NCBI GenBank assembly: GCA_018402085.1
Contig: JAGYJM010000002.1
Location: 62,001 to 126,000, forward strand
Source: Flavobacteriales bacterium
GTDB lineage: Bacteria > Bacteroidota > Bacteroidia > Flavobacteriales_D > Sanyastnellaceae
Reading direction: 5' to 3'
Length of the DNA stretch: 64,000 nucleotides
A program made the position numbers and the translations under genes. Positions 1 to 64,000 of the stretch are shown here, one piece after another. Under the pieces are notes generated by a model. It did no database searches. It worked only from the letters and a program-made list of their open reading frames with translations, and was not told the origin of the DNA. Positions within the stretch are counted from its first letter, which is position 1, and each line of letters opens with the position of its first letter.

Positions 1-54
1 TTCCTGAGCTACGGTGACAGCTCGTTGCTGATTCCTGCAAGGCAGCGTCCATAG
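1..54 (+). other. possible 3' tail of a rightward gene cut by the window edge
   Basis: Frame 1 is open from the first base for 17 codons (FLSYGDSSLLIPARQRP) and stops with TAG at 52-54. A terminator hairpin follows at about 116-147, as would suit a gene ending here. Seventeen codons are too few to identify a family, and chance openness is quite possible. Nothing else is recognised before the hairpin. Confidence 0.2.
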
Positions 55-115
55 CGGCCTGTCGAAACGAACCCCGCATCTACAAATAGAGAAGTTTCAA
101 GGCCTTGTTGGATTG

Positions 116-147
116 CAAAAAAAAAGGGCTGCATAGCAGCCCTTTTT
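116..147. terminator. bidirectional intrinsic terminator
   Basis: A perfect 7-bp stem GGGCTGC/GCAGCCC (126-132 and 136-142) with loop ATA is flanked by an A-run on the left and a T-run on the right, so it can work in both directions. It lies 37 bases beyond the stop of the leftward ppiD-like gene and closes the long leftward gene string. Confidence 0.8.
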
Positions 148-183
148 CTCATCCGAAGCTTTTGCTTCGAGATCAACTAATCT

Positions 184-2259
184 TTAACGGCGCTCATCTA
201 CGAGTTCAGCGCCATCTTTCATTGCATTGAAAAGACGTGTCGCCGCGCCTGCGCGCATGCGTGTGGTGACCTGGTCTTGCTCTTCAAAGAAATTGTCTTT
301 TTCAACGGCCTCCTGGATTTCTGAAGTAGGTGCGATCACCCATACGCCACTTTCACCCTGAATAGGGAGCGACATATTTCCTTGTGGAATCGCAAATGCG
401 AGGCCCGCAACTACGGGCTCTGCGCCCGCGCCAGACCCGGCAATAGTTGCATTCTTCAAGCTCACGTTTCTTGCCGTACGCACTTGTACATCTGCGATTT
501 CGGCTGCCTGATCGAGGTTTTCAGCAGCTTCTAGTTGCTTCATCATGTATTCAGCTTTCGCTTCTTTCAGCGCGGCTTCTCGCATATCGTCTTCAACATT
601 TTCGAATGGAGGAACACCGGCTTCCATGAGTTTCGTTACTGAGGCGATTACATAGTTGTCATCAATCAAAAGGGGATTGGAAACCTCGTGTTTATCTGCC
701 CCAAAGGCCCATGAAACAAGCTCAACCGCATTGGTAAGTCCGCTCACACGGCTGGCATTCGGTCGTACGTTGTTGGCTTCTACCATAGCATACCCCATCG
801 TATCTGCAGCGTTTTTGAATGCTTCAAAGGTGTTGAAGTTGATCGAGAAGTCACTTGCTGTGCGGTAAGCGTCTTTCTTCGTTTCGATCGAAGGTTTGAT
901 TTCGCGTGTGATTTCCGCAACCTCGGCTTGCAGTACCGATGATCGTTTATCGGTAACCTCAATCAGGTGAACACCATAGGTGGTTTCAACAGCGCCGATG
1001 GCACCAACAGGGTTGTCAAAACAAAAGTTTTCAAAGGGCTTGACCATTTGGCCACGCGGGAAAAACTCGTAAACGCCACCGTTGTTTTTTGAACCCGGGT
1101 CATCGCTGAAGCGCTGCACGAGATCATCCCAGTCTTCACCAGCTTTATAGCGGCGTTTGAGGCTGTCAGCGCGGGCTAGTAATTCAGCGGTTTCTTCTTC
1201 TGTCTTGTCACTGCTCTGGAGGAGAATGTGACGACAGCTAACTGCAGAATCCGGCACTTCTTCAATACGAACGGTGCGCATAGTCTTTACGAACCCATCC
1301 TGGTTGAACGGTCCGATCACGCCTGTTGAGTCAGCAAACAATGCCAACTCTTCTTCAGTCACGGCATCAGGCTTGCGCACGGTGCGTGAAACGTAGCGTT
1401 TATTGTTGGTTTTTTCGACCACGAAAGCGGAGTCATTCTCAAGTGATGCCCACTCTTCTGCGATCTGCGACATCTCATCGTTGATACGATCAATGTCAGC
1501 TTGTGACGGTTCAACCGGAATTTTGAAGTAAGAGATGTTGCGCGATTTTACCTGCTCGTACTCTTTATCGTTTTTGTGACGGTTGTAATAGGCGCGAACG
1601 TCGCTTTCGCTGAGCTCAACGAGGCTGTCGCCAATCGCATCGTACTTAACGAAAACGTAGTCCATATTGACTTTTTCGTTCTGGCTGAGGTAATCGTACT
1701 TCGCCTCCAGGGAGTTGGCATAGATACCTTTCTCTACGAGCGTATTGTACTTCTCACGCAGGCGCTTATTCACGATAACTTCGGTGTAGCCCTGGTAATT
1801 CATTTTACCCTGACCAGTGGGGTCGTTGTACATCTGTGTGAACTGCTGGCGCCAATTTTCACGTGCTTCGTCTGTAACTGTATTACCATAGAACGTGCGC
1901 TTCACATAAGGGGAGATGTGTTCTCCGAAGCGAATTTCATCGAACTCCTCTTTGGTAACGGTCAGGCCGAGAGCGTTGTAGTCATCCTCGAGCAAGGTGC
2001 GCTCCAGAAGGTCATTCCACACTTCGGTTTCTACTGCCTGCGTGTTGTTGTAGGTGAACAGGCTTTGGCGACGCTGGACAGCCGTTTGGTAGTCAGCCAT
2101 ACTAATCGTGACTCCGTCAACTTCACCAACAGGTCGGTTTTGGCCACGTCCGAAGAGGGCCAGTACGGCATCGTAAGGAATCAGGAATCCTAACATTCCA
2201 AGGCCGATCATTACCATTAGCAAGCCTTGACGCTTGCGAATCTTTTCAATCATTGCCAT
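184..2259 (-). CDS. PpiD/SurA-like periplasmic peptidyl-prolyl isomerase
   Basis: This 691-aa membrane-anchored chaperone resembles PpiD. A short basic N-terminus (MAMIEKIRKRQG) is followed by one membrane helix at about residues 12-32, then a SurA_N-like helical region. A parvulin (PpiC) domain lies at about 340-440, with the typical start CRHILL and the core FSDDPGSKNNGG. A long C-terminal region follows. By family it should sit in the inner membrane facing the periplasm and assist folding of exported and outer-membrane proteins. The first ATG is kept because Bacteroidota PpiD proteins usually begin MAxI-KIR. It is the last gene of the leftward string, 62 bases after the CNNM/CBS gene. PpiD is known; whether this copy is catalytically active is not shown. 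Confidence 0.85.
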   Translation of the reverse strand: MAMIEKIRKRQGLLMVMIGLGMLGFLIPYDAVLALFGRGQNRPVGEVDGVTISMADYQTAVQRRQSLFTYNNTQAVETEVWNDLLERTLLEDDYNALGLTVTKEEFDEIRFGEHISPYVKRTFYGNTVTDEARENWRQQFTQMYNDPTGQGKMNYQGYTEVIVNKRLREKYNTLVEKGIYANSLEAKYDYLSQNEKVNMDYVFVKYDAIGDSLVELSESDVRAYYNRHKNDKEYEQVKSRNISYFKIPVEPSQADIDRINDEMSQIAEEWASLENDSAFVVEKTNNKRYVSRTVRKPDAVTEEELALFADSTGVIGPFNQDGFVKTMRTVRIEEVPDSAVSCRHILLQSSDKTEEETAELLARADSLKRRYKAGEDWDDLVQRFSDDPGSKNNGGVYEFFPRGQMVKPFENFCFDNPVGAIGAVETTYGVHLIEVTDKRSSVLQAEVAEITREIKPSIETKKDAYRTASDFSINFNTFEAFKNAADTMGYAMVEANNVRPNASRVSGLTNAVELVSWAFGADKHEVSNPLLIDDNYVIASVTKLMEAGVPPFENVEDDMREAALKEAKAEYMMKQLEAAENLDQAAEIADVQVRTARNVSLKNATIAGSGAGAEPVVAGLAFAIPQGNMSLPIQGESGVWVIAPTSEIQEAVEKDNFFEEQDQVTTRMRAGAATRLFNAMKDGAELVDERR

Positions 2260-2321
2260 CTCGCTCGTGCATTAGTTTTTTGGGAGCCGCGAATATACGG
2301 TGATTTGCGGACATCTGAAAG

Positions 2322-3602
2322 TCAGTTAGTTTCTGATTTCCGAAGGTCAACCAGCTCGATTCGTGCGTTGTTTACGGTCAAAACACGAATTGCATATTCC
2401 CCTACGGTAATCGTATCATTCTGTTGCGGGATATCTTCGGTAAAGTGAATGATCAGCCCTCCAAGTGTCTCATATTCATCATCTTCGGGGAGGCTGAGGT
2501 TGTATTCATCGTTGAGGTAATCAATCTCAAGTCTGGCGCTGAACTGGTAATGATTGGGTGAAACCCTGTGTTCTACCATCTCTTCTTTGTCGTGTTCATC
2601 TTCGATTTCACCAAAGATTTCTTCTACGATGTCTTCAATGGTGAGGATACCCGAGGTGCCACCGAATTCATCAACGACCACCGCAAGGTTACGTTTATTC
2701 TTGATGAAGCGCTCAAGAATTTCATTTGCAGCCATAGGTTCGGGCACGATAAAAGCGGGCATCAGCGCCTTTGTTATATGGCCGGGCTGCCTGAATACAT
2801 CACGAACATGAACGTAACCGATGATATTATCAATGCTGTCACGGTAGATGACCATTTTCGAAAGACCCGTTTGAATGAACTTTTCTTTGAGTTCATCCAT
2901 GTTGTCTTCTACGTCCATCGCGATAATCTCATTTCGAGGGATGAGGCAGTCGCGGGCTTTCAGTTGAGAGAAATCGAGTGCATTCTGTAAGATCTGGATC
3001 TCATGTTCGAGGTCTTGATCCGGATCCATATTCTGTGTAATGTCTTTGAGGTAATGGTCGAGGTCAACTGCGCCAAAAACCACTTCTTCATTCTCGGTAT
3101 TGGCTCTTAGGAAGAATTTCAGAAAGGCAGTGCTGAGTAGCGTAATGAACCAGGCCGGAATGATCAGGATGCCATACACAAGCAAAAGAGGCAGTGAGAA
3201 GATATTCAACCAGCCATTGGGGTTGATACGAAAGATCGACTTGGGAAGAAATTCAGCCGTCACCAGAATGACGGCTGTAGAGATGAGTGTTTGCCCGCTG
3301 AGAGCGAGATAAGGGTTTGAGGCGTCATTCCAATCGCTTACACCAAAGAAGTACTGTGCGATGACTTCTCCAGCTTCAATACCATAGAAAACAAGGGCAA
3401 GGTTATTTCCAACCAGCATCGCTCCGATGAAGCGCTTTGGCTCAGAAAAGAACAACGCCAGAATGCGGGCGGTCCATTTGCCTTGTTTGTTGTCGAGCTC
3501 AACCTTTAACTTGTTCGCTGACACAAAGGCAATCTCCATTCCGGAGAAAAATGCTGAAAAGAGGAGGGATATCAGAATGATCACCCAACTGTCATAGTCC
3601 AT
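2322..3602 (-). CDS. CNNM/CBS/CorC_HlyC-domain membrane protein
   Basis: The 426-aa protein has an N-terminal CNNM (DUF21) transmembrane domain (about residues 1-180), a CBS pair (about 205-330, with VVVDEFGGTSGILTIEDI near its end) and a C-terminal transporter-associated CorC_HlyC domain. Family members are linked to magnesium or cobalt efflux and are often mislabelled hemolysins. It is a paralogue of GldE at 8521-9879, sharing the VVDE(F/Y)GGTSGI motif and the same domain order. It follows the small membrane protein gene by 38 bases and probably belongs to the same transcript. Its substrate is unknown. Confidence 0.85.
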   Translation of the reverse strand: MDYDSWVIILISLLFSAFFSGMEIAFVSANKLKVELDNKQGKWTARILALFFSEPKRFIGAMLVGNNLALVFYGIEAGEVIAQYFFGVSDWNDASNPYLALSGQTLISTAVILVTAEFLPKSIFRINPNGWLNIFSLPLLLVYGILIIPAWFITLLSTAFLKFFLRANTENEEVVFGAVDLDHYLKDITQNMDPDQDLEHEIQILQNALDFSQLKARDCLIPRNEIIAMDVEDNMDELKEKFIQTGLSKMVIYRDSIDNIIGYVHVRDVFRQPGHITKALMPAFIVPEPMAANEILERFIKNKRNLAVVVDEFGGTSGILTIEDIVEEIFGEIEDEHDKEEMVEHRVSPNHYQFSARLEIDYLNDEYNLSLPEDDEYETLGGLIIHFTEDIPQQNDTITVGEYAIRVLTVNNARIELVDLRKSETN

Positions 3603-3640
3603 TTAGTTGACCAATGGTGTGAGGCAAAATAACTGAAAAA

Positions 3641-3859
3641 TCACGCAGAATCATCACTATTCTTTTCAATCCTTTTTCGGAGATAGCGGCGAAAGAGGTA
3701 CCATACTAATGCAATCGCCGGCAAAAAGGGAGCGAATTCACGGTCTGCAAGTTCGTCATTGTACCACCACCAGAGGGTAATGAGGGTAGATACCACCACA
3801 ACTCCGAGCCAGAATCGCTCGGCGATGAGGTGCACATTAAGGTTGTTTCTTTGTGACAT
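3641..3859 (-). CDS. small membrane protein, unknown function
   Basis: This 72-aa ORF encodes two hydrophobic stretches (about residues 15-31 and 42-56) followed by a basic tail RRYLRKRIEK. Its start overlaps the end of lptC by 23 bases, which argues for translational coupling and a real gene. No family is recognised. Its place between lptC and a CNNM/CBS gene suggests an envelope role, by inference only. Confidence 0.6.
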   Translation of the reverse strand: MSQRNNLNVHLIAERFWLGVVVVSTLITLWWWYNDELADREFAPFLPAIALVWYLFRRYLRKRIEKNSDDSA

Positions 3860-4430
3860 TCGTTGTGTCGTTCTCTATAGGGTCATCAATGTACAAAGTG
3901 CCGGTTACTTCTTTGATTTCCCGTTGGGTGAAACGGCTGTCGGTCACCAGTCCTTTACCGTGAATAACGGCTTCTTCAGTGGTGATTTTGACGTGTTTGT
4001 CGGTGTATACGCGGTCGCTGTCTTGCGCCCAGATGAGCTCTTCAGTATGCAGACTTTCGCCTTTGGTATTTCTGAGCACCACATTTCTACGGGCGATCAG
4101 CTTGTTTTCATTTTCACGAAAGGTTCCTTCAACTGCGGTTAACGTTGCTTCTTCTTGCCCAAGGCTGTCAAATATGATCAGCTCAAGCCCATCTGTGACC
4201 TCCACTCTTGATTCTTCGGTTTCGTAACGTTCGAGCACTCCGGCTTTGAGAGTATTGCTCAGTTTACCGTTTTGTGTGTAGTGGAATGTGCCATCGTAAA
4301 CTGTTTGAACGGGGTAATCGCGGTCACCTGTGAGCGCATTGATTTCTTCGATATCGTTGCTACAGGATAAGAAAAATCCGGCCGCAAAAGCGGCCGGAAG
4401 TTGCCATATGACCTGAGGCCTGAGTTTCAT
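3837..4430 (-). CDS. lptC: LptC-like LPS export protein
   Basis: The 197-aa protein begins with a hydrophobic segment ending in FFLSC (about residue 23), so it may be a lipoprotein or a membrane-anchored form. The rest is a periplasmic beta-jellyroll of LptC/LptA type: DGTFHYTQNGKL, then repeated strands (ATLTAVEGTFRE, KLIARRNVVLRN, SLHTEELIWAQDSDRVYTDKHV). LptC passes lipopolysaccharide from the LptBFG transporter to LptA. The gene starts 6 bases after the TPR gene ends. The location upstream of a CNNM/CBS gene and ppiD fits an envelope-biogenesis operon. Confidence 0.82.
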   Translation of the reverse strand: MKLRPQVIWQLPAAFAAGFFLSCSNDIEEINALTGDRDYPVQTVYDGTFHYTQNGKLSNTLKAGVLERYETEESRVEVTDGLELIIFDSLGQEEATLTAVEGTFRENENKLIARRNVVLRNTKGESLHTEELIWAQDSDRVYTDKHVKITTEEAVIHGKGLVTDSRFTQREIKEVTGTLYIDDPIENDTTNVTKKQP

Positions 4431-4436
4431 GTTGAC

Positions 4437-5831
4437 CTATCGTGCCCGGACGGTGGTTGATTCTCCCACACAAGGCACGGTAAATGGCTCACCTTCTTTT
4501 TTGGTGTAGGTGAAAATGTCTTCTTTCGAAGGAAACTGCGCACGCATGGCGCTGAGTTTCTTGCCTGCGGCAGCAGCTACCGAAGGGTCTTTTGCCTTCG
4601 CACGCGCGTAGTAATCTGCTGCAAGCCAGTAAACTGAGCGCGCCCCTAATGCACCATCGTCACAGGCACCACTCATAGATGCAATGGCGTCACCATGCAG
4701 CATATAGGCTTGCCCGCTGTTTGAATTGATCTCAAGTACCTGACGAGCATACGAACGCGCCGTTGATGATTTGCCGAGAAATGAAGCCACCTGACCGGCG
4801 CGAAGCAGGTAGTTCTCTTTTTCGGGGCAGTCAGGACAAAGCTCAACGGCTTTTTCGAAGTAACTCAAAGCCTCGCTGTAATTCTCTTCTTTGACCTTTC
4901 CTTGCCCGATGGCGTAAGCTGCAGAAGCTTCAGGTTCACTCTCGAATACACTCACCGCCACCTGGAGGTAAAGGCTGTTATCAGTGCAATCTTTCTTATT
5001 CATGAGGCGCAACACTTTTTTCTTGGTCTCCATATCTTCAGCATTCTCATTCACCTTGTTCTCGAGAACGGGAACCATCTGATCACATTCAGCGATCAGC
5101 ACGAAGATCTCGTCGAGGTTACCCTGCACTTTCTGATACTGCTCAATGATGCGCTCGTTTGGTTTGCTATCATTTTTCTCCGCCTCAATAGCTGCTAATG
5201 CATAGTCTTGAAGTGCGAGGTACTCGGTAAGCAGTTCACTGAGGTATTCACTCTTTTTTTCTTCGGAAGCTCCTTTATACACCTCAAATAGAGAACGGTA
5301 GTAACCGTCAATGGCACTTCCGGTTGCTTCAGACTGGAGGCACTGTACGGCCTCTTTGAACATGGTATATGCTTCTTCGTGGCCGCTTTTATAGATCTTG
5401 TAGAAATCGGTTGCCTTTCGGGCCAGTACGTCGCAGCCATTGTTTGGCTTTCTGTCTGTTGCCGGAAAAACCTCACGCCATTTGTCGTAATTGGCCATTA
5501 GAGAGTCGACAAGCACTTTCTTGCGCTCTTTTACCTCGGCGTTCATCAGCTCATTCTTGATGAAGATGGAGCCATGGAAATACATGTTATTGCTCACGTC
5601 AGCAGGGCACACCTTGCATGCTTGCTGCCAGTTTGGGTAAGCATCTTCATAGTTTTTTTGTTTGTAAAAGCTACGGTACACGCTCAGTGCCTTCATGCAC
5701 TCCTCTTGTTGCTCTTTCGTGTCACCGTACTTCTCAAATTCGCCTTGTTCTTCTTCTTCGTCTTGTGCTGCTGCAGGCACGGCCATCAAGATGACCAGAA
5801 AGATGCCGAGCAGTTCGAAAATACGTTTCAT
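4437..5831 (-). CDS. secreted tetratricopeptide-repeat protein
   Basis: This 464-aa protein has a signal peptide (MKRIFELLGIFLVILMAVPAAAQ, cleavage after about residue 22) and an acidic mature start. TPR-like helical pairs follow, the clearest at about residues 310-390 (AYAIGQGKVKEENYSEALSYFEKAVELCP). Such proteins scaffold envelope complexes; no specific partner can be named. It lies between the beta-barrel gene (18 bases upstream) and lptC (6 bases downstream), so co-transcription is likely. Confidence 0.78.
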   Translation of the reverse strand: MKRIFELLGIFLVILMAVPAAAQDEEEEQGEFEKYGDTKEQQEECMKALSVYRSFYKQKNYEDAYPNWQQACKVCPADVSNNMYFHGSIFIKNELMNAEVKERKKVLVDSLMANYDKWREVFPATDRKPNNGCDVLARKATDFYKIYKSGHEEAYTMFKEAVQCLQSEATGSAIDGYYRSLFEVYKGASEEKKSEYLSELLTEYLALQDYALAAIEAEKNDSKPNERIIEQYQKVQGNLDEIFVLIAECDQMVPVLENKVNENAEDMETKKKVLRLMNKKDCTDNSLYLQVAVSVFESEPEASAAYAIGQGKVKEENYSEALSYFEKAVELCPDCPEKENYLLRAGQVASFLGKSSTARSYARQVLEINSNSGQAYMLHGDAIASMSGACDDGALGARSVYWLAADYYARAKAKDPSVAAAAGKKLSAMRAQFPSKEDIFTYTKKEGEPFTVPCVGESTTVRAR

Positions 5832-5849
5832 AAGATATGTCCTAATTAG

Positions 5850-7253
5850 TTATTGGTACTTGCGTTCTATGAACCAAAGGTTTTTGTAAAAAGGAGAAAG
5901 TGTAACTCCAACCAGAATGTTCAAATATTCTTCTCGTACTAAACCGGGTTCGTTTACCCCTCTGGCACCAAATTCCATGCCAAAGTGAAATTTACTGGCG
6001 CTTCGCGAACTGATAAACGGTATGGAGAGTCCGAATGTAAAGGCCTCGTCAACGAGCTGTGTGCCGTTCAGTGACAGGTAGGTTTCAGTAGATCGCACGC
6101 CAAAGCGGTACTGGCTTCGGGCAAGAAAGTTCTTGCCCTCGTCAATCGGTTGCGGACGATACTGAATGCCCATAGAGAACTCCGAACTTGACACAAGACC
6201 CTCGGCGATGTTTTCTCCGTCGATGACTGTTTCGAAGTTGCTCCAGTCACGTTGTTCAAGGTCAAAGGCTACAACAAGCGATCGTTTGTTTTTATTAACG
6301 TATTCGAGGGCCACTCCTGCGCGGAGGCGTGAAGGAATGCGTGTGCTTCCTTCTCCCTGAATGTAATAAGCCGTGTCAATAGGGAAGTCAACACCGGATT
6401 GGGATGCTGTTTGCTCATACACTTCTTCTACACGTGTGGCGAGGTTCAGTGAGGGGGCATAAACAAGGCCCGCTTTCAAACGCATCAGTGAAACCAGGCG
6501 CTTGTTGCTGTTATACTTAGCCCTGAGGTTGTTCTCGTAGTACAAGCCGAATTCACCTCCGAAGTCATACATGCGTGTGTTGCGCGTATTGCGGGTATCG
6601 AGATAGGTGACATCATTTATGTCGAGAATTCGCTGTTGCTCTATATTCCCGAAGAAATAATTCAGATTGGCACCTACCCCGATGCTGTGACGTACTACCT
6701 GGAGGCTGTCATAAGGTACGCCCTGTTTATCGTTGAAGTAGCGCATTTCAGAAAATTCGAAGCGATGCCCGGCTCCGAGGAAAGCCTTGTTAATACCACC
6801 ATTTCCTTCATAGCGATAGGTAGCTGTACCAATATCTTCGATTTCTGTTTCGCTGGTGACTGCGTAGCCGGTTGTGGTAAAAGGTGTCACCCCTAGAGCC
6901 ACCGCAAAAGGTGCGTTTGCCCGTTTCATAGCAAGTGAAAACTGGTCGAGGTTTCCATTGCGCAATTCTTGTGAATTGTCGCCCTCGGTCAGTCGCAGGG
7001 CCTGAAAGCGAAGTGAGGTCTGCAGGGTTGTGTTAAAGAGGTATCCGTATGTTGCGGGGTTCTCTGAATTGAGAAGTGAGCGGTCATTGAAGGTAGTCCG
7101 AACGCCTCCAAGCCCAATGCTTCCGATGTTTCCATTCTGGTAAATGTCACCCAGCCCAAAGCGAGAATACGGAGATTGATTCGCGAACTGCGCATCCGCC
7201 GCTTTTGCGGCGAAAAACGAGAAGAGCAATAAGAGGATCGATTTAGTGCGCAT
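5850..7253 (-). CDS. outer-membrane beta-barrel protein
   Basis: This 467-aa outer-membrane protein has alternating amphipathic strands throughout and an early SPYSRFGLGDI motif seen in Bacteroidota barrel proteins of the PorV/FadL-like kind. The chosen start (MRTKSILLLLFSFF) gives a proper signal peptide. A longer frame reaches 7382 but lies wholly inside coaX. The start overlaps the end of coaX by 11 bases. The end of the signal peptide (AAKAADAQ) is encoded by a perfect CGCCGC-TTTT-GCGGCG palindrome at 7197-7212, part of a dispersed repeat family. The substrate, if it is a transporter, is unknown. Confidence 0.75.
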   Translation of the reverse strand: MRTKSILLLLFSFFAAKAADAQFANQSPYSRFGLGDIYQNGNIGSIGLGGVRTTFNDRSLLNSENPATYGYLFNTTLQTSLRFQALRLTEGDNSQELRNGNLDQFSLAMKRANAPFAVALGVTPFTTTGYAVTSETEIEDIGTATYRYEGNGGINKAFLGAGHRFEFSEMRYFNDKQGVPYDSLQVVRHSIGVGANLNYFFGNIEQQRILDINDVTYLDTRNTRNTRMYDFGGEFGLYYENNLRAKYNSNKRLVSLMRLKAGLVYAPSLNLATRVEEVYEQTASQSGVDFPIDTAYYIQGEGSTRIPSRLRAGVALEYVNKNKRSLVVAFDLEQRDWSNFETVIDGENIAEGLVSSSEFSMGIQYRPQPIDEGKNFLARSQYRFGVRSTETYLSLNGTQLVDEAFTFGLSIPFISSRSASKFHFGMEFGARGVNEPGLVREEYLNILVGVTLSPFYKNLWFIERKYQ

Positions 7254-7971
7254 TGAAGCGGAGAATTTCACTGTAGCCCCGCAGGGTCCAATAAGGGTCT
7301 GCAAAAATGAGACTTTTATCAGCGCGGTCAAAATATGAGAGGTCTCCCCCTGTGAGTGCGACTTGTAGGTTGTTTCGTTCATTCCGATAGGCCTCTATCA
7401 TGGCCTTCACTTCAAAATTCCATCCGTTAAACCCACCGCTGCGCATCGCGTCTTCGGTTCTGGTGCCGGTAAGTGCAACTTTTCGGGCGTCTACAAGAGG
7501 TAAACGAGAGGTATAGTGCTCCATTGCCTTCATCCTCATTAATAATCCTGGCGAAATTGCACCTCCAATGAACGCTTCACCATCATAAAGGTCGTATGTC
7601 ACGCAGGTGCCGAGGTCAACGATCAAAAAGGGGTGATAACCAAATTTCACGCAACCCGCAGCAATATTTGCCAACCGGTCAGCACCTGCAGTTGCTCTGC
7701 TCTCGTACTTTACTGCAAAGGGCAGCGCTACCTCGGTATCAAATACGATCAAGGTGGCATATTCGCGCAAGCGTGCGATCATTTCAGCGTCGTCATGGGA
7801 TGTCGCGGCGTAGAGAATGGCCTCAGGAGCAAAGGCTTCAGTCAATTCGAAAAGGGCCTCAGGCTGCAATGCGTCAAGGAGTTCGACATTCAGGAGTTTC
7901 CCCTCTGTGAAAAAGCCAATCTTCAGCCGGCTGTTGCCGTGATCAATGATCAGGTGCTTGTTCATTGCCAC
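7243..7971 (-). CDS. coaX: type III pantothenate kinase
   Basis: The 242-aa enzyme phosphorylates pantothenate in the first step of coenzyme A synthesis. It shows the type III signatures: DHGNSRLKIG at the N-terminus (phosphate-binding loop), TAGADRLANI (G-x-D-R), and DLGTCVTYD followed by GGAISPGL. Length matches the family. Met1 and Met3 are both possible starts. The 5' end overlaps gldD by 10 bases and the 3' end overlaps the beta-barrel gene, so it is embedded in the operon. The type III enzyme does not depend on CoA feedback in characterised members. Confidence 0.93.
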   Translation of the reverse strand: MAMNKHLIIDHGNSRLKIGFFTEGKLLNVELLDALQPEALFELTEAFAPEAILYAATSHDDAEMIARLREYATLIVFDTEVALPFAVKYESRATAGADRLANIAAGCVKFGYHPFLIVDLGTCVTYDLYDGEAFIGGAISPGLLMRMKAMEHYTSRLPLVDARKVALTGTRTEDAMRSGGFNGWNFEVKAMIEAYRNERNNLQVALTGGDLSYFDRADKSLIFADPYWTLRGYSEILRFNAH

Positions 7972-8555
7972 TCTATTTGCTCAATCAGGTGTACCACATC
8001 TTCACGAAGAAAGTGAACGACCGGAGCCAGCGAATCTGCGTTCGGAATATGTTCAAAGTAAAGTGAGCCTCGCAAAAAGTGATGGCTGCTGTCAGTGGCA
8101 TAAAACTGTATGGGTGAGGCAACGTCGCCTTCAAGGTCATACATCATGGCATAGACCCTGCTGCTGTCTGCGCTGAATGCGGTGCGCCGAATGGCATCGG
8201 CTTTCATTTCGTGCTTGAATGCGAATTGATAGGCGTCTTCGATCATTGCGTTCAGGTCGCGGTCAACAACGAGGTAGGTGCAATGAAGCCGTGCGCGGTG
8301 TTCAGGAATGTAGACGTTGAACCAACATGAATCATCGCCAGTTTGCAAGACTTCTATTTTACTGTATACCGGAACTTCGGTTGAGAGCTGGCATCGGGTT
8401 TGGTATCGCTGGTAGTGTTTTTCAGGGAAGCTGATCCTGAAATATCCTCTCGGGCGCGGGGTGTAGTGCTCATCGCAGGCCATAAGCAACGGCAGACTGA
8501 GCATTAGGGGTAGAAGTAGTTTATTCAGGGTCAATCGGCTCTCGCTTAGATTCAT
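7962..8555 (-). CDS. gldD: gliding motility lipoprotein GldD
   Basis: This 197-aa lipoprotein has a signal peptide with lipobox LLMAC (Cys at about residue 27). The mature start YTPRPRGYFRISFPEKHY is highly characteristic of GldD. GldD is required for gliding and for type IX secretion in Flavobacterium johnsoniae. Its start overlaps the 3' end of gldE by 35 bases, and the gldE-gldD order matches that known in flavobacteria. The protein is expected to sit in the envelope; its exact biochemical role is not known. Confidence 0.93.
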   Translation of the reverse strand: MNLSESRLTLNKLLLPLMLSLPLLMACDEHYTPRPRGYFRISFPEKHYQRYQTRCQLSTEVPVYSKIEVLQTGDDSCWFNVYIPEHRARLHCTYLVVDRDLNAMIEDAYQFAFKHEMKADAIRRTAFSADSSRVYAMMYDLEGDVASPIQFYATDSSHHFLRGSLYFEHIPNADSLAPVVHFLREDVVHLIEQIEWQ

Positions 8556-9879
8556 CCACGTTTACTTTGACTTGTTTCACCCGGCGTCGGTCGCTCGCTT
8601 CGATGGTAAAGTTGAAGGCACCGAAAGTAAAACGTTCACCCTTGAGTGGTATTTTACCAGCCTGCTCTACGATGAAACCGGCGAGGGTGTCGCTGTCGCC
8701 TTTCGCCGCTTCAAAATCGCCGCCATCAATGTCAAGTATGCGGTATACATCGATCAGGGATGTTTTCCCGTCAAACACAAAGTTGTGGTCGTCTAGGCGG
8801 CTGTAGTGCAGGTCGTCTTCATCAAACTCGTCGGTGATGTCACCTACGATTTCTTCGATCACATCTTCAAGGGTGATGATGCCCGAGGTGCCGCCGTACT
8901 CATCCACGACCACGGCGAGGTGGATCTTTTTTTCTTGAAATTCACGCAGCAGGTCGTCAATTTTCTTGTTTTCGGGCACGAAAAAAGGGCTTCTCAAAAG
9001 ACTGTTCCACTGTACGTCATCTTCGTCGAAGTGCGGCAGAAGATCTTTGATATAGAGAACGCCCACAATTTCATCAATTGACTCTTTGTAAACCGGAAGC
9101 CGGGAGAAGCCGCTTTCCATCACTTCTTCGAAGAGCTCTTGCCAGGGAGTGTCGAGATCGAATGCGGTCACGTCAGTTCTGGGGGTCATGATCTGTTTGA
9201 CGTCTTTGAGACCGAAGCTCACAATGCCCTCCAGAATTTTCTTCTCTTCGTCTGACCGTTCATCGCTGTCGGTAAGTTGCAGGGCATGTTCAAGTTCTGC
9301 AATACTGATATTTGAAGAGGTGTTGTTGCGAAAGCGCGACTCAATAAAGCCGCCCATAAGCACGAGTGGTTTCCAGAAAATGTAAAAAATGCGCTGGCTG
9401 TATTGCAGGGGCAATGACATGAAGCGGGCAAGTTCTACACGGTAGTTGGTGGCATATACCTTCGGTATGACCTCGCCGAATAGTACGATCAGAAAGGTGA
9501 TCCCGGCCACATTCACGAGAATGCTCAGCCATTCAGCATGCTGTCCGGAAGGAAACAATTGCTCAACGACCACCGTCGAGAGCAAAATGATAATGATGTT
9601 GATGAAATTGTTCAGCACGAGGATCGTTGCCAGGAGGTGGCGCGGACCTTTTTCAATGTCTGGGTGTTCGAGCATGGTCAAGATGCGCTTTGCGGAGGGT
9701 TGCTCATCTTCGCGCAAACGGGCGAGGTCAGACGGCCCCAGGGAGAAAAAGGCAACTTCAGAGCCGGATACCAAGGCACTGCATGCGAGCAGCAACAGCA
9801 TGACGATCGTTGGAACAATGAACGACGCCGAAGCGAGATCGGAAACAAGGATGCTGTAAATCTGACTCGAGGGGTCCAA
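8521..9879 (-). CDS. gldE: gliding motility protein GldE (CNNM/CBS)
   Basis: The 452-aa membrane protein has a CNNM transmembrane domain (about residues 20-200), a CBS pair (about 215-345) and a CorC_HlyC domain at the C-terminus. It is assigned to GldE rather than a generic CNNM protein because it sits directly between ssb and gldD, as in gliding flavobacteria. GldE partly overlaps in function with GldD there. A paralogue lies at 2322-3602. The start is 21 bases after the end of ssb. Confidence 0.88.
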   Translation of the reverse strand: MDPSSQIYSILVSDLASASFIVPTIVMLLLLACSALVSGSEVAFFSLGPSDLARLREDEQPSAKRILTMLEHPDIEKGPRHLLATILVLNNFINIIIILLSTVVVEQLFPSGQHAEWLSILVNVAGITFLIVLFGEVIPKVYATNYRVELARFMSLPLQYSQRIFYIFWKPLVLMGGFIESRFRNNTSSNISIAELEHALQLTDSDERSDEEKKILEGIVSFGLKDVKQIMTPRTDVTAFDLDTPWQELFEEVMESGFSRLPVYKESIDEIVGVLYIKDLLPHFDEDDVQWNSLLRSPFFVPENKKIDDLLREFQEKKIHLAVVVDEYGGTSGIITLEDVIEEIVGDITDEFDEDDLHYSRLDDHNFVFDGKTSLIDVYRILDIDGGDFEAAKGDSDTLAGFIVEQAGKIPLKGERFTFGAFNFTIEASDRRRVKQVKVNVDESKREPIDPE

Positions 9880-9900
9880 TTCAGGTGTTTTCGTTCAACA

Positions 9901-10371
9901 TCAGAACGGCAGGTCATCTGCACCGCCGTCATTGCCGAGGTCATTGACCTGCCCCCCGCTTTGTGACGGTTGGGGTGAAGCACTGCTGCCCGCATAACTT
10001 TGTTGCTGCTGTTGCGGCTGACGGTTGTCGTCACCCTGCGGACGTCCGAGTAGTTGCATTTGATCGGCTACTACTTCAGTAGTATACCGCTTATTACCGT
10101 TTTCATCGTCCCAAGACCGGGTGCGTATTTTTCCTTCTATGTATACCTGTGAACCTTTGCGGAGGTATTGCTCAGCAATTTCTGCGAGTCTGCGCCAGAG
10201 CACTACATTATGCCATTCGGTTTGCGTTCTGCGCTCACCGCTTTGGCGGTCAGTATATGATTCAGAAGTTGCCACAGGAAAAGAGCAAACCGGCACACCG
10301 CTTGGTGTGTGGCGCATTTCAGGGTCTTTTCCGAGGTTTCCGAGAAGAATTACTTTGTTGATTCCTGCCAT
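9901..10371 (-). CDS. ssb: single-stranded DNA-binding protein
   Basis: This 156-aa protein has an N-terminal OB fold ([20 protein letters not shown] to about residue 110), a glutamine- and glycine-rich linker, and the C-terminal acidic tip DDLPF that recruits repair and replication partners. The frame extends upstream, but the family start MAGINKVIL is clear. A perfect -7 element (TATATTTG) lies at 10377-10384, only five bases before the ATG, so the transcript may have almost no leader. It lies between mutY and gldE. Confidence 0.95.
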
Positions 10372-10376
10372 AGGTA

Positions 10377-10384
10377 CAAATATA
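10377..10384 (-). promoter_or_regulatory. -7 promoter element for ssb
   Basis: On the minus strand this reads TATATTTG, an exact match to the Bacteroidota consensus TAnnTTTG. It ends five bases before the ssb ATG. No -33 TTG is evident at the usual spacing. A promoter here would let ssb-gldE-gldD be transcribed apart from mutY. Confidence 0.5.
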
Positions 10385-10405
10385 GTATTCCCCGAGGCAT
10401 TCTGG

Positions 10406-11467
10406 TCAGTGAAAGAGGTCTTCTGCGCGGTATTGCTCCAGAAATTTTTCAACAAGCCGGGGTACCGGATAGGTATGAAGGTCAGCTTCTGCAACAGCCT
10501 GGTGAAGAGTGTTCTTGATTTGAAGGGGGGCATCAAGATCGAAAATGAAGAAGCGCGCTGTGATGCGCCGATGAGAAAGCACATGTGTTATAGGGCCCAT
10601 AACTTCACGCAGCTGGCCTTCTGCATAAAAAGTCTTGAGCAGTTCTGCTCCACGCTCTTCTACAGGTGCGTCAAGCTCGGTTTCGATGCATGGGAAATCG
10701 TAAAGTTTGCTCCAGATGCCTTTTTCTGCGCGAAAGCGCAGGATGATCTGGTCTTCGTGCACGAACACCGCATAGTCATAGAAGACATGGCGCACTTTGG
10801 TTCGCTTTTCTTTCACCGGAAGCATCTTTGCAGACCCGGCGGCAAATGCGGCGCAAAAGGCGTTAACCGGGCACTCCGGGCAGTTGGGATTGTGAGGAGC
10901 GCAAACCAGAGCCCCGAGCTCCATTACAGCCTGGTTATAGTCGCCCGGACGTGATTCAGGGAGGTAAGCCGCCATAGCTGCGCGTATGGTTTTTTGTCCG
11001 CCGGGCTTATTCACCGGCTCGCGGTAGTCTTGTACCCTTGACATGACGCGCAGCACGTTTCCGTCAACCACGGGAACAGCTTCCTGATAGGCAATAGATG
11101 CAATCGCTGCAGCCGTATATGGCCCCACGCCACTAAGCTCTTCCAGCGCTTTTGCGCTGCCCGGAAATACACCTTGATGGTCTTGAACCACCTGACGTGC
11201 AGCCTTCAGCAGGTTACGTGCACGAGCGTAATATCCGAGCCCCTGCCACAGCTTCAGTACTTTTTCTTCTTCAGCAGCAGCGAGATCATGTACGGTCGGG
11301 AAATTTTCGATGAAGCGGTAGTAGAAGGCGAGCCCCTGGTCAACACGGGTCTGTTGCAGAATGATTTCAGAGAGCCAGATGCGGTAAGGGTCGGGCTTTT
11401 CACGCCAGGGCAATGGGCGTTTGGCAGCCTCAAACCAGTTGAGCAAATGTGCGGCAAAAGGGTGCAT
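10406..11467 (-). CDS. mutY: A/G-specific adenine glycosylase
   Basis: The 353-aa base-excision repair enzyme removes adenine mispaired with 8-oxoguanine. It has the helix-hairpin-helix [13 protein letters not shown], the catalytic aspartate in VVDGNVLRV, the four-cysteine iron-sulfur loop [17 protein letters not shown] (about residues 195-215), and a C-terminal NUDIX-like domain (about 230-345) for 8-oxoG recognition. It is the first gene of the leftward string and diverges from the HU gene. ssb follows after 34 bases. Confidence 0.95.
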
Positions 11468-11536
11468 AAAGGGGGCTTATTGGGCGTAAAGGTAAACGGA
11501 CTTTGTGAAGGGTTTTAGTTTTCAACGAAATAGGAT

Positions 11537-11544
11537 TATCTTTG
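11537..11544 (+). promoter_or_regulatory. -7 promoter element for the HU-like gene
   Basis: TATCTTTG matches TAnnTTTG exactly and lies 40 bases before the ATG at 11585, in the gap between divergent mutY and the HU gene. No well-spaced -33 TTG is seen (a TTTG at 11502-11505 is too far). Confidence 0.55.
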
Positions 11545-11584
11545 CGCTCCGTTTTTGAGAACCACTAATTTTAAAAACTGAGAT

Positions 11585-11875
11585 ATGACGAAGGCGGATA
11601 TCGTGAACGAGATCGCAGAGAAGACAGGTATTGAGCGTAATGATGTGCAGACCACCATCGAGGCTTTCATGAAAACCGTGAAAGGCTCGCTGGAGAAGGG
11701 TGAAAATGTGTACCTCCGCGGCTTTGGTAGCTTCGTAATTAAGAAGCGCGCCAAGAAAACCGGACGAAACATTTTAAAGAATACCACCATTGTCATTCCG
11801 GCGCATAACATTCCTTCATTCAAGCCAGCGAAGACATTCGCAGAAGGCGTGAAGAAGAAAGTCGCTGTAGACTGA
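11585..11875 (+). CDS. HU/IHF-family DNA-binding protein
   Basis: This 96-aa nucleoid protein starts MTKADIVNEIAEKTGI and has the HU/IHF core (LRGFGSFVIKKRAKKTGRN, then the DNA-binding arm and IPSFKPAKTFAEGVK). It bends DNA and may also serve replication or recombination. Its stop overlaps the next start by one base (TGATG), suggesting coupled translation with the TPR gene. It cannot be assigned firmly to HU or IHF subunit type. Confidence 0.93.
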   Translation: MTKADIVNEIAEKTGIERNDVQTTIEAFMKTVKGSLEKGENVYLRGFGSFVIKKRAKKTGRNILKNTTIVIPAHNIPSFKPAKTFAEGVKKKVAVD

Positions 11876-12459
11876 TGAAGAAACCGGCAGTGAAGATACT
11901 GGCGGTTGCAGGTGCGATAGCACTGATCGTTCTTTTTATGGTAATGCCGCGGCAGCCACGATCATCTCGTGAGCAAGCCGCGCAAGCAGGTCCGATGACG
12001 GATGCTGAGAAAGAGTTGATGGCAGCGGTGCAGCAGGTGCAAAGCGGTGAGAGCCCGATGGAAGGCATTATGCGCATACGCTCGCTGGTGGAGGCTGACT
12101 CGACCTTTGAGGAAGCGCAACTGTGGCTGGGTGCATTTAGCCTCCAGTCAGGTCAGCTTGACAAGGCACGTCAACGTTTTGAGACCGTGCAAAGGATCAA
12201 TCCTGAAAACCCTGAGCCTTACTGGCAGCTAGGGATAATGGACGTTGAAAATAAGGAGTACCGAAAGGCTATTCCAAACCTTCAGCGAAGCGTAGAGCTT
12301 GATTCTAGCTATGTCAACGGCTTGTTCTTTGTCGCGAGAGCGTATGATGAACTTGGCGAAGCTGATTCTGCCCTGCACTATTATGAAAAGTACCTCCCTT
12401 ATGCGCCTGATACGGTAGTGTCAGGTCGTGTGAAGGACTTTATGAATGAATTGAAATAA
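11875..12459 (+). CDS. membrane-anchored TPR protein
   Basis: This 194-aa protein has one N-terminal hydrophobic segment (about residues 5-23) and at least three TPR units (about 65-185: EEAQLWLGAFSLQSGQLDKA, PEPYWQLGIMDVENKEYRKA, VNGLFFVARAYDELGEAD). It is translationally coupled to the HU gene (TGATG) and lies upstream of RNase G. The function is unknown; a scaffold role is an inference. Confidence 0.8.
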   Translation: MKKPAVKILAVAGAIALIVLFMVMPRQPRSSREQAAQAGPMTDAEKELMAAVQQVQSGESPMEGIMRIRSLVEADSTFEEAQLWLGAFSLQSGQLDKARQRFETVQRINPENPEPYWQLGIMDVENKEYRKAIPNLQRSVELDSSYVNGLFFVARAYDELGEADSALHYYEKYLPYAPDTVVSGRVKDFMNELK

Positions 12460-12475
12460 GATTAACCGATAAGCT

Positions 12476-12568
12476 ATGCCAAGCGGAAAGAAAAGAAAGC
12501 GCCATAAGATGGCCACGCACAAGCGCAAAAAGAGGCTTCGTAAGAACCGCCACAAGAAGAAGAAGTAA
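12476..12568 (+). CDS. 30-residue very basic protein, COX24/bS22-like
   Basis: This short ORF (ATG to TAA) encodes MPSGKKRKRHKMATHKRKKR and ten more mostly basic residues. About two thirds are Lys or Arg. The pattern K-x-KR-x-KM-xx-HK-x-KK resembles the AURKAIP1/COX24 family, some bacterial members of which are ribosome-associated. It lies 16 bases after the TPR gene and upstream of RNase G, and a hairpin follows. The composition and short spacing support a real gene; the ribosomal link is an inference. Confidence 0.7.
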   Translation: MPSGKKRKRHKMATHKRKKRLRKNRHKKKK

Positions 12569-12572
12569 TCTG

Positions 12573-12606
12573 ATGCAGGTCTCTCCTTACTGAGAGGCTT
12601 GCACTG
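12573..12606 (+). terminator. hairpin after the small basic ORF
   Basis: GCAGGTCTCTC and GAGAGGCTTGC pair with two wobbles around the loop CTTACT. There is no strong T-run, so it may be an attenuator or mRNA-stability hairpin rather than a full stop before RNase G. Confidence 0.4.
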
Positions 12607-12661
12607 ATGGTTGTTTTGAGTTTTCAGTGGGCTGCGAGGCCAAACGCTAATTGCGCGATTT

Positions 12662-14215
12662 GTGAATGTTGAGCTGGTCATAAATAAGACAGACAAAGGG
12701 ACAGAGATCGCTCTGATGCACGACCGTGTCCTGGTTGAATTGCATAAAGAAAAGGCGAATCTATCCTATGCGGTAGGTGATCTCTACCTCGGTAAGGTTC
12801 GGAAGGTGCTTCCGAGCCTGAACGCTGCGTTCGTAGATGTAGGTTACGAACGCGATGCGTTTTTGCATTACCTTGACCTGGGCCCGCAGTTTGCCAGTAT
12901 GAAAATGTACACGAAGCGTGTGCTGACCGGCAAGCAGAGCGCGCCAGAGCTCGATGATTTCAAAAAGCTGCCTGACATTAATAAGGGGGGCAAAATCAAG
13001 GATCAGATTGCAAGCAGCCAGCAACTGCTGGTGCAGGTGGCGAAAGAGCCGATCTCGGCTAAGGGGCCTCGTCTGACTACTGAGATCACTCTGCCTGGGC
13101 GCTACATTGTTTTGGTGCCGTTTTCGAATAAGATCAGCCTCTCGCAGCGCATCTCCAGTGAAGAAGAGCGCACACGACTCAAACGCCTCCTGCAAAGTAT
13201 TCGTCCGCCAAACTTCGGGATCATTGTTCGCACGGTCGCAGAAAACCGCGGTGCGGCTGAGCTTCACCAAGATCTGCAAGATCAGGTGAAGCGCTGGGAA
13301 GAGTTGTACAACAATCTGAAAACCGCCGGAAACCCGCCAACCCGGGTTCTCGGGGAGATCGCGCGCACCAATGCGCTGCTCAGGGATATTCTCACTCCCG
13401 AATTCTCGTCAATCTATGTGAATGACGAGGCCATGACTTCTGAGGTGAAAGATTTTCTCACCTCGATAGCTCCGGGTAAAGAAGGTATGGTCAAGTACAT
13501 GAAAGCAAAAGATCTGTTTGATACCTTCCATATCCACAAACAAATCAAAGCTTCGTTTGGCAAACAGGTGAACCTGCGCAGCGGAGCTTACCTTATCATT
13601 GAGCATACCGAGGCAATGCACGTGATTGACGTCAATAGCGGCGGACGCAAAGGGGGCGCGAAAAACCAGGAGGACAATGCCTTGCAGACGAACCTCGAGT
13701 GCGCTAAAGAGATCGCTAGAATTCTGAGGTTGCGCGACATGGGCGGAATTATTTGCATCGATTTTATCGATATGAATGACCGAGGTAATCAGCGCAAACT
13801 GCACGAAGCATTGAAAGAGGCGATGTCAACAGACAAAGCCAAGCACAACATTCTTGCACCGAGTCGTTTCGGGGTGGTTGAAATTACCCGTCAACGGGTT
13901 CGGGAAGTGACCAACATCATAACGGCAGAGAAGTGCCCGTCTTGCAACGGTAAGGGTATCGTTGAGGCGCCCATTCTCTTCTCAGACAACATGGAGAACC
14001 AATTGCGTTTTATTGCTGAAGAAGGCAAGGTGAAAGAGCTCAGTATGATCGTTCACCCGATGGTAGAGGCATACCTCCGCAAAGGTTGGTTGAATAGTAT
14101 TTTGCGCAAGTGGCGCCGCCAGTTCAAAATTAAGATCCATCTGGAAGCGAATTCATCGCTGCAGTTTCTGGAGTATCACCTCTATGACAAGGGCGGTGAT
14201 GAAATCGTCACCTAA
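12662..14215 (+). CDS. rng: ribonuclease G/E family endoribonuclease
   Basis: The 517-aa enzyme has an S1 RNA-binding domain (about residues 35-120, GDLYLGKVRKVLPSLNAAFV). The two catalytic aspartates lie in HVIDVNSGG (about 322) and CIDFIDMND (about 365). The zinc-link CPSCNGKG follows (about 425). It processes rRNA and turns over mRNA. It lacks the long RNase E C-terminal scaffold, so RNase G is the better name. GTG is the start, giving the family-typical MNxELVI. It ends tail-to-tail with the HD gene, overlapping by 4 bases. Confidence 0.93.
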   Translation: MNVELVINKTDKGTEIALMHDRVLVELHKEKANLSYAVGDLYLGKVRKVLPSLNAAFVDVGYERDAFLHYLDLGPQFASMKMYTKRVLTGKQSAPELDDFKKLPDINKGGKIKDQIASSQQLLVQVAKEPISAKGPRLTTEITLPGRYIVLVPFSNKISLSQRISSEEERTRLKRLLQSIRPPNFGIIVRTVAENRGAAELHQDLQDQVKRWEELYNNLKTAGNPPTRVLGEIARTNALLRDILTPEFSSIYVNDEAMTSEVKDFLTSIAPGKEGMVKYMKAKDLFDTFHIHKQIKASFGKQVNLRSGAYLIIEHTEAMHVIDVNSGGRKGGAKNQEDNALQTNLECAKEIARILRLRDMGGIICIDFIDMNDRGNQRKLHEALKEAMSTDKAKHNILAPSRFGVVEITRQRVREVTNIITAEKCPSCNGKGIVEAPILFSDNMENQLRFIAEEGKVKELSMIVHPMVEAYLRKGWLNSILRKWRRQFKIKIHLEANSSLQFLEYHLYDKGGDEIVT

Positions 14216-15441
14216 GCGTTTCTCGCTTCTTCAGGGTAACACAAAAAGTGTTTTTCGACCACTTCACTCAATGCTGAGAGGTTTAAGTGATCTGAAGCAG
14301 ATGCCACATCTTTCAGTGAACCATCTTTGAAATTGATCTTGATGAGGTTGGCAGCCGAATTGTAGGCGCGATTGTCAATGTGATCGCAAATTACGAAGAA
14401 GGCAGCTTCATCGCTCGAAAGCTTGAGGGCCTTTGCGCTTTGCTCACGTCGATGAGTAATTTCTGCTTCGGTGAAAGGCTCTTTGCGCAGTTCGATTTTG
14501 AATAACTGACGGTTTACCAGTCTTCGGCACAGTTCGCTCAGTACCTTGTCGTCATCGTCTTGCCACACCTTGATGGCGCCAAGAATATCATAATCATCCA
14601 GGCGACAGAAGCTTTGCAGCACTTCAGGATCAGCGAGAAAGTCTTCACGCCGATAGCGGTTTCTTAAGAATCGGTCAAGTGCAGGAGAACAGAAAAGTGC
14701 CCTTTTTTCTCGCACTTCACGGGCGCGGCGAAGAATGTTGACCAGCATGAATTCGGCAGATAATACAGTTTTATGAAGGTACACCTGCCAGTACATAAGT
14801 CGGCGTGCGACAATGAACTTCTCAATTGAATAGATACCTTTTTCTTCTACCACGAGCTCGTCATCCATCACATTCAGCATCTTGATGATTCTTGCAGAAC
14901 TGACTTTGCCTTCTGTTACACCGGTGTAGAAGCTGTCGCGGCGGAGGTAATCGAGACGGTCCATGTCAAGCTGGCTGGAGACCAGTTGGTGCAGGAAGTG
15001 CTTCGGGTAGTGGTCGTTGAAGATTTCAATGGCCATATCCAGGGCCCCATCAAAAGCATCATTGAGGTGGTTCATGATGAAAACGCTGAGGTCTTCGTGA
15101 CTTACCCCCTTCACCAAACTGTGCTCGAGCGCATGGCTGAAAGGACCATGTCCGATGTCGTGCAGTAGAATAGCCGCTGAAACGGCGCGTGCCTCATCAT
15201 CGGTGATTTCATGCCCCTTTTGTCGGATTTCTTCAATGGCTGTTTGCATGAGGTACATCGCGCCGATGGCGTGGTGAAACCTGTTGTGGGTGGCCCCCGG
15301 GTAAACGAGGTGTGATAGCCCAAGCTGAGAGATGCGACGCAGGCGTTGAAAGTAAGGATGATCGATCAGGTCGAACAATAATTCGTGCCGGAGGGTAATG
15401 AATCCGTACACGGGATCATTCAAAATCTTCCTTTTATTCAT
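14212..15441 (-). CDS. HD-domain phosphohydrolase
   Basis: The 409-aa protein carries an HD domain: HNRFHHAIG (about residue 50), then ILLHDIGHGPFSHALEH (about 90) with the metal-binding His-Asp pair. SQLDMDRLDYLRRDSFYTGV follows, typical of the dGTPase-like/YdhJ branch of HD hydrolases. The usual substrate is a nucleotide, but it cannot be fixed here. The start MNKRKILNDPVYGFI is chosen by family; the upstream extension overlaps the porX leader. It diverges from porX. Confidence 0.85.
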   Translation of the reverse strand: MNKRKILNDPVYGFITLRHELLFDLIDHPYFQRLRRISQLGLSHLVYPGATHNRFHHAIGAMYLMQTAIEEIRQKGHEITDDEARAVSAAILLHDIGHGPFSHALEHSLVKGVSHEDLSVFIMNHLNDAFDGALDMAIEIFNDHYPKHFLHQLVSSQLDMDRLDYLRRDSFYTGVTEGKVSSARIIKMLNVMDDELVVEEKGIYSIEKFIVARRLMYWQVYLHKTVLSAEFMLVNILRRAREVREKRALFCSPALDRFLRNRYRREDFLADPEVLQSFCRLDDYDILGAIKVWQDDDDKVLSELCRRLVNRQLFKIELRKEPFTEAEITHRREQSAKALKLSSDEAAFFVICDHIDNRAYNSAANLIKINFKDGSLKDVASASDHLNLSALSEVVEKHFLCYPEEARNA

Positions 15442-15569
15442 CGGCGCTGAGTATTCGGAGCCTTCAAACAAGAAAATGCGCTTCTTTGCGTTTCTTTGTC
15501 TACAGGCACTACGCGGCAAAGATAACCAAAGCCACGGGGGCTCAAGCACACCTGCAAAACGACCACACT

Positions 15570-17126
15570 ATGGCACAAGTTCGCATCCTCTGGGCAGACG
15601 ACGAAATCGATCTTTTAAAACCTCATGTACTCTTTCTCGAGCAGAAGGGATACGAAGTGGTCACGGTCAATAATGGCACCGAAGCTGTAGAATTTTCGGG
15701 CGAGCAACACTTTGACATTGTATTTCTGGATGAGAATATGCCGGGGTTATCAGGGCTTGAAACGCTTCAGAAAGTGAAAGCTCAAGACCCTACTGTGCCG
15801 GTGATCATGATCACCAAGAGTGAGGAGGAGCATATCATGGAGGAAGCCATCGGTAGTAAGATCAGTGATTATCTGATCAAGCCCGTGAATCCGAATCAGA
15901 TTCTACTTTCCATCAAAAAAAACCTTGACAAGAACCGATTGGTTAGTGAAAAAACATCTTCGGGTTACCAGCGGGATTTTCAGCAAATTGGTATGCAGCT
16001 GATGAACCGGCTTGACGCCGGCGAATGGCTCGAAATGTACAAGAAACTCGTCTACTGGAATCTTGAACTTGACAGTTCAGATGATACGGCCATGACAGAG
16101 GTATTCGCCATGCAAAAAAACGATGCGAATAATCAGTTCGTTCGTTTTATCAAAGATCATTACATCGATTGGTTGCACGGTAGCGAAGATGCACCGGTGA
16201 TGAGTCACACCCTTATGAAAGAGCGGGTAAAGCCGATAATCGAAGCGGAACAGGAAGCACCGGTGTTTCTTTTTTTGATTGACAACCTTCGCTTTGACCA
16301 GTGGAAAGTACTGCAGCCCAGAATCAGTGAGTTGTTTAGGGTAGAAAATGAATCGTTGTTTTACAGCATTCTGCCCACCGCTACTCAATATGCACGAAAT
16401 GCTTTGTTTGCCGGGCTGATGCCGTCTGAGATTGAACGCTTGTACCCACATCTCTGGGTTCATGAAAATGAAGATGGCAGCAAGAATAATCACGAAGAAA
16501 CGCTGCTTGCTCACAATTTGAAGCGGCTCGGTATGGACATTCGCTTCAGCTACAACAAGGTCACTAATCTGAACGCAGGAAAACGTCTTCTAGATAACTT
16601 CAATGAACTTCGCGGCAACCGTTTGAACGTGGTTGTATACAATTTTGTGGATATGCTCTCCCACGCACGAACTGAAATGGAGGTTATCAAAGAACTGGCA
16701 GATGATGCGTCGGCGTACCGGAGCCTAACGCTCAGCTGGTTCGAGCACAGTCCGCTCCTTGATATGATGCGAAAAGCCGCAGAGTCAGGCGCACGCGTGA
16801 TCATTACAACGGATCATGGCACTGTAGGAGTAGAAGACCCCGTGAAGGTGGTGGGCGATCGCAATACGAATTCAAACCTGAGGTATAAACTCGGTCGAAA
16901 CCTTGACTACAACCCGAAAGAGGTGTTTGAAGTGAATGAGCCCGGAGATGCGTTTCTGCCGAAAGTGAATGTTTCAACCCGTTATATTTTCGCCACGGGA
17001 AGTGACTTCTTCGTTTATCCGAACAATTATAATCACTTCGTCAATTATTTCCGAAACACCTTTCAGCATGGCGGGGTATCTATGGAAGAAATGCTAATCC
17101 CCTTTGTGGAGCTGAGTTCACGTTGA
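15570..17126 (+). CDS. porX: PorX: response regulator with PglZ phosphatase domain
   Basis: This 518-aa protein fuses a CheY-like receiver domain (residues 1-125; phospho-acceptor Asp54 in VFLDENMPG, and YLIKPVNP) to a PglZ alkaline-phosphatase-fold domain (about 210-515; LFLIDNLRFDQWK, SILPTATQYARNALF, VIITTDHGTVG). This pairing defines PorX, which with the kinase PorY and sigma factor SigP controls type IX secretion genes. The PglZ domain has phosphodiesterase activity in studied homologues. The start MAQVRILWADDEID is chosen at the receiver domain. tsaE follows two bases after its stop. Confidence 0.93.
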   Translation: MAQVRILWADDEIDLLKPHVLFLEQKGYEVVTVNNGTEAVEFSGEQHFDIVFLDENMPGLSGLETLQKVKAQDPTVPVIMITKSEEEHIMEEAIGSKISDYLIKPVNPNQILLSIKKNLDKNRLVSEKTSSGYQRDFQQIGMQLMNRLDAGEWLEMYKKLVYWNLELDSSDDTAMTEVFAMQKNDANNQFVRFIKDHYIDWLHGSEDAPVMSHTLMKERVKPIIEAEQEAPVFLFLIDNLRFDQWKVLQPRISELFRVENESLFYSILPTATQYARNALFAGLMPSEIERLYPHLWVHENEDGSKNNHEETLLAHNLKRLGMDIRFSYNKVTNLNAGKRLLDNFNELRGNRLNVVVYNFVDMLSHARTEMEVIKELADDASAYRSLTLSWFEHSPLLDMMRKAAESGARVIITTDHGTVGVEDPVKVVGDRNTNSNLRYKLGRNLDYNPKEVFEVNEPGDAFLPKVNVSTRYIFATGSDFFVYPNNYNHFVNYFRNTFQHGGVSMEEMLIPFVELSSR

Positions 17127-17128
17127 TC

Positions 17129-17560
17129 ATGGAACAACTAAAAGAGTGGAAGCTGGAAGGGATTGAACGGCTTGATGAATGTGCGGAGGCACTGACGAGT
17201 CACTTTTCTCCGGGAGACCTGGTGCTGGTGCAAGGTGAAATGGGAGCCGGTAAAACCACGCTCATTCGTTCAATGTGCATTGCGTTGAACGTAGTAGATA
17301 AGGTGAGTAGTCCAACTTATGCCCTCGTTAACACTTACCGCACTGCTTCGGGCAATACGGTTTATCACTTTGACCTGTACCGTATTGAACACCCCGAAGA
17401 AGCACTGGATATCGGCATAGAAGAGTACCTCGATGATCAACAAGCGATCAAATTAATCGAATGGCCCGAGCGCATCAAAGAGTATTTGCCAACAGATGCA
17501 CAGATGATTCTGGTGCGGGTTAATCCGGACGGAAGCCGCACAATTTCGCTTCGCGCTTAA
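17129..17560 (+). CDS. tsaE: TsaE, t6A tRNA modification ATPase
   Basis: The 143-aa P-loop protein has Walker A GEMGAGKTTLIR (about residue 37) and the family motif SSPTYALVNTY, then HFDLYRIEHPEEALDIG and LIEWPERI. TsaE works with TsaB and TsaD to make threonylcarbamoyl-adenosine at position 37 of ANN-decoding tRNAs. The ATG at 17129 is preferred over an upstream TTG at 17123 that would overlap porX. Confidence 0.93.
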   Translation: MEQLKEWKLEGIERLDECAEALTSHFSPGDLVLVQGEMGAGKTTLIRSMCIALNVVDKVSSPTYALVNTYRTASGNTVYHFDLYRIEHPEEALDIGIEEYLDDQQAIKLIEWPERIKEYLPTDAQMILVRVNPDGSRTISLRA

Positions 17561-17612
17561 AGAGGCTTTTCAGTATCTTCACTTTTGCAAACCGAGCGGA
17601 AAACCGAATTGC

Positions 17613-18833
17613 ATGGATCAGAAGAAAGAAGCCATAAGGGCACTTGCGCAAGAAGCAGCGATGTTGCCAAAAGAAGAGATGCTCGAAATTTCAAGAAGGC
17701 ACGAGCAACTGACCATTGGGATTCCCAGAGAAAGCTCGTTTCAGGAAAAACGTGTGGCGCTCATTCCGGAGGCCGTGGCTCTGTTGGTTGCCCATGGCAA
17801 TGAAGTAGTGGTAGAAACCAATGCCGGAAAAGAAGCGAGCTTTCAAGATCGTGACTACAGTGAGGTTGGTGCCCGAATCGCCTACGATGCGGAAGAGGTC
17901 TTTAAGAGCAATGTCATTCTCAAAGTTGCACCGCCCTCACTCGATGAGGTGAAAATGATGCCCGGAAAACAAACCTTGCTTTCTGCCCTTCAGCTTTCTG
18001 TGCAGCCCAAAGACTCGCTCAAGATGCTCATGGAGAAGAAAATTACAGCGATCGCATGGGATTATATTCGAGATGAAACAGGAATTTATCCGGTGGTGCG
18101 CGCTATGGGCGAAATAGCCGGAAATACCTCGGTCTTGATTGCGGCAGAATACCTTAGCAATATCAATCAAGGTCAAGGCCTCATGTTTGGGGGTATCAGT
18201 GGGGTAAGGCCAACTGAAACGGTCATCATTGGCGCCGGAACCGTAGGAGAGTTTGCAGCGCGTTCAGCACTAGGCCTGGGGGCTTCCGTGAAGTTGTTCG
18301 ATAATAGTATGTACAAGTTGAGACGCTTGCAAAACGACCTGGGGCAACGATTGTGGACGTCAACGATTCAACCCAGTGTACTCAGCGAAGCACTTACTTC
18401 TGCAGATGTTGTCATCGGTGCGCTTCGCGCGCCTTTCGGACGTACCCCTTGCGTGGTCACCGAAGAGATGGTGAGCAGTATGAAATACGGGTCAGTGATC
18501 GTAGACATCAGCATTGACCAGGGTGGCTGCTTCGAAACCTCCAGGGTGACGAATCATGATGACCCGATTTTTAAAGAGTACGGGGTTATTCATTATTGTG
18601 TGCCCAACGTTGCGTCCAGGGTTTCACGTACCGCCAGCTCTGCACTCAGTAATATCTTTGCACCTATTCTATTGAGTGTTAGTAGTGATGGGGGCTGGAC
18701 GAGCGCAATACGCCGACATCATGGATTGCGCAATGGGGTTTATATGTATAAGGGAACGCTGGTGAATGAGATCATTGGTGAAGCCTTTGAGCTTCCTTAC
18801 AAACGACTCGATCTATTGCTTGCGGCGCTGTGA
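17613..18833 (+). CDS. ald: alanine dehydrogenase family protein
   Basis: The 406-aa protein has the AlaDh/PNT N-terminal domain (IGIPRESSFQEKRVALIPEAV) and a Rossmann NAD-binding domain (VIIGAGTVGEFAARSALGLG, about residues 205-225). It should interconvert alanine and pyruvate with NAD. A 40-residue N-terminal extension precedes the usual start, as in other Bacteroidota homologues. A weak -7-like sequence TATCTTCA lies at 17574-17581. The 3' end overlaps the convergent kinase gene by 21 bases. Confidence 0.85.
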   Translation: MDQKKEAIRALAQEAAMLPKEEMLEISRRHEQLTIGIPRESSFQEKRVALIPEAVALLVAHGNEVVVETNAGKEASFQDRDYSEVGARIAYDAEEVFKSNVILKVAPPSLDEVKMMPGKQTLLSALQLSVQPKDSLKMLMEKKITAIAWDYIRDETGIYPVVRAMGEIAGNTSVLIAAEYLSNINQGQGLMFGGISGVRPTETVIIGAGTVGEFAARSALGLGASVKLFDNSMYKLRRLQNDLGQRLWTSTIQPSVLSEALTSADVVIGALRAPFGRTPCVVTEEMVSSMKYGSVIVDISIDQGGCFETSRVTNHDDPIFKEYGVIHYCVPNVASRVSRTASSALSNIFAPILLSVSSDGGWTSAIRRHHGLRNGVYMYKGTLVNEIIGEAFELPYKRLDLLLAAL

Positions 18834-20867
18834 ATCACTTGTCTTAGGCGATGCATTGTCTTGTGTGGTTACAGGAATGGTGACCGTGAAGGTTGTGCCT
18901 GAGTTTAAAGCAGGAGACACCTGGATGTGGCCGTTGAACAGCTGAATAACCTCACGGCAAATGCTCAAGCCAAGACCTGTGCCCGTTTCTCCACCTGTGC
19001 CGCGCGAGCTTTTAACGTTTGCACTGTTGTTGAAAGCGTTAATTTTTTCAGGAGACATACCAACACCGGTATCGGTGATAATCATCCGCCAGTCAGCACC
19101 GGAAACGTCGCAGGCTACGTGAATTTTGCCTTGATTGCTGGTGAATTTGACAGCGTTGTTCAGCAGGTTGCGTACCACGATGCCGAGATAGTTTCTGTCA
19201 GCAATGATCACAGTGTGTTTACTGTGGTTTTCGTAAGTGATCTGAATTGACTTGTTTTCAGCTAGCGGTTCAATGCGCCTTAAGGCTGATTCGATCACCA
19301 ATCCGGGATTCATAGGTGTCGAATAGGGCATAAAATCACCATCGTTAATGCGGCCCCAGGTCAGCAGGTTCTCCAGCAAATAGAAAGTCTCTCGCGATAC
19401 TTTGCCCAGCGAACGCAGCAGTTCAGGAGGGTAGTTTGCCGGGTTTTCACCCAGTTGATCGAAGGCGCTCATGAGGTTGCCTACTCCGCCGCGCAGGTCA
19501 TGGGCGATCACGGAGAATACGCGATTATTGTAATGGTGCAGTTCTTCTAATTCTTCTTTGCGACGACCCAGGGCCTGGTTGCTGTTCTCGAGTGCTTTGG
19601 TGCGCTCTTCAACTAAAGTTTGAAGACGTTCATTTTGCAGCTCTACCAATTGGCGATTCTCTTCCGTTTGACGCAGTAATTCAAGGTCTGCTGCTTCTTT
19701 GTCTGAGGTGATTCTGTTGTAGCGGTCTGCAATGGCGAGAGAAAGTAAAATGATGTCAAGACTGCTGCCTATTTGCGAAGCGTGAATGAAGAGGTAATAA
19801 TTCGGTAAAACCCCGATCCGCTCAAGTATTGAAACAACCACGCCGATCAAAAATACGGAGAAGGCAATGACATAGAAGCGAGCCGGACGATAGCCTCGAA
19901 GCCAGGCGATGATACCGGCGATCAGCATAAGGCTGCAACCAGTAATACCTACTAGTTGCACAAGTACATTGGCAGCTATTTTAAAGCCGACGAAGGGCAA
20001 GATGAATACCGGTATATTCACGATCAACGCAGCCCATAAAATTCGATGCCAGACAGGGGCCACCTGACCCAGTTGAAGAAATCGAATACTGAAGAGAGTG
20101 GTGAATATTCCAAGTCCGAATATCAGCGGCTCATATTGATTGATGACGGGGTAGTTTGGCCAGAGGTACTGAAATGTGAACCCGCCGAGGTGCAACGTAA
20201 TCAGAGCGGTGGCGATCACATGGAGGATGTAGTAGTTGTATATCTGGTCGCGTGTTGACAGAAAAAGAAAAAAAGAATAGGCGATAATGAAAATGCAAAA
20301 GCCAATGTAGATGCCCTGTTGTATGAGTTCGCTGTTATTCTCACTGCGAAGGCCTGAAGTATTGTAGAGTTTTGCCTGAAACTGGATATTGTAAGTGCTC
20401 GCAATACGCAGGTAGCATGTGAAGACTCCCGGAGGAATGATAAACTTTGGGTGGTTACCTTTCACCATGCGCTGGTCAAATGGAAAGGCGCTACCGGCGC
20501 GAAACTGTTTGATAAGACGCCCGTTGGGCGCGATTAAGTAATAGTCTATAGTGTCGAGAATCGGATAGTTAAGCTCAAGAATCAGATCTTCACGCGCATC
20601 ATTGTGTATGGCGAGTTTGAACCAGATGGCAGCATTTGAAGCATTGAATTGATACCCCTCTTTTTCACCCGCAATAAATGAAACTTCCGTAATATCATTA
20701 ATGGTTTTTACCGCTGAAGAATCAACATGATATGACAGTGCACGGGTGATGAGTTGGTTAATTCCCTCAGGGGTTTGCTGCACCTTCAGTTGCTGCGCAG
20801 TGACCGGGTATGCCGCAATGATCACCAGAATGAATGTGCACAGGTTAAACAATCCGCGTGCTCGCAT
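18813..20867 (-). CDS. 7TM-DISM sensor histidine kinase
   Basis: This 684-aa sensor has a signal peptide (MRARGLFNLCTFILVIIAAYPVTA), an extracellular 7TMR-DISMED2 beta-domain (about residues 40-180), seven membrane helices (about 190-390) and a coiled coil (about 395-445). A dimerisation domain follows with phospho-acceptor His in VIAHDLRGGVGNL (about 455), then a HATPase (VVRNLLNNAVKF, ITDTGVGMSPEK, GTGLGLSICREV). It likely senses an outside ligand, perhaps a carbohydrate. No response regulator is adjacent. A longer start at 20918 would precede the signal peptide. Whether it acts on PorX is unknown. Confidence 0.88.
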   Translation of the reverse strand: MRARGLFNLCTFILVIIAAYPVTAQQLKVQQTPEGINQLITRALSYHVDSSAVKTINDITEVSFIAGEKEGYQFNASNAAIWFKLAIHNDAREDLILELNYPILDTIDYYLIAPNGRLIKQFRAGSAFPFDQRMVKGNHPKFIIPPGVFTCYLRIASTYNIQFQAKLYNTSGLRSENNSELIQQGIYIGFCIFIIAYSFFLFLSTRDQIYNYYILHVIATALITLHLGGFTFQYLWPNYPVINQYEPLIFGLGIFTTLFSIRFLQLGQVAPVWHRILWAALIVNIPVFILPFVGFKIAANVLVQLVGITGCSLMLIAGIIAWLRGYRPARFYVIAFSVFLIGVVVSILERIGVLPNYYLFIHASQIGSSLDIILLSLAIADRYNRITSDKEAADLELLRQTEENRQLVELQNERLQTLVEERTKALENSNQALGRRKEELEELHHYNNRVFSVIAHDLRGGVGNLMSAFDQLGENPANYPPELLRSLGKVSRETFYLLENLLTWGRINDGDFMPYSTPMNPGLVIESALRRIEPLAENKSIQITYENHSKHTVIIADRNYLGIVVRNLLNNAVKFTSNQGKIHVACDVSGADWRMIITDTGVGMSPEKINAFNNSANVKSSRGTGGETGTGLGLSICREVIQLFNGHIQVSPALNSGTTFTVTIPVTTQDNASPKTSDSQRRKQ

Positions 20868-20955
20868 AAGCCGATTCGTCTGCGCTAAATAACGTAAAAG
20901 GCATGCCTTGCTATGCACAAGAACCGCTAATCATGGTGTAGGATAAGTCTTACGC

Positions 20956-23586
20956 TTATCCTCCCACCATTTTTTTGATCTCATTTAGTTTCATGAGGGC
21001 CTCTACCGGCGTGAGCGTATTGATATCTGTATTGAGAATCTCATCGCGGATACCTGCTAGGGCGGGGTCATCGAGTTGAAAGAAGCTCAGCTGCAGCTCT
21101 TCATCCGCCGCTTTTGCGGCGACTTTACCACTCAATTCACCTGAATGGTGCTTTTCGAGTTGCTTCAGCACTTGTTCTGCGCGGTAGAGTACACCTGAGG
21201 GCATGCCTGCCAATCGCGCCACGTGGATGCCAAAACTATGATTGCTGCCTCCCTTGACCAACTTGCGCAAGAAAAGTATACGGCCGTCAACCTCTTTTAC
21301 TGACACGTTGTAATTGTGTATGCGCTCAAATGAAGAAGCCATCTCATTCAACTCGTGATAGTGCGTGGCAAAGAGGGTCTTCGCGCGTGCACGCGGGTTC
21401 TCATGAAGGTATTCGGCAATGGCCCAGGCGATCGATATGCCGTCATAGGTAGAGGTGCCGCGGCCAATCTCATCAAGCAACACCAGGCTTCGATCGGTGA
21501 GGTTGTTCAGAATCGAAGCGGTCTCGTTCATCTCTACCATGAATGTGGATTCGCCACTGGATATGTTATCGCTGGCGCCCACGCGTGTGAAGACTTTGTC
21601 AACCAGGCCGATCGATGCGTGCCGCGCGGGCACAAAAGAGCCCATCTGAGCCATCAGCGTGATGAGGGCTGTCTGGCGCAACAAAGCCGACTTACCCGAC
21701 ATGTTCGGCCCGGTGATCATCACTATCTGCTGCTGCTCGTTATCCAGGTAGGTGTCATTGGTGACGTAGGTTTCTTCGAGCGGTAGGTTTTGCTCAATCA
21801 CAGGGTGGCGCCCGCCCTTGATTTCAAGGGTGTGGCCATCGTCAATTTTCGGACGGGTATAATTGTTGCGATGAGCTGTACGGGCGAATGAAATCAACAC
21901 ATCAAGATGTGCCACGAGGCGCGCATTGAGCTGAATAGGAGCCACATAAGCTGCTATTTCTTTAACAAGTTCTCCGAATAGCTCTTGTTCGAGTTCAACG
22001 ATCTTTTCTTCAGCACCGAGGATCTTTGCCTCCAGCTCTTTCAGTTCTTCAGTGATGTAGCGTTCAGCCTGGGTCAGGGTTTGTTTGCGAATCCATTCTT
22101 CGGGCACCTTATCTTTATGGGTATTTCGAACCTCCAGGTAGTAGCCGAACACATTGTTGTACGCGACTTTCAATGACGGAATGCCTGTTTTTTCGCTTTC
22201 GCGCTGCTGAATCGCGGTGAGATGATCTTTACCTCTGAACGCAATCGAACGCAGTTCATCGAGTTCTTCATGGATACCGTCAGCCATGACCCCGCCTTTA
22301 TTCAACTGAATAGGAGGGTCTTCTTTGAGCCAGGTGCCAATTTTATCGCGAATGACCGAACAGGGGTTCATCTGATCACCTATGCGCTTCAGTTCATCAT
22401 TTTGCTGGTCGAGGCAAAAGCCTCGGATGGGATCAATTTCGAGCAGTGCGTTGCGAAGCTGCTGTACTTCACGTGGGTTGATCCTACCCGTGGCTGCTTT
22501 GGAGATCAGTCGCTCGAGATCGCCCATTTGCTGGATTCTGGCTGCCGTTGACTCCATTTCATTGAGGTGCTCGTACCAGAAAGCGGTCACACTCAGACGC
22601 GCCTCGATGTCTTTTTTCTTGCGCAGTGGAAGCACCATCCATCTTTTCAGCATGCGGGAACCCATGGGCGACGACGTCTGATCAAGCACATCATAAAGGG
22701 TGGTTGCGTCAGGATGTGGTGAGCTGATGAGTTCAAGATTGCGGATCGTGAAACGGTCAAGCCAGACATATTCATCTTCAGCAATGCGGCTGATACTGCG
22801 AATATGACTCGCTTCTTTGTGCTTGTTTTCTTCAAGGTAGTGCAAGGCAGCCCCTGAAGCGACCACACCGAGTTCGAGTTCTTCTACCCCGAAGCCTTTC
22901 AGAGAATTGGTCTCGAATTGACGCAGCAGTTTATCAGTGGCGTATTCATTGGTAAACACCCAGTCTTCGAGGGTGTGGGTATAGTACTGATCGCCAAATA
23001 CTTCTTTGAAGCGCGCTTCAAAGGGCCGATTGAAGAGTACTTCGCTGGGTTTGAAGCCCTGCATGAGCTTGTCAATGTAGGTGAAGTGCCCCTCGGCGGT
23101 AAGAAACTCACCGGTTGAAACGTCGATAAACGCCACGCCGGCCTGTTCTTCTTTGCGGGCAAAGTGCACGGCTGCGAGAAAGTTGTTGGAGCGCACTTCA
23201 AGCACCTTGTCATTGAAAGAGACTCCGGGGGTCACCAATTCGGTTACACCACGTTTCACAATTGTTTTCGTGGCTTTCGGATCTTCAAGCTGGTCACAGA
23301 TAGCTACGCGGTTTCCGGCTCTTACAAGACGGGGAAGGTAGGTGTCAAGTGAATGGTGCGGGAACCCGGCAAGCTCAACAAATGCAGCGGCACCGTTTTT
23401 TCGCTTGGTTAACACAATATCAAGCACTTTCGCTGCTTTGATCGCGTCTTCTCCGAATGTTTCGTAAAAGTCGCCGACCCTAAAAAGCAACAGTGCATCA
23501 GGGTATTGTGCCTTGATTCTGTTGTATTGCTTCATCAGCGGTGTTTCAACCGCCTGGGATTTTGCTTTGGAAGTGTTGCTCGCCAT
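20956..23586 (-). CDS. mutS: DNA mismatch repair protein MutS
   Basis: The 876-aa ATPase recognises mismatches. It has the Phe-x-Glu reading motif in [10 protein letters not shown] near the N-terminus, the connector and lever domains, Walker [15 protein letters not shown] (about residue 630), Walker [17 protein letters not shown], and a C-terminal helix-turn-helix. The start [10 protein letters not shown] is preferred to one 19 codons upstream. Near the C-terminus a perfect CGCCGC-TTTT-GCGGCG palindrome (21106-21121) encodes AAKAAD in a variable linker. Confidence 0.96.
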
Positions 23587-23607
23587 GAAACACCGCTGTA
23601 TAAAGGA

Positions 23608-23646
23608 AATGAGCTGCCGCCTCACACGGAAACAGCAGCTCATTAG
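23608..23646. terminator. hairpin between clpX and mutS
   Basis: ATGAGCTGC and GCAGCTCAT form a 9-bp stem around a loop of about 18 bases, immediately upstream of mutS. It could be a leader structure of the mutS mRNA. There is no clear T-run. The rest of the 167-base gap shows no gene. Confidence 0.35.
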
Positions 23647-23753
23647 AAATCACGGAAATGGTGTCGTTTGAAGAGCAAATTAGCGCAAGCCCTTTGGTCT
23701 GGCAATTCAAGCGCCCAAAGGTTTTGCACATTTCTTTCACAATCTGAACCGCG

Positions 23754-24989
23754 TCAGGCGACTTTCAGTTTGCTGATCTTCGATTTACTGAATTTTTCTT
23801 TCGCGTAGTCAAGCGTGATCTGCAGTTTCTGACTGCTTTCTTCTCCCGGTAATTCGAACATCGCATCGGTCATGATGGCCTCGCAGATAGATCGCAATCC
23901 GCGGGCACCCAGCTTATATTCGAACGCTTTCTCTACGATAAAATCGAGCACGTCTTTATCAAACGAAAGCTTCACATCGTCCATGTCAAACAGCTTGATA
24001 TATTGCTTGATCAGTGCGTTCTTGGGCTCCGTGAGAATCCGGCGGAGGGTATCTGCATCAAGGGGGTTGAGGTACGACAAGACCGGGAATCGACCGATAA
24101 GCTCAGGAATTAGCCCAAAGCTTCGCAGGTCAGCCGGCGCCACATAACGGAGCACATTGTCGCTTTCGTCGAGTTCGAGCTCTTTCGAACCGTAACCAAT
24201 GGTAGTGGTTTTAACGCGTCGTTCGATAATGCGGTTAATACCGTCAAAGGCTCCTCCACAAATGAAGAGGATATTGCGCGTGTTCACTTGAATCAGCTTC
24301 TGCTCCGGATGCTTTCTTCCCCCTTGTGGCGGCACGTTTACGGTAGAACCTTCGAGCAATTTCAGCAGGGCTTGCTGCACGCCTTCACCGCTGACGTCGC
24401 GCGTGATCGAGGGGTTGTCACTTTTACGCGCAATTTTATCAATTTCATCTACGAAAACGATGCCCCGTTCTGCCGCTGTTACGTCGTAATCGGCCGCTTG
24501 TAAAAGGCGCGATAGCACGCTTTCTACATCTTCGCCTACATAACCGGCCTCGGTCAGGATGGTAGCGTCAGCGATACAGAATGGCACATTGAGCATTTTG
24601 GCGATGGTCTTCGCCAGTAGCGTTTTCCCGGTGCCGGTTTCACCTACCAGAACGATGTTCGACTTTTCAATCTCGATGTCGTCGCTGTTTTTGGCTTCCG
24701 GTTGCAGCAGTCGTTTGTAGTGGTTGTACACCGCCACACTGAGCACTTTTTTGGCTTCGTCTTGCCCGATCACGAACTCATCGAGAAAGCGCTTGATATC
24801 TTTGGGCTTTTGAAGCGTGAGGCTCGCTTCAACCTGTGAGTTCTTTTGCTGTGCAAGTTCTTCACGCACTATACTGTTAGCCTGATCGATGCAATGGTCA
24901 CAAATGTGCCCGGTAATGCCCGCAATCAGGATGTTGACTTCACTTTTCTTGCGACCGCAAAAAGAACAACTGATTTCTCGTTCTGCCAT
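23754..24989 (-). CDS. clpX: ATP-dependent Clp protease ATPase ClpX
   Basis: The 411-aa unfoldase has an N-terminal zinc finger ([11 protein letters not shown] and CDHC, within the first 35 residues), Walker [13 protein letters not shown] (about 115), Walker B IVFVDEID, a GYVG pore loop and the ClpP-docking loop IGY ([10 protein letters not shown]). It unfolds tagged proteins for ClpP. It lies downstream of clpP in the conserved tig-clpP-clpX order, but a terminator and a separate -7 element lie between. Confidence 0.97.
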
Positions 24990-25030
24990 TGATTATAACG
25001 CTTGGCTTTCGGCGTGAAAACGCCGGATGA

Positions 25031-25060
25031 AAAAAGCCATACGCTCAACACGTATGGCTT
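25031..25060 (-). terminator. intrinsic terminator after clpP
   Basis: A 10-bp perfect stem (AAGCCATACG at 25034-25043 and CGTATGGCTT at 25051-25060) is followed on the minus strand by a T-run. It lies 41 bases past the clpP stop and would separate clpP from clpX transcription. Confidence 0.75.
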
Positions 25061-25061
25061 A

Positions 25062-25069
25062 CAAAGATA
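25062..25069 (-). promoter_or_regulatory. -7 promoter element for clpX
   Basis: On the minus strand this reads TATCTTTG, an exact TAnnTTTG match, about 73 bases upstream of the clpX ATG and directly before the clpP terminator hairpin. The predicted transcript would start inside or next to the hairpin. No -33 TTG is evident. Confidence 0.5.
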
Positions 25070-25100
25070 GTTGATTCGTAAGAAAGGATGAGCGCGACGT

Positions 25101-25781
25101 TTACGACTTTTTGTCGAGCACTTCGTCAATCATTCCGTATTCTTTCGCCTCTGCGGCTTTCATCCAGTAGTCGCGATCGCTGTCATCCCACACTTTTTCA
25201 TAGGCCTGACCGGAGTGATCGCTGATTATGCGGTAGAGTTCTTCTTTTAGTTTCTGGATTTCACGCGCAGTGATTTCGATGTCAGAAGCTTGCCCGCGAG
25301 CGCCGCCGAGCGGTTGGTGAATCATTACGCGAGAGTGCTTCAATGCGGTGCGTTTGCCACTTTCACCGGCACAAAGCAGCACGGCTCCCATTGAAGCGGC
25401 CATACCTGTACAGATAGTTGCTACATCCGGACGGATGTACTGCATAGTGTCGTAAATACCCAGACCGGCGTAAACACTTCCTCCCGGAGAGTTGATGTAA
25501 ATCTGGATGTCTTTACTCGGATCAGTTGACTCGAGAAAGAGGAGCTGCGCCTGAATGATATTCGCGATGTAATCGTCAATCGGCGTGCCGAGAAAAATAA
25601 TGCGGTCTGCCATCAAACGCGAGAACACATCTACCTCACGGAAGGGCATGTTACGCTCTTCAATGACGGTGCGGGTCATGTTTTCAGGACCGTACGCTGC
25701 GCTGATATAATCTTCTGCGCCTAGGCTGCTGATGTTGTGATCGCTTGCAGCGTACTTGATAAATTCTTTTCTATGGTTCAT
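25101..25781 (-). CDS. clpP: ATP-dependent Clp protease proteolytic subunit
   Basis: The 226-aa serine protease has the catalytic serine in [14 protein letters not shown] (about residue 127), the histidine in [17 protein letters not shown] and the aspartate region [18 protein letters not shown]. It forms the tetradecameric chamber fed by ClpX. An N-terminal extension of about 30 residues probably includes a processed propeptide. It follows tig by 90 bases. Confidence 0.96.
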
Positions 25782-25871
25782 TGATCAGTGCTTGTATGTG
25801 GGGCAAAGTACAACAGATTCTCTGCGGTTAAAAGTTAACAATCTCAAATGTGAATCGTTTCCGCCGGGTCA

Positions 25872-27227
25872 TTATTCGTCTCCAGCCCATTTTTTGAAGT
25901 CATCAAAGCTGACTTCTTTCTCTTTAAATTTCAAATCTTCTATAATACCGTCTAGCACCTTGTTCTCGGCAATCATGTCGTGCACGCGCTGCTTCTCTTT
26001 GTGATCGGAAAGCATGTTCGCTGCAAACTGATCAAGGAGTTCATCATTCATCGGTATACCATATTGAGAGTACTGGCTCGCAAGCATGGCTTTCGCCTGC
26101 TGGTGTACTTCTTCTTCGCTGATCTGAATCTCTTTTTCGCGCATCACTTTACTCTGCACCAGCTGCCAGCGAAGGTATTTGGCATAATCGGGATACTCAG
26201 CCTCGAGCTTTTCACGATCCAACTCCTGTTCATTCGAAGATGCCAGCCAGCGCATCAGGAAGTCATCCGGTAGCGGAGCATCCAGCTGCTCAAGGATGTG
26301 ATCGCTGAGTTTGCGCTTATAAACATTACGGGTATCGGTGGTAAAGTGCTCTTCGAGATGCGCGGTCACCTTCGTGCGGAAGGCTTCTTCATCGTTGATG
26401 TCGGTTTCTTCACCCAACACTTTCTTGTAGAGGTCTTCGCCAAGGTCAAGCTTGTTGATGCGCTTGATGTCGGTTACTTTAAAGCTGAATTCGTTTTTCA
26501 GGCCGTGCACCTCTTCATGGGTTACGCCCAGCTTCGCTGCTACTTCGTCGTGGTCTTTACTGAGCTTCTTCGGATCAATGGTCACTTCGTCATCCTTTTT
26601 CAATCCGATCAGCTTCTTCTTCAGCTTCTTGTCTTCGAGAAACTCCAGCGCGATGTTGCTATCGTTAGTGATGCCTTCTTCTTTTACAATCCCGACTTTA
26701 TCCAACTCGGTGAAAGTACCGATAAGCAGGTCGTTTTCTTCGCTCACCTCAACGTCTTCCACGTCACCGTTGCGGCGGCGCAAGTCATCAATGTGTTGGT
26801 CAACGAGCTTTTTATCAATCTTCACTTTATAATGCACCGGCGGCTTCTTTGTGGCCTTCTCAAGGTCGATTTCCGGCGCGAGCCCGAGGTCGTACTGGAA
26901 AGTAAACTTGTCGGGGTTCTTAAAGTCACCCTCCACATCGTCGCTCTCGCTTGGCAGCGGGTTGCCGAGGATGTTGAGCTTTTCTTTTATGATGTGCTCG
27001 TAGAGTTTGTTATTGAGCACTTTGTGCAGTTCTTCTGATAGTATGGCCGGCCCGTATTGCTTTCTGATGAGTCCCATCGGAACGTTGCCCGGTCGAAACC
27101 CGGGCATGTTCACCTGCTTGCGGTATTGCTTGAGCGAGGCTTCGTATTGTGGGTAATAATCGTCTTTTTCCAGCGTAATCGAGAGGCGGATCTGCAGGTC
27201 GTCGATTTGCTCTTTTTGAATCTCCAT
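25872..27227 (-). CDS. tig: trigger factor
   Basis: The 451-aa ribosome-bound chaperone has the ribosome-docking signature GFRPGNVPMGLIRKQYG (about residues 40-57), a weakly conserved FKBP-type middle domain and a long helical C-terminal cradle (GIPMNDELLDQFAANML). The tig-clpP-clpX order supports the call. The middle domain lacks an obvious PPIase signature, as is common in Bacteroidota. Confidence 0.93.
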   Translation of the reverse strand: MEIQKEQIDDLQIRLSITLEKDDYYPQYEASLKQYRKQVNMPGFRPGNVPMGLIRKQYGPAILSEELHKVLNNKLYEHIIKEKLNILGNPLPSESDDVEGDFKNPDKFTFQYDLGLAPEIDLEKATKKPPVHYKVKIDKKLVDQHIDDLRRRNGDVEDVEVSEENDLLIGTFTELDKVGIVKEEGITNDSNIALEFLEDKKLKKKLIGLKKDDEVTIDPKKLSKDHDEVAAKLGVTHEEVHGLKNEFSFKVTDIKRINKLDLGEDLYKKVLGEETDINDEEAFRTKVTAHLEEHFTTDTRNVYKRKLSDHILEQLDAPLPDDFLMRWLASSNEQELDREKLEAEYPDYAKYLRWQLVQSKVMREKEIQISEEEVHQQAKAMLASQYSQYGIPMNDELLDQFAANMLSDHKEKQRVHDMIAENKVLDGIIEDLKFKEKEVSFDDFKKWAGDE

Positions 27228-27249
27228 AGAATATTGTTCTCTAAAAAAA

Positions 27250-27287
27250 GGAGGCCATCCGCCGCTTTTGCGGCGACATCAGGCCTC
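27250..27287 (-). terminator. nested hairpin terminator after tRNA-Leu
   Basis: Read on the minus strand, GAGGCC and GGCCTC close an outer stem, inside which lies a perfect CGCCGC/GCGGCG palindrome (27260-27275). A run of seven T follows. It lies between the tRNA and tig and would end the tRNA transcript. The inner palindrome belongs to the dispersed family also seen in coding regions. Confidence 0.75.
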
Positions 27288-27294
27288 TTCTATT

Positions 27295-27379
27295 TGGTGC
27301 GGGTGGAGGGACTCGAACCCACACACCTTGCGGCACTAGATCCTAAGTCTAGCGTGTCTACCAATTTCACCACACCCGC
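27295..27379 (-). tRNA. tRNA-Leu (anticodon TAG)
   Basis: The minus strand folds as a class II tRNA: acceptor GCGGGTG/CACCCGC, anticodon stem CTAGA/TCTAG with loop CTTAGGA (anticodon TAG, reading CUA-type leucine codons), a long variable arm and the T-loop GTTCGAGTCC. The 3' CCA is encoded (27295-27297). It is upstream of tig. Confidence 0.96.
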
Positions 27380-27601
27380 GGATCCGTCTGAAAACGGACT
27401 GCAAATGTAAGAACTTCTTGCTTAGTGAATCATCCATGGTGCTTTTTGCTTTAGTGTTCAATTTCAGCACCTTGACAGCGAAGGGGGGCGTTCGGATCGC
27501 TGCAATGGGTGATGCGCAGGTGACGTAAAAAATGAATTGAATGCAACTCTTCACGTTCAGTTCATGCGGAAGTGCAGGGATGTTACTATTTTCACGCCCT
27601 G

Positions 27602-28423
27602 ATGACACGCATAACCTTATACTTGTTCGTTGCTTTGTTGCCTGTTTTTGGCATGGCGCAAGGCAGCGGAGAACCGCTGGATTGGGGCGCCCGCTCGCAA
27701 GCTATGGGCAACGCCTCGATCGCATTGAACGGCCCCTGGGCGATGTTCCAGAATCAGGCCGGATTGGTCGCGGTTGAGAGCTTCTCCGCAGGAGTTTTTT
27801 ATCAATCGCGCTACGCCATTTCCGAGCTGGCCACTGCCGGAGCCGGCCTGGCAATTCCGGCAGCCGGGGGTGTTTTCGGCTTGACTTATGTGCAATACGG
27901 CTACAGCGGTTATCGCGAGCAAAGGGCCGGGCTGGCCTACGGACGCCAGTTGGGTGAGAATTTTGACATCGGCGTGCAGTTTGATTACATCGGGGTGGCG
28001 CTTGGAGGCATTTACGGCAGTACCGGCGCGTTTACTTTCCAGGGTGGAGCACGCTACCAGTTAAGCAATGACCTCGCGCTGGCCGTACACGTGTTCAATC
28101 CGGTGCGCGCAAAGCTGGCGGATTTCAACGATGAACGACTTCCTTCGGTATTGCGCTTCGGAGCCCTGTACAGCCTCTCCGAAAGGGTCAACATTACCGC
28201 AGAAGTGCGTAAACATATTGATCATACGCCGTTGCTGGCGGCAGGGCTGGAGTACGAGGTGCTCGAGAATTTCTTCGTCCGCGGAGGAGCCTCAGGGGCA
28301 CCCTCACGTTTCACCTTCGGCATGGGCTATCGCTTTGGTGACTTCGTTTTTGATATTTCAAGCGCCTACAATGAGGTACTGGGCTATTCACCGCAACTTT
28401 CATTGATGTACAATGGCCGTTAA
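27602..28423 (+). CDS. PorV/PorQ-like outer-membrane barrel protein
   Basis: This 273-aa protein has a signal peptide (MTRITLYLFVALLPVFGMAQ), then WGARSQAMGNASIAL and a series of amphipathic strands. The motif near the start and the FadL-like architecture resemble the PorV/PorQ group; a T9SS role is an inference. The start at ATG 27602 is preferred to one 10 codons upstream because it yields a clean signal peptide. Its last 11 bases overlap the next gene, suggesting the two products work together. Confidence 0.7.
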   Translation: MTRITLYLFVALLPVFGMAQGSGEPLDWGARSQAMGNASIALNGPWAMFQNQAGLVAVESFSAGVFYQSRYAISELATAGAGLAIPAAGGVFGLTYVQYGYSGYREQRAGLAYGRQLGENFDIGVQFDYIGVALGGIYGSTGAFTFQGGARYQLSNDLALAVHVFNPVRAKLADFNDERLPSVLRFGALYSLSERVNITAEVRKHIDHTPLLAAGLEYEVLENFFVRGGASGAPSRFTFGMGYRFGDFVFDISSAYNEVLGYSPQLSLMYNGR

Positions 28424-30521
28424 ACGTATCTTTCTTATATCGGGTTTATTGCTGCTTTTTTTCTGCGCGAAAGCGCAGGAAGATGACCCGATCCTGCGTC
28501 AACAAATGATTGAGCAACGCATCGAGGTCATTGTCGAAAACCTCGATGACGGCATAGAATTGGATTATACTACCCTTTTCGATGAACTCAGCACCTACCT
28601 CGATCGTCCGCTGAACCTCAATCGCGCTACAGATCAGGAGTTGAGGCAGCTCTATCTCCTCAGCGATATCCAGATTATGAGCCTGCTTAATCACATCACA
28701 CGTTACGGCCCGCTGCGAGATGTTTTTGAGCTGCAGGCAGTGAAAGGGTGGGACCTTACAACCATTTACCTTGTTTTGCCTTTTGTGCAGGTTCGTCCGC
28801 CCCTTGAAGCCTCAAAGTGGACCTTTCGTGATGTCTTGAAAGAGGGCCGGCACGACTTATTTATCCGTACGCAACGGGTACTGCAAGAACAGGAGGGTTA
28901 CAGTGGTATTTCTCCTGAAGACCTCGCTGAAAACCCCAACCGCCGCTACCTGGGCAGCCCATGGAAACTCTATTCGCGCTATCGGTTCCGCTACCGGAAA
29001 AACCTCAGCATCGGGATCACCGCAGAAAAAGATCAGGGCGAAGAATTCTTCAGGGGCTCACAACCCAACGGATTCGACTTCTACAGCGCACACTTTTACT
29101 ACGAAGACAAGGGCTGGTTGAGAAAAGTCGCACTGGGAGATTATCAGGCACAATTTGGTCAGGGGCTGACGGTATGGTCAGGACTCGGTTTCGGGAAATC
29201 ACCCTTCATCGCGAGTGCAAAGCGCAGCGCGCTGGGTATTCGTCCGTACACCGCGGTAGATGAAAATCTCTTCTTCAGAGGTGCAGCAGCCACCCTCGGG
29301 TGGGGCAAGACGGAACTGACAGTTTTCTACAGCGACAAAAACATTGATGCCAACATTGTCGCTGTAGAAGACACTTCTGACACAGGCGAAGGGCAGTTGC
29401 TTAGCGTGAGCTCGTTTCAGTTGAGCGGCTTTCATCGCACCGAGAATGAGCTATTTGACAAAGATGCCATCCGTGAGAGACATATAGGAGGGAACCTCGC
29501 GTACAGAAGCCGGAAATTCAGCGTTGGTGCTACCGCAATGCGCTCTGAATGGGGGGCTGACCTGCAGCGAAACCTACAGCTTTACAACAAGTTTGAGTTC
29601 AATGACAATCAAAACCTTGTAGGGGGCATTGATTACAGCGGAGTGGTGCGCAACCTCAACTTTTTCGGGGAGGCCTCAATGAGTCAGAACGGTGGTTACG
29701 CTTTTCTAAACGGTGTGCTCATTGCCCTTGATCAGCGCTTGTCGGTAGTCGCGTTGCACCGCCATTTTAGCCGCGACTTTCAGAGTCTCTTCGCCAATGC
29801 CTTCGCTGAAAGATCACGTCCGATCAACGAGCAGGGGCTCTACCTCGGTTTTGATTTTCAACCGGCACGCAAGTGGAAGCTCACCGGCTATGCCGATCAC
29901 TTCCGCTCGCCCTGGCTGAGCTTCTTGGTGGACGCCCCTTCAGCCGGACATGAATACCTGTTGCAGCTTACTCACAAGCCTACCCGCAAGAACGAATTTT
30001 ACATCCGCTGGCGGAAGCGATCAAAAGACCGGAACAGCAACCTGGTTGACGGCCCGATTGACCAACCTGTGCCCTGGACCCAGCACTTCTTCAGACTTCA
30101 CACGAGTTATAAGGTACATGAGAACGTGCAGTTTAAAACCCGCGTAGAGTGGACGGGATTTCAGCTTGAAGGAGGAGAGGTCGAGCAAGGCTTCCTCCTG
30201 TATCAGGACATTGTCTTTCGCAAGCTCATGGCTCCATGGAACTTCACCCTGCGTTATGCGCTCTTTGAAACAGACAGCTATGATGCCCGCATCTATGCTT
30301 ATGAGAATGATGTGCTCTACTTTTTTAGTGTGCCCGCCTACTTCAATCGCGGTTCACGATTCTACGCCATCACTAAGATTAGCCTCGGTCGTAACCTCGA
30401 TATGTGGTTCCGCTATGCGCAATGGGTGTACAATGACCGGAATACGATCAATGCCGGCCTGGAAGAGATTCAGGGCAACACACGCAGTGAATTCCGAGCG
30501 CAGCTCAGACTGCAATTCTGA
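28413..30521 (+). CDS. helix-hairpin-helix plus beta-barrel envelope protein
   Basis: The 702-aa protein has a signal peptide ending in FFCAKAQ. ComEA-like helix-hairpin-helix motifs follow (about residues 60-130; LNLNRATDQELRQLYLLS, then YGPLRDVFELQAVKGWD). About 570 residues of outer-membrane beta-strand pattern make up the rest. ComEA domains bind DNA, so DNA capture at the surface is one possibility; HhH modules can also act as protein scaffolds. It overlaps the upstream barrel gene by 11 bases. The signal peptide end is encoded by the palindrome CTGCGC-GAAA-GCGCAG (28463-28478). Confidence 0.75.
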   Translation: MAVKRIFLISGLLLLFFCAKAQEDDPILRQQMIEQRIEVIVENLDDGIELDYTTLFDELSTYLDRPLNLNRATDQELRQLYLLSDIQIMSLLNHITRYGPLRDVFELQAVKGWDLTTIYLVLPFVQVRPPLEASKWTFRDVLKEGRHDLFIRTQRVLQEQEGYSGISPEDLAENPNRRYLGSPWKLYSRYRFRYRKNLSIGITAEKDQGEEFFRGSQPNGFDFYSAHFYYEDKGWLRKVALGDYQAQFGQGLTVWSGLGFGKSPFIASAKRSALGIRPYTAVDENLFFRGAAATLGWGKTELTVFYSDKNIDANIVAVEDTSDTGEGQLLSVSSFQLSGFHRTENELFDKDAIRERHIGGNLAYRSRKFSVGATAMRSEWGADLQRNLQLYNKFEFNDNQNLVGGIDYSGVVRNLNFFGEASMSQNGGYAFLNGVLIALDQRLSVVALHRHFSRDFQSLFANAFAERSRPINEQGLYLGFDFQPARKWKLTGYADHFRSPWLSFLVDAPSAGHEYLLQLTHKPTRKNEFYIRWRKRSKDRNSNLVDGPIDQPVPWTQHFFRLHTSYKVHENVQFKTRVEWTGFQLEGGEVEQGFLLYQDIVFRKLMAPWNFTLRYALFETDSYDARIYAYENDVLYFFSVPAYFNRGSRFYAITKISLGRNLDMWFRYAQWVYNDRNTINAGLEEIQGNTRSEFRAQLRLQF

Positions 30522-30606
30522 TTCGTTCTGTAGCTTGCTGCCCAGGGTTGGCCATGCCGTAAAACCGCCAACGAACATCCACGATCTACAATACATCATC
30601 TTATCC

Positions 30607-30614
30607 TATTTTTG
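30607..30614 (+). promoter_or_regulatory. -7 promoter element for efp
   Basis: TATTTTTG matches TAnnTTTG exactly, 19 bases before the efp ATG. No -33 TTG is found at the usual spacing. It would drive efp-lpxD. Confidence 0.5.
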
Positions 30615-30633
30615 TCACAATTAAGAACATGCC

Positions 30634-31200
30634 ATGGCAACAACATCTGATATCCGCAACGGACTCTGCATAAAGCACAACGGTGACCTCTGGACCGTCG
30701 TTGAATTTCTTCACGTAAAACCAGGTAAAGGCGCCGCTTTCGTTCGCACGAAGCTCAAGAACCTCAACAACGGAAAGGTGGTCGACTACACCTTCAACAC
30801 CAGTGCGAAGATTGAATCAGTGCGCATTGAAACGCGCGAGTACCAATACCTCTACAACGACGATATGGGGTATCACTTCATGAACTCGGATACTTACGAA
30901 CAAGTTGCCGTACCAAAGCATCAGATCAATGCTCCGGACTTTCTGAAAGACGGACTTGTATGCACCGTCATGTTTCATGCCGACGAAGATTCTGTGCTTT
31001 CCGTTGACCTGCCTTCACATGTAGAAGCTGAGATCACTTACACAGAGCCCGGTGTGAAAGGCGATACCGCAACCAATACGCTGAAGCCCGCGACCACCGA
31101 TACCGGTGTAGAAGTGAAAGTGCCGCTCTTCATCAGCACCGGCGACTGGATCAAGGTGGATACCCGCACCAAAGAGTACACTGAGCGGGTTAAGAAGTAA
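30634..31200 (+). CDS. efp: elongation factor P
   Basis: The 188-aa protein has the three-domain EF-P layout. It relieves ribosome stalling at polyproline. The loop tip PGKGAAF with Lys32 is the site modified in many bacteria, though no modification enzyme of the EpmA type is seen here. The KamA-family enzyme at 54042 is related to EpmB but not adjacent. The C-terminal region KVPLFISTGDWIKVDTRTKEY is typical. lpxD follows after 7 bases. Confidence 0.96.
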   Translation: MATTSDIRNGLCIKHNGDLWTVVEFLHVKPGKGAAFVRTKLKNLNNGKVVDYTFNTSAKIESVRIETREYQYLYNDDMGYHFMNSDTYEQVAVPKHQINAPDFLKDGLVCTVMFHADEDSVLSVDLPSHVEAEITYTEPGVKGDTATNTLKPATTDTGVEVKVPLFISTGDWIKVDTRTKEYTERVKK

Positions 31201-31207
31201 ATCATAT

Positions 31208-32137
31208 ATGCAATTCCCCAAGGCGCTGGCACTTCGCGAGCTGGCTGAACAACTCGGCTTGTCCTTTGCTGGAGACCCGAATCATTTGGTCACGGGTTTG
31301 AACGAAATCCACCGGGTAGTGGCCGGAGATATGGTCTTTGTTGACCACCCCAAGTATTACGACAAGGCACTGGCTTCTGCTGCGACCACTGTCTTGATCA
31401 ACAAAGAGGTGGAGGTGCCGGAGGGTAAGGGCTTACTGATTTCTGATGATCCCTTCCGTGATTTTAATGCTATCGCCCGATATTTTGCCCCGAACACCTT
31501 TTCACCGCTCGCCAAAAGCATTTCGTCTCAGGTAGCGGGATCCGCTCAAGTGCACGATACCGCAGTAATAGGTGAACGGGTAGTGATTGGTGAACGAAGC
31601 ATTATCGGTGCGGGTGTCGTTCTTGGTAACGATGTCATGATTGGTGATGACTGCATTATTCACGCAAATAGTGTTATCGGTGGCGACGCCTTCTACTACA
31701 AGAAGCGAGAAGATGGCTATGAGAAAATGCATACCTGCGGCGGGGTTGAAGTCGGGGATCGGGTTGAAATCGGTGCACTTTGCTCGATCGATCGAGGGGT
31801 CACTGCCATCACCCGTATTGGAAGCGGCTCCAAGCTTGACAACCAGGTGCATGTCGGACACGATACCCTGATCGGGAAAGACTGCCTGTTCGCAGCGCAG
31901 GTAGGTATTGCTGGTTGCGTGCAGATCGAAGACAGTGTTACCCTCTGGGGTCAGGTAGGAGTGCCTAGTGACCTGACAATCGGTAAAGGTGCAGTGGTGC
32001 TTGGCCAAAGCGGTGTGACAAAAGACCTTGAAGGCGGGGTCACCTACTTTGGCAGCCCCGCAGAAGAAGCACGCAGCAAATACCGAGAGTTAGCGATGAT
32101 CCGTAAGTTGCCTGACATCATCCGAAAATTGGGCTAA
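31208..32137 (+). CDS. lpxD: LpxD-like UDP-3-O-acylglucosamine N-acyltransferase
   Basis: The 309-aa acyltransferase has the LpxD N-terminal uridine-binding domain and a left-handed beta-helix of hexapeptide repeats (about residues 105-285). The catalytic histidine region is DNQVHVGHDTLIG (about 215-225). LpxD adds the second acyl chain in lipid A synthesis. Bacteroidota often carry a second LpxD-like protein next to efp, so this may be that paralogue rather than the main LpxD. It follows efp by 7 bases. Confidence 0.82.
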   Translation: MQFPKALALRELAEQLGLSFAGDPNHLVTGLNEIHRVVAGDMVFVDHPKYYDKALASAATTVLINKEVEVPEGKGLLISDDPFRDFNAIARYFAPNTFSPLAKSISSQVAGSAQVHDTAVIGERVVIGERSIIGAGVVLGNDVMIGDDCIIHANSVIGGDAFYYKKREDGYEKMHTCGGVEVGDRVEIGALCSIDRGVTAITRIGSGSKLDNQVHVGHDTLIGKDCLFAAQVGIAGCVQIEDSVTLWGQVGVPSDLTIGKGAVVLGQSGVTKDLEGGVTYFGSPAEEARSKYRELAMIRKLPDIIRKLG

Positions 32138-32159
32138 CTTCGTAAGAAGGGTCAACCCC

Positions 32160-33386
32160 ATGAGTATTGAACGAACCAGGAAACGCAAACGACTTGCGCT
32201 CAAAGACTACAAACTTGACGCTCTGCTCGAGATCACACATACGATCAACAGCAATGCGGCCGTAACTGATCTGTTAGCGCTCTATCGCCGCATACTGGAG
32301 GATGAACTCGGTATCGAAAAGCTCGTGCTGTACGCTCATCAAGGCAACTGGCAGGCAATTCAGCAATTTGGTGTAGAAGGAGACCCACCAGACATCGAAG
32401 ATCAGGAACAGTTTCACGTAGATACCGGAATGTCGTTTAGTCTCTCACGCGGACAAACCGAGTCGTTTGATATCGTGATCCCGGTGAAGAACAACGAGAT
32501 TCCTATTGCATTTGTGCTTGTTGGCGATCGCGAAGAAGATAAACGTGGCACCAGTCCGGTCATCAAACACATGAAGTTTATCCAAACCATCACCAATGTG
32601 GTGCTGGTAGCCATCCAAAACAAACGTCTCGCAGAAGAGAACTTACGTCAGGTAAGGGTGAACAAAGAGCTTGAGCTCGCGGCAGAAATGCAGAGTATGC
32701 TCGTTCCTGCGCAGCTTCCGCGCGATGAACATTACGATGTATCTGCCATCTATAAGCCGCACCAGCAAGTAGGGGGTGACTACTATGACTTCATGGAACT
32801 GCCTGATGGTAAGGTGATGTTTTGCATGGCAGATGTTTCCGGTAAAGGGGTGTCTGCAGCCTTTCTCATGGCAAACTTTCAGGCCTACCTCATGGCGATC
32901 TTTAAATACCGACCTTCAGGCTTGCAAGAGGTTGTGCATCACCTCAATAATCGTGTCATGGACAGCGCCATGGGTGAGAAATACATCACCCTTTTCATCG
33001 CAACGTTTGACCCCGAAACCCGCAAGCTGAATTATGTGAACTGTGGTCATAACCCTCCCGTACTCATTCACCCCAACAAGCAGGTTGATCAGCTCACTCT
33101 GGGATCGATTGGGCTGGGAATGTTTGAAGATATTCCTCGCATACAAGAAGGTGTGCTCACCCTTGACCCCGGCTCTACGGTTATCTGCTACACTGACGGA
33201 CTTACCGAGCAGGAGAATGAAGCAAATGAGGAGTTCGGTATTGAACGCCTCTCAATGATGGGACGAGAACTCTTCGGCGAGCCGGCCCAAAAGCTCAATG
33301 CGCAAATTCTAAGCCGCGTAAACGCCTTCCGCGGCACAACACCATTTATTGACGACACGGCACTCTTAACCTGCCGGTTCTTGTAG
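32160..33386 (+). CDS. GAF-SpoIIE serine/threonine phosphatase
   Basis: This 408-aa protein has an N-terminal GAF-like sensory domain (about residues 20-170) and a PP2C/SpoIIE domain (about 190-408; QVGGDYYDF, MADVSGKGVSAAFLM, YVNCGHNPPV, CYTDGLTEQENEA, DDTALLTC). All metal-binding aspartates appear present. Such enzymes usually act in partner-switch regulation. No anti-sigma or STAS gene is near. A -7-like TAACTTCG lies at 32135-32142. A 211-bp repeat array begins a few bases after the stop. Confidence 0.88.
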   Translation: MSIERTRKRKRLALKDYKLDALLEITHTINSNAAVTDLLALYRRILEDELGIEKLVLYAHQGNWQAIQQFGVEGDPPDIEDQEQFHVDTGMSFSLSRGQTESFDIVIPVKNNEIPIAFVLVGDREEDKRGTSPVIKHMKFIQTITNVVLVAIQNKRLAEENLRQVRVNKELELAAEMQSMLVPAQLPRDEHYDVSAIYKPHQQVGGDYYDFMELPDGKVMFCMADVSGKGVSAAFLMANFQAYLMAIFKYRPSGLQEVVHHLNNRVMDSAMGEKYITLFIATFDPETRKLNYVNCGHNPPVLIHPNKQVDQLTLGSIGLGMFEDIPRIQEGVLTLDPGSTVICYTDGLTEQENEANEEFGIERLSMMGRELFGEPAQKLNAQILSRVNAFRGTTPFIDDTALLTCRFL

Positions 33387-33390
33387 TAGA

Positions 33391-34622
33391 CATGTAGGCG
33401 CACACTACAGTGCGCGCATGGAAATGGAAATGGGGCTGGCGCCGCATCGTTGCGGCGCTTTGGTTTCGAGTCGGCCTTTGGTAGGGACGCCTTCCAGGCG
33501 TCCGAGGATTTTCGTGTATCGTCAATTCTGGTTTTCACGGAGAGGGATGCCTGACGGGCATCCGTGAAGTATCGATTCACCCCAGTCTTCGTGGAATGAG
33601 ACATGTAGGCGCACACTACAGTGCGCGCATGGAAATGGAAATGGGGCTGGCGCCGCATCGTTGCGGCGCTTTGGTTTCGAGTCGGTCTTTGGTAGGGACG
33701 CCTTCCAGGCGTCCGAGGATTTGCGTGTATCGTCAATTCTGGTTTTCACAGAGAGGGATGCCTGACGGGCATCCAAGAAGTCTCGAGTCACCCCAGTCTT
33801 CGTGGAATGAGACATGTAGGCGCACACTACAGTGCGCGCATGGAAATGGAAATGGGGCTGGCGCCGCATCGTTGCGGCGCTTTGGTTTCGAGTCGGTCTT
33901 TGGTAGGGACGCCTTCCAGGCGTCCGAGGATTTGCGTGTATCGTCAATTCTGGTTTTCACAGAGAGGGATGCCTGACGGGCATCCAAGAAGTATCGATTC
34001 ACCCCAGTCTTCGTGGAATGAGACATGTAGGCGCACACTACAGTGCGCGCATGGAAATGGAAATGGGGCTGGCGCCGCATCGTTGCGGCGCTTTGGTTTC
34101 GAGTCGGCCTTTGGTAGGGACGCCTTCCAGGCGTCCGAGGATTTTCGTGTATCGTCAATTCTGGTTTTCACGGAGAGGGATGCCTGACGGGCATCCGTGA
34201 AGTATCGATTCACCCCAGTCTTCGTGGAATGAGACATGTAGGCGCACACTACAGTGCGCGCATGGAAATGGAAATGGGGCTGGCGCCGCATCGTTGCGGC
34301 GCTTTGGTTTCGAGTCGGCCTTTGGTAGGGACGCCTTCCAGGCGTCCGAGGATTTTCGTGTATCGTCAATTCTGGTTTTCACGGAGAGGGATGCCTGACG
34401 GGCATCCGTGAAGTATCGATTCACCCCAGTCTTCGTGGAATGAGACATGTAGGCGCACACTACAGTGCGCGCATGGAAATGGAAATGGGGCTGGCGCCGC
34501 ATCGTTGCGGCGCTTTGGTTTCGAGTCGGTCTTTGGTAGGGACGCCTTCCAGGCGTCCGAGGATTTGCGTGTATCGTCAATTCTGGTTTTCACAGAGAGG
34601 GATGCCTGACGGGCATCCGTGA
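33391..34622. repeat. 211-bp tandem array, five full units and one partial
   Basis: Units start at 33391, 33602, 33813, 34024, 34235 and 34446, exactly 211 bases apart; the last is cut at about 175 bases. Units are nearly identical. Each carries four palindromes: GCGCAC/GTGCGC, GCGCCGC/GCGGCGC, GGACGCC/GGCGTCC and GGATGCC/GGCATCC. The array fills the gap between the convergent SpoIIE and typA genes. Open frames of up to 141 codons run through it, but 211 is not a multiple of three, so the frame changes at each unit and coding is unlikely. Confidence 0.92.
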
Positions 34623-34656
34623 ATCGGCGACCGACGAGAATTCCGGACCCCGGAAT

Positions 34657-36444
34657 TCAGGAATTCCCTTTTTTCCAGAGATGAGGTGCCTTACGCATCC
34701 GTATAGAATGCGGCGTGATCTCAAGGTACTCGTCATCGCCGATGTACTCCATCGCTTCTTCAAGTGAAAACTGAATTTTCGGAGCAATTTTAGCCGCATC
34801 ATCAGCGCCCGATGAACGGACGTTACTGAGTTTTTTCCCTTTGATTACGTTCACCTCAATGTCGTTCTCGCGGCTGTGCTCTCCAACCACCTGACCCTTG
34901 TAGACCTCTTCGCCCGGATCGATAAAGAAGCGTCCACGGTCTTGCAGACGGTCAATCGCATAAGCCAGCGCCTGACCGGTCTCCATAGAGACCATTGCTC
35001 CTTTACGGCGGTCGCCGATTTCACCTTTCCATGGTGCAAACTCTTTGAAGCGGTGCGTGATTACAGCTTCACCCGCAGAGGCCGTCATCAGGTTGCTACG
35101 CAGACCGATCAATCCTCGTGAAGGAATGCTGAACTCAAGATGTTGCAGATCACCACGTGGCTCCATCACAAGCAGATCTCCTTTGCGTTGAGTCACCAAT
35201 TCAATGGCTTTACCTGAGGTTTCTTCAGGAATGTCAATCACTAGTTCTTCTACGGGCTCGTTCTTGACACCGTCAATTTCACGTGTCAGTACCTGTGGTT
35301 TTCCAAGCTGCATCTCGTAGCCTTCGCGGCGCATGGTTTCTACCAGAATCGACAGGTGAAGAATACCTCGTCCGTATACATTGAAAGTGTCTTCGCTCTG
35401 CGTGTCTTCTACACGTAGGGCGAGGTTCTTCTCGGTCTCGTTGTAGAGACGCTCACGGAGTTGACGAGAGGTGACGTATTTTCCTTCGCGACCGAAGAAA
35501 GGAGAGGTGTTGATCGTGAACAACATGCTCATGGTAGGCTCATCCACTGAAATGCGAGGAAGCGGCTCGGCTACCTCAACATCGGTGATCGTGTCACCAA
35601 TATCAAACCCTTCGAGTCCGACTACCGCGCAAAGGTCGCCACTGTTGACTTCCTTCACCTTCGTGCGGCCCAGTCCTTCAAAGACGAAGAGCTCCTTCAC
35701 TTTATTCTTTTTCACCTTGCCGTCTGCCATGCAGAGACCGACCTGCTGTCCTTCAGCAATCTTACCCCGGAACACACGACCGATGGCAATCCGTCCGGTA
35801 AACGGCGAGTGGTCAAGCGAAGTGATCTGCATCTGAAGCGCGCCGTCGTAGCTCGGTGCAGGTGGAATATATTCAATGACGGCGTCGAGGAGCGGACGAA
35901 TATTCTCTGTTGGGTTCTCCCAGTCAGTGCTCATCCAGCCTTGCTTGCTTGACCCGTAGAGGGTCTGGAATTCGAGCTGCTGATCGTTCGCTTCGAGGTT
36001 GAACATCAGGTCGAAAACAGCTTCGTGTACTTCATCCGGGCGACAGTTTTCTTTGTCGACCTTATTTACTACAAGAATGGGCATCAGGCCAAGCTCAAGT
36101 GCCTTAGAAAGCACAAAACGCGTCTGAGGCATCGGTCCTTCAAACGCATCCACCAGCAGCAGCACGCCGTCAGCCATCTTGAGCACGCGCTCAACCTCTC
36201 CGCCGAAGTCGGCGTGACCGGGGGTGTCAAGGATGTTGATCTTGATACCGTTGTAGGTCACTGCGACGTTTTTCGAAAGGATGGTGATTCCGCGCTCTCG
36301 CTCGAGATCGTTGTTGTCGAGCACGAGCTCGCCGGTGTCTTTGCGGTCGTCAAGTACCTGACATTCCTGAATAATTTTATCAACCAGGGTCGTTTTGCCG
36401 TGGTCAACGTGTGCGATGATCGCGATGTTGCGGATGCTGTTCAT
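34657..36444 (-). CDS. typA: ribosome-associated GTPase TypA/BipA
   Basis: The 595-aa translational GTPase has G1 AHVDHGKTTLVD, G2 RERGITI, G3 DTPGHADFGGEVER and G4 NKVDKE, followed by EF-G-like domains and the BipA C-terminal domain (SRENDIEVNVIKGKKL). It assists ribosome assembly and stress responses. A perfect -7 element lies 20 bases upstream. Its 3' end faces the 211-bp array. Confidence 0.95.
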   Translation of the reverse strand: MNSIRNIAIIAHVDHGKTTLVDKIIQECQVLDDRKDTGELVLDNNDLERERGITILSKNVAVTYNGIKINILDTPGHADFGGEVERVLKMADGVLLLVDAFEGPMPQTRFVLSKALELGLMPILVVNKVDKENCRPDEVHEAVFDLMFNLEANDQQLEFQTLYGSSKQGWMSTDWENPTENIRPLLDAVIEYIPPAPSYDGALQMQITSLDHSPFTGRIAIGRVFRGKIAEGQQVGLCMADGKVKKNKVKELFVFEGLGRTKVKEVNSGDLCAVVGLEGFDIGDTITDVEVAEPLPRISVDEPTMSMLFTINTSPFFGREGKYVTSRQLRERLYNETEKNLALRVEDTQSEDTFNVYGRGILHLSILVETMRREGYEMQLGKPQVLTREIDGVKNEPVEELVIDIPEETSGKAIELVTQRKGDLLVMEPRGDLQHLEFSIPSRGLIGLRSNLMTASAGEAVITHRFKEFAPWKGEIGDRRKGAMVSMETGQALAYAIDRLQDRGRFFIDPGEEVYKGQVVGEHSRENDIEVNVIKGKKLSNVRSSGADDAAKIAPKIQFSLEEAMEYIGDDEYLEITPHSIRMRKAPHLWKKGNS

Positions 36445-36463
36445 AAGAGCCGTTTTGGCGGCG

Positions 36464-36471
36464 CAAAAGTA
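36464..36471 (-). promoter_or_regulatory. -7 promoter element for typA
   Basis: On the minus strand this reads TACTTTTG, an exact TAnnTTTG match, 20 bases before the typA ATG. No -33 TTG at the normal spacing. Confidence 0.5.
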
Positions 36472-36568
36472 CGGCTTCCAATCTGCTACTGAGCAGAAAT
36501 AAGAAAAATTAGTGTTTTAGTCATGTCGGCGATCGCTTCATGCGAGTCTCAAACATTCAAGAACGTGA

Positions 36569-37639
36569 TTATACTCCCAACCCAAACTCCGTCAGTACCA
36601 CTTGCCATTCTTGCGCTTCAGTACGGCGAAGTAAAGCGAGATTTAGGCTGTCACGAAGCCCCGCAGGTAAGCCTTTGCGGAGGCCGAAGGTATAGTACTG
36701 CGCATTAAAGTTAAAGGGCTGAAGACTGAGCGGTGTGGTTTCTTGATCGTCAGATGTTGCGAGTAAGTGTTGCAGAACAGGCCGGTCATCTGCAACCCCC
36801 GCAATTTTCCCGTCTCGAAGGTCAGCGATAGCAGCGTGAAGGTCTACGTATACTGCCTGCCCGGGAAAGAAATGGTCACTCAACCAGCGGGAGGTACTCG
36901 AATTTTTTAAAACGCCCAGTTTGCGGTCTTTGAACGCATCGAGGTCACCTGAATTACCGCTCATTTGGTTCATGGTCAGCGAACTTGCTATACTTGCGGT
37001 AAACCCCGAGATCACCACAATCGCGGTAAACATCCAGATCAGCGCTATGACTCGTCCCGCCGTTGATTGCGGCGATTTGTCACCATAGCCTACCGTCGTC
37101 ATCGTCACGGCTGACCACCAGAAACCGCTCCACAGGCCTTTGATTCCGTTGCCGAATTCTTCGGGATTTTTGCGTCGTTCAAATAGCCAAACCAGGATGC
37201 CAAATACCAGGATAATCAGCACCAGGGCACCCAGCGCTTTAAAGAAATTGAATGAGAAAAAAGACCGCAGGAAGCTCGTGGCTTGTTGCCAGGTACTCGC
37301 TTCAGGTGTGACGATCGTTGAATGTGCCACATAGAAAGGCGCGCTGAAATCCATTCGCTGCACACGGTCGCTGGTGATGGTCAGCGGTGATGCACTCAAG
37401 TCAACCGTACCGCTTTGTAACGCGTTCAGAAGTTCTTCAAATGGCATCTGCTGGTATACCACGGTTTTACCCAGGTCTTCTGTGATATGATCCGTAAGCC
37501 ATATTGACGGACCAAAGGGTTGCTCGTTTTCGAGGTTCACGAATGGAGGGGTGAGGCTGTAGCCTACAATCAGGGTGTCTTTTCCGGCTGCCAGAAATGG
37601 CAGGATGCTAATAAGTACCCAAAAAAGGAGTTTTCGCAT
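36569..37639 (-). CDS. GluR0-like ligand-gated potassium channel
   Basis: This 356-aa protein has a signal peptide (MRKLLFWVLISILPFLAAG) and a type 3 solute-binding lobe (about residues 20-120). Then come a membrane helix (about 131-153), a pore loop TMTTVGYGDKSP (about 177-188), a second helix (about 193-217) and the second lobe of the binding domain (about 220-350). The layout S1-TM1-P-TM2-S2 is that of the prokaryotic glutamate receptor GluR0, and the filter TVGYGD is potassium-selective. The ligand is probably an amino acid; this is inference. Unlike animal receptors there is no third membrane helix. It stands alone, 124 bases upstream (on the map) of typA. Confidence 0.88.
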   Translation of the reverse strand: MRKLLFWVLISILPFLAAGKDTLIVGYSLTPPFVNLENEQPFGPSIWLTDHITEDLGKTVVYQQMPFEELLNALQSGTVDLSASPLTITSDRVQRMDFSAPFYVAHSTIVTPEASTWQQATSFLRSFFSFNFFKALGALVLIILVFGILVWLFERRKNPEEFGNGIKGLWSGFWWSAVTMTTVGYGDKSPQSTAGRVIALIWMFTAIVVISGFTASIASSLTMNQMSGNSGDLDAFKDRKLGVLKNSSTSRWLSDHFFPGQAVYVDLHAAIADLRDGKIAGVADDRPVLQHLLATSDDQETTPLSLQPFNFNAQYYTFGLRKGLPAGLRDSLNLALLRRTEAQEWQVVLTEFGLGV

Positions 37640-37683
37640 GGTTCATCAGCTTTGGGTGGAGTTTACGAAAAATTGATGGAGGA

Positions 37684-37870
37684 TCGGGGATCGGGGATGG
37701 AGGATCGTTGGAATCAGGGAACATAGAGGGAGTGACGGGGGCGCATCATTGCGCCCTAACATCCTTTGGTATTCACGGATAGGGACGCCTGCCAGGCGTC
37801 CGGGTATCCGCAACGATACTCGATTTCACGTATGCACAAGGTTTCTTTTCTAGAAGGTGTTCCTCTTTGT
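37684..37870. repeat. array A left leader (shared flank)
   Basis: This stretch contains GGGGATC-type simple repeats, GGGCGC-N6-GCGCCC and GGACGCC-N4-GGCGTCC palindromes, and a roughly 100-base unique-looking leader ending in TTCCTCTTTGTGGTAAACGG. It is nearly identical to 47464-47650 before array C, and its second half recurs at about 42660-42785 before array B. The shared flank marks the three arrays as copies of one element. Confidence 0.8.
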
Positions 37871-39069
37871 GGTAAACGGTGATTCTCGTGACGCGAACAT
37901 TCCCGGACGCCAGGATGGCGTCCCTATCCGTGTAAACGGTGATTCTCGTAGTCCAGAAATTCACGGACGCCAGGATGGCGTCCCTCTCCGTGTAAACGGT
38001 GATTCTCGTAGTCCGGAAATTCACGGACGCCAGGTTGGCGTCCCTATCCGTGTTAACGGTGATTCTCGTAGTCCGGAAATTCCCGGACGCCAGGTTGGCG
38101 TCCCTCTCCGTGTTAACGGTGATTCTCGTAGTCCGGAAATTCCCGGACGCCAGGTTGGCGTCCCTATCCGTGTTAACGGTGATTCTCGTAGTCCGGAAAT
38201 TCACGGACGCCAGGATGGCGTCCCTATCCGTGTTAACGGCGATTCGGGTAACCCGAACATTCCCGGACGCCAGGATGGCGTCCCTATCCGTGTAAACGGT
38301 GATTCTCGTAGTCCGGAAATTCACGGACGCCAGGATGGCGTCCCTCTCCGTGTAAACGGTGATTCTCGTAGTCCGGAAATTCACGGACGCCAGGTTGGCG
38401 TCCCTATCCGTGTTAACGGTGATTCTCGTAGTCCGGAAATTCCCGGACGCCAGGTTGGCGTCCCTCTCCGTGTTAACGGTGATTCTCGTAGTCCGGAAAT
38501 TCCCGGACGCCAGGTTGGCGTCCCTATCCGTGTTAACGGTGATTCTCGTAGTCCGAACATTCACGGACGCCAGGTTGGCGTCCCTATCCGTGTAAACGGT
38601 GATTGCCGTGACCCGAACATTCACGGACGGCTGGGAGGCCGTCCCTCTCCGTGTAAACGGTGATTCTCGTGACGCGAACATTCCCGGACGCCAGGATGGC
38701 GTCCCTATCCGTGTAAACGGTGATTCTCGTAGTCCGGAAATTCCCGGACGCCGGGTTGGCGTCCCTCTCCGTGTTAACGGTGATTGCCGTGACGCGAACA
38801 TTCACGGACGCCAGGATGGCGTCCCTATCCGTGTAAACGGTGATTGCCGTGACCCGAACATTCCCGGACGCCAGGATGGCGTCCCTATCCGTGTTAACGG
38901 TGATTCTCGTAACCCGAACATTCCCGGACGCCAGGTTGGCGTCCCTATCCGTGTTAACGGCGATTCGGGTAACCCGAACATTCCCGGACGCCAGGATGGC
39001 GTCCCTCTCCGTGTAAACGGTGATTCTCGTAACCCGAACATTCCCGGACGCCGGGTTGGCGTCCCTATC
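37871..39069. repeat. 60-bp palindromic repeat array A (20 units)
   Basis: Twenty units of 60 bases (one of 61) contain the hairpin GGACGCC-N5-GGCGTCC, a linker CCGTGTAAACGG or CCGTGTTAACGG, and a variable body such as GATTCTCGTAGTCCGG. In one unit (about 38628-38647) the stem changes on both sides to GGACGGC/GCCGTCC. Units 2-5 (37921-38160) and 8-11 (38281-38520) are nearly identical, showing a higher-order duplication of 360 bases. Frames on both strands stay open because 60 is divisible by three. The array lies downstream of the broken S74 gene. Confidence 0.93.
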
Positions 39070-39077
39070 GAATACCC

Positions 39078-39125
39078 TTAAAAAAAGAAGGCGCCGCAAT
39101 CCCGATAGCTATCGGGATGCGGCGC
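39078..39125 (-). terminator. nested hairpin terminator after S74 pseudogene
   Basis: On the minus strand a GCGCCGC/GCGGCGC stem (39091-39097 and 39119-39125) encloses a second palindrome ATCCCGATAG/CTATCGGGAT, and a run of T follows. Paralogous sites at 43661 and 48268 lack the inner palindrome and have the loop AAGGAT instead. Confidence 0.75.
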
Positions 39126-39153
39126 TTTGCTTTCGGTTACAGTGATTCGTTGT

Positions 39154-41056
39154 TTAAATCTTCACCGCACGTTTCACGAACTCTTGTCCGTCAACGATGA
39201 GGGTGTAGAAGTAAATGCCGCTTTCGAGGTTAGACGCATCCCAGTTCACTGAATAGGTGCCTGGTTCTGTAGAGCCACTTATCAGCGTGGCAATCAGGCG
39301 ACCGGACTGGTCGTAGACCACGATCTCTGCTTTGCAGGCACAACCGATGGTGTATTGAATGGTAGTCTGCTGAGCAAATGGATTCGGGTAGTTCTGCTTG
39401 AGGTCTGAAGGTGTAGGCAGTACTTCAAGGTTGAAATCCGACTGCCCCATACCTTGACCGTTTGCAGACTTTGCTTCACAACATGCCGCTACTTGGGCCT
39501 GCAAGTCAGCGAGGTCGCTTTGCAACTGCTCGATGGTGGCTTGTTGTTCTTGGGTGGCTTGCACAAGAATCGGAATGATCTCCAGTAGTGACTGGACGCG
39601 AGGTGAGATCAAGGGCAGGTGAGATGACCTCGCCTGTCTCCGGGTCACGGATTTCAGGCTTACGTCACCTCCCTCAATCTGCATCTGGAAGAACTACTGC
39701 TGAAGCTCCTCGGGCGATGAATCCATATGCATTCCTTCCAGACAGATTCATAAGGCGAGCCGCTTTGGTTGTGGTTATATGATCGTGGACGTACGAGTCG
39801 TTGATCAAGCTGATGGCTCCTTCATATATCCTGAACGTCTGATTTGAACTGTTGATCGCTGATAGTAAGTGGCGCTCCGATAGAATAATAGGGCCATGTG
39901 AAGTAGCCGGCAATATCGGCCTCACCGTCAAACTCACAATATTGGTAATTGCTGAATCCATAGAAGCCCTTCCGGCTACGCCAATATTCTGAACGGTTGC
40001 TCCGCTGAGCTGTGCCAAACACGCCTGTTGTTAGCGCTCCAAAGAACTAGCACCACTCTGCGTGCCGATGTTGTTCGAGAAGCCAGCATCACCAATTGAG
40101 CGTGCAGAATTGATACCACGGACATTATCTGAGTTTGGTGCTGCCTGCGCCAATGCCTCAACAGTGAGGGCGAATGCATTGTCACCTCGCCAAAGGTCTG
40201 TATGCGGCAGAACGGCAAAGTTGTCGAGTGTGGTCTTCGTCGCTCTTCTCACATGTGAGCGCGCTCTGGTGCGGTAGTTCCTATCCACCACATGCCAATG
40301 GTACCCGCACCTGCGGCTCCTTCAACAAAAAGAAGTCGGTAGATTGCTGTTGAAACCTACCATCAATGAATTGTTGATAGCATTCGTCAGTGGATTACCG
40401 TTTAAACCGGAGCCAAAAACCATACCATTATCAGAAGAAATTTCGATGTCGCAGCCAAGCGCCGTGTTGAAGTCGCCGGTCATGTTAAGGTTTTTACCCG
40501 CAGCGAAGCTGAATACACCTGAACCGTTATTGTTCTGACCGAACAGGGTAACATGGGAGTTCGTGGCACTGTTATTAAAACCGAAGCAAGTTGAGTAATT
40601 GGCTGTTGCCGTCACCTCCAATTCTTGGCCAAATGCAAATGTAGATAAATCTGACGCTGTGACATCTCTGCCGTATGCAAAGGAAAATTGGCCTACGTCT
40701 GTGCCATCCCATTCAGAACCAAGTGCTTGACCACCTCGGAAGGCAGCGTCTTCAGGGATGTACATCAAGCGGTAACCAGCGCCTAGATTTGGGTTACTGC
40801 CAATGTCATTGGTTACGAGTACTCCACCACTATCCACATGCAGGCGCATGTCAGGGTTGGTGACCCCAATGCCGACCTCACCGGTGGTGGTGACACGCAT
40901 TTTTTCGTCGCCGTCTGTGTATATCGGAAAATCGAAGCCGTTCGTCGTTCCGATGAAAGAGGAAGCATTAGCTGCATTTCCATTAGAACGCCAATCAAAT
41001 TGAGAAAAAGCGAGGGATGGTAAAAGAATAGCTATGATAAAAGTTATCGTTTTCAT
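39154..41056 (-). pseudogene. broken S74-chaperone/T9SS protein gene, copy 1
   Basis: This is the paralogue of the intact 625-aa gene at 43719-45596. The N-terminal 240 residues (signal peptide, YadA-type head repeats) are open from the ATG at 41056 to about 40330. The middle (about 39550-40330) is broken by many one-base insertions relative to the intact copy. The C-terminal part (NYPNPFAQQTTIQYTIGCAC to the end) is open again and almost identical. Nearly all differences in the middle are single-base insertions, so a sequencing or assembly fault is as likely as real decay. Its start overlaps the stop of the upstream cargo gene (ATGA). Confidence 0.85.
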
Positions 41057-42099
41057 GGTGATAAAGCTTTCGAAACGATCAATTTCCGTGTGCTTGTGTG
41101 GTGTCCTGATGTGAATCTAACTATGTACACACCATTATTCAGGTTTGAGACGTCAATACTTCGTTCTTGAACCTCTTTTTGAACAACTTTTACTACTTGA
41201 CCATTTGAAGCATAAATAGTAATTTCTCCGTTCTGAACTGAATTCACCGTAAGGTTATTTATCGCGGGGTTGGGGTAAAGTGTAAGGCTAATAGTGTTAA
41301 GTTGCTCTAAATGATTAGAAGGTTTTTGAATTCCTACATAGACGTCGTCAATGTAGTAATATGCCGCTCCCCAATATTGTAAAGGGAACTGAACCCCTAC
41401 TGTGTCACCCGGGAAAACGACCTGCTCAAATTCTGTGTCGCCGAATGGAAATAAGTTACCAATGTATAAGAATTGTTCTGTCCCGTCTGCTATATAAGTA
41501 AACTCTACCTTCACCCATCCTTCTCGATCGGTAATAAAAGTATTAGGTGTCAGCGTAACATAATCGTCAACTTCGATAGTCGTGCTATAGCCTGGGATAA
41601 AGCCTTTGGAATAATCGAGTGAATCAGAGTCAAATCCAGCGCAGATCATCCATGTGCCGTCAGTGGCTACTTCTGCCATGGATACATAAAACTCTACGTG
41701 GTAAACGCTATCCTCTTGCAAGGGTTGCAATAGTCGAGTTCCTAGATATTCTACCCATTCTACAAATCCATTATCATATGCAAAGAATGCGCCAGCATAT
41801 CCAAGCCCATTGTTTGGTTCCTGACAACCATTAAAATTAGTTGGAACGCCAAACAACCAACTTTCTGGTGTTTCAGGGTAAGGGCAAGGTTCTTCTAAAA
41901 CAATTGCACACTCATGAAAAAGATCAGGAGTAGCATCGGTGGGTGAAAACCAAGGGTATGCATCAAAAATACTATTATCATTAAAGATACAATCGGTACG
42001 CTCTTCAAACCCCGGATTAGGCACTAAATTACCTTCTTGTGCTTCTGCGGTGAAAAAAAGAACACCACAGCAAGCCACACAAAACATCAATCGTTTCAC
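41053..42099 (-). CDS. T9SS cargo protein with jellyroll-like domain, copy 1
   Basis: The 348-aa secreted protein has a signal peptide (MKRLMFCVACCGVLFFTAEAQ), a mature start NLVPNPGFEE typical of carbohydrate-binding-like jellyrolls, the strand motif YYYIDDVYV (about residue 245), and a type A T9SS sorting domain at about 265-348 (LYPNPAINNLTV, ending in STRKLIVSK). Its C-terminus should direct outer-membrane passage and surface attachment. It forms a two-gene unit with the S74 gene downstream, overlapping by 4 bases. The ligand is unknown. A paralogue is at 45612-46625. Confidence 0.82.
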   Translation of the reverse strand: MKRLMFCVACCGVLFFTAEAQEGNLVPNPGFEERTDCIFNDNSIFDAYPWFSPTDATPDLFHECAIVLEEPCPYPETPESWLFGVPTNFNGCQEPNNGLGYAGAFFAYDNGFVEWVEYLGTRLLQPLQEDSVYHVEFYVSMAEVATDGTWMICAGFDSDSLDYSKGFIPGYSTTIEVDDYVTLTPNTFITDREGWVKVEFTYIADGTEQFLYIGNLFPFGDTEFEQVVFPGDTVGVQFPLQYWGAAYYYIDDVYVGIQKPSNHLEQLNTISLTLYPNPAINNLTVNSVQNGEITIYASNGQVVKVVQKEVQERSIDVSNLNNGVYIVRFTSGHHTSTRKLIVSKALSP

Positions 42100-42560
42100 A
42101 ATGAAAAATTAAAAGTTATTGAAGGGCATCAGGCTGCCCGTTGACCACCGCGCTTTCGTGCGCGGTAAACGTGCTTTAAGGTAAAGAAGGTTTTGCCAAA
42201 AGCAAAGGTGAAAGAGAGATATCGGGCAGGCGCCCTTAAGTGAAGTGGGCTGCTACGTGTTGCCATTCGGGTTTTGATCGAATGAACGGGTCTCTGCGCA
42301 GCCGCACAGATGCGACGTTACCCTGAGACCGCATCCCGATAGCCATCGGGATTGCGGCGCAACGGTGACCCCGTTTCCTCCTTCTCCTTTTACTCTCATT
42401 TTCACTTTTATTCTCTCTCTCTACGGAACCGACCGAATGCATAGGTTGTATGTCATTCAGGTGAATTAGCATGTGTTGAATATACAAGAGAATTTGACTT
42501 GTTCGACGGGATTTGTGTTAACGAATAGTGAAGTTGATCGGGGATCGGGGGTCGGGGGTC
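42036..42560. repeat. duplicated 0.5-kb segment, copy 1
   Basis: This stretch spans the start of the cargo gene and its upstream spacer. It is virtually identical to 46562-47086, at a constant offset of 4526 bases. It contains palindromes GGGCA-N6-TGCCC, ACCGCGC/GCGCGGT and CCCGATAG/CATCGGG. An 83-codon minus-strand frame (42236-42487) is identical in both copies, but it lies in repeat-rich DNA and shows no gene signals. No promoter with an exact TAnnTTTG element is seen upstream of the cargo gene. Confidence 0.85.
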
Positions 42561-42810
42561 GCGGATCGCAGTAGTCAGGGAACAGAGAGGGATGCGCTAC
42601 GCGCATCCATAAATTATTCCAGCCATTGAATTTTTGAGGGAGTGATGGCGGCGCATCATTGCGCCCCAACATCCTTTGGTATTCACGGATAGGGACGCCT
42701 CCCAGGCGTCCGGGTATCCGCAACGATACTCGATTTCACGTATGCACAAGGTTTCTTTTCTAGAAGGTGTTCCTCTTTGTGTAAACAGAGATTCTCGTGA
42801 TGCGAATCCG
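42561..42810. other. array B left flank
   Basis: This gap holds GGGGATC-type simple repeats, a GGATGCG/CGCGCATCC palindrome (about 42590-42606), a GGCGC/GCGCC palindrome and the leader shared with arrays A and C (from about 42660). No gene is seen. Confidence 0.7.
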
Positions 42811-43652
42811 CGTTAACAGCGATTCGGGTAACCCGAACATTCCCGGACGCCAGGTTGGCGTCCCTATCCGCGTTAACGGTGATTCTCGTAACCCGAACAT
42901 TCCCGGACGCCAAGTTGGCGTCCCTATCCGTGTAAACGGTGATTCTCGTGACCCGAACATTCCCGGACGCCAGGTTGGCGTCCCTATCCGCGTTAACGGT
43001 GATTCTCGTAACCCGAACATTCCCGGACGCCAAGTTGGCGTCCCTATCCGTGTAAACGGTGATTCTCGTGACCCGAACATTCCCGGACGCCAGGATGGCG
43101 TCCCTATCCGTGTAAACGGTGATTCTCGTGACGCGAACATTCCCGGACGCCAGGATGGCGTCCCTCTCCGTGTAAACGGTGATTCTCGTGACGCGAACAT
43201 TCCCGGACGCCAGGTTGGCGTCCCTATCCTTGTAAACGGTGATTCTCGTAACCCGAACATTCCCGGACGCCAGGATGGCGTCCCTATCCGTGTAAACGGT
43301 GATTCTCGTAGTCCGGAAATTCCCGGACGCCAGGATGGCGTCCCTATCCGTGTTAACGGTGATTCTCGTGACGCGAACATTCCCGGACGCCAGGATGGCG
43401 TCCCTATCCGTGTAAACGGTGATTCTCGTAGTCCGGAAATTCACGGACGGCTGGGAGGCCGTCCCTCTCCGCGTTAACGGTGATTCTCGTGACGCGAACA
43501 TTCACGGACGCCAGGATGGCGTCCCTATCCGTGTAAACGGTGATTCTCGTGACGCGAACATTCACGGACGCCAGGATGGCGTCCCTATCCGTGTAAACGG
43601 TGATTCTCGTGACGCGAACATTCACGGACGCCAGGATGGCGTCCCTATCGAA
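42811..43652. repeat. 60-bp palindromic repeat array B (14 units)
   Basis: Fourteen units of the same 60-base repeat. Linkers include CCGCGTTAACGG, which is rare in array A. One unit (about 43445-43465) carries the double stem change GGACGGC/GCCGTCC and is one base longer. The last three units are almost identical, suggesting recent amplification. The array lies downstream of the intact S74 gene and ends next to its terminator. Confidence 0.93.
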
Positions 43653-43660
43653 TGCCATTA

Positions 43661-43690
43661 AAAAAAGAAGGTGCCGCAAGGATGCGGCGC
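43661..43690 (-). terminator. hairpin terminator after intact S74 gene
   Basis: GTGCCGC/GCGGCGC (one wobble) encloses AAGGAT and is followed on the minus strand by a T-run. It is the empty counterpart of the nested hairpin at 39078. Confidence 0.75.
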
Positions 43691-43718
43691 TTTGCTTTCG
43701 GTTACAGTGATTCGTTGT

Positions 43719-45596
43719 TTAAATCTTCACCGCTCGTTTCACGAACTCTTGTCCGTCAACGATGAGGGTGTAGAAGTAGATGCCGCTTTCGAGGTTAGAG
43801 GCATCCCAGTTGACTGAATAGGTGCCGGGTTCGGCAGAGCCGCTTACCAACGTTGCAATCAGGCGACCGGATTGGTCGTAGACCACGATCTCTGCTTTGC
43901 AGGCACAACCAATAGTGTATTGAATGGTAGTCTGCTGCGCAAATGGATTCGGGTAGTTCTGCTTTAGGTCTGATGGGGTAGGGATGACCTCAAGGTTGAA
44001 ATCAGATTGGCTCATGCCTTGACCGTTCGCAGATTTTGCTTCACAACATGCCGCTACTTGAGCCTGCAGGTCAGCGAGGTCGCTTTGCAACTGTTCGATG
44101 GTGGCTTGTTGCTCTTGGGTGGCTTTCACAAGAATCGGAATGATCTCCTGGTAATTGACTGCGAGGTGATCAAGGGCAGGTGAGATGACCTCGCCTGTCT
44201 CCGGGTCACGGATTTCAGGTTTAGTCACCTCCTCAACTGCATCTGGAAGAACCTGCTGAAGCTCCTGGGCGATGAATCCGTAATGCATTCCTTCAGACAG
44301 ATTCATAAGCGAGCCGCTTTGGTTGTGGTTATATGATCGTGGACGTAAGTCGTTGATCAAGCTGATGGCTCCTTCTATATCCTGAACGTCTGATTTGAAC
44401 TGTTGATCGCTGATAGTAAGTGGCGCTCCGATAGTAATAGGGCCTGTGAAGTAGCCGGCAATATCGGCCTCACCGTAAACTCCAATATTGGTAATTGTTG
44501 AATCCATAGAAGCCCTTCCGGCTACGCCAATATTCTGAACGGTTGCTCCGCTAGCTGTGCCAAACACGCCTGTTGTTAGCTCTCCAAAACTAGCACCACT
44601 CTGCGTGCCGATGTTGTTCGAGAAGCCTGCATCGCCAACTGTACGAAGATTGATACCACGTACGTTAGCCGAGTTGGGAGCTGCTTGCGCGAATGCCTCA
44701 ACAGTCAGGGCGAATACATCACCACCACCGCCGAAGGCTTGTATGCGAGCGGCAAAGTTGTCGAGTGTGGTTTCGTCTCTTCTTACATGTAAGCGCGCTG
44801 CCGGTGCGGTAGTTCCTATCCCCACTTGACCAATGGTACCTGCGCCAGTTGCTCCTTCAACAAAAAGGGTAGGTAGGTTACTGTTGAAGCCCACCATCAT
44901 CGAATTATTGATGGAATTCGTTAGTGGGTTACCGTTTAGGCCAGCACCAAGAACCATCCCGTTGTCAGAGGTAATGTCAATAAAACAACCAAGCGCTGTG
45001 TTGAAGTTACCGGTCATGTCTAGGTTCTTACCCGCTGCGAAGCTGAATACACCTGAACCGTTGTTGTTCTGACCGAAAAGGGCTATGTGGGAGTTCGTGG
45101 CACTGTTATTAAAACCGAAGCAAGTTGAGTAATTGGCTGTTGCTGTTATCTCCAAATTTTGTCCAAATGCGAACGAAGATAAACTTGAGGCAGTGACATC
45201 GGCGCCATAAGCGAAGGAAAAATCGCCTATGTTTGGTGCATCCCACTCGTTTCCAATTGCTAGTCCACCTCTGAAGGCAAGGTTTTCGGGGATATACATC
45301 AAGCGATGTCCTCCACCGAGGTTGGGGTTACTGCCAACAGTACCAGTAACCAATACCCCTCTGCTATCCACATGCAGGCGCATGTCAGGATTCGGGGTTG
45401 CGATGCCGACGAAGCCTTCGTCAGAATCAATCACTGCACGTTGCAAGTTGTTTGTTCTAAATCGTAAATCTTCAGGGTTTGTCGAGCCAAGAAAGTCGGT
45501 TGATGCAGGTGTATTTCCGTTTAATAACCATTCGTTCTGGCCAAATAGACAAAATTGAATGAGTATGAGAACTAATGTTATGAAGAATGTTTTCAT
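43719..45596 (-). CDS. YadA-head / S74 chaperone / T9SS sorting protein
   Basis: The 625-aa protein has a signal peptide (1-19) and YadA-type head repeats (about 125-260: DFSFAYGADVTASSLSSFAFG). A peptidase S74 intramolecular chaperone follows (about 395-475: SDQQFKSDVQDIEGAI, then YGFIAQELQQVLPDAV), then a short coiled coil (about 485-515) and a type A T9SS domain (about 545-625). S74 domains trimerise fibres and cut themselves off at the serine before the conserved aspartate. Here release would detach the coiled coil and sorting domain, which is odd for a surface protein. It follows the cargo gene by 15 bases. Confidence 0.88.
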   Translation of the reverse strand: MKTFFITLVLILIQFCLFGQNEWLLNGNTPASTDFLGSTNPEDLRFRTNNLQRAVIDSDEGFVGIATPNPDMRLHVDSRGVLVTGTVGSNPNLGGGHRLMYIPENLAFRGGLAIGNEWDAPNIGDFSFAYGADVTASSLSSFAFGQNLEITATANYSTCFGFNNSATNSHIALFGQNNNGSGVFSFAAGKNLDMTGNFNTALGCFIDITSDNGMVLGAGLNGNPLTNSINNSMMVGFNSNLPTLFVEGATGAGTIGQVGIGTTAPAARLHVRRDETTLDNFAARIQAFGGGGDVFALTVEAFAQAAPNSANVRGINLRTVGDAGFSNNIGTQSGASFGELTTGVFGTASGATVQNIGVAGRASMDSTITNIGVYGEADIAGYFTGPITIGAPLTISDQQFKSDVQDIEGAISLINDLRPRSYNHNQSGSLMNLSEGMHYGFIAQELQQVLPDAVEEVTKPEIRDPETGEVISPALDHLAVNYQEIIPILVKATQEQQATIEQLQSDLADLQAQVAACCEAKSANGQGMSQSDFNLEVIPTPSDLKQNYPNPFAQQTTIQYTIGCACKAEIVVYDQSGRLIATLVSGSAEPGTYSVNWDASNLESGIYFYTLIVDGQEFVKRAVKI

Positions 45597-45611
45597 GATT
45601 ATTGGATGTCG

Positions 45612-46625
45612 TCATTGTATGATGATTTTTTGTGTGTTACTGAGGTGTTCGTTGATTTCGACTAAAAAATACAGACCCGGAGATAAATGATTTAGATAAA
45701 ACGTATTCTCACCTTGTTCTATGTCTAAGGTTTGGATAATTGCTCCCGTACTATTCACTACTTGAAATTCTGTAGATCGTGTGCTGCTGGTTTGAATCAC
45801 TCCGTCTGTGATTGACGGGTGAAACCGTATTTCACTTATTACGTTTTCAAGTTGACTGACATCGCTCACCTCTTCAACAAAAACATCATCGATGTAGTAA
45901 TAAGCACTTTCAAGAAAATGCCCCGGCCAATCGGATTCATCAATCACGAATTCGAATTCAATTTCTTCGTTCGATTCAAAGTTTCCGATATAAAGGAATT
46001 CTTCTCCACCAGTGGCTTTATAGGTGAAGGATATTTCATACCAATCGTCTGTGTCATTGATGAACTCACCTTGTTCGTTAGTAAGAACTATAGGCGGTGA
46101 TATATGCACTATGTGATTATCATCGAAAATCAATGAATCGTTGCTTAACCCAACTGAGAGAGACCACGTAGCCACCATTGACCTCTCAGCCAAAGTGACG
46201 AAGTACCCAATGGAGTATATAGAGCCATTTTCAAGGGGTTCCAGTAATTTAACAGCTAGGTACTCTCGCCATTCGTTCTCTGGTGAAGCACCGGGATTCA
46301 TGAAGAACGCTCCGGCATAACCGACTCCACCATGTGGCGACTGACAACCAAAAGTATTGGTCGGAATACCGAAAAGCCATGGGTCAAGTGCTACTATTTC
46401 TGGGTAAGGACAAGGTTCTTCATTTAGAATTGCACATTCATGGCAAATATCCGGTGTTGCAGCAGTAGGCGAAAACCAAGGCGGTGCATCCGATACATCG
46501 CTATCATTTGAGATGCAATTAATCCTATCTTCAAACCCTGGATTGGGCACTAAATTACCATCCTGTGCTTCTGCGGTGAAAAAAAGAACACCACAGCAAG
46601 CCACACAAAACATCAATCGTTTCAC
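45612..46625 (-). CDS. T9SS cargo protein with jellyroll-like domain, copy 2
   Basis: The 337-aa paralogue of the protein at 41053-42099 shares an identical signal peptide and the pattern NLVPNPGFEDR, AGAFF and YYYIDDVFV. It has diverged through the middle, and its C-terminal sorting domain is shorter and different (HLSPGLYFLVEINEHLSNTQKIIIQ). Sharp identity at the 5' end with divergence inside suggests recent exchange of the promoter and signal region. It is the first gene of a two-gene unit with the S74 gene. Confidence 0.82.
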   Translation of the reverse strand: MKRLMFCVACCGVLFFTAEAQDGNLVPNPGFEDRINCISNDSDVSDAPPWFSPTAATPDICHECAILNEEPCPYPEIVALDPWLFGIPTNTFGCQSPHGGVGYAGAFFMNPGASPENEWREYLAVKLLEPLENGSIYSIGYFVTLAERSMVATWSLSVGLSNDSLIFDDNHIVHISPPIVLTNEQGEFINDTDDWYEISFTYKATGGEEFLYIGNFESNEEIEFEFVIDESDWPGHFLESAYYYIDDVFVEEVSDVSQLENVISEIRFHPSITDGVIQTSSTRSTEFQVVNSTGAIIQTLDIEQGENTFYLNHLSPGLYFLVEINEHLSNTQKIIIQ

Positions 46626-47086
46626 AATGAAAAATTAAAAGTTATTGAAGGGCATCAGGCTGCCCGTTGACCACCGCGCTTTCGTGCGCGGTAAACGTGC
46701 TTTAAGGTAAAGAAGGTTTTGCCAAAAGCAAAGGTGAAAGAGAGATATCGGGCAGGCGCCCTTAAGTGAAGTGGGCTGCTACGTGTTGCCATTCGGGTTT
46801 TGATCGAATGAACGGGTCTCTGCGCAGCCGCACAGATGCGACGTTACCCTGAGACCGCATCCCGATAGCCATCGGGATTGCGGCGCAACGGTGACCCCGT
46901 TTCCTCCTTCTCCTTTTACTCTCATTTTCACTTTTATTCTCTCTCTCTACGGAACCGACCGAATGCATAGGTTGTATGTCATTCAGGTGAATTAGCATGT
47001 GTTGAATATACAAGAGAATTTGACTTGTTCGACGGGATTTGTGTTAACGAATAGTGAAGTTGATCGGGGATCGGGGATCGGGGGTC
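46562..47086. repeat. duplicated 0.5-kb segment, copy 2
   Basis: Near-exact copy of 42036-42560 (offset 4526). The same palindromes and the same 83-codon frame are present. Past about 47060 the two copies differ in simple repeats of GGGGATC type. Confidence 0.85.
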
Positions 47087-47203
47087 GGGGGTCGCGGATC
47101 GTTGGAATCAGGGAATAGAGAGGGATGCGCTACGCGCATCCGTAAATCAACTACTGAGTTAATGAAGCGGTCGCGGACGTAGCGCTTTAATGGGGCGTCT
47201 GAA
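47087..47203. other. palindrome-bearing spacer
   Basis: Contains a GGATGCG/CGCGCATCC palindrome at about 47121-47138 inside the context GAGAGG...CCGTAAAT. The same core returns at about 47389-47408 and at 42590. No gene is seen. Confidence 0.6.
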
Positions 47204-47365
47204 TCCCGTGAAGATGGATAAAACTCCCGTGAAGATGGACCAAACTCTCGTGAAGATGGACCAAACTCCCGTGAAGATGGACCAAACTCCCGTGAAGATG
47301 GACCAAACTCTCGTGAAGATGGACCAAACTCTCGTGAAGATGGACAAAACTCCCGTGAAGATGGA
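47204..47365. repeat. 21-bp tandem repeat, eight copies
   Basis: Eight units of TCCCGTGAAGATGGACCAAA plus C start every 21 bases from 47204 to 47351, with TCC/TCT and GACC/GATA variants. The period is a multiple of three and open frames exist on both strands, but no gene signals are seen. It is absent from the matching spacer before array B, so it arose after the duplication or was lost there. Confidence 0.9.
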
Positions 47366-47463
47366 TCGTTGGAATCCCGGAACAGAGAGGGATGCGCTAC
47401 GCGCATCCGTAAATCGCCGAATGAAGTGGATTTGATGGCGGATCGGGGATCAGGGATCTTGGA

Positions 47464-47650
47464 TCGGGGATCGGGGATGGAGGATCGTTGGAATCAGGGA
47501 ACATAGAGGGAGTGACGGGGGCGCATCATTGCGCCCTAACATCCTTTGGTATTCACGGATAGGGACGCCTGCCAGGCGTCCGGGTATCCGCAACGATACT
47601 CGATTTCACGTATGCACAAGGTTTCTTTTCTAGAAGGCGTTCCTCTTTGT
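47464..47650. repeat. array C left leader (shared flank)
   Basis: Nearly identical to 37684-37870, including the simple repeats, GGGCGC palindrome, GGACGCC-N4-GGCGTCC hairpin and leader. Array C is therefore closer to array A than to array B on this side. Confidence 0.8.
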
Positions 47651-48255
47651 GGTAAACGGTGATTCTCGTGACGCGAACATTCCCGGACGCCAGGATGGCG
47701 TCCCTATCCGCGTTAACAGCGATTCGGGTAACCCGAACATTCCCGGACGCCATGTTGGCGTCCCTATCCGTGTAAACGGCGATACCCGTGACGCGAACAT
47801 TCCCGGACGCCAGGATGGCGTCCCTCTCCGTGTAAACGGTGATTCTCGTAGTCCGGAAATTCACGGACGCCAGGATGGCGTCCCTATCCGTGTAAACGGT
47901 GATTCTCGTGACGCGAACATTCCCGGACGCCAGGATGGCGTCCCTCTCCGTGTAAACGGTGATTCTGGTGAGCCGAATATTCACGGACGGCTGGTAGGCC
48001 GTCCCTCTCCGTGTAAACGGTGATTCTCGTAGTCCGGAAATTCACGGACGGCTGGGAGGCCGTCCCTCTCCGCGTTAACGGTGATTCTCGTGACGCGAAC
48101 ATTCCCGGACGCCAGGATGGCGTCCCTATCCGTGTAAACGGTGATTCTGGTGAGCCGAATATTCACGGACGCCAGGATGGCGTCCCTCTCCGTGTAAACG
48201 GTGATTCTCGTGACGCGAACATTCCCGGACGCCGGGCGGCAGGTCGCCACCCCAA
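47651..48255. repeat. 60-bp palindromic repeat array C (10 units)
   Basis: Ten units of the 60-base repeat. Two adjacent units (about 47986-48003 and 48046-48064) have the stem GGACGGC/GCCGTCC, and the last is degenerate (GCCGGGCGGCAGGTCGCC). It lies downstream of the exonuclease-phosphatase cargo gene. Confidence 0.92.
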
Positions 48256-48267
48256 TCGAATACCCTC

Positions 48268-48297
48268 AAAAAAGCAGGCGCCGCAAGGATGCGGCGC
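48268..48297 (-). terminator. hairpin terminator after EEP cargo gene
   Basis: A perfect GCGCCGC/GCGGCGC stem with loop AAGGAT (78-84 and 91-97 of this hundred) is followed on the minus strand by a T-run. About 80 bases separate it from the end of the coding region. Confidence 0.7.
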
Positions 48298-48379
48298 GGG
48301 GAATGGTTATAGAACTTCGAACAACGAACCACCAACTATTTACGATTCACTATTTATTACTTACAACTTACGATTCTTC

Positions 48380-49537
48380 TTATTGCTTGACGAAGCGAAG
48401 CGTGGCAGAGCTGGTGGATGTACCCATCATGTTCGCATCCCGCGTTTTTACGCGGAAAAAATAAACGCCGGGAGCAAGATCAACCACGTTCAAGTGGAAA
48501 ATAGTTGAGAAAGGGCCGGAAAGCGTGTGGATCAAACGACTGAACGAATCGAACAGGAGCACCTCTTCAGTATGGGCCGGAAGCTCAAGGATCAGGTGGT
48601 CGCGAACGGGATTCGGATACAACGCGATCGACTGCGCTGCAAGAGAGGGCGCCGTCAGCTGTCCGGGAGTGTAGCGCATGGCTACCGGACGGTGATCCGA
48701 AACGCTGTTGTCATAGGAGAACCAGCTTGAAAATGCGTCGTCAGGACGAAGGGTGGTGACCTCCGTATCAGGGGTAGCGAGGAGCGGGATCAGCTCGTTG
48801 GAAACCAGAATGTGATCGAGGTGGGAAGGCCACGAAGGGTATGACCAAAAGTAGCTGCCTCCCGTAGAGAGCTCATAATCGGCGAAGGCGTAGTTGGGAT
48901 CGTCAAGGAAGGGTTGAAATACGTTGTTGGGCGCGGTATCCGTGAGCTCGTCATTCAGGTCGCCGAGGATGACCACCGCCCGGTTAAACCAGGCGCCATC
49001 GGCGTAGTTCTTGAGCAACTGTATCGCCTCAAAGCGGCGGTTCTCTTCATCGTACGGAAGGCTGGTGTCAAGGGTACCATCACCACAGCACTTCAGGTGG
49101 TTGTTCACGAACACATATTCTTCGCCGAAAGCGCTTACTTCAAGCACCTGAGGTGAACGGGGAAAGGCCGCCCAGTAAGTAGATTGCGTGTAGATCTCAT
49201 ACGATTGGTTTACGGTGACTACATCCGGCTTCCATGCCCAGGCGAGTCCGCCGTAATATTCAGAAGCAAAGTGCACCTCGTATCCACCGATGTTTTCAAG
49301 CGTCTCGCGAAAGAGGGTGGTGTCGCTGATCTCCTGAAAGGCGATGAGGTCGAGGTCATAGGCGGTGAGGATTTCCTCTACAAAGCCGGCTGTGGTGCCG
49401 CTTTTCGGAAACCACTCGATGTTCCAGGTGGCGAAATCAAACGTCTCATCTTGCCCGAATGACAACACGCTGAAATCTTGTCCGCGCAGATTTATAGCCA
49501 ACACACAGAAGCAGAAGATCATTAGGAGATAGCGCAT
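48380..49537 (-). CDS. secreted endonuclease/exonuclease/phosphatase-family protein
   Basis: The 385-aa protein has a signal peptide (MRYLLMIFCFCVLAINLRG) and an EEP fold: ATWNIEWF (about residue 38), LIAFQEI, VFVNNHLK, VILGDLND and HLDHILVS, then SDHRPVAMRY. All the usual metal and catalytic residues are visible. A T9SS type A sorting domain follows (about 300-385; LYPNPVRDHLIL). It is likely a surface or extracellular nuclease or phosphodiesterase. Its 3' end faces array C. Confidence 0.87.
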   Translation of the reverse strand: MRYLLMIFCFCVLAINLRGQDFSVLSFGQDETFDFATWNIEWFPKSGTTAGFVEEILTAYDLDLIAFQEISDTTLFRETLENIGGYEVHFASEYYGGLAWAWKPDVVTVNQSYEIYTQSTYWAAFPRSPQVLEVSAFGEEYVFVNNHLKCCGDGTLDTSLPYDEENRRFEAIQLLKNYADGAWFNRAVVILGDLNDELTDTAPNNVFQPFLDDPNYAFADYELSTGGSYFWSYPSWPSHLDHILVSNELIPLLATPDTEVTTLRPDDAFSSWFSYDNSVSDHRPVAMRYTPGQLTAPSLAAQSIALYPNPVRDHLILELPAHTEEVLLFDSFSRLIHTLSGPFSTIFHLNVVDLAPGVYFFRVKTRDANMMGTSTSSATLRFVKQ

Positions 49538-49615
49538 GGAGGAATTGAAAATGAAAAATGAATAATTAAAAATGTCAGGACAGTTTCAGCGAAGGTTGGT
49601 TCAACCACCAACCAA

Positions 49616-51637
49616 TTAGGTAAACGCATTATCACCGTCACCATCCTGAATATGCAGTCCGCGAATGGCTTCGGGGTGGAACCGGTGACCGAAGAAGGCA
49701 TTTTTGATGACTTCTTTTTCTGCTTTAATTGGCAAACCGGTGGCTGCGAGCTCAGATTTTGCCACGGGATGGTAGGTTTTGATCTTTTTCACGTTTAATG
49801 CTGCCGCGTGAAGTGCCATGGCTTGCACGACGTGTTTCTTTTCGCGCTCTATCTCTGTCGTATACACATAAGGCGTCGTCATACGGTCGTCACGGATACT
49901 CAGAATGACGAAGCCAATCAAACGGGCATCGTCGCTGAAGACCTTAAACGCCTGGTACATGAAACGTCCGGCTGTAGAAGAGAAAAACAGCCGCTCTTTC
50001 GTGCGGTCATTGAAAGGCGCTGAAATGACCCAGGGGTAGCGAAGGAGCCAGTTGAGCTCAGCGGTGGTGCGCTTGGTGAGTTCTTCGTGCCGATAGAGGC
50101 GAATGAAATGCTCTGTCTCGCGGTCGATTTCCTGCAGGTACTCCAGTTGCTCCGGGGGCAGCGAGGATTGCCGCTGTGTGAGCCATTCACTGACCTCTTC
50201 ATCCGAACCCAGCTCAAACTCGGTGCCGCTGATTTCTTTCTTCCAGAGCTTACCCGAGCGCTCTGCGGCTTTTTGTCCGAGTTCCGTAAACTCACTGCAA
50301 CCGATAGCGCCATCGTACCAGTTGTGGATGCGATCGAGGATGCTTTGTCCGATGCCTTTACCGCCGTACTCGGGGTGGGTCCACCAGCAGGTCAGCCAAC
50401 CGATTTTCTTCTTCTTCCCGGGGAGGTTCAGGATGTCAGGCATGACCCCGAGGTAGCCGATCAACCGGTCGTTGTCGTGCATGGTGACCAGGGCGAGGTC
50501 TGAGCGTTGAGCACGTGGATTTTCTACGTGGGCACGGGCGCGGTAGCGGGTAATCGGAATGTTTTTTTCTTCCTGGCGCCAAAAGGCGCCGGATGCGATC
50601 TCGGCATCCAGCTCAGCGATCGTGTAGGTGCGCAATTCGCTGAACGGACGTCTGATGCGGTCTGAACCTTCAGCCATGCGCTTCTCTTTCGCATCAAAAC
50701 AGGTAGTGATTACGGATGCAGGCTCAGCATCTGTGTTTTCAAACCACATCCGCTGCAGGTTGGTGCTGATGACATCGTCTTGCAGTTCAGCGGTGCCGAA
50801 GGTGAGTTCGCAGAGGTTTTCTTCTTTGATCGTTTCAAAGAAGCGCTGAGAAACGAACTGATCGTGAAAAGGGAAGGCGAAGACCTTGTAGTCAAGGTCA
50901 AAGGTTTCAGTGACCCACTTCATGCTCTCGCGGGTCTGGCGAAGCTGCTCTTCAAGGTCAACCGTGCAGTACTTCGCATGGTCAATGCTGTGTCCGCCAA
51001 ACGTGAAACCTTCGCTGATCATCTCGCGCACCTGTTCGGAGGTGAGGTAAGGCTGCACCTTATTGAGCCATTCTTGTTGATCGAAGTGCATCAATTCGGC
51101 GACCTGGTCAACCAGGTGTTTCTGCCGGTACTCGAGTGATTTGATGCGTTCTTTGAAGCTGTTGCCACCAATGTGGTGATCGTTGAAGAAGGTATCAATT
51201 TCACGTACGTTGTAGCTCGCGGGTTGTGTGAGGTATTGCTCAATCAGCAGGCTGACTTTATTCCTGTAGAAGAGGTCTTTGTTGTCAACGAAAGCCTTGT
51301 TCAGGAAGAAAGTGGCCGGAATGCCCTTGCGGAGGAGTATCGGACGAACGATTTCAAAAAGCTCTCGGAATCCGTCGTCAAACGACAGGAAAAAGCTTTT
51401 CTCCGGAATACCTTGTCCGTCTTGAACCGATGCGCGGAATGCGTGCAGATCTATCGGACGATAGTTTGCGAGAAAGTGGTCGAGGTCTTTCTCAAACGCT
51501 GCCACATTCCGGAAGCTATAGAGGTGCTTGACATGGGGGGCGTCTGCATCCGAAACCATGTGATAGAACGGCAGGATGCCCTGTCGGCTGCGGTTAAATA
51601 CTTTGGTTTCCGGTTGGTCTGTAGTCTTCGTCTCCAT
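49616..51637 (-). CDS. polysaccharide deacetylase fused to GNAT acetyltransferase
   Basis: The 673-aa protein joins a NodB-type deacetylase (about residues 25-300; FLSFDDGF at about 86, GGHSIDH at about 216, AFPFHDQF) to a GNAT domain (about 360-480; HPEYGGKGIGQSIL at about 424). About 190 further residues follow, resembling another acyltransferase half. The deacetylase metal site is intact (Asp-Asp, His-x3-His). A deacetylase and an acetyltransferase in one chain could swap acyl groups on a glycan; this is inference. No signal peptide is seen. The start METKTTDQPE is chosen; an earlier ATG lies in repeat DNA. Confidence 0.8.
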   Translation of the reverse strand: METKTTDQPETKVFNRSRQGILPFYHMVSDADAPHVKHLYSFRNVAAFEKDLDHFLANYRPIDLHAFRASVQDGQGIPEKSFFLSFDDGFRELFEIVRPILLRKGIPATFFLNKAFVDNKDLFYRNKVSLLIEQYLTQPASYNVREIDTFFNDHHIGGNSFKERIKSLEYRQKHLVDQVAELMHFDQQEWLNKVQPYLTSEQVREMISEGFTFGGHSIDHAKYCTVDLEEQLRQTRESMKWVTETFDLDYKVFAFPFHDQFVSQRFFETIKEENLCELTFGTAELQDDVISTNLQRMWFENTDAEPASVITTCFDAKEKRMAEGSDRIRRPFSELRTYTIAELDAEIASGAFWRQEEKNIPITRYRARAHVENPRAQRSDLALVTMHDNDRLIGYLGVMPDILNLPGKKKKIGWLTCWWTHPEYGGKGIGQSILDRIHNWYDGAIGCSEFTELGQKAAERSGKLWKKEISGTEFELGSDEEVSEWLTQRQSSLPPEQLEYLQEIDRETEHFIRLYRHEELTKRTTAELNWLLRYPWVISAPFNDRTKERLFFSSTAGRFMYQAFKVFSDDARLIGFVILSIRDDRMTTPYVYTTEIEREKKHVVQAMALHAAALNVKKIKTYHPVAKSELAATGLPIKAEKEVIKNAFFGHRFHPEAIRGLHIQDGDGDNAFT

Positions 51638-51709
51638 CGTGGGTTGTTCCGGTTGGACGCGCAATTTAAGGAATCGGACCCCTTCGGGACCCACAGCTCA
51701 CTGAAATGC

Positions 51710-51766
51710 TACCCTGAATTAGGGGAGCTCCCGAGGTCGAGTAGCGGTCATCGGGTGAGGGGTTCC
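51710..51766 (-). repeat. two-hairpin repeat (CTCAG family), diverged copy
   Basis: Reverse-oriented copy of the family described at 59364. The CCCTGAATTAGGGG constant stem is clear; the variable stem is CCCGA/TCGGG. It lies upstream of the deacetylase gene. Confidence 0.6.
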
Positions 51767-51832
51767 TGGACCGCTGACAGCAGACCGCCGACAGCAGACC
51801 GCTTCTCAGCATGAAGCATTATATTAGCCATC

Positions 51833-51848
51833 CGCCGCTTTCGCGGCG
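51833..51848. repeat. CGCCGC palindrome upstream of the C1 peptidase
   Basis: CGCCGC-TTTC-GCGGCG followed by a run of A and GAACC, 27 bases before the peptidase ATG. It is an intergenic member of the family that also falls in signal-peptide codons. TATATTAG just before it (51821) is a near match to a -7 element. Confidence 0.7.
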
Positions 51849-51874
51849 CAAAAAAGAACCAAACCTGAATACAC

Positions 51875-52987
51875 ATGCGCAATTTGCTTCTGATCATCGT
51901 TGCTTTTGCAACGCTTCAACTCTCTGCCCAGGACAATGCCTACAAGATCACTGAAACGCTGAACCTCGAGGCTACGGAAACCAAAGACCAGTGCCGCACC
52001 GGAACGTGCTGGAGCTATTCTACCGTTTCCTTTCTCGAGAGCGAGCTCATTCGCATGGGAAAAGGCAATTACGACCTCAGTGAGATGTTCAATGTGCGCG
52101 TGACCTACCCGAAGAAAGCTGAAATGTATGTGCGCTACCACGGTAAACATCAATTTGGTCCTGGGAGTCTTTGCCACGATGTGATCAAAGCGATGGAAAC
52201 ACATGGTGTAGTGCCTGAAGAAGCTTACTCCGGCATCAATTACGGGGCAGAGCGCCACGACCACGGGCAGATGGATGAAGTGCTGAAGGGAATCGTTGAG
52301 GCAGCAGTAGATAAGCCGAGTACTGCAACCGGGATGAAATGGATGGAAGCCGTTGAGTCAACCCTCGATGCCTATCTTGGAGAGTACCCTGCGACCTTTA
52401 CTTATGAGGATAAAGAGTATACCCCGGCGAGCTTTCGCGATATGCTCGGATTGAATGCCGATGACTACGTGAGTCTGACTTCATTCACTCACCATGAGCT
52501 GTACGAACCGTTTGTGCTCGAAGTGCCCGATAACTTCTCGCATGGTATGTTTTACAACGTTGAGCTCGATGAACTGCAGCAAACCGTGGTAAATGCCCTC
52601 GAAAACGGTTACACCGTTGCCTGGGACGCTGATGTGAGCGAGCCCGGGTTCAGCTTTCGCAACGGTATGGCCATCATCGCGCCTGAAGGAGTGGCACGCG
52701 ATCAGATCTTCACGGAAGTGCGCGAAGAACCGAACGTTGATGAGGAAATGCGCCAGCAAGGCTTCAACAACATGCAGACTACCGACGATCACCTGATGCA
52801 CATTACGGGCATGGCGAAGGACCAGAACGGTAATCTGTACTTCATCGTCAAGAACAGCTGGGGTACCGGGAATGAGCAGAACGGCTACCAGTACGTGAGT
52901 ATGCCGTACTTCCGTATGAAGACCGTCTCGATTTTGCTGCATAAAGACGGCATACCGAAGGCGCTGCGCAAGAAGATCGAACGCTGA
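51875..52987 (+). CDS. C1-family cysteine peptidase (bleomycin hydrolase-like)
   Basis: The 370-aa peptidase has a signal peptide (MRNLLLIIVAFATLQLSAQ), the catalytic cysteine in GTCWSYS (about residue 44), the histidine in HLMHITGMA (about 309) and the asparagine in KNSWG (about 327). It belongs to the C1B/PepC-like branch, but unlike cytosolic PepC it is exported. It probably trims peptides in the periplasm. mtgA follows after 30 bases. Confidence 0.9.
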   Translation: MRNLLLIIVAFATLQLSAQDNAYKITETLNLEATETKDQCRTGTCWSYSTVSFLESELIRMGKGNYDLSEMFNVRVTYPKKAEMYVRYHGKHQFGPGSLCHDVIKAMETHGVVPEEAYSGINYGAERHDHGQMDEVLKGIVEAAVDKPSTATGMKWMEAVESTLDAYLGEYPATFTYEDKEYTPASFRDMLGLNADDYVSLTSFTHHELYEPFVLEVPDNFSHGMFYNVELDELQQTVVNALENGYTVAWDADVSEPGFSFRNGMAIIAPEGVARDQIFTEVREEPNVDEEMRQQGFNNMQTTDDHLMHITGMAKDQNGNLYFIVKNSWGTGNEQNGYQYVSMPYFRMKTVSILLHKDGIPKALRKKIER

Positions 52988-53017
52988 TACGTTTTGTCAG
53001 GGTAATCCATCACAGCT

Positions 53018-53737
53018 TTGGCAAAGAAGCGTACCCGTAGATCATCGAAGAAAGTAAGCCCTGGGCAGAATGTCTGGCGTCGCGTGCGTAGGTTCATTGT
53101 TCGGGTAGCACTCGCTTTCATTGCTGTTTCTGTCATTTGGGTACTCGCCTTGAAATGGATCAATCCACCCACAACTATCTTGCAACTCTACACCGGCGTT
53201 GAGCACAAAGGTGACTGGCTCGACTACGAAGAATTGAGTGCTGAGATGCGATTAGCAGTGGTCGCCAGTGAAGACCAGCGTTTCTTCAAGCACTGGGGTT
53301 TCGACACCGATGCCATTTCTCGCGCCATCGAATACAACCGCACACACGAGCGAACCATCGGCGCGAGCACGATCTCCCAGCAAACCGCAAAGAATGTTTT
53401 TTTGTGGCCCTCCCGAACCTGGTTGCGGAAGGGCCTCGAAGTATGGTTTACTGCCTTGATTGAAGTTTTCTGGAGCAAGGAGCGCATCCTTGAGGTGTAC
53501 CTCAACGTGATCGAGATGGGGCCGCAAACTTACGGTGCCGATGGCGCGGCGCAACATTTCTTCAAGACTTCAGGTAAGCAACTTACTCGGCGCCAGGCAG
53601 CACTGATTGCCGGCGCACTGCCTTCGCCGCGCAAGTCAAATCCCGGTAAGCCCACCGCGTACCTTACCAAACGCGGACAGCAGATCGAGAAGCAAATGCG
53701 CCTGTTGGGTGGGACGTCATTTCTGGAGAAAGACTAA
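53018..53737 (+). CDS. mtgA: monofunctional peptidoglycan glycosyltransferase
   Basis: The 239-aa enzyme has a basic N-terminus, one membrane helix (about residues 28-48) and a GT51 domain (VVASEDQRFFKHWGFD, GASTISQQTAKNVFLW, KERILEVYLNVIEMG, RRQAALIAGALPSP). It polymerises lipid II glycans. TTG at 53018 is the only start between an upstream in-frame stop (53003) and the conserved region, so translation may be weak. It follows the C1 peptidase by 30 bases. Confidence 0.92.
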   Translation: MAKKRTRRSSKKVSPGQNVWRRVRRFIVRVALAFIAVSVIWVLALKWINPPTTILQLYTGVEHKGDWLDYEELSAEMRLAVVASEDQRFFKHWGFDTDAISRAIEYNRTHERTIGASTISQQTAKNVFLWPSRTWLRKGLEVWFTALIEVFWSKERILEVYLNVIEMGPQTYGADGAAQHFFKTSGKQLTRRQAALIAGALPSPRKSNPGKPTAYLTKRGQQIEKQMRLLGGTSFLEKD

Positions 53738-54041
53738 CGGTCTGACAGTCTCACGGTCTAATGGGCGTGCATATGGGTAGCAGGCGCGATAAATCGCGTC
53801 CATATACGACGCTATAAAAATAAGAGCAGCGCAATAATGCGCTGATTTAAGAATTTTCCCAGTTTCCCTATCTCCCGTGCTTCCGAAATGTCGATGAGTC
53901 GATACGTCCATTGGTCCATAGGTCGATAAGTCTATGCGTCTCTACGTTACGATATCCCTAACTTATGCCCCTCAACTTGACATAATCGATTATTCTGCTA
54001 TGTTACGGCGTCATTTTTAGTGAACCGTGTAGAAAGAAAAC
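53738..54041. other. palindrome and simple-repeat gap before kamA
   Basis: Contains GGCGCGATAAATCGCGTCC (about 53783-53801), a GCGCAATAATGCGC palindrome (about 53826-53840), TTTCCCAG repeats and GTCGATnnGTC-type repeats up to 53945. A TTG at 53977-53979 and TATGTTAC at 53999-54006 with 19-base spacing form a weak promoter candidate for the radical SAM gene. No gene is seen. Confidence 0.6.
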
Positions 54042-55361
54042 ATGATTAAATCAGAAAACAAGTACCGCGTTTTTGCGCTGAGAAATTTCAGAAACATCCC
54101 CCAGATCCAGGAGCACCTCTCAGAAGAAGAGCAGCACATCATCGAAGTGGTGGGCAATGTGCTTCCGTTCAAAGTGAACAACTACGTGATTGACGAACTC
54201 ATCAAATGGGATGACGTTCCGAACGACCCCATCTACCAGCTGACCTTTCCGCAGCGTGAAATGCTCTCTGATGCGCATTTCGAGAAAATGGAAAAAGCTC
54301 TCGCGGCTGACCTCAACAAAGCTGACCTCAGCAAGGTTGCCAATGAAATTCGCCTTGAGCTGAATCCGCATCCGGCCGGGCAAGAATCAAATGTTCCGGA
54401 AATTGATGGTGAGAAGCTTACCGGGGTGCAGCACAAGTATCGTGAAACGGCGCTGTTCTTCCCAAGTAACGGTCAAACCTGTCACGCTTATTGCACCTTC
54501 TGCTTCCGCTGGCCGCAGTTCGTAGGCATGGATGAGCTGAAGTTTGCGATGCGTGAAACCGAATTGCTTGTGAAGTACCTGCAACGCAATCCGCAAATCA
54601 CGGATGTGCTCTTCACCGGAGGTGATCCAATGGTGATGTCAGCGAAGAACCTGGCCAGCTACATTGAGCCCCTGATCAGCGGCGATGTGCCGAATTTGAA
54701 GACCATCCGTATCGGTACAAAGTCACTCGGCTACTGGCCCTACAAGTTCATCACTGACCGCGACGCGGATGACATGCTTCAGCTCTTTGAAAAAGTGGCT
54801 GAGAAAGGCATCCACCTGGCGTTTATGGCGCACTTCAATCATCCGAATGAATTGCGCACACCTGCAGTGAAAGAGGCCGTACGTCGTATCCGCGCAACGG
54901 GTGCGCAGATCCGCACGCAGTCGCCAATCATGAAGCACATCAACGACACACCGCAAGACTGGAGCGACATGTGGCGTGAGCAGGTAGATATGGGCATGAT
55001 TCCGTACTACATGTTCGTGGCGCGCGACACCGGCGCACAAGACTACTTTGCCGTAGAACTCGAACGCGCGTGGAAGATCTATCGCGAGGCCTACAAGAAG
55101 GTGAGTGGCGTCTGCCGCACCGTCCGCGGACCGTCAATGTCAGCTGACCCGGGTAAAGTGCACGTGAACGGCGTCACCGAGGTGAACGGCGAAAAAGTAT
55201 TCGTGCTCTCGTTCATTCAAGGGCGCCATCCTGACTGGGTGGGCAAACCCTTCTTCGCAAAGTACGACCCAAAAGCCATCTGGCTCGATGACCTCAAGCC
55301 GGCCTTTGGCAAAGAGGAGTTCTTCTACCAGGATGAGTTTGAGAAGATACAGTTGAATTAA
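54042..55361 (+). CDS. KamA-family radical SAM protein
   Basis: The 439-aa protein has the radical SAM cluster motif CHAYCTFC (Cys147, Cys151, Cys154) followed by RWPQF and the GGDPMVMSAKNL SAM-binding loop. It is related to lysine 2,3-aminomutase and EpmB. FRWPQF in place of the usual RFP/RFCxR suggests a branch with a different substrate. The PLP lysine could not be fixed by eye. No EpmA homologue is nearby; efp is 23 kb away. Substrate unknown. Confidence 0.85.
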   Translation: MIKSENKYRVFALRNFRNIPQIQEHLSEEEQHIIEVVGNVLPFKVNNYVIDELIKWDDVPNDPIYQLTFPQREMLSDAHFEKMEKALAADLNKADLSKVANEIRLELNPHPAGQESNVPEIDGEKLTGVQHKYRETALFFPSNGQTCHAYCTFCFRWPQFVGMDELKFAMRETELLVKYLQRNPQITDVLFTGGDPMVMSAKNLASYIEPLISGDVPNLKTIRIGTKSLGYWPYKFITDRDADDMLQLFEKVAEKGIHLAFMAHFNHPNELRTPAVKEAVRRIRATGAQIRTQSPIMKHINDTPQDWSDMWREQVDMGMIPYYMFVARDTGAQDYFAVELERAWKIYREAYKKVSGVCRTVRGPSMSADPGKVHVNGVTEVNGEKVFVLSFIQGRHPDWVGKPFFAKYDPKAIWLDDLKPAFGKEEFFYQDEFEKIQLN

Positions 55362-55409
55362 CCCCTCAGCCCCGCATCCGCGGGGCAGCTCCCCTTCGAA
55401 AGGGGAGCA
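55360..55409 (+). repeat. two-hairpin repeat (CTCAG family)
   Basis: AACCCCTCAG, variable stem CCCCGC/GCGGGG, then a CTCCCC/GGGGAG constant stem. It overlaps the last bases of the radical SAM gene's stop region and may help end its transcript. Confidence 0.7.
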
Positions 55410-55430
55410 CTTTTAGGTTACTTACAGAAA

Positions 55431-55470
55431 GGCGCCGCTCCCGATGTCTATCGGGAATGCGGCGCTTTTT
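55431..55470 (+). terminator. nested hairpin terminator after the radical SAM gene
   Basis: GGCGCCGC/GCGGCGC stem with the inner palindrome TCCCGAT/ATCGGGA, followed by five T. It has the same nested form as the site at 39078. Confidence 0.75.
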
Positions 55471-55862
55471 GCTTTTATAGGCATTGAGGGGACGGCTTAT
55501 AGCCGTCCATAACGAAGTCTTGAATGGTCTCATCAACCTCTCAGACCTCCGCTTCGCGAAGCCCAGCTCTCCCCATCTGAGGAGAGCCCTGGTCACTTTC
55601 CGAAAAGGGGTAAATCCTGATTTACTACTCATTATTCATTACTTTCCCAGCAGCCCGCGTCGGACGGCTATAAGCCGTCCCCTCAATTTTGTTGGGGTAT
55701 GATTCAGCAGCGCAAGTATGCGCTGATTTGAGAACTTTCCCAGTTTCCCAGTTTCCCAGTTTCCCAGTTTCCCCAGTAGGCCTTCAGACAGATACCAACG
55801 ACATCGACTTCACCATATGTGTACGTTAGATCTGAGAGATTGACTATATTCATTATGAAATA
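55471..55862. other. repeat-rich gap
   Basis: Contains GGACGGC palindromes in inverted order (about 55491 and 55663), a two-hairpin repeat copy (55534-55590), the module GCGCAAGTATGCGCTGATTT (about 55716) and four tandem CCCAGTTT units (about 55738-55774). No gene is seen. Confidence 0.6.
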
Positions 55863-56321
55863 GTGAAACCCATGTACTTGATCGCCCTTTTTCTGGCATT
55901 GGTCCCTTCTTCATCGGTGGAGACGTTCAGCATTGAAACAATAGATGGTGAAACTATAAGCGTGGCTGACGGCATGCACCTAACGGTAGTTTATATCTGG
56001 GAGCCAAAAGTTGAAGATGTCGTCAACGAATTTGAATCGCTAAACACAATCGCTTCCCAACACAAGGGTAAGTCGGTGCAGTTTATAGCGGTATGCACGA
56101 AAAAAGTCGAAAAGGTGACTGCTTATCTTGAACAAAGAGCCTTGAATTACCATCATGTTGCAGGGAAAGAAGCTAAGCGGGTCACTAAGGCGCTAAACCT
56201 GAATGGCATTGTGAAGACCATACCCAGGCATATTGTGATCGGCAAAGACGGAGAAATTTTGCAGTCTGCTGCCGGCAGTTGCAATACGATTCATACGCTA
56301 GTTGAAGAGGCACTGAAATGA
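55863..56321 (+). CDS. secreted thioredoxin-fold protein without CXXC
   Basis: This 152-aa protein (GTG start; an ATG at 55872 is an alternative) has a signal peptide ending near PSSSVE and a thioredoxin-like pattern: FSIETIDGETISV, LTVVYIWEPKVEDVVNEFESLN, VQFIAVCTKKVE, IPRHIVIGKDGEILQSAAG. Where TlpA-like proteins have W-C-x-x-C, this one has WEPKVED, with no cysteine pair. It should therefore not be a disulfide exchanger. A binding or scaffold role is possible. It is otherwise unassigned. Confidence 0.7.
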   Translation: MKPMYLIALFLALVPSSSVETFSIETIDGETISVADGMHLTVVYIWEPKVEDVVNEFESLNTIASQHKGKSVQFIAVCTKKVEKVTAYLEQRALNYHHVAGKEAKRVTKALNLNGIVKTIPRHIVIGKDGEILQSAAGSCNTIHTLVEEALK

Positions 56322-56642
56322 TTTCGTCGTGCACGCTTTCGTCTCTTTTTCAGCATCACTTGAATGATCCTTATCTCCCGATTTACCAGCTTCCCGTTAG
56401 ACCGTTCGATCGTAAGACTTCCCCGGGTTGTACTCAACTCCGGTCGGACCTGCCTGGCCGGCAGGCAGGCGCGATTAATTGCTACAGGGGGGTAAAAATA
56501 AGAGCAAAGCTGTATTGCTGATTACGCGAACGCAGATTGATGATTTATTATTCACTAATCATTATTCAGACTTCATTATTCTACCAGTTTCCCAGTTTCC
56601 CAGTTTCCCAGTTTCCCGTTAGACCGTATGACCATCAGACCG
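56322..56642. other. repeat-rich gap before purK
   Basis: Contains CCTGCCTGGCCGGCAGG palindrome (about 56448), a decayed copy of the GGCGCGATTAAT and GAGCAAAGCTGTATTGCTGATT module (also at 53783), four CCAGTTTC tandem units (about 56583-56617) and GACCGTCAGAC-type repeats. No gene is seen. Confidence 0.6.
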
Positions 56643-57782
56643 TCAGACTGAAACCACCCGAATCGCTGCCTTCACTTCCTCCACCTTCGTCTTCAGTGTC
56701 GCAAGGTCTTCGGCAAGCACCGTCACGTGTCCCATCTTACGGTACGGCTTGGTCTCCGCTTTGCCGTAAATGTGCGGATACACCCCCGGCATCGCGAGCA
56801 GGGTGTTCAGTCCTTCGTACACCACCGGACCTTTGAAGCCCTCTGCGCCCACGAGGTTGACCATCGCTGCCGGACGTAACACCTCAGTACTTCCCAGCGG
56901 CAAGTCAAGGATGGCGCGCAAGTGCTGCTCAAATTGCGACGCGACGTTCGCCTCTATCGTGTGGTGTCCGCTGTTGTGGGTGCGCGGCGCGACTTCGTTC
57001 ACGAGTACTTCGCCGGATGTGGTCAAGAAGAGCTCCACGGCTAAAATGCCGGTGAAGTTCAAGGCATCCGCCACTTTTGTGGCGAGATTTTTCGCCGCAG
57101 AAGCGGCGGATGGAGACACGTCTGCCGGAGCAAACAAGTAGTCAACGAGGTTCGCCTTCGGGTCGAAAACCAGCTCGGTCACCGGAAAAGCCGCCGACTC
57201 ACCGGATGCGTTGCGCGCGATGATCACCGCCAGTTCTTTCTCGATGTCCACCAGATCCTCAACCACACAGCCGCCTTCAAAGGCCTCGTCCAGGTCTTCT
57301 TTCGTGCGCATGACCGAAACGCCGCGACCGTCGTAGCCGCCTGTGCGCAACTTGAGTACGCAGGGCAGATCCGCTTCGCTGAGCGAACGTCCGTCTTCAA
57401 TCAACTTGAACGATGAGGTCGCAATGCCGTGATCGGCATAGAATTGCTTCTGCAGGCTTTTGTCCTTAATCGTCTCGATGTGCGCCGGGTCCGGACAAAC
57501 CGTAACGCCTTTTGCCTGCAATTCTTTCAGCGCCTGCGTGTTGACGTCTTCAATTTCGATGGTCAGCACATCCTTATCGGCGCCGAAGTCAAGCACGGTC
57601 TGGTAATCGCGAAAATCGCCTTGCCTGAACGTAGTCGCCAGCGCAGCGCACGGCGCATCTGCCGAAGGGTCAAGCACATGGATGTGCACATCCAGACTGG
57701 CGGCTTCCTGAATCAGCATACGTCCGAGTTGTCCGCCACCCAGGATCCCCAATTTTAGGTTCGTTCCGGTAATCGCTTTCAT
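56643..57782 (-). CDS. purK: 5-(carboxyamino)imidazole ribonucleotide synthase
   Basis: The 379-aa ATP-grasp enzyme carboxylates AIR in purine synthesis. It has LGILGGGQLGRMLI at the N-terminus, KLRTGGYDGRGV (about 145), FTGILAVELF and the metal region VNEVAPRTHNSGHHTIEA. It overlaps the dioxygenase gene by 4 bases (ATGA). Inside the coding region two palindromes, CGCCAC-TTTT-GTGGCG (57069-57084) and CGCCGC-AGAA-GCGGCG (57093-57108), stand in inverted orientation, yet the protein is not longer than usual there. Confidence 0.94.
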   Translation of the reverse strand: MKAITGTNLKLGILGGGQLGRMLIQEAASLDVHIHVLDPSADAPCAALATTFRQGDFRDYQTVLDFGADKDVLTIEIEDVNTQALKELQAKGVTVCPDPAHIETIKDKSLQKQFYADHGIATSSFKLIEDGRSLSEADLPCVLKLRTGGYDGRGVSVMRTKEDLDEAFEGGCVVEDLVDIEKELAVIIARNASGESAAFPVTELVFDPKANLVDYLFAPADVSPSAASAAKNLATKVADALNFTGILAVELFLTTSGEVLVNEVAPRTHNSGHHTIEANVASQFEQHLRAILDLPLGSTEVLRPAAMVNLVGAEGFKGPVVYEGLNTLLAMPGVYPHIYGKAETKPYRKMGHVTVLAEDLATLKTKVEEVKAAIRVVSV

Positions 57783-58747
57783 GAGTCAAATTCAATCAGG
57801 GCCGGACGCTGCGTGATCTCGTGATAGCAGATCACCTCCGGCGAGAGGTAGTGCACGACCATTGATTTGCGGGTCAGGTCGCGGTTGGTCATTTTCTGAG
57901 CGCCGTGCAGCAGGTTGCCGTGCCAGAGAAACACATCGCCCTTCTTCGGGTGCAGCACCTGTGGCTTCAACTGCTTCTCTTTGATCATCTGCTGGATGTG
58001 CTCTTCGTAGTGCAGGTACGCATCCTTGCCAAGCAGCAGCGAAGAACCGCCGTGGTCAAAATCGCGGTTCAGCACATAAGGCAATTTGTGACTGCCGGGG
58101 TAGTATTCGAGCGGACCTTGTTCCGGACCGATGTCTTCCAATGCCACCCACGCCGCTGTGAGATGTCCGAGCGGATAAGTGGTCATATGAATCGCGTCAC
58201 TGTGGGCGCGTTGCTCGCTGCTCTTCTCGAAGTTGATGCTCTGAAAAGGCACCATTTGCTTCCCGGTCAGAAAGCTGAATGCCGATACAATGCCTTCGTC
58301 ATGAGCAATCTTCCCCAGCAGTTCACCTTCGCGAAATGCAGACATGATCTTTTTACCGGAGTAGTTGAAGTCAATCTGATTGCTCTCCATCAGTGCGTCC
58401 ACTTCGGCATTGACGCGGTCGATGAAATCAGCTGAAAAGTAGCCGCGCAGAATGGCGTATCCGCCTTCGGTCCAGGTCTCAGCCAGCGGCTGGCTTACCT
58501 TCTCCGGCAAGGCATCAAAGCCCGCTTGCTGGGTGATGTCAGCGGTACGATCACTCCAAGGACGTTCATCAGGGAGGTGCTTCACATCCTCGCTTGAAAT
58601 CGGCGCATAAACCGATTTTCGAAGTCCGTAATGCTTGTACAACGCCTTGTTGCGTTCAAGCAGTTCACGCTTCGATAAATTAAAAAGGTGGTAGGCCGGT
58701 TTCACCCTGCGAAAGAAGCCCCAATATTTTTCGTACCACTTTGCCAT
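57779..58747 (-). CDS. phytanoyl-CoA dioxygenase-family enzyme
   Basis: The 322-aa protein has a 2-oxoglutarate/iron oxygenase core: HSD facial-triad motif in QRAHSDAIHM (about residue 182), a distal His in HGNLLHGAQ (about 280-285) and a following arginine (LTRKSM). Substrates in this family vary widely. The start MAKWYEKYWGFF is preferred to one nine codons upstream. It overlaps purK by 4 bases. A perfect -7 element lies six bases before the ATG. Confidence 0.85.
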   Translation of the reverse strand: MAKWYEKYWGFFRRVKPAYHLFNLSKRELLERNKALYKHYGLRKSVYAPISSEDVKHLPDERPWSDRTADITQQAGFDALPEKVSQPLAETWTEGGYAILRGYFSADFIDRVNAEVDALMESNQIDFNYSGKKIMSAFREGELLGKIAHDEGIVSAFSFLTGKQMVPFQSINFEKSSEQRAHSDAIHMTTYPLGHLTAAWVALEDIGPEQGPLEYYPGSHKLPYVLNRDFDHGGSSLLLGKDAYLHYEEHIQQMIKEKQLKPQVLHPKKGDVFLWHGNLLHGAQKMTNRDLTRKSMVVHYLSPEVICYHEITQRPALIEFDS

Positions 58748-58753
58748 CGGTCG

Positions 58754-58761
58754 CAAAGGTA
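58754..58761 (-). promoter_or_regulatory. -7 promoter element for the dioxygenase-purK pair
   Basis: On the minus strand this reads TACCTTTG, an exact TAnnTTTG match, six bases before the ATG, so a leaderless or near-leaderless transcript is implied. No -33 TTG at normal spacing. Confidence 0.5.
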
Positions 58762-58791
58762 GAACAGTTGCCAAATCTTTATCTTAGCAGC

Positions 58792-59355
58792 ATGCGACGC
58801 ATTTTGCTGACTTTTATCGCCTTTCTTTTTTTCTTCTGCGCAAAAGCGCAGGATGGCAACAGCTCCGGCAACGGGCTGCAGGGACAAAGCCGCTGGGTGT
58901 TCGGCGGAAACGTGGCCCTCTCGTTCGGAAGCAACTTCACCGTCATCGGTGCAGCCCCCACGGTGGGCTACCGCTTTACGGAGCGCCTGACCGCCGGAGC
59001 CGGAGCACTTTATTTTTATCAAGCGGGACAAACCTTTGGAGGTCAGCGCTTCGACTTTTCGATTTATGGTCCGCAAGCTTTTGCCCGCTACGTAGTCGGA
59101 CAAAGCGTCATATCGGAGGGAGATCGCTTGGCTTTCCAGAGTGATGCTTACCTGGTGAATACAGAAGTCTATGACCCATTTGCTGACACCTTCGGTCGCG
59201 ACTGGATTCCGCAACTCTTTGTAGGGGGCGGCTACTTCACCCCGGTTGGAGGACGAACTTTTATGGGCTTAATGGTGATGTGGGATGTCATTCAAGACCG
59301 CAATGCCCCGTTCGCCAACCCTATGATCCGCGGCGGCATTTCGATTGGGATTTAG
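58792..59355 (+). CDS. small outer-membrane barrel protein
   Basis: The 187-aa protein has a signal peptide MRRILLTFIAFLFFFCAKAQ and a short beta-barrel pattern (about eight strands; YRFTERLTAGAGALYFY, GPQAFARYV, RGGISIGI at the C-terminus). The end of the signal peptide is encoded by the palindrome CTGCGC-AAAA-GCGCAG (58836-58851). TATCTTAG at 58780-58787 is a near match to a -7 element. It diverges from the dioxygenase gene. Confidence 0.75.
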   Translation: MRRILLTFIAFLFFFCAKAQDGNSSGNGLQGQSRWVFGGNVALSFGSNFTVIGAAPTVGYRFTERLTAGAGALYFYQAGQTFGGQRFDFSIYGPQAFARYVVGQSVISEGDRLAFQSDAYLVNTEVYDPFADTFGRDWIPQLFVGGGYFTPVGGRTFMGLMVMWDVIQDRNAPFANPMIRGGISIGI

Positions 59356-59363
59356 GTAGTTCT

Positions 59364-59425
59364 TCAACCTCTCAGCCCCACGCTGAAGCGTGGCCCAGCT
59401 CTCCTCATCTGAGGAGAGCCTTTTT
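59364..59425 (+). repeat. two-hairpin repeat (CTCAG family)
   Basis: AACCTCTCAG is followed by a variable stem CCACGC/GCGTGG with loop TGAA, then the constant stem CTCTCCTCA/TGAGGAGAG and a T-rich end. Further copies lie at 55360, 55534, 60563, 60727 and 63071, and in reverse at 51710, 59452, 60645 and 62987. The first stem differs from copy to copy but always pairs. Here it may also end transcription of the barrel gene. Confidence 0.85.
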
Positions 59426-59451
59426 ATTTTTTGGCATGATACTAGAAATAA

Positions 59452-59507
59452 GTCTCCCCTGAAATTAGGGGAGATGTCCTAAGCACCGAGGTGGACAGAG
59501 GGGTTTT
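59452..59507 (-). repeat. two-hairpin repeat (CTCAG family), inverted copy
   Basis: CTCCCCTGAAATTAGGGGAG constant stem, then a weak GTCC/GGAC variable stem and AGGGGTTTT. It faces the copy at 59364 with a 26-base gap, forming an inverted pair. Confidence 0.75.
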
Positions 59508-59614
59508 CAAAAATCGAGAGTGGATCTAATTGGTGTTGAGAATCAAAGGTTTATAGCGTTTTAATTTGTTGTTAATTAGAAAATATTTAAATTAATTAAT
59601 CAAACTGGAATCAC

Positions 59615-60529
59615 ATGAAACCAATTCTCGTCATTTTGCTTTGTGCCGTAAGTTCTCAAATGGCGCTTAGTCAAGTAGATTTACCACCTGATTCAACGAC
59701 ATGGCTCTCCGCGAGAATGGGAATGTTCGGTTATGATGGGCGGTTTGAGGGTTTGCTTTATGGGGATTCTACCATCAATGATATTGCCTACAAGAAGTAT
59801 TATGAAAATGATGACTTACGAGGCTTTGTTCGAGCAGACTCTAGTGTATGGTATGTAATAGCTGAAGGTGAAGGGGAAGAACATGTTTTATATGATTTCA
59901 ACATAGCAGTTGGAGACACCTTTCACGTCGACAGCCCTCTACTAGAATATGGCGGTCAAGGAGAGTGGGTGGTTTGCGACTCCATAACAACAAGAACTTT
60001 TGAAGACGGTACTACCCGAGATAAGTATAATCTGCGTGGTTGGTCAGATGAGTCGGGCGGACCGTTTGAAACAGTTTGGTACGAAGGAATAGGAAGCCTA
60101 AAGCTCCTTTCAGAAGTTACCGGTTGTATTTATTTCGATTGCGGCTCATATCGAGCCCTATGTTACCAAGAGGATGGAGTGTCTGTATACACTGATCAGA
60201 ACGGATTATTGCTTCAGAATTACTCTACAGGAGTTACTTATATTTATGAAGACTGTACGTTAGAGTTCTACGTTGGAATCACCGATAACTCGATAGGAAC
60301 TTTAGAAGTGTATCCGAACCCCGCACAGCAGCAGGTGAATATTGATGTCAGCATGACCATAGTTAGGCTTATGCTTTACAATTCGATGGGACGAAAAGTG
60401 CTTGAAGAAGAGCTGTATGCCGAAGAACACACGCTGGACTTGTCGACCGTCCCGAAAGGTCTATATACCCTTGGTATTCAACTCGCAAATGATCAGTTCG
60501 TATGTAAACAATTGCTCGTTGTCGATTGA
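59615..60529 (+). CDS. T9SS cargo protein, unknown passenger
   Basis: This 304-aa protein has a signal peptide (MKPILVILLCAVSSQMALSQ), a beta-rich passenger of about 190 residues (DKYNLRGWSD, VWYEGIGSLKLLSEVTGC, four nearby cysteines) and a type A T9SS domain (about 225-304; LEVYPNPAQQQVNI). The passenger resembles small secreted proteins common next to T9SS domains in Bacteroidota, but no function is known. The upstream 90 bases are unusually A/T-rich compared with neighbours. Confidence 0.82.
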   Translation: MKPILVILLCAVSSQMALSQVDLPPDSTTWLSARMGMFGYDGRFEGLLYGDSTINDIAYKKYYENDDLRGFVRADSSVWYVIAEGEGEEHVLYDFNIAVGDTFHVDSPLLEYGGQGEWVVCDSITTRTFEDGTTRDKYNLRGWSDESGGPFETVWYEGIGSLKLLSEVTGCIYFDCGSYRALCYQEDGVSVYTDQNGLLLQNYSTGVTYIYEDCTLEFYVGITDNSIGTLEVYPNPAQQQVNIDVSMTIVRLMLYNSMGRKVLEEELYAEEHTLDLSTVPKGLYTLGIQLANDQFVCKQLLVVD

Positions 60530-60918
60530 TTGATCATTCTGCGCGAGATTCAACGTTGGGTGATCAACCTCCCAGTCCACCGCTTTCGCGGTGCCCAGCT
60601 CTCCTCATCTGGGGAGAGCCTTGTATTCAGTTTAGGAGATGAATAAGGCCCCCCTGAAATTAGGGGGGGCTGTCCCGCTTCAGCGGGACTGGGGGGTATT
60701 TTGGAGCGCCCTCGCAAGCAAGTGCCATCAACCTCTCAGACCCACGCTGAAGCGTGGCCCAGCTCTCCTTATCTGAGGAGAGCCTTGGATAGACTCCTAC
60801 TCTCATTCAATTCCCATTTCTATTCCTATTTCCAAGCGCAAGCAATGTGCGCTCTCTTCGTTAATCTCTCGTTGAAAAGTCAAGCTTCTAATTGACCTTC
60901 ATCCCCAAGCTTGCTTGC
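60530..60918. other. gap with three two-hairpin repeats
   Basis: Copies lie at 60563-60622 (+), 60645-60702 (-) and 60727-60786 (+). Variable stems are CACCGC/GCGGTG, GTCCCGC/GCGGGAC and CCACGC/GCGTGG. No gene is seen. Confidence 0.75.
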
Positions 60919-60926
60919 TACCTTTG
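60919..60926 (+). promoter_or_regulatory. -7 promoter element for thyA
   Basis: TACCTTTG is an exact TAnnTTTG match 18 bases before the thyA ATG. A TTG at 60892-60894 lies 24 bases upstream, slightly beyond the usual -33 spacing. Confidence 0.55.
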
Positions 60927-60944
60927 AGTAAGCGAATACATCCC

Positions 60945-61739
60945 ATGCAACAGTACCACGACCTTTTGCGCCACATCCTTGAGAATGGCACCAAGAAAGA
61001 AGACCGCACCGGCACCGGAACGCTGAGTTGCTTCGGCTACCAGATGCGTTTTGACCTCAGTGAGGGCTTCCCCGTGTTGACCACGAAGAAGCTGCACCTG
61101 CGCTCGATCATTCACGAGCTGCTGTGGTTTTTGCAAGGTGATACCAACATCAAGTACCTCAAGGAGAATGGCGTACGCATCTGGGATGAATGGGCCGATG
61201 AAGACGGCAACCTCGGACCGGTGTACGGCTACCAGTGGAGAAGCTGGCCCAACCCTGACGGAACCCATACCGATCAAATCACCAAGCTGGTTAATTCGCT
61301 CAAGAACAACCCGGATTCACGCAGGCACATTGTGAGCGCATGGAATCCATCGTTCATTGACGACATGGCCCTGCCGCCGTGCCACTGCCTCTTTCAGTTT
61401 TACGTAGCCGACGGCAAATTGAGCTGTCAGCTCTACCAGCGCAGCGCCGATACCTTCCTCGGGGTGCCGTTCAACATCGCTTCGTATGCACTTTTAACCT
61501 TTATGCTTGCGCAGGTCTGCGGCTACGAACCGGGTGAATTTGTGCACACCTTCGGAGATGTGCACCTCTACCTGAACCATATTGAGCAGGCAGAGCTGCA
61601 ACTGACGCGCGACTTCCGTCCGCAACCGCAGATGAAGATCAATCCGGAAGTGAAAGACCTGTTCGCGTTTAAGTACGAAGACTTCGAGCTTGTGAACTAC
61701 GATCCACATCCACACATTAAAGCGGAGGTATCGGTATGA
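60945..61739 (+). CDS. thyA: thymidylate synthase
   Basis: The 264-aa enzyme makes dTMP from dUMP and methylene-tetrahydrofolate. Catalytic Cys146 lies in [10 protein letters not shown], and other family motifs are visible ([41 protein letters not shown]). Length equals the E. coli enzyme. The ATG at 60945 is chosen over one 10 codons upstream. It overlaps folA by 4 bases (ATGA), so the two folate-cycle enzymes are coupled. Confidence 0.97.
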
Positions 61740-62245
61740 TCGTATCAGCCATCGCCGCCATCGCGGAGAACTACGCCATTGGACGAGACAACGACCTGAT
61801 CTGGGACCTGCCTGATGACATGCGCTTCTTCATGCGCACCACAAAAGGGCACCACATCATTACCGGACGTAAAAATTTCGAGTCGATTCCACACCAGTTT
61901 CGTCCGCTGAAGAACCGCACGAACATCATCGTGACCCGCCAGAGCGACTACGAAGCCCCCGGCGCGCACGTGGTCAACAGCATCAAAACAGGCATCGAAA
62001 GGGCGCGCGCCGCAGGAGAGGAGGAGTGCTTTGTGATTGGCGGCGGACAGATCTACGCGCTTGCTCTTGAAGAAGGATTACTCGACCGCATGTACCTGAC
62101 GCATGTCCATGCGAGCTTCGAGGGGGATGTCTTCTACCCGAAATTTGATGAGAACCAATGGAATGTGCAGGTGCTGGATGAGCACCCAACGGATGAAAAG
62201 CACGATTACGCCTTCACCATCAAACAATACGACCTCAAGAAATAA
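61736..62245 (+). CDS. folA: dihydrofolate reductase
   Basis: The 169-aa enzyme regenerates tetrahydrofolate used by ThyA. It has [29 protein letters not shown] (start; the active-site acid is in LPDDM), [14 protein letters not shown], and [13 protein letters not shown]. It is translationally coupled to thyA (ATGA overlap). Confidence 0.96.
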
Positions 62246-62281
62246 GTTCCGCTTGGCTATCTTCGACGGCAAACTGCGCTC

Positions 62282-62866
62282 ATGAACTGGATTGACTACC
62301 TCAGCGACGGCATCCTGCACATCACCGATTTCGAGGGTTATGACCACATGGTCTACCTCATTGCCCTCGTATCGATCTACGATTACCGTGAAATCAAACG
62401 GGTCATTTTGCTGGCTACGGCCTTCACCATTGGGCATTCGTTGACCTTGATCCTCGCCGGACTTGAGCTGATTCGTCCGAACAGCGGTCTCATTGAATTC
62501 CTCATTCCTGTATCGATCCTGTTGACCGGATTGTCAAACTTGCGCTACGCGAAGCGTCACAATACCCCGGTGTCGTACCATGGGGTGCGCTATTTGATTG
62601 CTATTGCCTTCGGTTTGATTCACGGCATGGGCTTTTCGACCTACTTCCGCATGATCGTCGATCGCGGTGAATCCATCGTGCAGCCGCTGTTATTCTTCAA
62701 TCTCGGCGTTGAAGTAGGCCAGCTGTTGATTGTGATGGTCTTCATGCTCATCACCTTCTTGTTCCAGGGCCTGTTCCGCATCCAGCAACGCGACTGGATT
62801 CTCTTCTTTGCGGGCGTTACCTCGGGTATCGCGGGCATGTTGTGTCTGGATACGTGGCCGTGGTGA
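62282..62866 (+). CDS. HupE/UreJ-family membrane protein
   Basis: The 194-aa integral membrane protein has about six helices and the family pattern GYDHMVYLIAL at the start, FTIGHSLTL (about residue 50), LIHGMGFS (about 108) and FNLGVEVGQL (about 140). HupE/UreJ proteins are linked to nickel or other metal entry; conserved His residues here (H22, H52, H110) fit metal handling. TATCTTCG at 62258-62265, a near -7 element, lies between folA and this gene. Confidence 0.85.
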   Translation: MNWIDYLSDGILHITDFEGYDHMVYLIALVSIYDYREIKRVILLATAFTIGHSLTLILAGLELIRPNSGLIEFLIPVSILLTGLSNLRYAKRHNTPVSYHGVRYLIAIAFGLIHGMGFSTYFRMIVDRGESIVQPLLFFNLGVEVGQLLIVMVFMLITFLFQGLFRIQQRDWILFFAGVTSGIAGMLCLDTWPW

Positions 62867-63532
62867 GAGAGTCTGGAGTCTGGGGTCTGGAGAGAATTCA
62901 AAATGTATAATTCATGATGCATAATTAGAGATGGTTGGCGTTAGCCGTTGTGTCTGTTATTATTCTTGTTTTTTAGTAATTATAATAAGGCTCCCCTGAA
63001 ATCAGGGGAGCTGTCCAGCGTGAAAACGCTGGACTGAGGGGTTTTAGGGAGCACCTCCGTAACCACTCCTCATCAACCTCTCAGCCCCGCATGTGCGGGG
63101 CAGCTCTCCTCATCTGAGGAGAGCCTTATTCAGGTCTCAACAATGCTGAATCCTGATTTACTCTTCACTACTCATTATTGACTCATTACTAATCTCCCGG
63201 TTTCCCGGTTTCCCTAAACTGTCGATCGGTCCATCGGTCGATGCGCTTCGCTTCGCAAGACCGGCGGCAATAGCCGCCGCCACACTAGGAGTACTTAAAT
63301 GATTCAAGGCAGCGCAAGTATGCGCTGCTTTCCGGCCGTTCCCCAGTTTCCCGAAACTGTCCATAAGTCTATAAGTCCATCGGTCGATGAGTCGATGCGT
63401 CATGAGTCGATGCGTCATTAGACCCACCCATCCGCCGCTTCCCGATGAATCGGGACAAGTTCCGCGGCGAAAAAAGAACACCATGCACCACCCACCCAAC
63501 CGTTCCCGATAACAATCGGGACTGCAATACCT
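62867..63532. other. repeat-rich gap before yidD
   Basis: Holds a divergent pair of two-hairpin repeats (62987-63046 in reverse, variable stem CCAGCG/CGCTGG; and 63071-63128 forward, CCCCGC/GCGGGG), CCCGGTTT repeats, GTCGATGnGTC repeats, an AGCGCAAGTATGCGCT palindrome (about 63313) and the nested palindrome at 63433-63469. No gene is seen. Confidence 0.65.
63433..63469. repeat. CGCCGC palindrome with a second palindrome in its loop
   Basis: The outer CGCCGC (63433-63438) and GCGGCG (63464-63469) are separated not by four bases but by a segment holding TCCCGAT/ATCGGGA. Flanks (CATC before, AAAAAAGAAC after) match other members. It looks like one palindrome inserted in another. Confidence 0.75.
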
Positions 63533-63540
63533 ATCTTTGT
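63533..63540 (+). promoter_or_regulatory. -7 promoter element for yidD
   Basis: TATCTTTG is an exact TAnnTTTG match and ends three bases before the GTG start, so transcription would begin at or inside the start codon (leaderless mRNA). Confidence 0.5.
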
Positions 63541-63543
63541 AGT

Positions 63544-63798
63544 GTGAAATGGGTACGAACCATCGCGATTTTTCCCATCCGGGTGTACCAGGCCGTATTG
63601 TCGCCCTTACTGGGGCAGAATTGCCGACACGAACCTACTTGCTCGCAGTATAGCGTTGAGGCCATACAAGAGTGGGGCGTGTTCAAAGGCATCTGGCTCG
63701 GCATGAAGCGCATCTCGAAATGCCACCCGTGGGGAACGATGGGCTACGACCCTGTACCAAAGAAAGAACCTAAAGAACACACCCATGAAAAAGTTTAG
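63544..63798 (+). CDS. yidD: membrane protein insertion efficiency factor YidD
   Basis: The 84-aa protein has the family core [15 protein letters not shown], then [16 protein letters not shown] and [11 protein letters not shown]-like C-terminus ([13 protein letters not shown]). It assists YidC-dependent membrane insertion. GTG at 63544 gives the family-typical start. A longer frame upstream runs through repeats and is not used. It overlaps the lipoprotein gene by 14 bases. Confidence 0.92.
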
Positions 63799-64000
63799 TC
63801 TGCTTGTATTGGCTGCTGTAATGCTGGCCGCTTGTGGTGAAGCTCCGAAAGAGCAGAGCGAATCCATGAAGAAAGCCGAAGAAGTGCACGAGACCCTCGT
63901 GAAACTGAGCGGTGACGTTGCCGATATGATGCACGCCAAAATCGGTGACCTCGAAGCTAGAATGGAGGATGCCACCGCACAAGGCGATTCGCTGATGGCT
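63785..64000 (+). CDS. lipoprotein, 5' part only (cut by window edge)
   Basis: ATG at 63785 opens a frame [20 protein letters not shown] with a clear lipobox LAAC (Cys at residue 17), then a charged helical segment ([20 protein letters not shown]). The first 72 codons are present. It overlaps yidD by 14 bases. Function unknown. Confidence 0.75.

Follow-up and report, generated by a model that had tools for sequence, protein, structure and literature searches.

A candidate dispersed 18-bp palindromic element in Bacteroidota, at hairpin tips, in RNA genes and in protein genes

One hairpin in a stretch of 64,000 nucleotides from a Flavobacteriales bacterium (contig JAGYJM010000002.1, positions 62,001 to 126,000; the whole stretch is here called the window) encloses a second palindrome in its loop, and two paralogous hairpins of the same window have a plain tetraloop at this place. 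The locus raises the question of what this inner palindrome is, whether it has been captured repeatedly by hairpin loops and by which process it might have spread.

The nested palindrome and its relatives in this genome

A sequence-only reading of the window had described the hairpin at 39091 as differing from its paralogues at 43671 and 48278 by a block of 15 bases that completes a palindrome with bases already present. The difference is exact, the paralogues reading GCCGCAA-GGA-TGCGGC, and the GGA of the empty paralogues does serve as part of the palindrome at 39100. The filled hairpin is built in the order GCGCCGCA (39091-39098), A, TCCCGATAGCTATCGGGA (39100-39117) and TGCGGCGC (39118-39125). 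The hairpin itself is strong, and the tail 3' of this putative terminator consists only of TTTGCTTT, a weak T run; a terminator scan of 38900-39400 left 39091 without a flag, its loop limit of 3-8 being one that may miss a nested hairpin. Degenerate tandem repeats with a unit of about 60 bp lie just upstream of the filled and of one empty hairpin (38900-39080, 43500-43660). Among known RNA families, the window holds one tRNA only.

The same reading had placed the inner palindrome in the loops of GC stems at 55439 and 63439, and similar cores were found at 55439 and 63440. Further cores, absent from its list, lie in the window at 42334, 46860 and 63504 (Table 1). Allowing up to three mismatches, the 18-mer gave five matches in the window compared with none in 100 shuffles, and an outer stem of 5-8 bp encloses five of the six window copies, the exception being the one at 63504.

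Table 1. Hairpins, palindromic cores and REP-like elements in the window
Feature	Position	Strand	Description	Basis
Filled hairpin	39091..39125	.	stem GCGCCGCA/TGCGGCGC, loop of A plus the 18-bp palindrome	DNA fold -19.2 kcal/mol, z -5.7
Palindrome	39100..39117	.	TCCCGATAGCTATCGGGA	sequence, mismatch scan, genome search
Empty paralogue	43671..43690	.	tetraloop AGGA in GCCGCAA-GGA-TGCGGC	DNA fold
Empty paralogue	48278..48297	.	tetraloop AGGA in GCCGCAA-GGA-TGCGGC	DNA fold
Core in hairpin	55432..55465	.	stem GCGCCGC/GCGGCGC with TCCCGATGTCTATCGGGA (55439-55456)	sequence, DNA fold
Core in stem	42334..42351	.	TCCCGATAGCCATCGGGA within stem CCGCA/TGCGG	mismatch scan, DNA fold
Core in duplicated stretch	46860..46877	.	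core and flanks as at 42334	mismatch scan, sequence
Core outside any outer stem	63504..63521	.	TCCCGATAACAATCGGGA, upstream of TATCTTTG	mismatch scan, stem test
Long REP-like element (type 1)	63425..63473	+	CATC tag, 6-bp stem, loop with TCCCGATGAATCGGGA (63440-63455)	covariance model, 71 bits
Short (empty) REP-like element	48432..48459	+	4-nt loop	covariance model, DNA fold
Short REP-like element	7189..7216	+		covariance model
Short REP-like element	10722..10749	-		covariance model
Short REP-like element	25006..25033	-		covariance model
Short REP-like element	28459..28486	-		covariance model
Short REP-like element	51825..51852	+		covariance model
Short REP-like element	57089..57116	-		covariance model
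Short REP-like element	58832..58859	-		covariance model

Throughout this genome (3.78 Mb), the pattern CCCGAT-N0..12-ATCGGG occurs at 60 places, compared with one for the reversed control pattern. The eight places with CCCGATGGGATCGGG at 672-674 kb, seemingly a separate regular repeat, were not taken as members of the element; there (G000:C2:672365-673789, L021), eight copies and one longer relative follow each other at a spacing of about 160-195 bp, possibly as an unrelated coding repeat. The stricter pattern TCCCGAT-N2..4-ATCGGGA was counted 46 times in this genome and not once in two congeners searched; at least one copy is present in 19 of the 60 genomes searched, our own included.

The genome also holds a family of REP-like hairpins, in which the tag TTCGCATC is followed by a 6-bp GC stem and a 4-nt loop, read as TTTT, TTTC or TTCT in 18 copies of this short form. 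The short form CATCCNGCGCTTNNGCGCNG is a species-specific REP-like family, with 131 + 140 exact matches (271) here and none in 39 other genomes searched, and in the listed copies its free stem position is filled by each of the four Watson-Crick pairs without loss of pairing. The long form has in 18 copies a common frame of CATC, 6-bp stem, a single T, the core TCCCGATNNATCGGGA of 16 nt, approximately CAAGTYTC and the stem partner. In these copies 97% of cells are paired overall and 93.5% in the outer helix, and 15 cells of the outer stem have changed on both sides, where shuffles gave 4.0; the core stem, being invariant, is uninformative by itself on pairing. A covariance model had at least 92 matches in this genome (150 of 2085 candidates scored) and none in two congeners. 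Among the matches listed, 54 are long (49-51 nt), 24 short (28 nt) and the others partial or of other lengths, the figures of 54 and 24 being counts from the match list in which copies were not individually inspected throughout. Perfect 6-bp GC hairpins with a CATC tag, counted in 261,512 bases, have a 4-nt loop in 45 cases, a 25-nt loop in nine and another loop in four, and the 25-nt loops hold the palindrome or a slightly altered version of it. Within this genome, both the loops of an amplified REP and unrelated hairpins carry the inner palindrome. A single capture of the palindrome into the 4-nt loop of the species-specific repeat, amplified afterwards along with the repeat, seems to have produced the long form.

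Distribution, sites and exchanged bases

The exact 18-mer was found in at least 118 stretches of a species-representative collection of bacterial and archaeal genomes. Among the matches listed, 79 of the 80 titled stretches carry names of Bacteroidota taxa, and the remaining one is titled 'uncultured bacterium'. In an even sample of 392 genomes of the phylum the 18-mer is present in 30, with 1-34 copies each, and lacking in 362, the reversed control giving 0; all 30 are labelled as own or same class with respect to the genome of the window. One genus (f17 g45), probably Flavobacterium, ranges from 0 to 34 copies across 25 sampled genomes. The 18-mer has been shown to occupy many unrelated sites in numbers that are very different between related genomes, and the same site to exist in filled and empty versions. 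An unbiased 400-kb sample of ten genomes gave no TCCCG hairpin signal; in loci chosen for the 18-mer, with the 18-mer masked, TCCCGA was counted 27 times compared with 0.6. A viral collection contained the 18-mer in 37 stretches and a palindrome of the same composition in none; 37 being few for so large a collection, a phage origin was rejected. In the open literature we found no description of the palindrome (searched as a 16-mer), and the titles and abstract beginnings of open papers on Bacteroidetes palindromic repeats, REPs and RNase P insertions do not describe it either.

Two observations touch on the surroundings of the 18-mer. A second recurrent palindromic word, CCCTCTCC..GGAGAGGG or CCCCCTT..AAGGGGG, adjoins or encloses it in L057, L068, L108, L117, L159 and L174. 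In the genus of G235 (L171:1490-1527), matches of 23-44 bp around the palindrome recur at several further places, and the repeat unit may there exceed 18 bp.

Open reading frames of at least 100 aa hold 15 of 201 distinct sites that had sufficient context, a count restricted to sites that keep the frame open, yet they cover 82% of the bases, so that genes are avoided or purged. Where copies are in frame, the added peptides read VPIAIG or PDSYR. The EPSP synthase (aroA) of Lacibacter has a 7-residue insert (about +21 nt) compared with the best-matching solved structure. A P-type copper ATPase with the 18-mer is longer by 12 nt than four congeners, and by only 3 nt than the closest congener (L380). 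A photolyase-like gene carries an in-frame long form (type 1) of +21 nt, both congeners being seven codons shorter, with flanks that differ too. In a group-1 glycosyltransferase (L207), the palindrome region is a gap in the alignment with a solved structure, and two of the aligned glycosyltransferase genes have the palindrome or a decayed copy at this variable spot. The same spot holds differing simple repeats, CAGTGATCAGTGGGCAGT, GATGTCGGATGTCGGAT and others, across congeners (L207, L395-L405).

Structural RNA genes carry the 18-mer as well. RNase P class A RNA contains it in L077, L175, L203 and L148, though not always at one position: it lies at one helix tip in L175 and L203 and in the 3' part in L148, and the first RNase P hairpin contains near copies in L203 and L148. 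Flavo-1 RNAs with the 18-mer score above the family cut-off in L153, L185 and L218 and below it in L092. Depending on the species, the tip of the Flavo-1 hairpin is a plain loop, TCCCGATAGCTATCGGGA or the other palindrome TCCCGTTAAAAAACGGGA (L092, L093, L119, L153, L185, L218). In a tandem tRNA-Asn array (L166:1670-2164), the palindrome lies in the variable-loop region of three of the four copies, where the intact copy reads GGTCC, and two of the three palindromes have C-G, not T-A, as outermost pair. Both C-G copies and the intact copy are tRNA-Asn according to ARAGORN; Rfam recognises the intact one only. The palindromes of L045, L049, L052 and L130 were considered as tRNA-like insertions and dropped, ARAGORN and Rfam calling no tRNA there. 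The sites shown thus comprise hairpin tips, RNA genes and in-frame protein positions, with loops moderately favoured.

Comparison of filled with empty versions tells what is exchanged. The bases replaced are GGA in the window, AGT in L098 and AGAT in L235 (with a decayed copy in L100), and L192/L114 allowed a further comparison. In the Flavobacterium-like genome G377, GTCT has been replaced; several species have empty orthologues, and in G574 the orthologous copy is decayed. In G597, AGTC has been replaced, independently, by the variant TCCCGATAACTATCGGGA. When empty versions of 228 sites were searched in a two-strand pool of 4.86 Mb, some match was obtained for 141, and the replaced length was 3 nt at 34 sites, 4 nt at 35, 5 nt at 20 and 6 nt at 17, compared with about 4-6 per shuffle. 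A second peak corresponds to an overlap of four bases (gap -4; 34 of 228 sites, compared with 4.4 per shuffle), and exact 4-base flanking duplications occur at 11 of 219 sites, compared with 1.3. The excess of 4-bp flanking repeats would be explained by the simple repeats of period 7 or 8 in which many overlap sites lie, and flanks with a 4-base repeat often match also with +3/+4; a true 4-bp duplication may exist at some sites. A plain 4-bp target duplication, which was strong at first, was abandoned, direct empty sites having mostly 3-6 nt replaced. Net gains outside +12 to +15 are those of AroA, the photolyase-like gene (type 1) and the P-type ATPase relative to L380. By eye, no clear microhomology was seen between the palindrome ends and the replaced bases. 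The 18-mer is shown by these comparisons mostly to stand in for 3-6 target bases, and mostly not to be plainly inserted.

Repeated capture, as proposed from the window alone, is supported, since filled and empty sites are real and recur in several genomes. The accompanying proposal of targeted insertion into hairpins stands only in a weaker form: loops are moderately favoured, and most sites lie outside strong hairpins, which, by the refuting condition that the reading itself had set, argues against strict targeting. A check of sampled stretches of this genome placed 17 of 29 cores (distinct by their 8-nt flanks) in a GC stem of at least 6 bp, compared with 24 of 1322 random positions, but ten of the 17 come from one amplified REP family; outside this family the count is 7 of 13. 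Among 219 sites, 16 have a perfect outer stem of at least 6 bp, compared with 2.1 for shuffled flanks; this genome contributes four of them. A first loop test, made with no gap, was near-negative (stem of at least 6 at 27 of 191 sites, compared with 201 of 1856 random intergenic positions of the same loci). With a 4-nt gap allowed for the lost bases, a loop (stem of at least 5, 20-nt flanks) was predicted at 69 of 191 intergenic sites and 405 of 1860 local controls, and a perfect stem of at least 6 at 11 of 191 and 29 of 1860, respectively. A stem of at least 4 bp beyond a short collar was present at 28% of 218 sites and 20% of 4315 controls. By most measures the loop preference elsewhere in Bacteroidota is about 1.3- to 1.7-fold. 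Immediately beside the palindrome, the bases at -1/+1 are complementary at 40 of 260 sites, compared with 81 expected (13.8% of 218 sites, compared with 27.7% in local controls), and complementarity, likewise low from -2 to -4, is raised from -5 to -9. These data fit hairpin loops as favoured, not required, targets, and part of the preference could come from selection for tolerable sites.

Possible origin and spread of the palindrome

We give a probability of roughly 0.5 to the reading in which the inner palindrome is one of the copies of a dispersed, very small element of Bacteroidota that is itself a palindrome (core CCCGATAGCTATCGGG, outermost pair mostly T-A), and in which this element has spread via single-stranded DNA. 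Copies would spread during replication, when a strand that stalls at a repeat or small hairpin may continue on another copy of the palindrome as its template or may instead take up a hairpin-forming fragment; a few bases of the tip would then be exchanged for the palindrome. No dedicated transposase for the 18-mer was found. As a more tentative proposal, such hairpin-tip swapping might be an undescribed copying process of Bacteroidota that exchanges a few bases at the tip of a small DNA hairpin, or at a comparable single-stranded place, for a fixed 18-nt palindrome with no transposase of its own, which would make the palindrome perhaps the smallest dispersed element described. Equally tentative, as part of this whole picture, is that the process would act alike on tRNA and RNase P, on terminators and REPs and on coding DNA. 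No paper on short-patch double illegitimate recombination was found in the open literature. Quasipalindrome template-switch mutation is known to copy a local arm and is not known to copy an unlinked fixed 18-mer; a like switch could explain the change from T-A to C-G at both outermost bases in the tandem tRNA copies.

The 18-mer could instead be the REP of a RAYT system, whose Y1 tyrosine transposase would recognise the hairpin in single-stranded DNA and move copies of it, a possibility that we consider unlikely. A sharply ended palindrome fits hairpin recognition by such an enzyme, and matches to Y1_Tnp are widespread, occurring in 267 of the 392 genomes of the phylum and in 26 of the 30 that have the 18-mer. 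Within one genus of 25 genomes, copy number and Y1 matches show a weak correlation (genome-size-corrected partial Spearman 0.46, p 0.02). Moreover, the structures that flank Bacteroidetes TnpA (RAYT) of subclass 2.6 are unusual and are found again in other parts of the genome, the text giving no sequence for comparison (PMC6006769). Against this reading, 50 Y1_Tnp loci of about 2-3.4 kb, of which 25 come from genomes with the 18-mer, include only one with a CCCGA..TCGGG hairpin, and the RAYT was rejected as the mover on this count; the single locus (L265) is from a genome that lacks the 18-mer, and four genomes with the 18-mer (G121, G243, G259, G374) have no Y1 match. Within the locus of our own Y1 gene (L020) there is no core, the nearest REP-like match being about 1.9 kb off. 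REP/RAYT pairs, as defined in the literature, have a conserved tetranucleotide, GTAG or CGTC, at one end; no such tag is conserved beside the 18-mer, where only T is depleted at -1 and A at -3. The REP-like family of this genome resembles REPs as high-copy short hairpins with end tag, stem and small loop, and differs in its tag, TTCGCATC. The 18-mer itself lacks a conserved tag, is of low copy number (0-34 copies) and flanks no RAYT at 49 of 50 loci, and it is not a classical REP/RAYT pair.

Slightly less probable is a reading with no mobility, according to which the palindrome is a functional site, an operator or a selected RNA hairpin, that has evolved repeatedly and been inherited with duplicated modules. 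Perfect palindromes are typical of operators. A Flavo-1-like element (L093) and an RNase P tip (L148: CCCCGAGTTACCTCGGGA) have, at the place in question, TCCCG..CGGGA hairpins that end in other loops, and several empty-version matches are repeated intergenic modules. The identical letters, AGCT centre included, in coding sequences, in RNase P, in copies of tRNA and between genes speak against a functional site, as do the 362 of 392 genomes and the two congeners that have no copy, and the abruptness of the filled/empty differences between paralogues.

Ranking just below both is a classical MITE or IS remnant, in which the arms would be the TIRs of a larger element with its middle lost, and a DDE transposase would have made a 4-bp target duplication. 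The excess of 4-bp direct repeats and the biased base composition of the flanks (at -1, T makes up only 4-5%) are in its favour; the replacement of mostly 3-6 nt is against it, and half-sites TCCCGATAG outside 18-mers number 15 compared with 7 expected in 147 loci totalling 928,788 bases, several of them being decayed palindromes. With half-sites not clearly enriched, a larger transposon with 18-mer ends was discarded. We know of no MITE as short as 18 bp, which also counts against this reading. The 18-mer resembles MITEs (ERIC, NEMIS, RUP) as a non-autonomous dispersed inverted repeat and differs from them in being far shorter, in giving no sign of a larger element and in mostly replacing bases where a clean duplication would be left.

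That the inner palindrome belongs, in this genome only, to a REP variant that was amplified as a whole, with 39100 a chance relative, is scarcely credible. About 50 long copies do have flanks in common beyond the core, but cores with unrelated outer stems exist (39100, 42334, 55439, L002, L027, L028) and the class-wide exact 18-mer contradicts it.

Likeness to Rickettsia palindromic elements and significance

The element proposed here has its closest parallel in sites with the Rickettsia palindromic elements, which according to two papers enter proteins, RNase P and tmRNA genes, are 105-146 bp long and are specific to Rickettsia (PMC2229807, PMC3733652). Like them, the 18-mer lies between genes, in frame in proteins and within structural RNA genes including RNase P; unlike them as described there, it is a perfect palindrome of 18 bp, identical across many Bacteroidota genera, for which 3-6 bases have mostly been replaced, so that length and host set it apart.

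If the proposed reading is true, a word of 18 letters behaves throughout a bacterial class like a mobile sequence, mostly by replacing and not by inserting, and essential genes and RNAs would have been altered with no obvious destruction. For annotators, hairpin tips in RNase P, tRNA and Flavo-1 of Bacteroidota, as well as short protein peptides such as VPIAIG or PDSYR, can be copies of the element. The palindrome would moreover offer a simple, testable system for the origin and spread of small palindromic repeats (REP, RPE).
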